Below are positions 1 through 41,631 of a stretch of 41,631 bases of DNA, piece after piece. Positions within the stretch are counted from its first letter, which is position 1. Every line of letters starts with the position of its first letter. The notes under the pieces were generated by a model. It was given only the letters and a program-made list of their open reading frames with translations, had not been told where the DNA came from and made no database searches. Source of the DNA: Fonticella tunisiensis (GTDB lineage Bacteria > Bacillota > Clostridia > Clostridiales > Caloramatoraceae); contig NZ_SOAZ01000028.1 of NCBI RefSeq assembly GCF_004364155.1, forward strand, positions 1 through 41,631, given 5' to 3'. The position numbers and the translations under genes were made by a program.

Positions 1-125
1 CTGTATGTTTGGATTAGACACCTATATCATACATGATTTTCACTATGGTTGTTATTTTTTTATTCTATCTGTTGCATTTAATTTTACAATGAACCTATAT
101 TTTTTTGAGGAAAATTAAACCACAC

Positions 126-170
126 AATAAACTGCCCCTTTGATATGGTTATCAAAGGGGCAGTTTATTA
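126..170 (-). terminator. Terminator downstream of purA
   Basis: A perfect 19-bp inverted repeat (126-144 and 151-169) with a six-base loop lies 5 bases beyond the purA stop codon. It contains a GC-rich core (CTGCCCCTTTGAT and its complement). The sequence after the hairpin on the minus strand is only moderately T-rich, so efficiency is uncertain, but size and position fit the end of the purA transcript. Confidence 0.75.
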
Positions 171-174
171 ATAT

Positions 175-1461
175 TTATATATCTCCTGCAACTATTGTCT
201 GGCTTCTATTTGGCCCGACTGATACTATTGAAACCTTAACTCCTGTATACTCTTCAATAAACCTTATATATTTCTTTGCATTGTCATGAAGCTCATCAAA
301 GGATGACGCATTTTGAACAGAATCATCCCATCCATCAAACTCTTTGTATACAGGCCTGCACTTTGCAAGATCCTCCATCGATGCAGGGAAATAGTCTATA
401 ACCTTCCCGTCAAATTCGTATCCCACACATACTTTTATTTTGTCTATATTCGAAAGCGTATCAAGCTTTGTAATTGCAAGGCTTGTAAGGCCTGATAATC
501 GTGCAGCATACTTAAGTATAACAAGGTCAAGCCAGCCGCACCTTCTTGCCCTGCCGGTCGTAGTTCCATACTCAAATCCCTTTTCTCTTATGTATTCTCC
601 CATTTCATCCTCTAATTCAGTTGGAAATGGCCCCTTACCAACCCTTGTTGTATATGACTTGCATACACCAACAGCCCTTGAAATCATAGTGGGGCCAACT
701 CCTGCACCTATGCATACTCCTCCTGAAATCGGGTGAGACGAAGTTACATATGGATATGTTCCATAATCAATATCCAAAAGCGTTCCCTGTGCTCCCTCAA
801 ATAACACCTTTTTATTTCCCTTTAGGGCATTATATACCACAACTGTAGTATCGGCTATATAATCCTTCAACCTGCTGTAATACTCAATGTATGAATTATA
901 TATAGCATTAAAGTCAAGCTCTTCTCCCTTATAAACATCTTTAATTATTCTATTTTTAACCTCAATGGCCGCCATGAGCCTTTCCTTAAAATACTCTGGA
1001 TGTTTTAAATCACATACCCTAAGACCTGATCTTTCATGTTTATCTGAGTAGCAGGGACCAATTCCCTTTCCTGTAGTTCCAATATCTCCCTTGCCTCTGC
1101 TTTTTTCAGATAGACCGTCTAAAACCTTATGATACGGCATAATCAAATGTGCCCTATCGCTTATCACAAGTTTCTCAGGAGTAACCTTAACTCCCTCCCC
1201 CTCAAGATAGCTTATCTCATTTAAAAGGGCCTCAGGATCTATTACAACTCCATCCCCTATAACGCAGAGCTTATCATCATAAAGTATTCCTGATGGTATA
1301 AGATGAAGCTTATATTTCCTATCTCCCACTTCAACGGTATGGCCTGCGTTGTTTCCTCCCTGGTATCTTACAACAACATCAGAGCTCTCTGCTAAAAAGT
1401 CGGTAATCTTTCCCTTTCCTTCATCTCCCCATTGTGCTCCTATTACTACTGTTCCTGACAT
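175..1461 (-). CDS. purA: Adenylosuccinate synthetase
   Basis: This enzyme joins IMP and aspartate using GTP to make adenylosuccinate, the first committed step from IMP to AMP, in the cytoplasm. The 428-residue length is normal for bacterial PurA. The N-terminal phosphate-binding loop GDEGKGK is at residues 12-18, with the expected catalytic Asp13, and His41 sits in NNAGHT. The family motif GTTGKGIGP and the C-terminal GPNRSQT block are also present. The start is an ATG behind GAGGTGAT. It follows the remnant of a flavoprotein gene and is probably co-transcribed with it from a promoter near 1920-1947 that carries PurR-type boxes. A large hairpin just past the stop ends the unit. Confidence 0.97.
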
Positions 1462-1470
1462 GAAATCACC

Positions 1471-1860
1471 TCATATTCTTCTTAAAATTTCTTTTGCTAT
1501 TATTACCCCCGTGCATATGCCTTGGAAAGGCTCATTACAATTCCTGCCCCATCACCTGCATCAAAAAGGCTATTTATCTAAGTTTCAAGATGCAACCCCT
1601 TTCATAATATTTCAACCTCAGGGGTTATCTTTCAGTGTATCTTTTCGGGACCTCCAAATTTAATATATATTTTATCTATATAATCTATAGTCTTTAAAGT
1701 TCATCCTTCTTAACATATTCATCAAGTACCCCACCAAATTCAATTGTAATGGGTAATTTACCATCACTAAATACTCCTGCCCCCCTGAAATTATACCGCA
1801 GGGGCTGCAGTGCTGTCACTTAACATTCTTCTCATTTTTGAGGAATTTTAGACGATCCTC
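1471..1860 (-). pseudogene. Decayed FAD-dependent oxidoreductase remnant (COG2509-like)
   Basis: Scattered fragments in three frames on this strand match the expected order of a COG2509-type FAD-dependent dehydrogenase. A cysteine-containing SPCGII stretch is followed by GAGVFSDGKLP and FGGVLDEY (about 1694-1790). Next is DYIDKIYIKFGGP (about 1640-1685), and then the C-terminal GDGAGIVMSLSKAYARG and GVIIAKEILRRI (about 1471-1560). The frame shifts inside a run of five C at 1506-1510, and in-frame stops interrupt the rest. The family is normally about 450-500 residues, so most of the N-terminal Rossmann region and the middle are missing. Family assignment rests on recalled motifs (GAGAFSDGKL, IYVKFGAP, GDGAGxTRGLxQASASG) and is an inference. 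The gene cannot be functional. Confidence 0.6.
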
Positions 1861-1918
1861 CCTGCTATAATAACACCATAATGCTAATATTACCCCTCCC
1901 GAAAAGGATTACATATTT

Positions 1919-1947
1919 ATAGTAACAAAGCTAAAATGCATAGTCAA
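1919..1947 (-). promoter_or_regulatory. Candidate sigma-A promoter for the purA unit
   Basis: On the minus strand a -35 TTGACT (1942-1947) is followed by a 17-base spacer and a -10 TACTAT (1919-1924). It points toward the flavoprotein remnant and purA, about 460 bases upstream of the purA start. It lies directly beside PurR-like boxes, which supports the assignment. Confidence 0.55.
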
Positions 1948-1950
1948 ATA

Positions 1951-1991
1951 AAATCCGAACATTTATTTTTATTTTAGATATATATATTCGA
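1951..1991 (-). promoter_or_regulatory. PurR-type PurBox pair upstream of purA promoter
   Basis: AAATCCGAACATT at 1951-1963 fits the Bacillus PurR box consensus AWWWCCGAACWWT exactly. A weaker inverted partner with core TCGAAT (minus strand) lies at 1986-1991. Read in the direction of purA transcription the two boxes converge, as in Bacillus pur promoters, and the perfect box sits just upstream of the -35. In B. subtilis PurR represses purA and PRPP relieves the repression. A similar control here is inferred. Confidence 0.5.
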
Positions 1992-2092
1992 ATAATATTG
2001 AAATATATAATTAGATTTTAAACCTATTTGTAGTATTTAAAGACCATATATACTTCTTTTTTATTCGGGATTATAATAAATTGAGGATAATC

Positions 2093-2244
2093 CGTTGTGC
2101 TGGTTCAAGGGCTTAGCGGAGATAAAAAATATATGAAATTCACATTTTCAAATCCCGGGCCTTAGAACTTCTTTGCTAAGCGTACTGGTGAATGAAATAT
2201 ATTTTTTATCGCAGCGTCGATCTGTAAATTTATCTAGCACAACG
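2093..2244. repeat. Palindromic intergenic repeat, copy A
   Basis: This element is bounded by CGTTGTGCT and its exact complement AGCACAACG. Inside, GATAAAAAATATAT (2121-2134) pairs with ATATATTTTTTATC (2197-2210), and the inner CTTAG/CTAAG hairpin contains TTAGAACTTCTTTGCTAAG. No coding frame is seen. Closely related copies occur at 21225-21408 and 24106-24293, with fragments near 2962 and 29460. The flanks (TGAGGATAAT and TGAAGATATC) agree at seven of ten bases, a possible worn target-site duplication. It resembles a small non-autonomous mobile element but could also be a structured RNA. Confidence 0.75.
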
Positions 2245-2311
2245 AGTGAAGATATCATAAATTTATATGTGATTTTCAAACTAAAAAGTATATTATTTAA
2301 ATTGGTTAATA

Positions 2312-2320
2312 TGGTATAAT
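2312..2320 (+). promoter_or_regulatory. Extended -10 promoter for pgsA
   Basis: TGG followed by a perfect TATAAT forms an extended -10 element 28 bases upstream of the pgsA start codon. No good -35 is present, which is usual for extended -10 promoters. Confidence 0.55.
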
Positions 2321-2348
2321 TTCCATAATAAGATATAAGGAGGCTATT

Positions 2349-2867
2349 ATGAGCATACCTAACATTCTTACTCTCATAAGATTCTTGCTTATACCTGTTT
2401 TTTATATTACTTTTTTTTCCGGAAGAGATAACGCCCTTGTTTTATCTATAATAGTTTTCTTTACCGCAGGTATAACAGACGTGCTGGATGGATATATTGC
2501 ACGAAAATATAATATGATAACGAAGTGGGGAATAGTACTTGACCCGCTGGCGGACAAGCTTATGTCTATAATGGTTCTCTACTGTCTTTCAAGGGTTAAT
2601 ATAATTCCCACATGGGTTCTAATCGTTTTTTCAATTAAGGAAGGGTTCATGATTGCGGGAGGTGTAAAGCTTATAAGAAGCCATGTGGTGATACCTGCAA
2701 AGTATTATGGAAAGTATGCTACTCTTCTTTTTTATATATCAATCGGAATTATAATATTTAATGAGATTGCAGGAACCTATTTGATTTATGCATCAATACT
2801 AATGGCTGTATTTGCATTTATAAAGTACTTATCAAGTTTTATAAATATTCTTAGGGAACAAAAATAA
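2349..2867 (+). CDS. pgsA: CDP-diacylglycerol-glycerol-3-phosphate 3-phosphatidyltransferase-like enzyme
   Basis: This integral membrane enzyme transfers phosphatidyl from CDP-diacylglycerol to glycerol 3-phosphate, the first step of phosphatidylglycerol synthesis. The 172 residues hold several hydrophobic segments and the full CDP-alcohol phosphatidyltransferase signature: D44-x2-D47-G48-x2-A51-R52, then G61-x3-D65-x3-D69. These aspartates bind the metal and the substrate. The ATG has a strong AAGGAGG site. The gene reads against replication, stands alone, and is followed by its own terminator. Repeat copy A precedes it and a repeat fragment follows it. The exact acceptor alcohol cannot be proven from sequence, but length and motif favour PgsA. 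Confidence 0.88.
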   Translation: MSIPNILTLIRFLLIPVFYITFFSGRDNALVLSIIVFFTAGITDVLDGYIARKYNMITKWGIVLDPLADKLMSIMVLYCLSRVNIIPTWVLIVFSIKEGFMIAGGVKLIRSHVVIPAKYYGKYATLLFYISIGIIIFNEIAGTYLIYASILMAVFAFIKYLSSFINILREQK

Positions 2868-2870
2868 AAA

Positions 2871-2906
2871 ACAGCTTAAGTAGAACCTTAAGCCTGTCTT
2901 TTTTTT
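2871..2906 (+). terminator. Rho-independent terminator after pgsA
   Basis: ACAGCTTAAG pairs with CTTAAGCCTGT (one bulged base) around a short loop, and an eight-T run follows. Confidence 0.85.
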
Positions 2907-2961
2907 GCTTTTTTAATGAGTTTGTTGTTATGGGAAAAAATTTGTTTTGGAAATTCTCTGT

Positions 2962-2995
2962 CCAAGGGCATTGGTGAATGAAATATATTTTTATC
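2962..2995. repeat. Fragment of the palindromic repeat (right half)
   Basis: GCATTGGTGAATGAAATATA followed by TTTTTATC matches the right inner arm of copies A and B with few changes. No left arm or terminal repeat is recognisable. Together with copy A it brackets pgsA. Confidence 0.55.
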
Positions 2996-3040
2996 AACAT
3001 TATCAACATTTTTTTGATTAATTTTTTGTACTTATCTACA
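2991..3040 (+). promoter_or_regulatory. Cluster of three near-consensus DnaA boxes
   Basis: TTATCAACA occurs twice back to back (2991-2999 and 3000-3008) and TTATCTACA lies at 3032-3040. All are on the plus strand and each differs by one base from TTATCCACA. TTATCAACA-type sites also occur inside this organism's oriC clusters. The third site falls where the promoter of the following transporter gene would be. Actual DnaA binding is unproven. Confidence 0.4.
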
Positions 3041-3080
3041 GTTTTATTATATCATTTTTTATAGGATCGGAGGAATAACT

Positions 3081-3956
3081 ATGTCAGTTAGAAAAATATA
3101 CTTTCTAATGGTTTTAAGCACAATATTTTGGGCAGGAGCTTTTATTGCAGGAAAGATATCCGGAAGCAGTATTCCCCCCTTTACGCTAACCTTTCTAAGG
3201 TTTTTATTTGCAGCCATAATACTTTATTTTGTCATAAGGAGAAAAGAGCTCACATTAATGATTGAAAAAAGAGATGTTCCCGTATTCCTTTTTACAGGAA
3301 TAATCGGAATGTTTGGATATCATGTGCTGTTTTTTACTGCTTTAAGATATACGTCAGCAATAAATTCTTCTATAATAGGCGCTTCAAACCCTATTATAAC
3401 TACTATACTGTCCTCAATTTTCCTTAAGGAAAGAATAAATATGAAAAGGATTGGTGGAATACTGCTTTCCTTTACAGGTGTATTTTTAACATTAACAAAT
3501 GGAAGCCTATCCGTCATAAGAAACCTTTCATTTAACTATGGAGACATTATTATGTTCCTTGCGGTGCTAATGTGGGCATGCTACGGGGTGTTTAGTAAAA
3601 AGGTAATGCATATGTATTCTCCTCTTAAACTAACCTTTTACAGCTTTTTATTCTGCATAATCATTTTAATACCCTTTGTTATTTACGAGGCCCCCTGGAC
3701 ATTCCTATTGAAAGTGCCTTTTAATGCCTATGCTGCTGTGTTGTATATGAGCATTTTTCCATCAGTTATAGGGTATCTTGTACAACAAATTTCCATAAAG
3801 GAAATAGGTCCGGGTAAAACCTCTATTTTTATAAACCTTGTTCCTTTGTTTTCAATAATTCTCTCAGTAATAATTTTGGGGGAAGCAATTTCAATAAACA
3901 AGCTTTTTACAGCATTACTTATCATAACGGGAGTTTATATATGCCAGAAAAACTAA
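3081..3956 (+). CDS. EamA/DMT-superfamily transporter
   Basis: The 291-residue protein is almost entirely hydrophobic, with about ten membrane helices arranged as two EamA repeats. The first repeat starts at FWAGAFIAGKISG and the second near WACYGVFSK. This architecture is typical of drug/metabolite transporters that export amino acids, nucleosides or metabolites from the cytoplasm. The substrate cannot be told from sequence. The ATG follows CGGAGG. It is monocistronic, oriented against replication, and preceded by a cluster of DnaA-box-like sites. Confidence 0.88.
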   Translation: MSVRKIYFLMVLSTIFWAGAFIAGKISGSSIPPFTLTFLRFLFAAIILYFVIRRKELTLMIEKRDVPVFLFTGIIGMFGYHVLFFTALRYTSAINSSIIGASNPIITTILSSIFLKERINMKRIGGILLSFTGVFLTLTNGSLSVIRNLSFNYGDIIMFLAVLMWACYGVFSKKVMHMYSPLKLTFYSFLFCIIILIPFVIYEAPWTFLLKVPFNAYAAVLYMSIFPSVIGYLVQQISIKEIGPGKTSIFINLVPLFSIILSVIILGEAISINKLFTALLIITGVYICQKN

Positions 3957-4072
3957 CATTTCAGCATTTTCCTATCCATACAATCTATTATTTATTGTAA
4001 AAATGGGAAGAATATTGTTATGGAATATAACCTTTCATAGTGCAGATTATTGAAACGGAAAGGAGATAAATT

Positions 4073-4789
4073 ATGAGGTTGGAAGGAAAAGTTGCTATAA
4101 TAACCGGTGCATCCAGGGGAATAGGTGAAGCCATCGCATTAACCTTTGCAAAGGAAAGAGCCAAAATTGTTATAGCAAGCAGAAATGACAACGACCTTAA
4201 GGCAGTTGAAAATGAACTTGAACTTTTAGGTTCCGAATACCTTGCTATTCCTACGGACGTTACAAAGGAAGACGATGTAAACAGACTTATAACCGAAACG
4301 AAAAATAAGTTTGGAAAAATAGATATTTTAGTAAACAACGCTGGAATAGGGTTATTTAAGCCCATACTTGATATTACATTAAACGAATGGAACGAAGTTA
4401 TGAACGTAAATGCCACAGGCACCTTCCTCTGTACAAAGGCTGTACTTCCTGTTATGCTTCATCATGGTTCTGGATGGATAGTAAATATCTGCTCCGATGC
4501 AAGCAGGAGAACCTTTGTAAATGGAAGCCTCTATTGCGCATCTAAACATGCACAGTATGCCTTTAGTGAAGCAGTTAATAGGGAGGTTCAAAAGAAAGGT
4601 ATTCACGTAGGTTCCATACTTCCTGGAAATGTCGACACCTGTTTTAACGGCTCCGTTCAGGGCGCCGAGGATAAACAGTGGATGATAAAGGCTCAGGATA
4701 TTGCAAATGCAGCCCTCTTCATGGTAACCCAGCCTGACAACATAGTTATAAATGAGATAGTGGTCCACCCGGTAATGCAAAACTATTGA
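4073..4789 (+). CDS. Short-chain dehydrogenase/reductase
   Basis: This 238-residue protein of the classical SDR family has the cofactor motif TGASRGIGEA near residues 12-21. NNAG lies near residue 88, and the catalytic Ser-Tyr-Lys group appears as NICSDAS then YCASK. The ASRND stretch after the second strand, with an Arg, suggests NADP(H) preference. Such enzymes reduce or oxidise alcohol/ketone groups, and many act as 3-oxoacyl-ACP reductase paralogues, but the substrate here is unknown. The ATG follows AAAGGAG. A terminator closes it, so it is probably transcribed alone. Confidence 0.9.
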   Translation: MRLEGKVAIITGASRGIGEAIALTFAKERAKIVIASRNDNDLKAVENELELLGSEYLAIPTDVTKEDDVNRLITETKNKFGKIDILVNNAGIGLFKPILDITLNEWNEVMNVNATGTFLCTKAVLPVMLHHGSGWIVNICSDASRRTFVNGSLYCASKHAQYAFSEAVNREVQKKGIHVGSILPGNVDTCFNGSVQGAEDKQWMIKAQDIANAALFMVTQPDNIVINEIVVHPVMQNY

Positions 4790-4797
4790 AGGTACAT

Positions 4798-4826
4798 AAA
4801 GACAGGATTCCTGTCTTTATTTTTTA
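4798..4826 (+). terminator. Rho-independent terminator after the SDR gene
   Basis: AAAGACAGG pairs perfectly with CCTGTCTTT across a three-base loop, followed by ATTTTTT. Confidence 0.92.
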
Positions 4827-4884
4827 TAAGAGCATATACCAATACATTACCCACCTTCGAAATCAATTTCTAATTCACATTTCT

Positions 4885-4930
4885 CTGAAATAAAATAAAA
4901 ATACCAAGGCTATAAAACCCCTGGTATTTC
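4885..4930 (-). terminator. Terminator downstream of tRNA-Thr
   Basis: On the minus strand AAATACCAGGGG pairs with CCTTGGTATTT and a T-rich tail (TTATTTTATTT) follows. It lies 11 bases beyond the CCA end of the tRNA. Confidence 0.8.
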
Positions 4931-4940
4931 TACTTCTAAC

Positions 4941-5016
4941 TGGAGCTTCATGGGGGACTCGAACCCCCGACCTGCTGATTACGAATCAGCTGCTCTACCG
5001 GCTGAGCTAATGAAGC
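4941..5016 (-). tRNA. tRNA-Thr (anticodon CGU)
   Basis: The 76-base gene folds into a standard cloverleaf. The acceptor stem is GCTTCAT/ATGAAGC, the D stem GCTC/GAGC, and the anticodon stem GCTGA/TCAGC with loop TTCGTAA. The T arm is GGGGG-TTCGAGT-CCCCC and CCA is encoded at the 3' end. The anticodon CGT (CGU in RNA) reads ACG, hence threonine. A promoter and a terminator bracket it, so it is an independent unit. Confidence 0.96.
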
Positions 5017-5029
5017 ATACACACTTATT

Positions 5030-5057
5030 ATATTACTATATTTATTTCACATGTCAA
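5030..5057 (-). promoter_or_regulatory. Promoter of tRNA-Thr
   Basis: A perfect -35 TTGACA (5052-5057), a 16-base spacer and a -10 TAATAT (5030-5035) on the minus strand place the start of transcription a few bases before the tRNA. The same TAATAT -10 is used by the two rRNA promoters in this window. Confidence 0.7.
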
Positions 5058-5105
5058 TATCACATTATATGGATAAATTTTTTTGAAACTAAATTGAAGT
5101 AATTA

Positions 5106-5236
5106 AACATCCATATAATCAGCCGATTACCCTTAGCTTTTAGCTTAAGCTTACCTATTGTACCGGTTGATTACAAAACAGTTAATAAAGGATATATTAA
5201 TACAATAGGTTAAGTTTAGCCGACTATATGGATGTT
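5106..5236. repeat. Long imperfect inverted repeat between dnaB and tRNA-Thr
   Basis: The outer arms AACATCCATATAATCAGCC (from 5106) and GGCT-GATATACCTACAA-type complement (ending 5236) pair almost fully. An inner pair ACCTATTGTA / TACAATAGGT (around 5153-5162 and 5201-5210) extends the stem. The 5' arm has about 20 extra bases that would bulge out. No coding frame is seen. It does not share sequence with the other palindromic repeats in the window. It could be an inserted palindromic element or the structured 3' end of the dnaB transcript. Confidence 0.6.
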
Positions 5237-5244
5237 CTATAAAT

Positions 5245-6576
5245 TTACACATTGTGATACCTGTCAAGATTTGCAAATTTAGTGTACTGCCCAAGCCAGG
5301 CAAGTTCAACGGTTCCCGTAGGGCCGTTTCTCTGCTTTGCAATAATCACTTCACCTATGTTTTTCTTCTCAGTATCCTTGTTATAGTATTCATCCCTGTA
5401 AAGGAACATTACAAGGTCAGCGTCCTGCTCTATAGAACCTGATTCTCTAAGATCCGAAAGTATGGGCCTGTGATCAGCTCTAACCTCCGGAGCACGGGAT
5501 AGCTGAGACAGAGCAATAACCGGTGCCTCCATCTCCTTTGCAAGGGCCTTTAAGGATCTCGATATTTCTGAAACCTCCTGCTGCCTGCTTTCAACATTCC
5601 TGCCTGCAGTCATAAGCTGAAGGTAGTCAACCATTATAAGATCAAGGCCCCTTTCAATTTTAAGCCTTCTACACTTTGAGCGCATCTCTGAAATTGAAAT
5701 GCCTGGAGTATCATCTATAAATATTTTGCTGTTTGACATAGGCCCGGCTGCCCTTGCAAGCCTTATCCAGTCTTCATCATCAAGTTCACCTGTCCTGAGC
5801 TTCTGCATATCAACATTTGCTTCAGAACAAATCATTCTATATACCAGCTGTTCCTTTGACATTTCAAGGCTGAACAAGGCAACACTTTTCCCAGCCCTTA
5901 AAGCTGCATGAAGAGCAATGTTAAGTGTAAAAGCAGTTTTTCCCATTGAAGGCCTTGCTGCAATGAGAATCATATCCCCCTTCTGAAAACCCGACGTCTT
6001 TGCGTCAAGATCGATAAACCCTGATGGAATACCCGTTGTCTGTCCCTTGTTTTTATATAGGTTTTCAAACTGCTCAAAGCTTCTGGAGATGATTGAACTT
6101 AAATGCTCAAAATCTCTGTTTTCTCTTTTTTGTGATATTTCAAATATTTTCTTTTCTGCAAGGGATATTACTTCTCCAACGTCCTCCTGATCAGTATAGC
6201 ATTTATCTATTATTTCATTGCTTGAAAGTATAAGCCTCCTTAGGGTATATTTTTCCTCAACTATTTTGGCATAATATTTAACGTTGGCAGTTGTTGGTAC
6301 AGCTGTAACCAGCGTTGAAATATATGATACTCCCCCAACAGCATCCAGCTGATCCCTGCTTCTTAGGAGCTCCACAAGGGTTATCATATCAACAGGTTCG
6401 TCCTTATCATATATTTCCTTTATGGCATTAAATAAAATGCTGTGGGACTGCTTATAAAACTCATCGCCCTTTAAAATCTCAGTCGCATCTGCAATTGCGT
6501 TTTTATCAAGAAGCATAGCGCCTATAACCGACTGCTCCGCTTCAATGTTATGAGGAGGTACCCTTAAATTTTCCAA
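5245..6576 (-). CDS. dnaB: Replicative DNA helicase
   Basis: This hexameric helicase unwinds DNA at the fork and is the family member called DnaC in Bacillus. The 443 residues include the N-terminal primase-interacting domain (about 1-110). A RecA-like ATPase domain follows, with Walker A ARPSMGKT at 207-214, Walker B DLIMVDYLQLM, and the arginine-containing AKQRNGPTG near the end. The start is TTG, chosen because it lies behind AGGAGGTGGG and gives the standard N-terminus MENLRVPPHN. The gene follows lonC by 11 bases in the gdpP-rplI-lonC-dnaB unit. An AT-rich region with a large inverted repeat follows it. Confidence 0.97.
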   Translation of the reverse strand: MENLRVPPHNIEAEQSVIGAMLLDKNAIADATEILKGDEFYKQSHSILFNAIKEIYDKDEPVDMITLVELLRSRDQLDAVGGVSYISTLVTAVPTTANVKYYAKIVEEKYTLRRLILSSNEIIDKCYTDQEDVGEVISLAEKKIFEISQKRENRDFEHLSSIISRSFEQFENLYKNKGQTTGIPSGFIDLDAKTSGFQKGDMILIAARPSMGKTAFTLNIALHAALRAGKSVALFSLEMSKEQLVYRMICSEANVDMQKLRTGELDDEDWIRLARAAGPMSNSKIFIDDTPGISISEMRSKCRRLKIERGLDLIMVDYLQLMTAGRNVESRQQEVSEISRSLKALAKEMEAPVIALSQLSRAPEVRADHRPILSDLRESGSIEQDADLVMFLYRDEYYNKDTEKKNIGEVIIAKQRNGPTGTVELAWLGQYTKFANLDRYHNV

Positions 6577-6587
6577 AATCCCACCTC

Positions 6588-8465
6588 CTAAAATACAATG
6601 TCAATAACCTCATTTATATTTGAAACAGGAATTATTTCAATATCCTCCAGGTTTTCCGGAAGGTCATTTTTATTCTCTTCAGGTATTAAAACAGTTTTTA
6701 TTCCTCCCTGAATAGCACCATAAACCTTTTCCATCACACCACCAACGGGCTTTATATGTCCTAGAAGTGAGATCTCGCCTGTTATTGCAACATCCTGCCT
6801 TACAGGTTTTTTTGTTATGGCACTTAAAATGGCTATGGTTATTGCAACTCCAGCAGATGGACCATCAACATTCCCTCCCCCTACTATGTTCACATGAACA
6901 TCATAGGTAGAAACGTCCTTACCCGTTATACTTCTTATAACTGTTCCTGCGTTGAAAACCGAATCCTTTGCCATTGAACCCGCAGTATCATTAAACCTTA
7001 TGGTTCCCCCTTCACTCTGCCTTTCAAATGCAACGGCCTCTATTTCAAGTATGGAACCTAAAAATCCGCTTACTCCAAGTCCAAATACCTTTCCTACCTC
7101 TTTGTTATTGCTTGCATATTTCTTGCTATAGGGCGTTAGCCTCGCAAGGGATGCAACAGCATAAACATCCTCCCTTGTTATATGAACATTTTCCTCTCCC
7201 CTTTTGTAAATAACGTATCCATATACATCTGCCAGGATGTTTACTGCCTTTCTTCCCTCAATGGTATATTCACTTATGGTTTCAACCGCATCCTCATCTA
7301 TTGTGATTTTTAACTTTTTTGATGCATTTAAAACTATTTTTTGAATATCTTTTTTTGTTAGAGGCTCGAAATATACTTCGGCACATCTTGATCTTAATGC
7401 GGCATTTATTTCATAAGGCTCCCTTGTAGTTGCACCAATCAATATGAAATCAGCAGGGGCACCATCTTCAAATAGCTTTTTAATATATGCCGGAACATTT
7501 TCATCATCAGGATCATAGTAGGATGATGAAAAATCAACACGCTTATCCTCTAAAACCTTTAAAAGCTTGTTTTGAAGAACAGGATCCATCTCCCCAATTT
7601 CATCTATAAATAAAACCCCTCCATGGGCATCCGTTACCAATCCTGGTTTTGGCTCCGGTACACCTATTTCTGCAAAATCCTTTTTTGATCCTTGATATAT
7701 CGGGTCATGTACAGAACCTAAAAGAGGATTTGTAATTTCCCTTGGATCCCATCTAAGGGTTGTTCCATCCACCTCAACAAAGGGTGCATCATTTCTAAAA
7801 GGAGTTGACTTCATATTTTTAGCGATGGATAACGCAAGCCTTGCGGCACTTGTTTTTCCAACTCCGGGAGGGCCATATAGAATAATATGCTGTGGGTACG
7901 GAGATGCAATTTTTGATATAATAGCTGAAACAGCCCTTTCCTGTCCTATAATTTCATCAAGATTTGATGGCCTTAAAAGCTCCATAATTGACTTTGAAAG
8001 CTTTATTCCATCAAGTTTCTGGAGGTTTGCAAGCTTATTTAAGGTTTTTGAGTTTTCAGGACCGTTTTGCTTTTTTATTATGCTGAGCTTAAGCTCATCT
8101 ATAAGCTTGTCCTGCTTTTCCTCGAGAAGTTTTTCAACCTCCATTTCAATCCTGTTTTCTATATGCCTTCTGGCTATTATAATCGATAACTCCTTCTCGA
8201 TTTTCTCAAGAACAAAAATCGGGTCATCAATGTAGGCCTCTTCCTTTAATACCAGCCTTTGAAGGGCATGAATTCTGTCTTCTATGCATGTGCTTTCAAA
8301 GTCCTCTCCAAGCCCTTCCTTTTCAATTGCTTCACTAATATATTCCTCTCCCCAGAGTTTTTTCATCAAATCCATTATTGCGTCAACCTGTGCAAATAGT
8401 CTTTTATATCCGCTGTCCAAATTGGTATCTACATATTTTGCTGCGTATAGTTTTTGCTTCGTCAC
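6588..8465 (-). CDS. lonC: Lon family ATP-dependent protease, LonC/spore type
   Basis: The 625-residue protein has a helical N-terminal part unlike classical Lon (about 1-160), then an AAA+ module and a Lon protease domain. Walker A GPPGVGKT is at 198-205 and Walker B GVLFIDEIGEM follows. Catalytic Ser537 is in NVDGPSAG, with Lys580 in VGGVMEK. The 43-residue Ser-Lys distance equals that of E. coli Lon. This subfamily is known from endospore formers, and its position between rplI and dnaB is the usual one in clostridia. The start is GTG behind GAGAGGAG. It probably degrades regulatory or damaged proteins. Its substrates are unknown. Confidence 0.92.
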   Translation of the reverse strand: MTKQKLYAAKYVDTNLDSGYKRLFAQVDAIMDLMKKLWGEEYISEAIEKEGLGEDFESTCIEDRIHALQRLVLKEEAYIDDPIFVLEKIEKELSIIIARRHIENRIEMEVEKLLEEKQDKLIDELKLSIIKKQNGPENSKTLNKLANLQKLDGIKLSKSIMELLRPSNLDEIIGQERAVSAIISKIASPYPQHIILYGPPGVGKTSAARLALSIAKNMKSTPFRNDAPFVEVDGTTLRWDPREITNPLLGSVHDPIYQGSKKDFAEIGVPEPKPGLVTDAHGGVLFIDEIGEMDPVLQNKLLKVLEDKRVDFSSSYYDPDDENVPAYIKKLFEDGAPADFILIGATTREPYEINAALRSRCAEVYFEPLTKKDIQKIVLNASKKLKITIDEDAVETISEYTIEGRKAVNILADVYGYVIYKRGEENVHITREDVYAVASLARLTPYSKKYASNNKEVGKVFGLGVSGFLGSILEIEAVAFERQSEGGTIRFNDTAGSMAKDSVFNAGTVIRSITGKDVSTYDVHVNIVGGGNVDGPSAGVAITIAILSAITKKPVRQDVAITGEISLLGHIKPVGGVMEKVYGAIQGGIKTVLIPEENKNDLPENLEDIEIIPVSNINEVIDIVF

Positions 8466-8479
8466 AAAAAAACTCCTCT

Positions 8480-8926
8480 CTAAATTTGAGATATATTAAC
8501 TTTTAACCTTGCAGAAACTTCAGGATAAACCTTAACTTCGATATTATATACTCCGGTAGTCTTGATTGCTTCGTCAAGTACGATTTTTTTCTTATCTATA
8601 TCAATCTTATACTGCTTTTTAAGTTCATCTGCTATATCCTTTGAAGTTATTGAACCAAACAGCTTCCCATTTTCTCCTGTCTTTACTGATATATTCAGAG
8701 TATATTCTGATATTTGTTTTGCAAGCTCTCTTGCCCTTTGAAGTTCTTCTGCCTTTCTCTTCGCTTCGCTTGCTTTTTGAAGCTCCAACGTCTTCATGTT
8801 TCCCTCAGTTGCTTCGATTGCAAGCCCCCTCGGGAAAAGGAAGTTCCTTGCATATCCGTCTGAAGTGTTTATTACATCTCCCTTTTTACCTAATCCTTTA
8901 ACATCCTGCTTCAATATTACCTTCAT
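8480..8926 (-). CDS. rplI: 50S ribosomal protein L9
   Basis: L9 binds 23S rRNA domain V and spans the 50S stalk base. The 148 residues match the family length. The N-terminal domain starts [17 protein letters not shown] and contains the signature [14 protein letters not shown] long helix follows, and then the C-terminal domain with GKLFGSIT. Its ATG overlaps the gdpP stop as ATGA, indicating translational coupling. It is part of the DUF2232-gdpP-rplI-lonC-dnaB operon. Confidence 0.97.
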
Positions 8927-10911
8927 TTCCTGTCACTCTCCTTTAAGTAATTATTTATAGAATCTATAAGCATTTTTTTCGCATCCTCAATTGATATATT
9001 TGAAAGTCTTGCTCCTGCAATTGTCATATGGCCACCTCCGCCTATCCCCTCAAGTATAAGCTGGACGTTTATATCTCCAAAGGAACGACCACTTACCATT
9101 ATATCATTTCCAAAGGGAGCAAGTACAAAAGAAGCATCAACACCATTTATTTTAAGGAGTTCATCTGCCGCCTGGGGAACGATTATATTGTTTTTAACTT
9201 CTTCCCTGCTAACTGCAATGGCTATTCCATTATTGATCTCAGCACTGCTTACTATCTTGGTTCTTTCAATATAGGTTTCAAAATCATCTGAGAAAAGCTT
9301 TCTAACCTCAATTAAATCTGCACCAAGTCTTCTTAAAAAACCTGCAGCTTCAAAGGTTCTAACTCCAGTTTTAAATGTAAAGTTTTTAGTATCAAGATAT
9401 ATTCCTGCAATAAGGGCCTGTGCTTCTATCTCCTTAAGGTCGGGTTTATCGTTTAAATACTGAAGTATTTCGGTCACCAGCTCACAGGTAGAGGATGCAT
9501 AGGTTTCAACATAGGAAATTGTTGCATTATCTATAAAATCAACGCTCTTCCTGTGATGATCAATGACCACTATATTTCTCACCCTGTCTAAAAGCTCCGG
9601 ATATTCAACAAAATTTTTTCTGTTTACATCCACAATAATGAGTAGTGGATTTCTAACTGTCTTTTGGAGTGCTGTTTCATTGTTTATTAGTACCTCCCTA
9701 TATCCCTCAAGCTTATATAGTCTATCCACTACCTTTTCAATAGACTTGTTTACCCTGTTTAGAACTATATATGCCTCCTTGCCCCTCTGCCTGCACCCTC
9801 TATACATACCAAGGGCAGCACCAAAGCTGTCTATATCCGGGGAATCATGCCCCATTATAATAACTTCGCTGCTCTCATCTATAAGCTCCGATATTGCGTG
9901 GGCAATAACCCTTGCCTTAACCCTTGTTCTCTTTTCAACTTCCTTTGTCTTACCCCCAAAGAAGGAGAGCCTGTCACCATCCTTGATTACCGCCTGATCG
10001 CCGCCCCTCCCAAGCGCAAGGTCTTTTGCTGCAACTGCATATTCATGAATTTTATAGGGATTATCCCCGTTTTTACCTATTCCTATGCTGAGCGTTACAG
10101 GTATTTTATTCCCTACATATATCTCCCTTATGGTATCGAGTATATCAAACTTTCTATCAACTATCTGGTTAAACATTGCATTTTCAAAAACAATTACATA
10201 CTTATTATCATCATACTTTCTCATAAGAGCATTTATTGAAACAGCAAAGGCAGTTATTTTCTTATCAACTTCGGCAATAAGTGCCGGCCTGTTTTCTTCC
10301 TCGGTGCTTTTAATTACCTCATCGTAATTATCAACCTCTATTAAACCCACAATTGGCTTTTTATCGTTATACATTTCATATAGTGTATAATAATCAGTTT
10401 TATTTATAAAGTAAAGGAGAAATATAAATCTTTTTGATTGTCTTTCTCCGCTTATTTCAACTGGGCTAACAAGGACGTTATATATATCCTTCTCTATTTC
10501 AACCCTTTCATACAAATTAATATTTTTTTCAAGAACCCTCTGAGGATCAAAATCCTTTATTATAACATCTATTCTCTTTCCATATACCTTCTGAGAAGTA
10601 ATTCCTGAAAAAAGGCTGTTTACCCACAATATTTGTCCATCACTATTAACTATAACAAGTGGAACTGGAATTTTGGATAGTGTGTTTCTGCCTGCAACGT
10701 CAAGATTTTCCGATAAGTCCTCAACAATTCTGTCAAGGCCAGCCTTCCTGAGCCTGTTAATTTTTAAATTATATATAACCAGATACCCGAATATAACAAG
10801 CCCTGCTATTCCTATATATGTGTTATAGAAAAATACGACACCAATTAGCACAGCTATGATAGTCATATATAGCTTAGTATTTGGGAAAAACATTTTGAAT
10901 CTTTTATCCAT
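8923..10911 (-). CDS. gdpP: Cyclic-di-AMP phosphodiesterase GdpP (DHH/DHHA1)
   Basis: This membrane enzyme hydrolyses cyclic di-AMP to pApA and so lowers a second messenger controlling potassium, osmotic and cell-wall balance. The 662 residues show two N-terminal membrane helices (about 10-50), a PAS domain (about 75-165) and a degenerate GGDEF region (about 170-310). A DHH domain follows with [11 protein letters not shown] and VVIDHHRKS, and then a DHHA1 domain ending with [11 protein letters not shown]. These are the metal-binding and substrate motifs of active GdpP/YybT. The adjacent DUF2232 (YybS-like) gene upstream and rplI downstream repeat the Bacillus arrangement. Confidence 0.95.
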
Positions 10912-10935
10912 AAATAACCCTCCATCTATTGGGGT

Positions 10936-11907
10936 TTATAATCTTCCGTTTCTACCAATCCTCTTAACATCCAGCCTTCTGAAATTAACAATATAATCAA
11001 TAAGCCCTATATAAAATATAATCTGGGTTAGGGGAGAAATAATTAAAAATGCCTCTATAATAAATATAATAAACTTTGGAAATTTCCTGTACTTAAGAAA
11101 GTAACTTACCACTGCAAGCCCATCAAGTGTAAAAATAAATGAAAAAATCAAATAAGCATTCATTAAATATTGATCGCTGCTGTTATAATTCATGCTTGAA
11201 ACTATATATCCAAGTATTACAATTGCCATCATGGCAAAGGAAAGCTGGCTAGGTATGTAAAACTCAGAAAAGGGTTTTACATTTTCTACATCAATTCCAA
11301 GCCTCTTAAATACCCTGTTAGAAATTATATATATTAAAAAGGCTTCTATTATTGAATAAATAGCTAGAATTGCAGGGATGATTGATTTTATAATTTCTAT
11401 ATCATAAACGGATTTTAAAATTGTATCCAGTTCTTTCTTCGATATACCATATTTTATATAAGTATCCTTTATTGTATTCAAGCTTTGTTCAAAGGAGTTT
11501 ATGGTGTCCCCTATGATATCATGTCCACTAATCAGGCTATAAACTTTAATTGTCATCATAGATGATATAAAGGTTGCGGCAAATAAAAGCAAGAGCGTGA
11601 AAAAAGCCGACTCCCTATTTTTAATACTATATCCAATCGCTATGCCAATACATCCATAAACTACAGCAATTTCAACTGCTGAAAGTGGATGTACAAGAGT
11701 TGATGCCAAAGCTGCTGTTATCATAATTGAAGCTATACTATATTTAGCATTATGCTTTATATATATAATTGCAGCAGGAAGCGGCCAAAGAAAAACTCCA
11801 ACAAAGTAAAACAGAGGTACTGAAATTCCTACTGCTGTAAAAATTACCGAAATAACCGTTAAAAAAACTGTTTCCAGCACTGCCCTTTTGTTACTGTCAC
11901 CATTCAT
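10936..11907 (-). CDS. DUF2232 (YybS-like) membrane protein
   Basis: The 323-residue protein has about eight hydrophobic segments and no recognisable catalytic motif. It belongs by context and profile to the DUF2232/YybS family, which sits directly upstream of gdpP and rplI in many Firmicutes. Some relatives resemble S components of ECF transporters, but no function is established. The ATG follows AGGAGG. The 24-base gap to gdpP supports one operon. It reads co-directionally with replication. Confidence 0.82.
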   Translation of the reverse strand: MNGDSNKRAVLETVFLTVISVIFTAVGISVPLFYFVGVFLWPLPAAIIYIKHNAKYSIASIMITAALASTLVHPLSAVEIAVVYGCIGIAIGYSIKNRESAFFTLLLLFAATFISSMMTIKVYSLISGHDIIGDTINSFEQSLNTIKDTYIKYGISKKELDTILKSVYDIEIIKSIIPAILAIYSIIEAFLIYIISNRVFKRLGIDVENVKPFSEFYIPSQLSFAMMAIVILGYIVSSMNYNSSDQYLMNAYLIFSFIFTLDGLAVVSYFLKYRKFPKFIIFIIEAFLIISPLTQIIFYIGLIDYIVNFRRLDVKRIGRNGRL

Positions 11908-11919
11908 TTAATATCCTCC

Positions 11920-12246
11920 TTATAAATCCCTTGCATCCCTTATATATGATATAAGCTTCGAATAATCCTGATATTCCTTTTCAACGCTATTGTCTTCCAG
12001 CAAACCAAGCTTTAATTTTTTTATAATCCTCTCATCTATCGCATTATAGTTAATACCAAGCCTTTTTCCCAGTAAATATGACAGTATGATTATTTCTGAA
12101 AGCTCATCGGTAATTTCATCCATACTCGTTTTGTTTCCCCTGGCCATACTTGTAAAAAGGTCCGCCACAGAAGACAATAAAAAGGTTTTATAGCTTTCAA
12201 TTAATTTTATATTCCCCATTATATCAAAATCTTCACCATTAAACAC
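11920..12246 (-). CDS. MazG-like family protein
   Basis: This small helical protein of about 108 residues resembles the clostridial MazG-like family (PF12643), with SSVADLFTSMARGN and ELSEIIILSYLLGKRLGI. MazG proteins are nucleotide pyrophosphohydrolases, but the complete E-x2-E-x12-E-x2-D metal signature is not evident here. Activity is therefore uncertain. I prefer a GTG start at 12246 behind GGGGGTG. Two upstream in-frame codons would add five residues. It begins the DUF2232-gdpP-rplI-lonC-dnaB run, 12 bases ahead of the DUF2232 gene. Confidence 0.75.
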   Translation of the reverse strand: MFNGEDFDIMGNIKLIESYKTFLLSSVADLFTSMARGNKTSMDEITDELSEIIILSYLLGKRLGINYNAIDERIIKKLKLGLLEDNSVEKEYQDYSKLISYIRDARDL

Positions 12247-12429
12247 AGCAAGCACCCCCACAAAACAATCTTTATATACAAACTATTTTAGATTATGCCA
12301 TATAATCATAAAATTAATCATCATTTATAAAACAGTTCGGAATATGCTAAAATAATAATTTTCAAAATTTATTTCTTTTTATTAATGCTACAACATCATA
12401 CTGCATTTATCAAGCTTTTTTGAAGGCGT

Positions 12430-12460
12430 ACAATAAAAGGAGTGGCCAAGGCCACTCCCA
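12430..12460 (-). terminator. Terminator of the rpsF-ssb-rpsR operon
   Basis: A perfect nine-base-pair stem GGAGTGGCC / GGCCACTCC with a two-base apex is followed by TTTTATTG on the minus strand, just past the rpsR stop. Confidence 0.92.
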
Positions 12461-12466
12461 TTTATA

Positions 12467-12709
12467 CTATTCTGTAGTGTATGGTAAAAGTGCAACGTTT
12501 CTAGCTCTCTTTATTGCAACTGTAAGCTCTCTCTGATGCTTTGCGCAGTTGCCGGAAATTCTTCTTGGAAGAATCTTTCCTCTTTCCGTTATATACTTTT
12601 TGAGCTTAGCCACGTCTTTGTAATCTATTGTTTCAACCTTATCCATACAGAAAGAACAAACTCTCTTCTTTGCTCTTCTCTGCTTGGAATTCTTTCTTAC
12701 ATTCGCCAT
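12467..12709 (-). CDS. rpsR: 30S ribosomal protein S18
   Basis: The 80-residue protein has the S18 core [19 protein letters not shown] followed by [21 protein letters not shown]18 pairs with S6 on the platform of the 30S subunit. A CSFC pair lies near the N-terminus (residues 18-21), and a further cysteine is in GNCAKHQ. That pattern fits the zinc-binding C+ form of S18. It is last in rpsF-ssb-rpsR and is followed by a strong terminator. Confidence 0.97.
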
Positions 12710-12733
12710 TACTATCCCTCCTTACCTATAGAA

Positions 12734-13162
12734 TTAGAATGGAATATCGTCGTCTCCATCGACGGGGAAAAAGCCAGTATCATCGCTTACGTTAACATCA
12801 TCATGGCTTATTCCTCCCCTGAAACCTGAACCTCCGTCCTTATTAGGCCAATCCAGGAACTTTACTTCATCAGCAACAACATCGGTCCTGTATCTTTTGC
12901 TTCCATCCTGGGCCTGGTAACTGCTTGTTTGAATTGAGCCTGAAACAGCAACCATTCTTCCCTTTGAAAGGTTGTTGGCTACTACTTCAGCAAGCTTTCT
13001 CCAGCATATGATTGGAATGAAATCAGCTTCCCTTTGACCACTTTGACCTACATAGTTCCTATCAACCGCCAGTGTAAAGGTGGCCACGGCAATTCCCGTT
13101 CCCGCAGTAAATCTTAACTCAGGGTCACGAGCTAATCTGCCAATTAAAAACACCTTGTTCAT
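12734..13162 (-). CDS. ssb: Single-stranded DNA-binding protein
   Basis: This tetrameric OB-fold protein coats single-stranded DNA during replication and repair. The 142 residues begin MNKVFLIGRLARDPELR, as in the family. The OB fold spans roughly 1-105, followed by a glycine-rich, acidic linker and the C-terminal tip DDDIPF that binds replication partners. It sits between rpsF and rpsR, the standard Firmicutes arrangement. Confidence 0.97.
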   Translation of the reverse strand: MNKVFLIGRLARDPELRFTAGTGIAVATFTLAVDRNYVGQSGQREADFIPIICWRKLAEVVANNLSKGRMVAVSGSIQTSSYQAQDGSKRYRTDVVADEVKFLDWPNKDGGSGFRGGISHDDVNVSDDTGFFPVDGDDDIPF

Positions 13163-13180
13163 TATTACACCACCTTAAAA

Positions 13181-13465
13181 TTAATCAAATTTAACTACGA
13201 TATGCCTAATTACATTGTCGGAGATTCTTAAAAGTCTGTCTAATTCTCTAGGTAATTCAGGGTTAGCAGTGAAGTTTACAAGAAAATAATAACCTTCGTT
13301 AAACTTGTTGATTTCATAGGCAAGTCTTCTCTTACCCCATTCATCAACATTGTCAACAACGCCACCACCATTTTCTATTATACCCTTCACTCTTTCAACT
13401 GCACCTTTAACTTCTTCTTCGTTTAAAGTAGGTGCAAGTACAACTAAAGCTTCGTACTTCTTCAT
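13181..13465 (-). CDS. rpsF: 30S ribosomal protein S6
   Basis: The 94-residue protein has the S6 ferredoxin-like fold, with KKYEALVVLAPTLNEEEVK at the start, the WGKRRLAYEI motif and EGYYFLVNFTA. It binds S18 and 16S rRNA. A strong GGGAGGAGGTGA site precedes the ATG. The leader contains a hairpin resembling the S6:S18 autoregulatory site. It is first in the rpsF-ssb-rpsR operon. Confidence 0.97.
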   Translation of the reverse strand: MKKYEALVVLAPTLNEEEVKGAVERVKGIIENGGGVVDNVDEWGKRRLAYEINKFNEGYYFLVNFTANPELPRELDRLLRISDNVIRHIVVKFD

Positions 13466-13486
13466 GACGCTTCACCTCCTCCCCTC

Positions 13487-13526
13487 GGACTAACGGCTCA
13501 TAAATGAGCAGGGATTACAACAGTCC
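13487..13526 (-). promoter_or_regulatory. Candidate S6:S18-binding leader structure of rpsF
   Basis: On the minus strand GGACT (13522-13526) pairs with AGTCC (13487-13491). An inner stem GCTCA / TGAGC with loop TTTA (minus strand) lies at 13496-13509. The junction after the inner stem reads GCCGTT, placing a CCG in the internal loop. Known S6:S18 leader RNAs carry a conserved CCG in such a loop next to the rpsF ribosome binding site. The structure lies 22 bases before the ATG. Confidence 0.5.
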
Positions 13527-13527
13527 T

Positions 13528-13556
13528 ATTCTATCACATTATTTATGATTCATCAA
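13528..13556 (-). promoter_or_regulatory. Candidate promoter of rpsF-ssb-rpsR
   Basis: -35 TTGATG (13551-13556), a 17-base spacer and -10 TAGAAT (13528-13533) lie on the minus strand, within the 3' end of the preceding DUF951 gene. The predicted start would fall at the foot of the leader hairpin, which would trim its outer stem. Either the start lies slightly upstream or the outer stem is shorter. Confidence 0.45.
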
Positions 13557-13761
13557 CACTTTTGTTTTCCTGGACATTGCTTTTTATTATTTTTTTAACT
13601 GCCTTTTCAAACTGGCTTCTCGGCATCATAACTATTCTACCACAGCCAAGGCATTTTATTTTTATATCTGCGCCAAGCCTTATGACTTCCCATTCATTGC
13701 TGCCGCAGGGGTGCTGCTTTCTTGTTTGAACAATATCACCTAAATTAAATACCTTTATCAA
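13543..13761 (-). CDS. DUF951 family protein (YyzM-like)
   Basis: The 72-residue protein shows the DUF951 pattern: an N-terminal LGDIVQTRKQHPCGSNEWEV and a CLGCGRIVMMPRSQFE segment. The three cysteines could bind a metal. Function is unknown. The family is conserved near rpsF and the origin in Firmicutes. The ATG overlaps the mscS stop by four bases, so the two are translationally coupled. Confidence 0.9.
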   Translation of the reverse strand: MIKVFNLGDIVQTRKQHPCGSNEWEVIRLGADIKIKCLGCGRIVMMPRSQFEKAVKKIIKSNVQENKSVDES

Positions 13762-14636
13762 ACTTCATCCTCCTTCGTTTCATTTATTACAACCCTCTTT
13801 TGATATGGTATTTCTATACCTTCTTTATCGAGGGCATATTTAATTCTTTTTCTGAGCTCCCTTTCAACAGCCCACTGTTCCATAGGAATTGTCTTTGCAA
13901 CAACCGTTATTTTTACACCAAGCTCGCCAAGCTCTGTAACTCCAAGTACGTCTGGACCATCTGTTATTGTTTTTATATCGTTTTTAGCTTCCTCACAAAC
14001 CTTCCTTATTATTTTTATAGCCGCATCTATGTCGTCTTCATAGGATATACTTACATCAACAAGGGCCCTCATATTTCCTCTTGATTTGTTTGTTACTTTA
14101 GTTATTGCTCCATTAGGAATTATATGTAAATCTCCTGTAAAATCCCTTATTTTTGTGATTCTTAGGCCTAAAGTTTCAACAAAGCCGCTCATATTATCAA
14201 CCTGAATATAATCTCCAACGGCAAATTGATCTTCAAAAAGTATAAAAAAACCTGAAATAATGTCCTTTATAAGGCTTTGAGCACCAAAGCCTACGGCAAC
14301 TCCTCCAACTCCTAATACCCCTGTAAGTGTCATGGCAAATCCAGGATTTATAATGGATATTGTCCACATCACAGCAAGTAAATACATGACATATCTTAAA
14401 ATACTTTTTAATAGTTCGCTTAAGGTGTCTGCTTTTTTTTCACTTACCCCAAACCTGGAGTTTTTCTGCTTATTGAAGAATTTTTCTATAAGCACGTTTC
14501 CAACTTTGATTATAATCTTCGTTATTATGATTATAGCTATTATCCATGCGACCTTTTTTAAAAAGTCAGTTACTTCAGCAGTATTCATGCTGAACCCCAT
14601 TACTTCAATTATTCCCCTGTCTATTTTAAACTGCAT
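13758..14636 (-). CDS. Small-conductance mechanosensitive channel (MscS family)
   Basis: The 292-residue membrane protein has an N-terminal hydrophobic segment (about 22-46) and a second near 80-105. The pore-lining TM3 is glycine/alanine-rich (GVLGVGGVAVGFGAQSLIKD). The cytoplasmic beta domain has FILFEDQFAVGDYIQV and GFVETLGLRITKIRD, and a C-terminal alpha/beta domain follows. Such channels release solutes when membrane tension rises after hypo-osmotic shock. The ATG follows GGAGGAG. It is coupled to DUF951 downstream. Confidence 0.93.
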   Translation of the reverse strand: MQFKIDRGIIEVMGFSMNTAEVTDFLKKVAWIIAIIIITKIIIKVGNVLIEKFFNKQKNSRFGVSEKKADTLSELLKSILRYVMYLLAVMWTISIINPGFAMTLTGVLGVGGVAVGFGAQSLIKDIISGFFILFEDQFAVGDYIQVDNMSGFVETLGLRITKIRDFTGDLHIIPNGAITKVTNKSRGNMRALVDVSISYEDDIDAAIKIIRKVCEEAKNDIKTITDGPDVLGVTELGELGVKITVVAKTIPMEQWAVERELRKRIKYALDKEGIEIPYQKRVVINETKEDEV

Positions 14637-14812
14637 TCTACTCCTCCTTACATCTCAATCTAACTATATTTATATCCATAATCAGTGATTTTTTCAATTA
14701 AAATAGTGTAAAGAAATTTGAAATATATAAATATAATACTATTAGCTTTCATCCATCATTCCATCAAAGAAGCATTGCTTCCATAAGCCTTATCTATTCT
14801 CCTAACAAAGAT

Positions 14813-14909
14813 GTGGCTGAAAAGATAGTGAATTCGTTAAACTCACATATGCTTAAAAACAACGAATTTCACTATATCCTCCCAGCCACCTTGAACTTAG
14901 AACTTCTTT
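14813..14909. repeat. Nested palindrome with a trace of the repeat family
   Basis: GTGGCTG (14813-14819) pairs with CAGCCAC (14883-14889). Inside, ATAGTGAATTCGTT (14825-14838) pairs with AACGAATTTCACTAT (14861-14875) apart from one bulged base. The sequence then runs into CTTAGAACTTCTTT (14896-14909), which is the core of the repeat copies A and B. It lies in the 272-base gap between the DUF3343 gene and mscS. The rest of that gap shows no gene. Confidence 0.55.
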
Positions 14910-15166
14910 CATATCTCCTTTATAGCCCTGTCTTTTCCTACACCTTCAAATACATATAGGCTTTTATTGGTTATTTTCCCTAACTTAATTAAATTCTGAA
15001 CCTTTTCAAGGTTTTCCATCGAAGTCCTTATTGAAAGCCCGCAGCTTAGTGTAATCTCCCTCGGAGTAGGTACAATCTGTCCATCAATATCAAGCTCCTT
15101 TAAAACAGATTCTGCCTGCATTGCAAAGTTCGTACTATTAAAGGTTATAAGTAAATACTTATCCAT
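14909..15166 (-). CDS. DUF3343 domain protein (putative Se/S carrier-like)
   Basis: The 85-residue protein starts with a short beta strand KYLLITFNST and contains the conserved segment PTPREITLSCGLSIR, with its SCG cysteine. This is the pattern of DUF3343 proteins, proposed as small selenium or sulfur carriers. The gene follows yedF by 15 bases, and the two are commonly found together in clostridia. The function is inferred only from this association. Confidence 0.82.
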   Translation of the reverse strand: MDKYLLITFNSTNFAMQAESVLKELDIDGQIVPTPREITLSCGLSIRTSMENLEKVQNLIKLGKITNKSLYVFEGVGKDRAIKEI

Positions 15167-15181
15167 GTACCATCATTTCTC

Positions 15182-15784
15182 CTATAGCTTTATTGTATTT
15201 GGTGCATTATTCATTTTCTCAACTATAGTATACATATTTGTAATGCTTCCTATAAGGAGTTTTTCCTTGAGCCCGTAAAAGTCAAGGCACGTTCCACATG
15301 ACAGTATCTCAACTCCCTGACTTTCCAGAGTTTTTAAGCTGTCTATAACCTCAGATCCTTCTGTTGTCAACTTAACTCCGGAATTTATAAAAATCATGGT
15401 CGAGGGCATTACATCGCTTTCGGTAAGTGCGTATATATAGCTTTTCATAAGGGCACTGCCCAATCTGTCATCCCCTTTGCCAAGCACATTGCTTCCTATA
15501 AGTATAACAGGCCTTTTATCTCCGCTTATGACGTCAAAATCCATTACAGGACATTCCTCTGCATCCTTAGGTTGAACCTTCTTTATTATTATATAATATA
15601 ATCCATCCTTTTCTGTATACTCAAAGCTATATCCCTGACTTTTAGCAAACTTAGTTACGTTCTCCTTTGCTGTTTCATTATCTACAACTACCTCAAGTTC
15701 CCCTGAATCCATAGCTTCAAGTTCTTTTTTAGTTAATATAACAGGCTTTGGACAAGCCAGTCCTTTACAATCCAGCCTTTTCAT
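15182..15784 (-). CDS. yedF: Selenium-metabolism protein YedF (TusA-DsrE fusion)
   Basis: The 200-residue protein has an N-terminal TusA-like domain with the cysteine motif LDCKGLACPKPVI (about residues 3-15). A C-terminal DsrE/F-like domain follows, with GSNVLGKGDDRLGSALMKSY and VEILSCGTCLDFYGLKEKL. YedF is linked to selenium use in selenium-metabolising bacteria, but its reaction is not established. I chose the ATG at 15784 because it lies eight bases from AAGGAG. The upstream ATG at 15790 is only two bases away from it. selA, selB and selD are not in this window. Confidence 0.9.
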   Translation of the reverse strand: MKRLDCKGLACPKPVILTKKELEAMDSGELEVVVDNETAKENVTKFAKSQGYSFEYTEKDGLYYIIIKKVQPKDAEECPVMDFDVISGDKRPVILIGSNVLGKGDDRLGSALMKSYIYALTESDVMPSTMIFINSGVKLTTEGSEVIDSLKTLESQGVEILSCGTCLDFYGLKEKLLIGSITNMYTIVEKMNNAPNTIKL

Positions 15785-15892
15785 AAACATCTCTCCTTAG
15801 AACAAAATTCTACTAATAATATAGCAGAGAAAGGATACAATAATTAAATTATAGATAAAAACTATATATATCCTATTTAAAATTATATTTAT

Positions 15893-16456
15893 CTATTTTT
15901 TGTCCTTTTCTATTATATCGATTATGGCAAGGGATACCTTATATAAGGATATGCCCCTATCCATGCTCTTTTTGCGCATATATTCATATGCCTTTTCCTC
16001 TGATAGTTTATATTTTTTCATCAAAATACCCTTTGCCTTTTCAATCGCTTTCCTTTCCTTTAACTTTGTCTTATACTCCATAAGCCTTTTAAAATTTATA
16101 TAGGCATTATCTATGACATACTCTATTGAACCATAACTCAAGGGCTTTTGAAGATAAGCATATACCAGTTTTTCCTGGAGCTTCAGGGAATACTCTGAAG
16201 GACTGTTTTTAAATGTTATAACGCAGGGACATATCTCTTCCCCCTCAACAATATCACTAATTTCAAAGCCTGATATCCCCCTTAAATTGACATCTGCAAT
16301 TACAATATCAGGGTTTAAAGCCCTTATTTTTCTGAGAAGTGCTGTTCCAGAGGTATCTGCAGCTACTACACTATAACCAAGCTGATTTAAAATACTGCTG
16401 GTATTTAATATAAAATCTTCATCGTTATCCCCTAAAACAATTCTCAAATTAAGCAT
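15893..16456 (-). CDS. ANTAR-domain response regulator
   Basis: The 187-residue protein has a receiver domain (about 1-118) with the phosphoacceptor Asp in DIVIADVNLRG and a conserved Lys in LQKPL. A linker helix follows, and then an ANTAR RNA-binding domain (about 125-187) with ERKAIEKAKGILMKKYKLSEEKAYEYMRK split across two helices. ANTAR proteins bind paired hairpins in nascent mRNA and prevent termination. It follows glnA by 15 bases, so a role in nitrogen control is likely. I see no obvious paired hexaloop target in the short glnA leader, so targets may be elsewhere. Confidence 0.93.
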   Translation of the reverse strand: MLNLRIVLGDNDEDFILNTSSILNQLGYSVVAADTSGTALLRKIRALNPDIVIADVNLRGISGFEISDIVEGEEICPCVITFKNSPSEYSLKLQEKLVYAYLQKPLSYGSIEYVIDNAYINFKRLMEYKTKLKERKAIEKAKGILMKKYKLSEEKAYEYMRKKSMDRGISLYKVSLAIIDIIEKDKK

Positions 16457-16471
16457 TTTAACCTCAACCTG

Positions 16472-17806
16472 CTAAAACTTAGTTAAATATTTTTCTATTT
16501 CCCAGGGGGTTATACGGTTTCTATACTCTTCCCATTCAATCTTCTTTGCCTCTACAAACCTGTTATATACATGATCCCCAAGAGCTTCCCTTATGACTTC
16601 ATCCCTTTCAATGCAATATAGGGCCTCTTCCAGTGACTGGGGAAGGCTTTCTATTCCACAGGCAGCCCTTTCATCATCCGTCATTTCATATATGTTTTTA
16701 TCAATTGGAAGCGGTGGTTCTATTTTGTTTTTAATTCCATCCAAACCTGCTTTCAATATTACCGCCAGTGATAGATATGGGTTGCAGGACGGATCAGGAC
16801 TTCTAAGCTCAAGCCTTGTATTTTTACCTGTATTTGATGGAATCCTTATAAGGGGGCTTCTATTTTTAGCCGACCATGCTATATAGACAGGAGCTTCATA
16901 ACCTGACACAAGCCTCTTATAGCTGTTTACCGTTGGGTTTGTTATGGCACACAATGCCTTTGCATGCTTTAGTATGCCTCCTATATAATAATAGGCCGTC
17001 TTTGAAAGTTTAAATCTATCCAAATCATCATAGAACATGTTCTCTCCATTTTTCATAAGGGACTGATTGATGTGCATCCCCGAACCCGAAATGCCGAAAA
17101 CAGGCTTTGGCATAAAGGTAGCGTGAAGTCCATGATTTTTAGCTACAACTCTTATAATCGTTTTAAGTGTCATTATCTTGTCTGCGGCATTTAAGGCTTC
17201 GTCTTGTTTAAAATCTATTTCATGCTGACCCGGTGCAACCTCATGGTGAGATGCCTCTATTTCAAAACCCATTTTTTTTAGATTCATTATTATATCACGC
17301 CTTGCATTTTCACCAAGGTCGCTGGGAGCAAGGTCAAAATAACCTGCCTCATCATGGGTATTTAAAGTAGGCTTTCCCTGTTCATCCGTATGAAAAAGAA
17401 AAAACTCACACTCCGGACCGATAAAAAGATCATATCCCATATTTTTTGCTTCTCTGCAGGCCTTCTTAAGTATATATCTTGGATCCCCCTCAAAGGGTTC
17501 CCCATCGGAAGTATATACATCACAGATAATTCTTGCTTCCCTTCCAAAGTTTCCTCTCCATGGATGTATTGTAAAGGTGTTTAAATCAGGTTTTAGACGC
17601 ATATCCGACTCTTCAATTCTTACAAATCCATCTATAGCCGATCCGTCAAATATTATCCCTTCCTCAAGTACGTTGTTAAGCTCCTCCACAGTAATGGCAA
17701 CGTTTTTCATCACACCGAATATGTCAGTAAACTGCAGATATATAAACTCTATACCCTCATCTTCAACTATCGATAGTATATCTTCCCTTGTATATTTACT
17801 TGACAT
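16472..17806 (-). CDS. glnA: Glutamine synthetase, type I
   Basis: This dodecameric enzyme makes glutamine from glutamate, ammonia and ATP. The 444 residues match the short GSI-alpha form. Motifs include the N-terminal FTDIFGVMKN, DGSAIDGF, the glutamate/metal region PGQHEIDF, the ATP loop KPVFGISGSGMH and the ammonia-site region NPTVNSYKRLV. The adenylylation loop of the GSI-beta form is absent by length, so control by feedback is likely. The ATG at 17806 is preferred because GGGGTG lies eight bases upstream. A GTG nine bases earlier would overlap that site. An ANTAR regulator follows in the same unit. Confidence 0.96.
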   Translation of the reverse strand: MSSKYTREDILSIVEDEGIEFIYLQFTDIFGVMKNVAITVEELNNVLEEGIIFDGSAIDGFVRIEESDMRLKPDLNTFTIHPWRGNFGREARIICDVYTSDGEPFEGDPRYILKKACREAKNMGYDLFIGPECEFFLFHTDEQGKPTLNTHDEAGYFDLAPSDLGENARRDIIMNLKKMGFEIEASHHEVAPGQHEIDFKQDEALNAADKIMTLKTIIRVVAKNHGLHATFMPKPVFGISGSGMHINQSLMKNGENMFYDDLDRFKLSKTAYYYIGGILKHAKALCAITNPTVNSYKRLVSGYEAPVYIAWSAKNRSPLIRIPSNTGKNTRLELRSPDPSCNPYLSLAVILKAGLDGIKNKIEPPLPIDKNIYEMTDDERAACGIESLPQSLEEALYCIERDEVIREALGDHVYNRFVEAKKIEWEEYRNRITPWEIEKYLTKF

Positions 17807-17930
17807 AATGCTCACCCCTAATCAAGCATATTATAAAACGATTATCTCATTACCAGAAATATCCATAAAATAAAAATCTAAAGCTTTGTCGCCTGGGATC
17901 TGAGTTAATTCATATAAAATCTCTTCAAAA

Positions 17931-18542
17931 CTATAAATTGTTTAGTTTCTGAAGCCACTGTATCATAAAATTATATTGATAAAAATATTTAGCAAACTTA
18001 GAGGTGCCTATTGCATCTATAAGTTGACTCCTTTGAGGCATTATTCCCATAAGCGGGGTTACTACGGCGAAGAATATAAATATAAATATAGCAGCTTTAA
18101 CGACGCCTATAACAAGTCCTCCCGCAATATCAACATACTTAAGCGATGTCTTCCTTACCGTAATCTTTAGGGTATCCCTCAATATATTGAGGATTACAGT
18201 TGATATCATAAAAATACATATAAGCACAGCAATATTTATAAACATTATAGTTAAAGTATCCTCCATTGAAGAGTTTTTACTGTTAACAATTCGTATAAGT
18301 GCGAGGGTTGCTGGATTCATGCTGGACATCCTCTTTATAAACAAACTTTTAAGCGTATCATATATAGAGGTGTGTGTAATGATAAAATCAGCTGCTGCAG
18401 GTGATAAATTCTTAGCTATTATCATAGAAATAAATATTCCCGCTATGTTGAAAATAGACACTATAAACCCGTTCATCATTCCAGTCAAGGCTCCTGCAGA
18501 AAGAATAAGTACTATTGTTATATCAAGCCAGTTAATTCCCAT
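17931..18542 (-). CDS. CvpA family membrane protein
   Basis: The roughly 203-residue protein has four hydrophobic helices and the CvpA start pattern NWLDITIVLILSAGALTGMMNGFI. Later segments include the GGLVIGVVKAAIFI helix typical of the family. CvpA proteins were named for colicin V production, but their general role is envelope-related and poorly defined. I chose the ATG at 18542, seven bases after GGTGGGG. A TTG ten codons upstream gives an unlikely N-terminus. A 36-codon open frame without a good start lies between it and glnA. Confidence 0.82.
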   Translation of the reverse strand: MGINWLDITIVLILSAGALTGMMNGFIVSIFNIAGIFISMIIAKNLSPAAADFIITHTSIYDTLKSLFIKRMSSMNPATLALIRIVNSKNSSMEDTLTIMFINIAVLICIFMISTVILNILRDTLKITVRKTSLKYVDIAGGLVIGVVKAAIFIFIFFAVVTPLMGIMPQRSQLIDAIGTSKFAKYFYQYNFMIQWLQKLNNL

Positions 18543-18594
18543 ACAAACACCCCACCCATATTTATATATCAATTCTATTAAAGAATACTTATTT

Positions 18595-18885
18595 TTACAA
18601 TTTATTTTTAACTATTACTTCAATCAGTTTTTTTACAAGTTCATCTGTAATTGTATAGGTTATTTCAAGCCCATTTCTTTTTCCCTTTATTATCCCCTTG
18701 TTTCTCAATATAGAAAGATGCTGTGAAACTGTAGATTGAGGTATTTTAAGACACTCCTGCATTGTAGTTACGTTTTTATCCCCTTCCACATACAATCCTT
18801 TTAATATACACAGTCTTATAGGATGGGCCATAGCCTTTAATATTTCGGATATATCTTCTAAATCATTTAAATTATAATCGCTCAT
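18595..18885 (-). CDS. ArsR/SmtB-family transcriptional regulator
   Basis: The 96-residue winged-helix protein has AMAHPIRLCILKGL and the recognition region QECLKIPQSTVSQHLSILRNKGII, followed by the wing KRNGLEITYTITD. The ELCVC-type metal site of classical arsenic or cadmium sensors is missing, so it may sense something other than a metal. The ATG follows GAGGTG. It is divergent from ytvI, so the shared 113-base region may hold its operator. It precedes cvpA by about 50 bases. Confidence 0.88.
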   Translation of the reverse strand: MSDYNLNDLEDISEILKAMAHPIRLCILKGLYVEGDKNVTTMQECLKIPQSTVSQHLSILRNKGIIKGKRNGLEITYTITDELVKKLIEVIVKNKL

Positions 18886-18998
18886 ATCAACACCTCAAGT
18901 TTCATATTTTATATAATTTTAGAATAACACTTATCTTATGTCAATTATACAAAGCCGATATATATGATATAATTACATTATACGAAAGGAGGAAAAAT

Positions 18999-20042
18999 AT
19001 GTTTGATAAAGTTTTTTTAACTAAAATTAAATATATTGCAATTTTTGTAGTTATTTATACTATAATCTTTTTTCTATTTTTTTCCATATTGCCCTATATA
19101 TTTCCCTTTGTATTAGCATTAATAATTGCATACCTGACAAAACCCCTTACAAGGTTTTTAATAAAACGCCTGAGGCTTTCCAGAAGCCTTTCATCATTGA
19201 TATCCACTCTTTTAGTTTTTATAATTTTGTTTGTTATAATTTCTTCTATAATTTTTAAAGTTACAGTCGAAGCAAAGCAGCTTATAAGTTCTGCTCCAAA
19301 TCTTGATGTCATTAGAAAATTTTTCGAAAACAACATCGATAAATTAAGGGTCTACTATAGCCAAATAGATGCATCAATTATTCAAAAAATGCAGGAGCAG
19401 ATATCGTCGCTTGTTACAAAAACTTATGATATTATTGTAAATATTATAACTAGATTGTTCTCCCTTGCAATCGGACTTCCAGTATTATTTATGATAATAT
19501 TCATAACTTTTATTGCAACATACTTTTTCACAAGGGATATTTCCGATATGGAGGATAAATTTCTATCGGCCTTCTCTTCATCTGGAAGGGAAAAGGTTAG
19601 AAGAATATGGTTTGAAAGCAGTAAAATGTTTGGAAACTATATTAGGTCATACTCGTTAATTATATTTTTAACTTTTTTAGAAACATTAATTGGATTTTCT
19701 TTAATAGGTGTAAAATATTCATTAATGCTTAGTATATTATGCGCCATGCTCGATATTCTGCCTGTTCTTGGAATAGGGGCTGTATATTTTTCTCTTGCAA
19801 TAATATACATTGTAGCGCAGAATTATGCTACTGCAGTATTTATTATACTTTTATATATAGCTGTCACTGTTATAAGGCAGATAGTAGAACCAAAACTAGT
19901 CTCTTCATCCCTTGGCCTTCATCCCGTTGCAGTACTTGCAGCGATATATATAGGTATTAAAGCCTATGGGTTTATAGGAATGATTTATTTGATATTTCTA
20001 ATGGTATTTTATAATATTTTAAAAAAAGTAAAGATATTTTAG
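18999..20042 (+). CDS. ytvI: AI-2E family transporter, YtvI-like (sporulation membrane protein)
   Basis: The 347-residue protein has about eight membrane helices and the AI-2E/PerM family features: an early YIFPFVLALIIAYLTKPL segment and a soluble stretch near 90-150. A C-terminal block contains LDILPVLGIGAVYFSLA, RQIVEPKLVSSSLGLHP and IGIKAYGFIGM. Members called YtvI are associated with sporulation. The transported substrate is unknown. The ATG follows AAAGGAGG. It reads against replication and is followed by a hairpin leader shared with yyaC, another spore-linked gene. Confidence 0.82.
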   Translation: MFDKVFLTKIKYIAIFVVIYTIIFFLFFSILPYIFPFVLALIIAYLTKPLTRFLIKRLRLSRSLSSLISTLLVFIILFVIISSIIFKVTVEAKQLISSAPNLDVIRKFFENNIDKLRVYYSQIDASIIQKMQEQISSLVTKTYDIIVNIITRLFSLAIGLPVLFMIIFITFIATYFFTRDISDMEDKFLSAFSSSGREKVRRIWFESSKMFGNYIRSYSLIIFLTFLETLIGFSLIGVKYSLMLSILCAMLDILPVLGIGAVYFSLAIIYIVAQNYATAVFIILLYIAVTVIRQIVEPKLVSSSLGLHPVAVLAAIYIGIKAYGFIGMIYLIFLMVFYNILKKVKIF

Positions 20043-20047
20043 AATAT

Positions 20048-20138
20048 TAAACCTCCCTTTTGGATAAACTTTTTGTATATCGATGCACTTTTAATTTTTT
20101 ACATGTTTACCATCGATACAACTTGGAAGGGAGGTTTA
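20048..20138 (+). promoter_or_regulatory. Nested hairpin covering the yyaC ribosome binding site
   Basis: TAAACCTCCCTT (20048-20059) pairs perfectly with AAGGGAGGTTTA (20127-20138). An inner pair TATCGATG (20078-20085) / CATCGATA (20111-20118) extends the fold. The downstream arm contains GGGAGG (20129-20134), the only ribosome binding site for the yyaC ATG at 20143. The arm is followed by TTTTAT, so the same structure may also end ytvI transcripts. Confidence 0.6.
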
Positions 20139-20142
20139 TTTT

Positions 20143-20724
20143 ATGCTTCTATTCCGGCCTGTTCAATTTACAGTAGACAGTTCCAAGGCCGATGCATCAT
20201 ATTTATTATCCAGAGAAATAACCTCTTTAATCAAAAATTGTATGAATAAAGATATGACGCCTGTAATTTTGTGTATAGGTACTGACAGATCCACTGGAGA
20301 TTGTCTTGGTCCTCTGGTTGGAGATAAACTAAAAAAAAATTATCTAATGAAAAACATACAGGTATATGGCACATTGAATGAACCTGTTCATGCTAAAAAT
20401 CTTGATGATAACATCGATAAAATTTATAGAGAAATTTTAAATCCATTTATTATAGCTATAGATGCTTCACTGGGTAAGACTGAAAACGTTGGAAAAATCA
20501 ATATATTTAAAGGTCCTCTTTATCCTGGTGCAGGGGTTAATAAAAACCTTAAGCCCGTTGGAGACATTAGCATTACGGGAATTGTAAACATATCAGGTTT
20601 TATGGAATATATAGTACTTCAAAACACACGGTTATCCCTGGTTATGCAAATGGCAGATGTTATATCGTTAGGTTTGTATATGTCTCTTAGAAAATTAAAA
20701 GGGACACTAACCTATGTCTATTAA
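20143..20724 (+). CDS. yyaC: Spore protease YyaC
   Basis: The 193-residue protein belongs to the YyaC family, related to the germination protease (Gpr-like fold). The signature VILCIGTDRSTGDCLGPLVG is near residues 43-62, and NPFIIAIDASLG, PGAGVNKNLKPVGD and ITGIVN follow. Family members are linked to spores, but their substrates are not established. B. subtilis also has yyaC close to parAB. Its ribosome binding site lies in a perfect 12-bp inverted repeat. The last four bases overlap the convergent small lysine-rich gene. Confidence 0.88.
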   Translation: MLLFRPVQFTVDSSKADASYLLSREITSLIKNCMNKDMTPVILCIGTDRSTGDCLGPLVGDKLKKNYLMKNIQVYGTLNEPVHAKNLDDNIDKIYREILNPFIIAIDASLGKTENVGKINIFKGPLYPGAGVNKNLKPVGDISITGIVNISGFMEYIVLQNTRLSLVMQMADVISLGLYMSLRKLKGTLTYVY

Positions 20725-20737
20725 ACCTTAGTGTCCC
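20690..20737 (-). terminator. Terminator for the small-gene unit, inside the yyaC tail
   Basis: GGGACACTAA (20701-20710) pairs with TTAGTGTCCC (20728-20737). On the minus strand the hairpin is followed by TTTTAATTTTC. It overlaps the last codons of both yyaC and the convergent 39-codon gene. The plus-strand side has no T run, so it should mainly stop minus-strand transcripts. Confidence 0.6.
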
Positions 20738-20840
20738 TTGTCTCCTGTTTAAATAAAACCACTATCCTTTCATCTTCTCCATTATACTCTTTCTTCTTGT
20801 TCTCTTTCTTTTCCTCTTTTCTCTTTTTGATTTTTTTCAT
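20721..20840 (-). CDS. Small lysine-rich protein, 39 residues
   Basis: An ATG at 20840 follows a perfect AGGAGG, seven bases away, and opens a 39-codon frame. The N-terminal half is extremely charged (MKKIKKRKEEKKENKKKEY) and the C-terminal half is more ordinary (GEDERIVVLFKQETRDTKV). The stop overlaps the end of yyaC, and a terminator hairpin is embedded there. It lies 16 bases after the UPF0180 gene, so the two form a unit. I do not recognise the family. The lysine/glutamate-rich start could bind nucleic acid or lipid, but that is a guess. Confidence 0.65.
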   Translation of the reverse strand: MKKIKKRKEEKKENKKKEYNGEDERIVVLFKQETRDTKV

Positions 20841-20856
20841 ATTAACCTCCTAAACT

Positions 20857-21117
20857 TTAAAATAAAGGGGAATAATACCTGTGTTCAACCATATAAGCTA
20901 CATCCTCTACGCTTCTATTGTCAGCATTTATAAAGAATGAACCATTGTCTGCAGGAAGTGCTGCATTATATACATTTGCAAGGCCCATGTTCTTTTCTGA
21001 GTATATGTGTACATCCGATGCTATACCATCACTTATACTATATACTTCATATCCTAATTTTTTCAGGTATTCTTTAACTTCAATCAAATCATCTTGAACG
21101 CTTATTACCATATTCAT
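20857..21117 (-). CDS. UPF0180 (YkuS-like) small protein
   Basis: The 86-residue protein resembles the UPF0180/YkuS family. An N-terminal helix DDLIEVKEYLKKLGYEVYSI is followed by a turn region and the closing helix SVEDVAYMVEHRYYSP. Function is unknown. The ATG at 21117 is five bases from GGGAGG, and another ATG two codons later is also possible. It is followed by the small lysine-rich gene. The 355-base gap upstream holds repeat copy B and no gene. Confidence 0.75.
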   Translation of the reverse strand: MNMVISVQDDLIEVKEYLKKLGYEVYSISDGIASDVHIYSEKNMGLANVYNAALPADNGSFFINADNRSVEDVAYMVEHRYYSPLF

Positions 21118-21224
21118 TCTACCTCCCTGATATTATTATCCCTTGGAGGTATTAAGGTTATTCACATTTGCAGGGATATTCCTTCCGTTGAATTTCTTCA
21201 TTCCTTGATTGAAATTAAAGCAAT

Positions 21225-21408
21225 CCATTGTGCTAGTTCAGGGGCTGAAGGTCGATAAAAAATATATGAAATTCACATTTTTCAAATCTCGAGCCTTAGA
21301 ACTTCTTTGCTAAGCGTACTGGTAAATGAAATATATTTTTTATCGCTGCGCCTGTATGTAAATTTATCTGCTTTTATTCCAATTAGCTTTTCAGAGTTGC
21401 ACAACGAG
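21225..21408. repeat. Palindromic intergenic repeat, copy B, with flanking direct repeats
   Basis: The body matches copy A through most of its length, including AAAAAATATATGAAATTCAC, CCTTAGAACTTCTTTGCTAA and the complementary right arm. Terminal sequences CCATTGTGCT and GCACAACGAG are imperfect inverted repeats. The 10-base TTAAAGCAAT occurs immediately outside both ends (21215-21224 and 21409-21418), as expected for a target duplication. The right side carries about 30 extra bases compared with copy A. No open frame is present, so any movement would need a transposase in trans. Confidence 0.75.
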
Positions 21409-21449
21409 TTAAAGCAATAAATTGCGTTACTCTGAAAAACCATTGTAAT

Positions 21450-21482
21450 AAAAAATAGCCCATTTTTATGGACTATTTTTCT
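21450..21482 (-). terminator. Terminator after the DUF4446 gene
   Basis: On the minus strand AAATAGTCCAT pairs with ATGGGCTATTT (one G-T pair) and a T run follows. The hairpin overlaps the stop codon. Confidence 0.8.
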
Positions 21483-21985
21483 ATCGTTCTATTGTTGGTC
21501 GCAATCTTTATAGCAAGCTTTTCTTCATCGGACAAATCATATTTGGATAATCCCTTTTCAATTGGTTTTGCAAAAGTGGTGCTCTCGTTTCTTCCATATA
21601 TCCCTGTTATAACAAATCCATCGTTATTTTCGTTGAGCATAGCTATTGAAAAGCTTAGATCGCTTCCAACGTCATCAAAGGCCCTATACCTAACCACTGC
21701 GAATTTTTGAATTGACTTTTGAAGTCTCTCATCAATACTTTTATACATATTTTCTATGTTTTTAAAAACCTCTAAAGAATCATCAACGTTCTTTTTATAT
21801 TCAATAATCATGTCCTCTAGATTTTTGCCCGTTGAGCCCTTCATAAGCCTCTTGTATCTTTTTTCAATCCTGCTTAACTCCATACTGTTTAATATTTGTA
21901 AAATAATAAGTATAACCATTAAAATTAAAATTCCTATGACTATTACATAATCATAATTTCTTATAAAATCTATTATTGCTTCCAT
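21473..21985 (-). CDS. DUF4446 family protein
   Basis: The 170-residue protein has one N-terminal membrane helix (about residues 12-34), then a coiled-coil-like stretch. A conserved C-terminal block contains KFAVVRYRAFDDVGSDLSFSIAMLNENNDGFVI with a break at residue 20. This is the DUF4446 pattern found next to parAB in Firmicutes. Its function is unknown. It is last in the parA-parB-DUF4446 unit and is separated from parB by a parS site. Confidence 0.88.
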   Translation of the reverse strand: MEAIIDFIRNYDYVIVIGILILMVILIILQILNSMELSRIEKRYKRLMKGSTGKNLEDMIIEYKKNVDDSLEVFKNIENMYKSIDERLQKSIQKFAVVRYRAFDDVGSDLSFSIAMLNENNDGFVITGIYGRNESTTFAKPIEKGLSKYDLSDEEKLAIKIATNNRTIEK

Positions 21986-22050
21986 TTTTTCTTCTCCTTC
22001 TTTTTATTTTGTTATCTCTAAAGCATTAATTTTTCTACGTTTTCTATAAA

Positions 22051-22066
22051 TGTTTCACGTGAAACA
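22051..22066. promoter_or_regulatory. parS centromere site
   Basis: TGTTTCACGTGAAACA is a perfect 16-base palindrome identical to the bacterial parS consensus. It directly abuts the parB stop codon (22067). ParB loads here and spreads. Near oriC it directs origin segregation and SMC loading. Confidence 0.97.
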
Positions 22067-22924
22067 TTATATATTAAAAATATCCAGTATTCTTTGAAGA
22101 TCGTCATCCGAGTAATATTCAATCTCAATTTTACCTTTTTTTCTTCCTTTAGTTATTGAAACCTTTGTTCCAAAATACATCTTAAGTCTATCCTCAATAT
22201 CCTTTATGTATATTTCTTTTTCTTTCTTTTTATTTCCCTCATTTTTAAGCTTTTGAAGGTTCTGTACAAGCTTTTCAGTCTGCCTTACATTTAAACCTTC
22301 GTCGATTATTTTTTTAGCTACTTCATATTGAAGTTCAAAATCCTGTATAGAAAGTAACGCCCTTCCGTGTCCCTCTGATAAAGTTCCATCTATTATGTAG
22401 TTTGCTACTCTCTTATCCAGGTTCAAAAGCCTTAAGGAGTTAGCAATAGCAGGCCTTGATTTTCCAATTCTCTTTGCTATCTCTTCCTGCGTCATTTTAA
22501 AGTCATCTATAAGTTTTTTAAATGCCTGCGCTTCTTCTATGGGATTTAAATCTTCCCTCTGAAGGTTTTCGATTAAGGAAATTTCCATAGTTTCCTTATC
22601 CGTTAGCTCCTTTTCTAAAACAGGAACCTTTTTAAATCCTGCAAGCCTTGCAGCTCTCCATCTTCTCTCTCCAGCAACTATTTTGTAATATTTACCCTCT
22701 TTTTTTACTATAATAGGCTGAATAATTCCATGCTCCTTGATTGATTGTGCAAGCTTTTCTAACTTTTCATCATCAAAAACCCTTCTTGGTTGGTCCTCAT
22801 TGGGAAATATATCATTTATATTGACCTCTATGACGCCCCCATGCTTAACATCCTCTTCTGTTTTATCTACTTCAGGTATAAGCGCACCTAATCCTTTACC
22901 TAAAACGCTTTTCTTCGTCGCCAT
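22067..22924 (-). CDS. parB: Chromosome-partitioning protein ParB (Spo0J)
   Basis: The 285-residue protein binds parS, acts as a CTP-dependent sliding clamp and works with ParA and SMC. The N-terminal domain has PNEDQPRRVFDDEKLEKLAQ and the CTP-binding motif GERRWRA, followed by ENLQREDLNP. The central helix-turn-helix is TQEEIAKRIGKSRPAIANSL. A linker and a short C-terminal dimerisation domain follow. It lies 12 bases after parA, and the parS site is adjacent. Confidence 0.97.
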   Translation of the reverse strand: MATKKSVLGKGLGALIPEVDKTEEDVKHGGVIEVNINDIFPNEDQPRRVFDDEKLEKLAQSIKEHGIIQPIIVKKEGKYYKIVAGERRWRAARLAGFKKVPVLEKELTDKETMEISLIENLQREDLNPIEEAQAFKKLIDDFKMTQEEIAKRIGKSRPAIANSLRLLNLDKRVANYIIDGTLSEGHGRALLSIQDFELQYEVAKKIIDEGLNVRQTEKLVQNLQKLKNEGNKKKEKEIYIKDIEDRLKMYFGTKVSITKGRKKGKIEIEYYSDDDLQRILDIFNI

Positions 22925-22936
22925 TCTTCTTCCCCC

Positions 22937-23701
22937 CTATTCCTCATCATATTCCAGGAATTCTTGAGCAAGCTCTCTATATGCCTCTGCTCCCCTTGAA
23001 TTTTTGTCATAAATCATAATAGGAAGCCCATGGCTTGGCGCCTCTGCAAGCTTCACATTTCTCGGTATAATTGTAGTATATACTTTACCTTTAAAATATT
23101 TTTTTACCTCTTCAACTACTTCGATTGAGAGATTGGTTCTTCCATCAAACATACTCATTACAACACCCTGTATTTCAAGATTTGTATTAAGGCTTTTCTT
23201 AACCAACTGAATAGTATTCATAAGCTGTCCTACTCCCTCTAGGGCATAAAATTCACACTGGATAGGAATTATAACGCTGTTTGACGATGTCAATGCATTA
23301 ATTGTTAATAGCCCTAATGAAGGTGGACAATCTATAAAAATATAGTCATATCTATCTTTTATTTCATAAAGAGCATCCTTTAACATATTTTCTCTATTAA
23401 ACTTTGCTGTAAGTTCGATTTCAGCACCTGCCAACTCTACAGTTCCAGGAATAATATCCATATTCTCAACAACTGTATTTCTAATAGCTTTATCAGCAGC
23501 CATTCCCATTATTACATCATACATTGAACATTTTAACTCATTCTTATCTATTCCAAGTCCACTGGTCGAATTACCCTGTGGGTCTATATCTGCAATGAGT
23601 ACCTTTTTTCCCATACTGGCAACGTAGGCACTAAGGTTGATTGTTGTGGTAGTCTTTCCAACTCCACCTTTTTGATTAAAAATAGAAATAATTTTCCCCA
23701 T
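22937..23701 (-). CDS. parA: Chromosome-partitioning ATPase ParA (Soj)
   Basis: This 254-residue deviant-Walker ATPase has KGGVGKTTT at 11-19, the switch I region DIDPQGNSTSGLG and the Walker B-like FIDCPPSLG. It has no N-terminal DNA-binding extension, so it is the short chromosomal Soj type. It binds DNA non-specifically in its ATP state, moves ParB-parS complexes and, in Bacillus, regulates DnaA. It forms an operon with parB and the DUF4446 gene. Confidence 0.97.
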   Translation of the reverse strand: MGKIISIFNQKGGVGKTTTTINLSAYVASMGKKVLIADIDPQGNSTSGLGIDKNELKCSMYDVIMGMAADKAIRNTVVENMDIIPGTVELAGAEIELTAKFNRENMLKDALYEIKDRYDYIFIDCPPSLGLLTINALTSSNSVIIPIQCEFYALEGVGQLMNTIQLVKKSLNTNLEIQGVVMSMFDGRTNLSIEVVEEVKKYFKGKVYTTIIPRNVKLAEAPSHGLPIMIYDKNSRGAEAYRELAQEFLEYDEE

Positions 23702-23790
23702 TGCCTCACCTCCATCGTATATTTTTTGCTATTTTCTAATATATATTTTACAGTAACAATCTTTTATATTAAATACTTTGGGAGGATTTT

Positions 23791-24060
23791 ATGTTAAAAA
23801 TTATTATTTCCACATTTTTGTTAGTTTTTATTGCTGAGCTGGGAGATAAAACCCAGATAACAACAATGCTCCTATCGGCCCAATCCCAATCAAAGGTTGC
23901 AGTATTTTTAGGCTCTTCTCTGGCACTAATATGTTCTTCACTCGCTGGAGTTATACTTGGAACTATTATAAATAAATATATACCTCCAAACGTAATACAA
24001 ATTTCAGCAGCTATTGCCTTTATAGTTATTGGAATTCTTCTTCTATTAAACAAGTTTTAG
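23791..24060 (+). CDS. TMEM165/GDT1 (UPF0016) family single-domain transporter
   Basis: The 89-residue protein has three membrane helices and the family motif E-x-G-D-K-T (AELGDKTQITT) near residues 15-25. Relatives export manganese or exchange calcium and other cations. Most have two such domains, while single-domain forms are thought to pair. Only one copy is visible here, so it would act as a homodimer or with a partner elsewhere. The ATG follows GGGAGG. It is inserted between parA and noc, reading against replication. Confidence 0.85.
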   Translation: MLKIIISTFLLVFIAELGDKTQITTMLLSAQSQSKVAVFLGSSLALICSSLAGVILGTIINKYIPPNVIQISAAIAFIVIGILLLLNKF

Positions 24061-24105
24061 CAGTTCTGCTGCTTAACTTAACTTTTTAACTAGTTGATTT
24101 TAACA

Positions 24106-24293
24106 AAAAGTATATGAAATTTACATAGATCGTGCAATTAGAATCTCTAGGCGTAGGGATGCAGAAAAATTTTAGAACTTTCGTTTGTTTTATAGAAGAT
24201 AGTTTAACGAAAGTTCTTGATTTTTCAAATATCAAGCCTTATAGCTTCTTTGCTAAGCGTACCTGTGAAGGAAATATATTTTTTTATCGCGGT
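24106..24293. repeat. Palindromic intergenic repeat, copy C, with internal insertion
   Basis: The outer parts match copies A and B (TATATGAAATTTACAT on the left; CTTCTTTGCTAAGCGTAC and GGAAATATATTTTTTTATCG on the right). The terminal CGTTGTGCT repeats are missing. About 94 bases (24126-24219) with no counterpart in A or B interrupt the middle. That insert contains its own perfect inverted repeat AGAACTTTCGTT (24174-24185) / AACGAAAGTTCT (24206-24217). This fills most of the 344-base gap between the convergent GDT1-type gene and noc, in which no gene is seen. Confidence 0.7.
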
Positions 24294-24328
24294 CCTATTA
24301 AAAAAACTGTCATAAATTAATTTTCTAA

Positions 24329-24360
24329 TAAAAAAAGGGAAGATATTAATCTCCCCTTAA
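24329..24360 (-). terminator. Terminator downstream of noc
   Basis: On the minus strand AAGGGGAGAT pairs with ATCTTCCCTT across a short loop, followed by seven T. It lies 45 bases past the noc stop. Confidence 0.85.
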
Positions 24361-24404
24361 ATCACAATTCCTTTATCACACTTTTTGCATAAACTATCAT
24401 GGCT

Positions 24405-25211
24405 CTATACCGCTGCTTCTTTATTTCCCTTTGGTATTCTTACAATTATTTCCATATACTCTTCCTTTTCTCTATGGCTGTATTCAGCTTCTATCCCATT
24501 TTTTTCCATAATCTGTCTTAAAGTATTGGTTATTATCCTTGGATTTATTGCCCATCTGTGCCTTGTCGACTCTTCATTCTTTTTATTAATATTTTCCTTT
24601 AAATTTTCAAGCTCTCTTTCAACAAGTTCCTCGGTCTTTTTTACGTTTAGTCCTCTTTTCACAATTTCATCTATTATTTTATGCTGTATATCTTCATCGG
24701 ATAACTTTAGAAGTGCCCTGGCATGTCTCTCTGTTAGATTTTCCTTTATAAGCCTTTCTTTTATACTTTCTGGCAACTTCAATATTCTAAGCTTATTTGC
24801 TATTGTAGACTGCTTTTTTCCAATACGCCTTGCAAGCTCCTCCTGTGTTATTCCGTGATCCTTCATAAGGTTTAAATAACCTTCTGCTTCCTCGATATAA
24901 TTCAGATCTTCCCGTTGAAGATTTTCAATCAAAGCAAGTACAGCAGATTCAACGTCACTAATATCAACAATAATTGCAGGTATTTCCGTAAGTCCAGCAA
25001 GCTGCGATGCTCTAAGCCTTCTCTCACCTGCTACAAGCTCATAAAACGTATCGTCATATCTTCTTATGCTTATAGGCTGCAGTACCCCAAATTCCCTTAT
25101 GGACTCCGAAAGCTCAAGAAGTGCTTCCTGGTTAAAATGCTTTCTCGGTTGATATGTGTTCTGTTTAATGAGATTTATAGGAATATATTTTATTTCTTTC
25201 TCAGCCCTCAT
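24405..25211 (-). CDS. noc: ParB-family protein, Noc-like nucleoid occlusion factor
   Basis: The 268-residue protein has the ParB N-domain with the CTP motif GERRLRA, then ENLQREDLNYIEE and the helix-turn-helix TQEELARRIGKKQSTIANKL. A C-terminal dimer domain follows. Position next to rsmG-mnmG-mnmE matches noc of B. subtilis, a paralogue of parB that blocks division over DNA. ATG 25211 lies eight bases from AAAGGG. An ATG three codons earlier would overlap that site. With either start the protein lacks the amphipathic N-terminal helix of Bacillus Noc, beginning MRAEKEIKYIPINLI. It could be a second ParB with a different role. Confidence 0.85.
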   Translation of the reverse strand: MRAEKEIKYIPINLIKQNTYQPRKHFNQEALLELSESIREFGVLQPISIRRYDDTFYELVAGERRLRASQLAGLTEIPAIIVDISDVESAVLALIENLQREDLNYIEEAEGYLNLMKDHGITQEELARRIGKKQSTIANKLRILKLPESIKERLIKENLTERHARALLKLSDEDIQHKIIDEIVKRGLNVKKTEELVERELENLKENINKKNEESTRHRWAINPRIITNTLRQIMEKNGIEAEYSHREKEEYMEIIVRIPKGNKEAAV

Positions 25212-25336
25212 GCACACCATCCCTTTTAAAATCTTTGTTATTTATTTTCTATATTTTTTTTTCTTTTCCTCCTATTTCCCACCAAAAATCGTATTACATA
25301 TTCAATCATTTTAGTATATACTTCACAGTTTATTCG

Positions 25337-26056
25337 TCATTTTATAGGCTTTTTCTCAACCAATCCAGCTTTTCTTGGGTATTTCCTGTCTGTATTTTTA
25401 ATCTTTTCGACAATAACAATTTTATGCTCAAGCTCATCCCCTGGTATTTCTGCATTTATTATTTCCAAATATCTTCCTCCAAGTGTGCCTATAGCATTTT
25501 TCGCCATATTAACCTCTTCTTCAGCAGAGGGCCCTTTCATAGCAATAAAATATCCTCCAACCTTTACAAAGGGTAAACAGTATTCGCTAAGCACCGTCAT
25601 GTTAGCCACAGCCCTTGCAGTAGCAATGTCAAAACTTTCTCTATAACCATCCCTTCTGGCAATATCCTCTGCCCTTCCATGAATTGTTTCAATATCCTTT
25701 AATCCAAGCTGTGAAATAACCTCATTCAAAAAATTTATTCTTTTATTCAAAGAATCTAAAAGTACAACCTTTAAATCAGGATTCATAATTTTAACAACAA
25801 TTCCTGGAAAACCAGCTCCAGTACCTACATCGATTAATGTCGAATTGTCATCAATCTTCCCGCTCTTAAATAGTGACATAGAGTCAATGAAGTGCTTTTT
25901 TGCTATTCCCTCATCATCGATAATAGATGTTAAATTTATCCTTTTATTCCACTCAACAAGAATTTTCTTATAAGCTATTAGCTTTTCTATCTTCTCATCG
26001 TCTATGTCAATATTATATTTTCTTGCACCATCAATAAGCAGATCTCTAATATCCAT
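25337..26056 (-). CDS. rsmG: 16S rRNA (guanine-N7) methyltransferase
   Basis: RsmG (GidB) methylates G527 of 16S rRNA (E. coli numbering) using S-adenosylmethionine. The 239 residues equal the Bacillus protein. The SAM-binding motif is LIDVGTGAGFPGIVVKI, the second acidic strand is VVLLDSLNKRINFL, and ATARAVANM is present. I chose ATG 26056, nine bases after AAGGAG and just clear of the mnmG stop. A start 36 bases upstream would overlap mnmG. Confidence 0.95.
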   Translation of the reverse strand: MDIRDLLIDGARKYNIDIDDEKIEKLIAYKKILVEWNKRINLTSIIDDEGIAKKHFIDSMSLFKSGKIDDNSTLIDVGTGAGFPGIVVKIMNPDLKVVLLDSLNKRINFLNEVISQLGLKDIETIHGRAEDIARRDGYRESFDIATARAVANMTVLSEYCLPFVKVGGYFIAMKGPSAEEEVNMAKNAIGTLGGRYLEIINAEIPGDELEHKIVIVEKIKNTDRKYPRKAGLVEKKPIK

Positions 26057-26060
26057 TATA

Positions 26061-27947
26061 TTATTCTCCTTTTCTTCTTCTATACTGTTCAAGGTATATT
26101 AAAAGAACGGAAATATCAGCTGGAGACACTCCGGAAATTCTTGATGCCTGCCCTATGTTAAGAGGCTTTATCTGCGATAACTTCTGCATAGCCTCTATTC
26201 TAAGCCCGTTTATCTTCGTATAATCAATATCAGAAGGTAACTTCCTATTTTCAAGCTTCTTAAACTGTTCAACCTGCTGCATCTGTTTCTCTATATATCC
26301 CTCATACTTTATTTGTATCTCAACCTCTTCACAAACATCAAATGGAAGTATTGGCCTTTCCTTATCCATACCTGAAGTATTTTCATATGTAAGTTCAGGT
26401 CTTTTTAAAAGCTCATATAATTTTGCCCCGCTTTTAATTTCAGCACTATTGTTTTTTCTTAATATCTCATTATTTTCTTCAGTTGGAGGAATTACAACCT
26501 TTCTAATTCTTTCAATTTCGTTTTCTATCATTTCTTTTCTTTTCAAATATCTCTGATATCTTTCCTCTGTAACGAGGCCTACATCATAGCCCTTTTGAGT
26601 AAGCCTTAAGTCAGCATTATCCTGTCTCAAAAGGAGTCTGTATTCCGCCCTTGATGTCATTATTCTATATGGCTCCCTCGTTCCCTTTGTTACAAGGTCA
26701 TCTATAAGAACTCCTATATACGCCTCTGACCTATCAAGTATTAGTGGCTCCTTTTCTTTAACTTTAAGTGCAGCATTAATTCCAGCTATTATTCCCTGTG
26801 CTGCTGCCTCCTCATATCCTGATGTTCCATTAACCTGACCTGCAAAGAATAGCCCTTCTATTGCTTTAAGTTCAAGTGAAAGTTTAAGCTGGGTAGGGTC
26901 TATTGAATCATATTCTATAGCATATCCAGTTCTCATAACCTCGCAGTTTTCAAGCCCCGGTATAGTCTTAAGCATCGCAACTTGAACTTCCTCTGGAAGT
27001 GAACTTGACATACCCTGAACGTACATCTCTTCTGTACTTTCACCTTCAGGTTCAATAAATATCTGATGTTTTGGCTTTTCCGCAAACCTGGTAACTTTAT
27101 CCTCAATCGATGGGCAGTATCTTGGTCCAACACCCTCAATTGTTCCATTATACATTGGTGACCTGAAAAGGTTTGCCCTTATAATGTCGTGGGTTGCATC
27201 CGAAGTATATGTAAGCCAGCAGGGAACCTGCTCTCTTTTTATTTTTTCAGGATCTGACATAAATGAAAATGGAACTATTCTTTCGTCCCCTGGCTGTATT
27301 ATCATCTTTGAAAAATCTATACTTCTCCTGTTTATTCTGCAGGGGGTTCCCGTTTTAAATCTTCTCATCTCTATTCCAAGCTCCATAAGGTTTTTAGAAA
27401 GCTCATTTGCTGGAGCCAGACCATTTGGCCCGCTGCTAAACATTACCTCTCCTATGATAACCTTTCCCCTAAGATACGTACCTGTAGTAAGTACAGCAGT
27501 TTTACATTCAAAATAAGCCCCCTGCCTGGTTATAATACCTAAAAGCCTTCCATCCTTAACATCAAGCTTTATAACTTCATCCTGTTTTATATCAAGGTTT
27601 TCCTGCCTTTCCAGAGTTCTTTTCATAAATTCCTGATATCTTTTTTTATCCGCCTGTGCCCTTAATGAATGCACGGCAGGTCCCTTTGCGGTGTTTAACA
27701 TTTTAGACTGTATATATGTGTGATCTATTGTAATACCCATTTGTCCTCCAAGGGCATCTACCTCCCTGACGAGATGGCCCTTTGCAGTCCCTCCAATTGA
27801 AGGATTACATGGCATAAGGGCAATATTGTCAAGGTTTAACGTTATAACAAGGGTCTTACAGCCCATCCTTGCAGCAGCAAGGGCTGCTTCACAACCCGCA
27901 TGTCCTGCACCAACAACTACAACATCGTAACTTCCTGCTTTATACAT
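26061..27947 (-). CDS. mnmG: tRNA uridine-5-carboxymethylaminomethyl modification enzyme MnmG
   Basis: MnmG (GidA) is the FAD-binding partner of MnmE in making the cmnm5 group at the wobble uridine of some tRNAs. The 628 residues start with the dinucleotide fold [19 protein letters not shown]. They include [20 protein letters not shown], the QADKKRYQ block, the FKTGTPCR motif and the cysteine-containing [10 protein letters not shown]. The C-terminal helical region ends with [18 protein letters not shown]. It is the middle gene of mnmE-mnmG-rsmG. Confidence 0.97.
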
Positions 27948-27980
27948 ACTTCTCCTCCTCTTTAGTTTTTAACCACTAAA

Positions 27981-29369
27981 CTATTTCCCAATGCAAAAAT
28001 CAGTGAATATTCTGTCTATAATATCCTCTTCTACGGTGTCACCGGTTATTTCACCAAGTTTCAAATAGGCATCTCTAAAGTCAATAGATGCAAAATCAAT
28101 TGGAAGCCCTGCAATTAAAGCTTCAACTCCCTTTCCAACGCTCTCCTTGGCCTTAAGCAGAATATCCCTATGCCTTACATTGGTTACATAAACATCTCTG
28201 GAAGATACGTTTCCTTCAAACACCATATCTACAATTTTATCCTTTATAGCTTCTATTCCTTCCCCGGTGTTAATGGAAGTTGTTATTACAAAATCCCTAT
28301 TAAACTTATCTTTAATAAAATCTATATCTACCTTTATCGGAAGATCCATCTTATTAACAATCACAATAGTTTTCTTTCCTTTAAGATATTCGATAATTTC
28401 AAAATCCTCATTTTCAAGGGGCCTGCTGGCATCTATCATAAATATAATAAGATCCGCCCTGTCTATATATTCCTTGCTCCTTTCAACGCCTATCCTTTCT
28501 ACAATATCTTCTGTATGCCTTATTCCTGCAGTATCAACAAGCTTTACCGGTATTCCCTTGATATTTATATATTCCTCTATAACATCCCTTGTTGTTCCAG
28601 GAATATCAGTAACTATTGCTCTTTTTTCCTGAAGGAATTCATTTAAAAGGGATGACTTTCCCACATTTGGCTTTCCGACTATAATGGTATTGAGCCCTTC
28701 CCTAAGGATTTTTCCTGTATCAGCACTTTCTACAAGACCATCTATCTCCCTTTGAATTTCCCTACCGGTATCTATAATCTCCTGATTCACAACGTTTTCT
28801 ATATCATCCTCAGGAAAAGCCACTGCAGCCTCTACATGTGCAAGCATTCCAAGAAGCTTATCCATGAGTTTTTTTATTTTTTTGGACAACTTTCCCTGCG
28901 ACTGTTCAAAGGCAATTTTCATGCTTTCATCCGTCTTTGCCCTTATAAGGTCTATTACAGCTTCTGCCTGAGATAGGTCTATTCTACCGTTTAAAAATGC
29001 TCTTTTTGTAAACTCCCCTGGTTCCGCAAGCCTTGCCCCATTTTTAAGAAGTATGGATAGAATTTTTCTCACTGCCACCATACCACCATGACAATAAATT
29101 TCAACTACATCTTCCCTTGTGTAGGTGTTAGGGGCTTTCATGAAGCTTACTATAACCTCATCAACAGTCTCTCCTGTTGATGTATCAATAATATGACCAT
29201 ACCTCATGGTATAGCTTTTCATACCCAAAGTTTCCTTACCCTTTACATGCTTGAACACTTTATTTAATATACCAAGGGATTTATCCCCTGACATTCTTAC
29301 AATTCCTATTCCACCTTCGCCTACCGCCGTAGAAATTGCAACAATTGTATCGTCAATAGCAACAGCCAT
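27981..29369 (-). CDS. mnmE: tRNA modification GTPase MnmE
   Basis: MnmE (TrmE) is the GTPase partner of MnmG in wobble-uridine modification. The 462 residues have the N-terminal folate-binding domain (DTIVAISTAVGEGGIGIVRMSG) and a helical domain. An inserted G domain carries GKPNVGKSSLLN, the G3 motif DTAGIR and the G4 motif NKMDL. The C-terminal tip CIGK has the conserved cysteine. ATG 29369 follows GAGGTGG. A GTG three codons earlier overlaps that site. Confidence 0.96.
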   Translation of the reverse strand: MAVAIDDTIVAISTAVGEGGIGIVRMSGDKSLGILNKVFKHVKGKETLGMKSYTMRYGHIIDTSTGETVDEVIVSFMKAPNTYTREDVVEIYCHGGMVAVRKILSILLKNGARLAEPGEFTKRAFLNGRIDLSQAEAVIDLIRAKTDESMKIAFEQSQGKLSKKIKKLMDKLLGMLAHVEAAVAFPEDDIENVVNQEIIDTGREIQREIDGLVESADTGKILREGLNTIIVGKPNVGKSSLLNEFLQEKRAIVTDIPGTTRDVIEEYINIKGIPVKLVDTAGIRHTEDIVERIGVERSKEYIDRADLIIFMIDASRPLENEDFEIIEYLKGKKTIVIVNKMDLPIKVDIDFIKDKFNRDFVITTSINTGEGIEAIKDKIVDMVFEGNVSSRDVYVTNVRHRDILLKAKESVGKGVEALIAGLPIDFASIDFRDAYLKLGEITGDTVEEDIIDRIFTDFCIGK

Positions 29370-29459
29370 ATTTACCACCTCTTAAAGTAATCATTATTAT
29401 ATTATACCAAAAAAACGATAAATCAACTTGTTATGCTAGCTCTTTTTTTAATAAGCTGT

Positions 29460-29480
29460 GATAAAAAATATATTCCATTG
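29460..29480 (-). repeat. Short fragment of the palindromic repeat
   Basis: GATAAAAAATATATTCCATT corresponds to the complement of the right arm of copies A and B. It stands alone in the mnmE-jag gap. A chance match is possible because the sequence is AT-rich. Confidence 0.35.
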
Positions 29481-29510
29481 CAAGGCAGCCTCTATAAAGC
29501 CTATATACAT

Positions 29511-29545
29511 AAAAAAAGCCCGGGTAGATTTGCTCTACCTCAGGC
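29511..29545 (-). terminator. Terminator after jag
   Basis: GCCTGAGGTAGA pairs with TCTACCCGGGC on the minus strand and a seven-T run follows. It ends the rpmH-rnpA-yidD-yidC-jag unit before mnmE. Confidence 0.9.
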
Positions 29546-29553
29546 ATTTTAGG

Positions 29554-30180
29554 CTATTTTTTTAGCTCAATGACAACTCTTCTAAAGGGTTCTTCACCCT
29601 CGCTTCTGGTTACTACCTTGGGATTGTTTTGAAGTGCTGCGTGAATTATCCTTCTTTCATATGGGTTCATAGGTTCCAGTCTAATACTTTTATTATACCT
29701 TTCAACGTTGTAAGCAAGCCTGTTGGCTAGCCTTATAAGAGTTTCCTCTCTCTTTTTTCTATAGTTTTCTGTATCAAGAATAACTCTTTTATATTCATTT
29801 TCCTTGTTTTCCCTATTAACCACAAGGCTTAAAAGATATTGAAGCGCATCAAGAGTTTCTCCCCTGTATCCAATTAAAATCCCCATTTTAGGGCCAACAA
29901 GATTAACTTTAAGGGCGTCTTCACTATCCTCTACCTCAATATTGCACTGTATACCCATTTTTTCAAGGACATCACTCATAAACTTCTTTGCAATGGATGC
30001 ATAATCGTTTTTAACAGTAAGTCTGACCTTCGATGGCCTGGCACCTATAATACCAAAAATCCCCTTGCTTCCCTGTTCTAAAACCTCTACCTCAACCTTA
30101 TCCCTTGTAACTCCCAGTTTTTTTAACCCCTCTTCTACGGCATCTTCAACTGTTTTGCCAAGAGCCTCTATACTCTTCAT
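29554..30180 (-). CDS. jag: RNA-binding protein Jag/KhpB
   Basis: The 208-residue protein has an N-terminal Jag domain (about 1-50, SIEALGKTVEDAVEEGLKKL). A KH domain follows (about 75-150, with GILIGYRGETLDALQYL), and then a C-terminal R3H domain (about 155-208, MNPYERRIIHAALQ and R-rich end). KhpB works with KhpA as an RNA chaperone linked to cell elongation and, in sporulating species, sits beside spoIIIJ. It follows yidC by 14 bases. Confidence 0.95.
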   Translation of the reverse strand: MKSIEALGKTVEDAVEEGLKKLGVTRDKVEVEVLEQGSKGIFGIIGARPSKVRLTVKNDYASIAKKFMSDVLEKMGIQCNIEVEDSEDALKVNLVGPKMGILIGYRGETLDALQYLLSLVVNRENKENEYKRVILDTENYRKKREETLIRLANRLAYNVERYNKSIRLEPMNPYERRIIHAALQNNPKVVTRSEGEEPFRRVVIELKK

Positions 30181-30194
30181 ACACCCACACCACC

Positions 30195-30890
30195 TTATTC
30201 TGCAAGCTTCTCCTCTTCATTATGCTTTATCTTATTAATAATAAAGTATTGCTGACCCATTTGTATGAGGTTACCAATTATCCAATATAAAACAATACCT
30301 ACGTTAAATGTATAACTCATGTACATAAAAAGTAACGACATATAAATATTCATCTTCTTTTGCGTCTGAGCAGCTTGATCATCACCCTTTGGAGACATTA
30401 TTAAACCCGATATGTATGTAGTTGCCCCTGAAGACAAAGCTAGAAGCAATATTAGTATCTGATTAATATCTCCGCGAAATAACGCTCCAAAGCTTCCGCG
30501 CATAAGGAAAAATGGTACTTCCTTTAATGGCTGAAAATTAAGAATAACTTGATACATGGCTATAAAAATTGGAAACTGTATTAATAAAGGTAAGCATCCT
30601 GCAAATGGGTTGACACCTTCTTCTTTATATAACTCCATCTGGGCTTGCTGCAGCTTCTGAGGATCATTTTTATATTTTTCCTGCAGTTTTTTCAGCTTGG
30701 GTTGAATTTTTCCCATTTTAATAGTGGATCTTGTTTGAGAAATTGTCAGTGGAAGGATTAAAAATCTTATTACAGCCGTAAATATAGCAATATCTAACAG
30801 ATATCCTAACGGCTTATTGGTTACAACTTTAAATACTCCACTATTTATAATTTCCATAAAATTTGTTAACAGTTTTACTATAAAACCCAA
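30195..30890 (-). CDS. yidC: Membrane protein insertase YidC/SpoIIIJ
   Basis: The 231-residue membrane protein is the short Gram-positive form. The conserved Arg (TISQTRSTIKM) lies in the first cytoplasmic boundary, followed by the coiled hairpin KIQPKLKKLQEKYKNDPQKL. INPFAGCLPLL-type sequence (VNPFAGCLPLLIQFPIFIAMY) and four later helices form the insertion groove. It integrates proteins into the membrane with or without Sec. In spore formers this location holds spoIIIJ, needed for late forespore gene expression. A lipoprotein cysteine is not evident at the N-terminus. Confidence 0.95.
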   Translation of the reverse strand: MGFIVKLLTNFMEIINSGVFKVVTNKPLGYLLDIAIFTAVIRFLILPLTISQTRSTIKMGKIQPKLKKLQEKYKNDPQKLQQAQMELYKEEGVNPFAGCLPLLIQFPIFIAMYQVILNFQPLKEVPFFLMRGSFGALFRGDINQILILLLALSSGATTYISGLIMSPKGDDQAAQTQKKMNIYMSLLFMYMSYTFNVGIVLYWIIGNLIQMGQQYFIINKIKHNEEEKLAE

Positions 30891-30907
30891 ATCTTAAACC
30901 TCCTTAA

Positions 30908-31126
30908 TTAAGGTACTGGATCATATCCTCCAGGATGAAATGGATGGCATTTTAATATCCTTCTTATTCCTAAATAACTTCCCTTTATTGCACCATATTT
31001 TTCAATAGCTTCAATGGTGTACTGTGAGCATGTTGGATAAAACCTGCAGCTGGGCGGCTTCATTGGCGATATATACTTTTTGTATAATTTTATCCAAAAA
31101 ATCAAAAAATTTTTCACATCATTCAC
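30908..31126 (-). CDS. yidD: Membrane protein insertion efficiency factor YidD
   Basis: The 72-residue protein has the family core [20 protein letters not shown] and [13 protein letters not shown]. YidD assists membrane insertion near YidC. It overlaps the 3' end of rnpA by eight bases, a typical arrangement suggesting translational coupling. Confidence 0.95.
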
Positions 31127-31463
31127 TCTCTTTTAATAAATCACCCTTTTTCATTAAAAACAAAACGGACTTTTCCATATCCCTATATGTACATTTCCTA
31201 GCCTGGCTTCTTGCAACAAATATAAGATCATACCCATATTTAAATTTATTCTTATTCAACCTAAAACTTTCCCTTATAAGCCTTTTTATCCTGTTTCTGA
31301 CTACTGCTTTTCCAACTTTTTTACTAACTGTTATGCCAAGCCTTATTACATTTTTGTTGTTTCTAACGATATATAAAACTAAATTGGGGTCACTTATTGA
31401 TTTGCCGCGATTATATATGTATTTAAACTGAGAATTCTTCTTGATCTTTTCAACCGTTTTCAT
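31119..31463 (-). CDS. rnpA: Ribonuclease P protein component
   Basis: The 114-residue basic protein pairs with the RNase P RNA to mature tRNA 5' ends. The signature [18 protein letters not shown] (RNR motif) is near residues 50-67, and [10 protein letters not shown] and [10 protein letters not shown] are present. It follows rpmH, but a terminator-like hairpin lies between the two. Readthrough or a second promoter is therefore needed for its expression. Confidence 0.96.
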
Positions 31464-31505
31464 TATTTTTACCCCTACCGTTTAAGGCTATTAATGTAAA
31501 ATTGT

Positions 31506-31531
31506 AGAAAAAGGCCACAAAAAGCGGCCTT
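31506..31531 (-). terminator. Terminator/attenuator between rpmH and rnpA
   Basis: AAGGCC pairs with GGCCTT across a nine-base loop and TTTTTC follows on the minus strand. The 5' arm overlaps the rpmH stop. It would reduce transcription into rnpA and help make more L34 than RnpA. Confidence 0.75.
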
Positions 31532-31664
31532 ATGCTGTCAATCTCTTTCTTCCTTTTGCTCTTCTTCTCTTTAAAACAAGCCTTCCTCCACGAGTTTTCA
31601 TTCTCTTTCTAAAACCGTGTTCCTTCTTTCTCTGTCTCTTCTTTGGTTGATATGTTCTAAGCAT
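31530..31664 (-). CDS. rpmH: 50S ribosomal protein L34
   Basis: A 44-codon frame reads [20 protein letters not shown] at its start and ends with [12 protein letters not shown], a textbook L34. It has AAGGGGGTG before the ATG and a consensus promoter upstream. It is the first gene of the left-arm operon from oriC. Confidence 0.97.
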
Positions 31665-31732
31665 CCGTTGCACCCCCTTCTAATACTCTTATATAGAAGC
31701 ATGTTGAACTTTCAAAATGGATTACTATAAAG

Positions 31733-31761
31733 ATTATATATTTATGCACGAAAACTGTCAA
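31733..31761 (-). promoter_or_regulatory. Strong promoter of rpmH operon
   Basis: A perfect -35 TTGACA (31756-31761), a 17-base spacer and a perfect -10 TATAAT (31733-31738) lie on the minus strand. This places the start near 31726, about 60 bases before rpmH. It lies about 25 bases from the first oriC DnaA box. Confidence 0.88.
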
Positions 31762-31786
31762 GGAATACATGCTTGTTGATATCATT

Positions 31787-32139
31787 TTATCCACAAATGT
31801 GTTTTTTGTGGATAATTATTGCCTGTGAATAAAATATCTGTTAATATATTTATGCAATGTTGATAAGTTTATATCAAATGTTTAGTATTTGTTGATTTTT
31901 ATCAACTTATGCACAGGTTGTGGATAAAAATGTGTATAAGTTGTTGAGTATAATAATTTTATGGTATAAATCCAAGAAAACATCCGCATTTTTTGTTTGT
32001 AGATTTTGTTTATTTTGCCCTGTGGATAAATATTTTTTTAATACTATTTCTTTGATATTATTAACATAATTAACATTGTTGTGAATAACTTTTATTATTT
32101 TTGTCAACATTCTTCAAATAGGATATGCTCTGTGGATAA
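31787..32139. other. oriC: oriC, upstream DnaA-box cluster (incA/B-like)
   Basis: Five perfect DnaA boxes (TTATCCACA or its complement) are at 31787-31795, 31807-31815, 31919-31927, 32021-32029 and 32131-32139. One-mismatch boxes are at 31824-31832, 31858-31866, 31907-31915, 31931-31939 and 32080-32088. Most lie in minus orientation. The region between rpmH and dnaA (about 540 bases) is AT-rich and has no coding frame. Its position and box density match the upstream half of the Bacillus bipartite origin. Confidence 0.93.
32101..32129 (+). promoter_or_regulatory. Possible dnaA promoter
   Basis: TTGTCA (32101-32106), a 17-base spacer and TATGCT (32124-32129) point toward dnaA. The predicted start falls in the DnaA box at 32131-32139, which would allow autorepression. 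The -10 is weak, so this is tentative. Confidence 0.35.
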
Positions 32140-32204
32140 GTTTGTTAATACATAAATGTATATGAACAAAAATATTTTAAGAAATGAGAATAGGAGGCAG
32201 TCAT

Positions 32205-33575
32205 ATGGGGAACCAGCTTACTGATTTATGGGAGAAAACCCTTAATATAATCAAAGCTGAGCTAACTGAAGTAGGTTTTAATACGTGGATAAAATGCATA
32301 GAACCGGCGAAAATATCTCATGATACCATATTTTTGATAGTTCCAAATGATTTTACCAAGGGAATATTAGACGCAAGATATAAAGATCTTATATCAAATG
32401 CTTTAAAGCTGGTATCATCTAAAAAATATGAAATTAAGTTTGTATTATCTACAGACGAAATCCTAAAAGAAGTAGATGACTCCCCTTCATTTAACATGAA
32501 AAAAAACAATGAGCCCGAAAAGGAGAAAACCCTCTCTGATGACATAACAACATCAACCCTTAATCCAAAATATGTATTTGAAACATTCGTTATAGGCAAC
32601 AGCAACCGATTTGCCCATGCAGCATCCCTTGCTGTTGCTGAAGCTCCTGCTAAAGCATATAATCCTCTTTTCATATATGGAGGAGTAGGGCTTGGAAAAA
32701 CACACCTGATGCATGCAATAGGCCACTACATACTTGGTCAAAATCCAAATGCACGGGTTGTATATGTAACATCTGAAAAGTTTACAAATGAGCTTATAAA
32801 TTCAATTAAAGATGATACAAACGAGGAGTTTAGAAGCAAGTACAGAAACGTTGATGTTCTTTTAATTGACGACATCCAGTTTATTGCCGGGAAGGAAAGA
32901 ACCCAGGAGGAATTTTTCCATACCTTCAATGCGCTGCATGAGGCCAATAAACAGATAATTATATCAAGCGATAGGCCTCCTAAGGAAATCCCTACCCTTG
33001 AGGATAGGCTTCGTTCAAGGTTTGAATGGGGACTTATAGCAGACATACAGCCACCTGACTTTGAAACAAGAATAGCGATACTTAAAAAGAAGGCTGACGT
33101 CGAAAAGCTTAACGTTCCTAATGAAGTTATGGTTTATATAGCAAATAAAATACAATCCAATATAAGAGAACTTGAAGGCGCTTTGATTAGAATAGTTGCC
33201 TTTTCATCCCTTACAAATAAGGAAATAAGCGTTGACCTCGCATCTGAGGCACTAAAAGATATAATATCAAACAAAAACTCAAAACAGATAACCGTCGATC
33301 TTATACAGGATGTAGTTGCAAGCTACTTTAATTTAAGAATCGATGATTTTAAATCGAAAAGAAGAACCAAAAACGTTGCATTTCCAAGACAAATTGCAAT
33401 GTATCTGGTTAGAAAGCTTACAGATCTATCACTTCCTAAAATAGGAGAGGAATTTGGAGGAAGGGATCATACTACTGTTATCCATGCCTTTGAAAAGATT
33501 TCTGCTGATCTAGAAAAGGATCCCACACTCAAGGAAACTATTGATGAAATCACGAAAAAAATACAGCAAAAATAA
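32205..33575 (+). CDS. dnaA: Chromosomal replication initiator DnaA
   Basis: DnaA binds oriC boxes and, as ATP filaments, opens the duplex. The 456 residues show domain I (about 1-80, with WIKCIEP), a variable linker rich in acidic residues (about 85-118) and an AAA+ domain. Walker A GGVGLGKT is at 159-166, with LLIDDIQF around 219-226. Domain IV carries the DnaA signature [16 protein letters not shown] chose ATG 32205, five bases after AGGAGGCAG-type site TAGGAGG. An ATG seven codons earlier has no ribosome site. oriC elements lie on both sides. Confidence 0.98.
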
Positions 33576-33607
33576 TCAACAACTGTATATATCTTATATT
33601 GATAAAA

Positions 33608-33819
33608 TGTTGATAACTTGAAAAATCAATTTTTATACTTAATAATGTGGATAATTTGTACATGCTTACAAACAATTTATCCACAGTTGTTTTTTTATAA
33701 AAACCATTGATTTTAACGCTTGAAAAGGTTATCAACATTTCCACAACTACTATTACTATTACTACTAAAATTATTATTAATATTATCTCTTTATAAACTA
33801 ATTTTTAAACTGTGGATAA
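33608..33819. other. oriC: oriC, dnaA-dnaN DnaA-box cluster and unwinding region
   Basis: Perfect DnaA boxes lie at 33646-33654 (minus), 33677-33685 (plus) and 33811-33819 (minus). TTATCAACA-type boxes are at 33608-33616 and 33729-33737, and a weaker ATTTCCACA is at 33737-33745. DnaA-trios and an AT-only stretch (about 33768-33785) follow the last plus-strand boxes. This is the layout of the Bacillus incC/unwinding region. Confidence 0.92.
33747..33767 (+). other. DnaA-trio array (basal unwinding element)
   Basis: Seven contiguous triplets CTA CTA TTA CTA TTA CTA CTA give 3'-GAT or 3'-AAT on the complementary strand. That is the DnaA-trio motif known to guide DnaA filaments onto single-stranded DNA. 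They begin one base after ATTTCCACA and run into AT-rich DNA. Confidence 0.85.
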
Positions 33820-33835
33820 ATAAGGAGGAATTCTG

Positions 33836-34939
33836 ATGTGGTTCACATGTGACAAGGATATTCTTCAGGAAGCTATAAATAACGTTCAAAAAGCAGCTTC
33901 AACAAGAACAACATATCCCATACTGGAAGGAATTTTAATAAAGGCATATAATAACAGAGTTATTTTTACAGCAACGGATCTTGATCTTGGAATTGAAACG
34001 TATATAGATGCAGATGTGCATGAGAATGGATCCATTGTAGTAAATTCAAAGTTATTTGGTGAGTTTATAAGAAAACTTCCAAATGCAAGCGTTACAGTAA
34101 AAATGGAAAATAATAGCGTTTATATAACATGCCAGAAATCTGAATTTGCAATGCTTGGAAATAACCCCGATGAATTTCCACAGCTTCCTGCAATAAATGA
34201 AAATTCAATGTATGAGATTTCACAGGATATCTTAAGGAATATGATAAGGCAGACAATATTTGCAATAGCCCAGGATGAAACAAGGCCAATACTTACAGGT
34301 GTTTTATTTGAAGTGAGGGATGGAAAATTAAGTTTCGTTGCCCTTGATGGATACAGACTTGCTTTAAAGACCTGCGATATTGACAGCAGAAATAATATAA
34401 GTGCTGTAATACCTGGCAAGACATTAAACGAGATATCAAAAATACTTCAGCCAACACAGGATATGGTTAAAATTACCTTTACTCCAAACCATATACTTTT
34501 TAATCTTGGAAATACTAAAATAATTTCAAGGCTTTTAGATGGAGAGTTTATAAACTATAGACAGATTATACCTGATGAATACAGATTAAGAGCAAAAGTA
34601 AATGTAAACGAACTTATGAGCAGTATAGAGCGTGCTTCCCTTCTTGCAAGGGAAGGAAGAACAAACCTTATAAAGTTTGACATAAAAAATGATGGCATGG
34701 TTATCACTTCAAACTCCCAGATGGGAACTGTTTATGAGGAAGTCAGCATAGAACTTGAGGGGGAAGGCCTTAGAATAGCCTTTAACTCTAAATATTTTCA
34801 GGACGTTTTGAGAATAATAGATGCAGAAGAAGTTTATCTTGAATTTTCAACAAGTGTAAGCCCATGTATTGTAAAAAAATGTGATTCCAATGATTATATA
34901 TATCTGGTTCTGCCAGTAAGACTTGTAGAAAATAGCTAA
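33836..34939 (+). CDS. dnaN: DNA polymerase III beta subunit (sliding clamp)
   Basis: The 367-residue protein forms the dimeric ring that tethers polymerase to DNA. The three topologically equal domains are evident (about 1-120, 125-245, 250-367). It starts MWFTCDKDILQEAINNVQKA and contains EFPQLP and RPILTGVLFEV. The C-terminal end is YLVLPVRLVENS, near the usual MPMRL-type end that forms the partner pocket. The ATG follows AAGGAGG. A small hairpin terminator follows. Confidence 0.97.
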   Translation: MWFTCDKDILQEAINNVQKAASTRTTYPILEGILIKAYNNRVIFTATDLDLGIETYIDADVHENGSIVVNSKLFGEFIRKLPNASVTVKMENNSVYITCQKSEFAMLGNNPDEFPQLPAINENSMYEISQDILRNMIRQTIFAIAQDETRPILTGVLFEVRDGKLSFVALDGYRLALKTCDIDSRNNISAVIPGKTLNEISKILQPTQDMVKITFTPNHILFNLGNTKIISRLLDGEFINYRQIIPDEYRLRAKVNVNELMSSIERASLLAREGRTNLIKFDIKNDGMVITSNSQMGTVYEEVSIELEGEGLRIAFNSKYFQDVLRIIDAEEVYLEFSTSVSPCIVKKCDSNDYIYLVLPVRLVENS

Positions 34940-34960
34940 CCACCTGACCAGGGTGGTTTT
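34939..34960 (+). terminator. Weak terminator after dnaN
   Basis: ACCACC pairs with GGTGGT around a seven-base loop and TTTTA follows. The stem overlaps the dnaN stop. It may reduce readthrough into yaaA and recF. Confidence 0.6.
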
Positions 34961-35009
34961 ATAATGATTTGGTAAATTATGATCTTTTTAATTGAAAAGG
35001 ATGGTATCA

Positions 35010-35219
35010 ATGGATAGAATAAAGATTAGCACTGAATATATAAAACTTGATCAATTTCTAAAATGGGTAGGTATTGCAGATACCGGCGCCATTGCAAAGA
35101 TAATGATATTAAATGGAGATGTTAATGTTAATGGTATGGTTTCAAAGGAAAGGGGAAAGAAGCTTAGAAAAGGAGATATAATCGAGGTAAAGGATATAGG
35201 TTCCTTTGAAATAATATAG
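35010..35219 (+). CDS. yaaA: S4-domain protein YaaA (RlbA-like)
   Basis: The 69-residue protein is essentially one S4 RNA-binding domain: DQFLKWVGIADTGAIAKIMI, VNVNGMVSKERGKKLRKGD and IIEV. It occurs between dnaN and recF in most Firmicutes. It is implicated in ribosome or RNA interaction, but its exact role is not known. ATG 35010 lies nine bases after AAAAGG. Earlier TTG or ATG codons overlap that site. Confidence 0.88.
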   Translation: MDRIKISTEYIKLDQFLKWVGIADTGAIAKIMILNGDVNVNGMVSKERGKKLRKGDIIEVKDIGSFEII

Positions 35220-35235
35220 GTTAGAGGAAAATGAT

Positions 35236-36351
35236 ATGTACGTAAGGAGTCTTGAACTTAAAAACTATAGAAATTATGAAAGACTTAATTTAGATTTGAA
35301 TAAGGGATTAAATATATTTGTTGGTGAAAATGCCCAGGGAAAAACCAATATAGTTGAGTCTATATACTACCTTAGCAGTTTGAGATCACATCGAACTAAT
35401 AGGGACAGAGAGCTTATAATGTGGGGAAAGGACAAAGCATATATTAGGGCTGATGTAGAGAAAATGTTTGGAAAACACACTATGGAGTTTCTTTTAAGCA
35501 GTGAGGGGAAAAAGGCAGTTAAAATCGATGGAGTTAAGACAAGTAAGGTTTCAGACTTTTTAGGAACGGTAAATGTGGTTATCTTTTCACCTGAGGATCT
35601 TAAACTTGTTAAGGAAGGGCCAGCTATAAGAAGGAGGTTTATAGATGCTGAGTTAAATCAGATAAGGCCTAAATACCATCATGCGATTTTGCAATATAAT
35701 CATATATTGATGCAGAGAAATAATCTTTTAAAGTCTATTTTAAAATCACCATCATTGAAAATGACAGCTGAGGTATTTAGTGAACAGCTTGCAGAATATG
35801 GAAGTTTTATTACTGAAGCCAGATATGAATTTGTTAAAAAACTGTCTTTAATTTCGAGGTTAATTCACAGAAAGATAACAAACGGAAAAGAAGAGCTTGA
35901 AATAATATATAAAAGTGCATCAGGGGAAAATATGGATAGAAAGTCTATAAAAGATGAACTTTACAAGTATTATACGGAAAATATAATGGAGGATGCTGAA
36001 AAAGGATATACCCTTAAAGGGCCCCATAGAGATGACATTATTATCAAGATAAACGGAGCTGACGCTAGAATATACGGATCCCAGGGCCAGCAGAGGACAG
36101 CAGCACTTTCTTTGAAGCTTTCAGAGCTTGAGATAATAAAGTCAGAGGTTTCAGAGTATCCTGTGCTTCTTTTAGATGATGTGCTGTCGGAGCTTGATAT
36201 AAACAGGCAGCATTTTTTACTTGATGCTCTGAAGGAGATACAAACTGTACTTACGTGCACAAGCTTAAATGATATAAATGAATTCCATTTTGAAAATAAG
36301 GATGTATTTAAAGTAACAGCTGGAAAAATTGAAAAGTTTAATGCTGTGTAA
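35236..36351 (+). CDS. recF: DNA replication and repair protein RecF
   Basis: RecF is an SMC-like ATPase that helps load RecA at gaps with RecO and RecR. The 371 residues have Walker A GENAQGKT (30-37) and the ABC signature region GSQGQQRTAALSLKLSELE. Walker B VLLLDDVLSELD and the D-loop follow. It starts MYVRSLELKNYRNY as usual and lies 16 bases after yaaA. Confidence 0.97.
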   Translation: MYVRSLELKNYRNYERLNLDLNKGLNIFVGENAQGKTNIVESIYYLSSLRSHRTNRDRELIMWGKDKAYIRADVEKMFGKHTMEFLLSSEGKKAVKIDGVKTSKVSDFLGTVNVVIFSPEDLKLVKEGPAIRRRFIDAELNQIRPKYHHAILQYNHILMQRNNLLKSILKSPSLKMTAEVFSEQLAEYGSFITEARYEFVKKLSLISRLIHRKITNGKEELEIIYKSASGENMDRKSIKDELYKYYTENIMEDAEKGYTLKGPHRDDIIIKINGADARIYGSQGQQRTAALSLKLSELEIIKSEVSEYPVLLLDDVLSELDINRQHFLLDALKEIQTVLTCTSLNDINEFHFENKDVFKVTAGKIEKFNAV

Positions 36352-36401
36352 GTGAAAATTTTTAGTTTTGGTGTAAAAAGAATTAAAAGGAGGGTATTAT
36401 T

Positions 36402-38581
<2,180 letters not shown>

Positions 38582-38583
38582 TG

Positions 38584-38619
38584 TTTAAGATATAATTAGG
38601 CATACGAGTATATCTTAAA
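38584..38619. repeat. Perfect inverted repeat in the gyrB-gyrA gap
   Basis: TTTAAGATATA (38584-38594) pairs perfectly with TATATCTTAAA (38609-38619) around a 14-base loop. It lies immediately after the gyrB stop and 33 bases before gyrA. It is AT-rich without a T run, so it is more likely an mRNA processing/stability element or protein site than a terminator. Confidence 0.5.
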
Positions 38620-38651
38620 TAAAGCCCCATAAAGTACGATGAGGTGATGAT

Positions 38652-41099
38652 ATGGATGGAAAAAATCAGAAGATATTAAGCGTTGATATAAAGGATGAAA
38701 TGAAAAAGTCCTATATAGATTATGCAATGAGCGTTATTGTAGGGCGTGCTCTTCCGGATGTAAGGGATGGACTTAAGCCTGTACACAGGAGAATACTTTA
38801 TTCTATGCATGAGTTAGGAGTTCATCCTGATAAACCACATAGAAAAAGTGCTAGAATCGTCGGAGACGTTCTAGGTAAATATCATCCCCACGGAGACAGT
38901 GCGGTATACGACGCCATGGTAAGAATGGCCCAGGACTTTTCAATTAGGTATACCCTTGTAGATGGCCATGGCAACTTTGGTTCTGTAGATGGTGATGGAG
39001 CAGCTGCAATGCGTTATACTGAAGCAAGGCTTTCAAAAATTGCCATGGAGCTTATGAGGGACATAAACAAAAATACTGTAGACTTTATAGACAACTTTGA
39101 TGGAACTGAAAAGGAACCAGTCGTTCTTCCGTCAAGGTTTCCAAACCTTTTAGTAAACGGATCTGCAGGCATAGCAGTTGGTATGGCAACCAATATACCA
39201 CCCCATAACCTTGGGGAAGTTATAGATGGAACTATAATGCTTATAGATAATCCTGAGGTTACAGTAAAAGATTTGATGTCAAAGATAAAAGGTCCCGATT
39301 TTCCAACATCAGGTCTCATACTTGGAAAGGATGGAATAAAACAAGCTTACGAAACGGGAAGAGGAAAGGTTACAGTTAGGGCTAAAGCCTCAATAGAAGA
39401 GGAAAAAGGAAGAAATAAAATAATAGTTACTGAAATTCCTTATCAGGTTAATAAGGCTAAGCTAATTGAAAGTATTGCTGACCTCGTTAAAGAAAAGAAG
39501 ATTGAGGGAATATCTGATATTAGAGATGAGTCCGATAAACAGGGCATGAGAATTGTTATCGAGCTTAAAAGGGATGCAAATCCTAATGTTGTTCTTAACC
39601 TTCTATATAAGCATACAAAGATGCAGGATACCTTTGGCATTATAATGCTTGCACTTGTTGATGGAGAACCTAAGGTATTGAACCTCAAAGAAATTATTGA
39701 AAACTATATAAAGTTTCAGATTGAAGTTATAAGAAGAAGGACGAAGTATGACCTTGATAAGGCTGAGGCTAGAGCTCATATTCTGGAAGGTCTTAGAATA
39801 GCCCTGGATCATATAGATGAAGTTATTAATCTAATTAGAAGTTCAAGAACTACAGAGATTGCAAGAAAGGGTCTTATGGAAAAGTTTGGGCTTTCAGAAA
39901 AGCAGGCTCAGGCAATTCTTGATATGAGGCTTCAAAGGCTTACAGGGCTCGAAAGGGAAAAAATCGAAGAAGAATATGCAGAACTAATTAAGACGATCAA
40001 TTACCTAAAGGAAGTTCTTGCTAACGAAAGGCTTGTTCTTCAGATTATAAAGGATGAGTTAACTGAAATTAAAGAGAAATACGGCGATTCAAGAAAAACC
40101 AGGATAGTAAATAAGACAGATGACATAGATATTGAGGACCTTATACAGGAAGAAAGAGTTGCTGTGACTATAACCCATGCAGGTTATATAAAGAGGCTTC
40201 CTGCAGATACCTATAGAAGTCAGCATAGAGGTGGAAAGGGAATTCAGGCCCTCTCAACAAGAGAGGATGATTTTGTGGAGCATCTTTATATAACATCAAC
40301 CCATGATAACCTTATATTCTTCACAAATGAAGGAAGGGCCTATAAACTAAAGGCTTATGAAATACCAGAGGCAGGAAGAACAGCAAGGGGAACCAACATA
40401 GTAAACATTCTCCCATTAAATACAGGGGAAAAGATACAGGCAGTAATATCTATAAAAGAATTCGATGAGGATAAATATCTTGTATTTGGAACTAAAAATG
40501 GGCTTGTAAAGAAAACACAGCTTAGTGAATTTATATCTATTAGAAAAACAGGATTGAATGCTATAAATCTAAAGGGCGATGATGAACTTATTGGAGTGAA
40601 GTTAACCGATGGAATACAAAAGATCGTCATTGTTACCCAAAATGGTTATTCAATAACCTTTGATGAACAGGATGTAAGAAGTATGGGAAGAACTGCATCA
40701 GGGGTTAAAGGAATAACATTAAGGGATGGAGATATAGCCGTTGGTATGGAAGTGGCAGATCCAGAAGCACAACTTCTTATTGTAAGCGAAAACGGATATG
40801 GCAAGAGAACACCATTCTCCGAATACTCAGTTCAGGGACGTGGAGGTAAAGGAATAATAACGTACAAAGTTACGAAAAAAACAGGAAAGATAGTTGGAGC
40901 AAAAACTGTAACCGATGAAGACGAGATTATGCTTATAAACAGCAATGGAATAATAATAAGGCTTGAAGTTAAAGGAATATCACAAACAAGCAGGAATGCT
41001 ATGGGAGTAACTCTAATGAAAACAGGTGAAGATGAGAAAATTGTATCCATAGCTAAAATAAACAGCAATGCTGAAGATGAAAGTGATGAGGAAGAATAG
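38652..41099 (+). CDS. gyrA: DNA gyrase subunit A
   Basis: GyrA cuts and rejoins DNA. The 815 residues carry catalytic Tyr122 (RYTEARLS). The quinolone-resistance region GDSAVYD holds Ser83 and Asp87, the unmutated state in E. coli numbering. The C-terminal beta-pinwheel has GyrA box QHRGGKG at about 524-530, confirming gyrase rather than topoisomerase IV. Box position two is His where Arg or Lys is usual. The tail is acidic (ESDEEE). The ATG follows GAGGTGATGAT. It ends at a strong terminator before the rRNA operon. Confidence 0.98.
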
Positions 41100-41105
41100 A
41101 TTTAG

Positions 41106-41131
41106 TCCCCGAGTTATTCGGGGATTTTTTT
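41106..41131 (+). terminator. Rho-independent terminator after gyrA
   Basis: CCCCGA pairs with TCGGGG around GTTAT and is followed by ATTTTTTT. It separates the gyr transcript from the rRNA promoters. Confidence 0.95.
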
Positions 41132-41138
41132 ATGTTAA

Positions 41139-41167
41139 TTGACATAACGTAAAATAAATGATAATAT
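41139..41167 (+). promoter_or_regulatory. rRNA promoter P1
   Basis: Perfect -35 TTGACA (41139-41144), 17-base spacer and -10 TAATAT (41162-41167), just beyond the gyrA terminator. Confidence 0.8.
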
Positions 41168-41216
41168 ATGAAAGCGGCGCCGATGAATGGCGCTCTAAAA
41201 AATATAAAAAAGAGTG

Positions 41217-41245
41217 TTGACAAGTTATTTAATTAATGATAATAT
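41217..41245 (+). promoter_or_regulatory. rRNA promoter P2
   Basis: Perfect -35 TTGACA (41217-41222), 17-base spacer and -10 TAATAT (41240-41245). A TATAAT three bases further on could serve with a longer spacer. It has the same layout as P1, 78 bases downstream. Confidence 0.85.
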
Positions 41246-41278
41246 AATTAACGTTGATGAGTTTTAAGTGAGTTTGGC

Positions 41279-41289
41279 CTTTGAAAATT
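41279..41289 (+). promoter_or_regulatory. boxA-like antitermination site in the rRNA leader
   Basis: CTTTGAAAATT followed by GAACA resembles the Firmicutes rRNA leader motif (CTTTGAAAACT-type) that binds NusB/S10. It lies about 50 bases before 16S. Confidence 0.6.
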
Positions 41290-41337
41290 GAACAGTGGAA
41301 AGCGAACGTAACTTGAGTAATTCTAACGCTAGGATTT

Positions 41338-41631
<294 letters not shown>

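Follow-up and report, generated by a model that had tools for sequence, protein, structure and literature searches.

A putative insulating hairpin with a nested forespore-type promoter in the leader of clostridial yyaC

The read-through hairpin of Bacillus subtilis sigG reportedly goes back to two original papers, Masuda 1988 and Sun 1991. Hairpins that mask the ribosome binding site (RBS) of transposase genes block impinging transcription. In B. subtilis, sigG (spoIIIG) lies behind spoIIGA-sigE, and the accessible part of the source describes a hairpin of 20+ bp, proposed to block read-through translation, that cannot form in the transcript from the gene's own sigmaF/sigmaG promoter (PMC5942855). 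In phage T4, according to the accessible sections of another study, I-TevI and other late genes carry an RBS hairpin solely on transcripts from upstream early and middle promoters, and the late promoter starts inside the hairpin, thereby freeing the RBS (PMC2988022).

As far as these partial sources go, the leader of yyaC in Fonticella tunisiensis resembles both systems. It shares with B. subtilis sigG a hairpin proposed to act against read-through from upstream and predicted to be absent from the own-promoter transcript, and with T4 I-TevI a promoter whose predicted start lies within the RBS hairpin. It differs from sigG in the gene concerned, in having its left arm in the promoter spacer and in the U-tract after its Shine-Dalgarno sequence (SD), while I-TevI belongs to phage genes with late promoters, and the accessible text on them describes no terminator part (PMC2988022). 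Like intrinsic terminators, the yyaC leader has a stem followed by a U-tract, and a terminator scan flagged the hairpin of one relative (L117), where it is compact with a short loop. Unlike them, its 3' arm doubles as SD, its loop holds the -10 element and, in the sequence analysed here, that loop measures 59 nt. The RBS-masking hairpins of transposases are a further parallel: stems of this kind occur at two genes of the same genome (L082 and L146) and at a Mutator-family transposase gene (L196). They differ in belonging to mobile-element genes. The principle is known from B. subtilis sigG and T4 I-TevI, within the limits of these sources. What looks new is that yyaC and yaaL employ it and that promoter, terminator and SD overlap; a literature search with most subscription literature outside its reach returned no paper describing a hairpin of this kind for yyaC.

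We consider it likely that the yyaC leader works as an insulating hairpin in which a forespore promoter is nested, masking the SD and probably also terminating transcription.

The yyaC leader of Fonticella tunisiensis

The window, that is the whole stretch of DNA analysed (41,631 nucleotides), carries yyaC 100 nt behind ytvI on the same strand, so that ytvI forms a co-directional unit upstream. Caloramator and Fervidicella are among the named relatives of this clostridium. The features are:

18946-18973 (+): sigmaA-like promoter of ytvI, a consensus match alone (10/12 positions, TGnTATAAT)
18999-20042 (+): ytvI, co-directional upstream gene, an open reading frame matching TIGR02872 (257 bits, cut-off 198)
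20042-20046 (+): GAATA, -35 of a sigmaF-type promoter by pattern match; GNATA is conserved in relatives
20048-20063 (+): left (anti-SD) arm, perfect at 20048-20059 and with G-U pairs to 20063, inside the promoter spacer 20047-20061
20048-20059 / 20127-20138: perfect 12-bp Watson-Crick stem of the leader, TAAACCTCCCTT / AAGGGAGGTTTA
20062-20070 (+): GGATAAACT, -10 of the sigmaF-type promoter, in the hairpin loop
20077 (+): assumed transcription start, placed 7 nt past the -10
20078-20118 (+): lineage-specific, ClaI-like inner hairpin, TATCGATG (20078-20085) / CATCGATA (20111-20118)
20123-20138 (+): right arm, containing the SD GGGAGG (20129-20134)
20135-20142 (+): U-rich SD-to-start spacer TTTATTTT, 7/8 T, a terminator-like U-tract directly after GGGAGG
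20143-20724 (+): yyaC coding sequence, ATG at 20143, matching TIGR02841 (210 bits, cut-off 85) and PF06866

An earlier, sequence-only reading had claimed that the SD of yyaC is buried in a perfect 12-bp stem. The coordinates were confirmed, and a 12-bp Watson-Crick run over the SD arose in 0/2000 shuffles of the 86 nt upstream with the right arm kept. The arms are 67 nt apart, and the stem reaches 16 bp when G-U pairs are counted (20048-20063 / 20123-20138). The predicted fold of 20000-20200 has -42.6 kcal/mol (z -2.9), 2/200 shuffles being equally good. In a genome sample of 840 kb (40 stretches and the window), 501 genes have an SD of 5 nt or longer, and 4 of them, yyaC included, reach the SD-helix score of yyaC. 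The leader is present in one copy in its own genome, and a repeat or mobile origin was rejected on that ground.

The left arm lies within the spacer of the motif GAATA-N15-GGATAAACT. We take this promoter to be of sigmaF type from its consensus, by which sigmaF and sigmaG are indistinguishable. Its -35 is touched by the stop codon of ytvI (20040-20042). The promoter emerged from a comparison of 120 yyaC loci, and it is conserved together with the stem in relatives. A B. subtilis table lists yyaC under sigmaF (PMC3416734). In Clostridium perfringens, one study reports that the region upstream of yyaC1 is active solely during sporulation, that yyaC1 is expressed singly and that its promoter acts late and depends on sigE and spo0A (PMC9332280). 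Because of this late, sigE/spo0A-dependent activity, early sigmaF control of yyaC1 is uncertain there.

The sequence-only reading had also proposed a switch between vegetative read-through and sporulation-specific expression, which is partly supported. The sigmaA-like element, with TGnTATAAT upstream of ytvI in 7/12 Caloramator-type regions, fits vegetative read-through as far as a consensus match can tell. However, the B. subtilis table places ytvI under sigmaE (PMC3416734), and read-through in the mother cell is therefore possible too.

The inner ClaI-like stem, likewise pointed out by that reading, exists in the window but is not conserved. The loop is extended here by about 42 nt, and this extension, which contains the inner stem, is missing from the 11 other aligned family members; a twelfth member, L053, has a long loop and, by eye, no such inner stem. 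This extension is the reason why the loop of the window measures 59 nt, and the window does not show a compact short-loop terminator hairpin (0 patterns in 18500-22000).

In the mechanism that we propose, the left arm fills the 15-nt spacer of the sigmaF-type promoter, the loop contains the -10 and the SD of yyaC serves as the right arm. Polymerase coming from ytvI, or from a class-V aminotransferase gene in other clostridia, would copy both arms, and the RNA would fold and bury the SD. In cases where a compact hairpin is backed by a U-tract, the polymerase would probably also terminate just ahead of the start codon. A start at the nested promoter would yield a yyaC message that lacks the left arm, would hence form no hairpin and would be translated. 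Since RNA with both arms would be blocked and the short RNA free, yyaC would stay silent unless its own promoter is used. Of this scheme, the stem, the promoter motif and its nesting, their conservation, the match of the arms across species and the U-tract are observed, while the transcript start, the sigma factor, the translational block and termination are predicted.

Conservation of the stem and of the U-tract

The 120 yyaC loci, from which a copy of the window (L001) had been left out beforehand, were reduced by 16 paralogs, 5 duplicates and one locus in which no SD was found (L070). In the 98 loci scored, the gene upstream of yyaC is co-directional in 50, divergent in 45 and undecided in 3. 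With at least 8 pairs over the SD at p <=0.05 as criterion, a stem is found in 43/50 co-directional and 7/45 divergent loci (Fisher p 1.6e-12), the rows being mutually related and orientation largely confounded with phylogeny (Clostridia vs Bacilli). Among the co-directional loci it occurs in 26/30 with ytvI upstream and in 17/20 with other genes, in one case a class-V aminotransferase (PF00266). Seven co-directional loci show no stem by this criterion (L008, L049, L067, L080, L103, L113 and L120), although L067 and L103 still show 7 pairs. L053 retains a stem with G-U pairs despite a divergent upstream gene. On inspection, at least two of the 7 divergent positives (L022 and L037) are trivial, as their left arm simply is the divergent gene's SD. 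A conserved CCTCC at about -80 in Bacillaceae was rejected as the same stem, as in L022 and L037 it is that SD.

Conservation in relatives had been named beforehand as a check on the stem, and the outer stem is indeed kept in them. Covariation was the other part of that check. In an alignment of the 12-row family, 93% of the stem cells pair, against 46-75% in slid controls. Covariation is modest: 1/12 pairs is double-changed (in 3 rows), which is no more than shuffles give, even though none of 500 shuffles reaches the covariation score of the alignment.

Across species, the position of the left arm shifts by some bases relative to the promoter. For this reason the MAFFT alignments of relatives (A2 and A4) were not used for pair counts, and a swap test took their place. 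It was run on 48 rows, namely 47 of the 50 co-directional loci (L008, L049 and L052 left out) and the window; L052, a copy of the window, stood in for it in the set for SD opening costs, and the per-genus test took the same 48. The spacer-SD helix scores 26.1 with a locus' own spacer, 18.7 with swapped spacers and 11.3 with shuffled ones, and it reaches at least 17 in 44/48 rows, against the shuffled mean of 11.3. Own spacers score above swapped ones in 19/20 genera (Wilcoxon p 6.7e-6). In L069 the stem lies outside the promoter spacer.

The spacer between SD and start codon contains 79% T in the 50 co-directional loci, compared with 32% in the 45 divergent loci and 32% in the 501 sampled genes. 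Unpaired tails beyond the helix end are 80% T in 22 loci. Since most relatives have a U-rich tract right after the right arm, termination is likely besides a translational block, and the yyaC hairpin probably ends upstream transcription in many species in addition to masking the SD. The sequence-only reading had expected messages from upstream to be untranslatable. A stem that buries the SD fits this, but the block need not be purely translational, as the U-tract makes termination likely too.

The yyaC2 paralogs (16 loci) have mixed stems, with p <=0.05 in 6/16. A second yyaC paralog at G000:C4:117634-118065 (-) (L123) and its relatives L124-L133 show G-rich SDs and a partial upstream complement beside TATATAT.

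The same design at other genes

The design recurs at sigG of the same family, where arms such as TCCCTTCGG/CTGAAGGGGA lie in promoter spacer and SD in 9/11 family loci, judged by eye from 30 loci fetched from 60 genomes. Because sigG of this family also carries a nested arm, sigG and yyaC may be using one device. At sigG behind sigE, G000:C5:22867-23703 (-) (L238/L302), the promoter reads GAATA-N15-GGAAATAAT, with TTCCCTTCGG against CTGAAGGGGA. A further case is ywmB (PF08680, DUF1779), one of the three other genes that reach the SD-helix score of yyaC, with the same architecture and the top SD helix among the 501 sampled genes. The genes ahead of it are presumably ATP-synthase genes, as named from their sequence. 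The stem over the SD of this ywmB, 15 bp in a sigmaF-type promoter, is at L277:11063-11111 (+), G000:C4 near 111,111.

Among the yaaL and ywmB loci (55/58 used, without L330, L365 and L370; a start was lacking in 2 and a promoter match in 5), a spacer-SD helix is present in 16/27 promoter-bearing loci of yaaL (PF10704) and in 2/21 of ywmB. These counts do not support a nested arm as a rule for all forespore genes. Relatives of yaaL behind recR-like genes have longer stems, and an sspH-type gene (TIGR02861, PF08141) shows the helix in one genome (L194). At yaaL (DUF2508), G000:C33:4349-4397 (-) (L098/L207), GAATA-N15-GGAAATAAT carries CCCTCCA against TGGAGGG. At sigG and ywmB, and also at some of the yaaL loci, the arm is present but the U-tract after the SD is missing; with sigG and ywmB lacking it, termination is not common to all cases.

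A first arm-promoter-SD pattern matched 17 times in the same genome against 20 in a reversed control. The pattern CCTCC..GGAGG..ATG, searched genome-wide, gave 26 matches vs 8 in the control. A tighter pattern in 60 genomes gave 79 vs 33 (summed from the table), but yyaC itself accounts for many of the surplus matches. The promoter pattern alone gave 79 matches against 61.

More tentatively, and as something possible rather than probable, these loci might be related forms of one clostridial composite element, present at yyaC, yaaL, sigG, an sspH-type gene and ywmB. A sigmaF/sigmaG promoter would be set in an intrinsic terminator, with the promoter spacer as its 5' arm, the -10 inside its loop, the SD as its 3' arm and the SD-start spacer as its U-tract. 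Within about 60 bp, it would end the upstream unit, block transcripts that escape and start the forespore gene. If the insulator reading is right, compartment specificity in sporulating clostridia would not come from sigma-factor specificity alone, as some promoters would carry an RNA insulator against their neighbours. This would explain how a forespore gene can immediately follow another gene with no separate terminator in between. An anti-SD in the promoter spacer would be a signature to find such promoters and predict their starts, and in laboratory clostridia the element could serve as a small insulated promoter of natural origin.

Among the presumed mobile-element genes with stems over the SD, L082 (G000:C1:237799) and L146 (G000:C3:177593) are short genes with similar N-termini and 14-bp stems, which we take from their sequence to be IS200-type transposases; L198, a 53-aa relative, has no Pfam match. 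The stem of the Mutator-family transposase (PF00872, L196) has 20 bp.

Opening of the SD and rival explanations

The sequence-only reading had held that a start inside the leader frees the SD, and had named no promoter. A promoter motif at a matching position fits such a start, but the calculated gain in the window is small. Over 48 loci, opening the SD has a median cost of 12.7 kcal/mol for the read-through RNA, compared with 4.5 once the spacer is scrambled and 2.9 for the predicted short RNA; in 45/48 the long and the short RNA are at least 3 kcal/mol apart. In the window, opening costs 9.0-11.8 kcal/mol in the long RNA vs 7.4-7.6 in the predicted short one; with the coding sequence included to 20220, one pair of ends gave 5.4 vs about 5 kcal/mol, so that the gap nearly vanishes, while taking the RNA from 19900 gave 8.6. 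The difference is small because the SD can also be masked in the predicted short RNA, by a second and weaker hairpin in which it pairs with the first codons. The freeing of the site is therefore better supported in the relatives than here, and the leader of F. tunisiensis may be a modified or weakened version of the switch.

Instead of both masking the SD and terminating transcription, the hairpin might mask the SD in read-through RNA without any termination, as proposed for B. subtilis sigG. This would suit sigG and ywmB of the same genome, with their nested arm and no U-tract, and also a loop in the window that is too long for the terminator scan. We nevertheless find it unlikely, given the T-richness of the SD-start spacer of yyaC, which extends past the helix end, and the scan of 18500-22000, in which the stretch from ytvI to yyaC showed no terminator pattern of another kind.

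The opposite case, an intrinsic terminator alone that ends the ytvI or aminotransferase transcript and pairs with the SD as a by-product, appears quite unlikely. The U-tract and the recognised L117 hairpin speak for it, but its 3' arm is the SD, arms that differ between species still fit their own SD, and at sigG, at ywmB and at some yaaL loci the arm exists without a U-tract.

It is very unlikely that the inverted repeat serves at the DNA level, as operator of a regulator bound around the -10. The -10 is indeed flanked by symmetric arms; however, the arms of yyaC, sigG and ywmB differ in one genome, each matching its own SD, and from one species to another the left arm is offset by some bases relative to the promoter.

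A regulated leader (riboswitch or thermometer) in the sigmaF transcript is highly improbable. The second, weaker hairpin in the predicted short RNA of the window would agree with it, but the median length predicted for the 5' UTR is 16 nt (48 loci). Such leader families were rejected as candidates, as a search of 19800-20400 with Rfam covariance models gave no match up to E 1.

Chance complementarity or a repeat-derived artefact can practically be dismissed, even if some SD complements are trivial, as in the divergent loci L022 and L037, since the single genome copy, the 0/2000 shuffles and the conserved matching arms refute it.

At the other end of the gene, an inverted repeat at 20701-20745 of the window, AAGGGACACTAA...TTAGTGTCCCTT, spans the last part of yyaC; it has a weak T tail and is perhaps the yyaC terminator.
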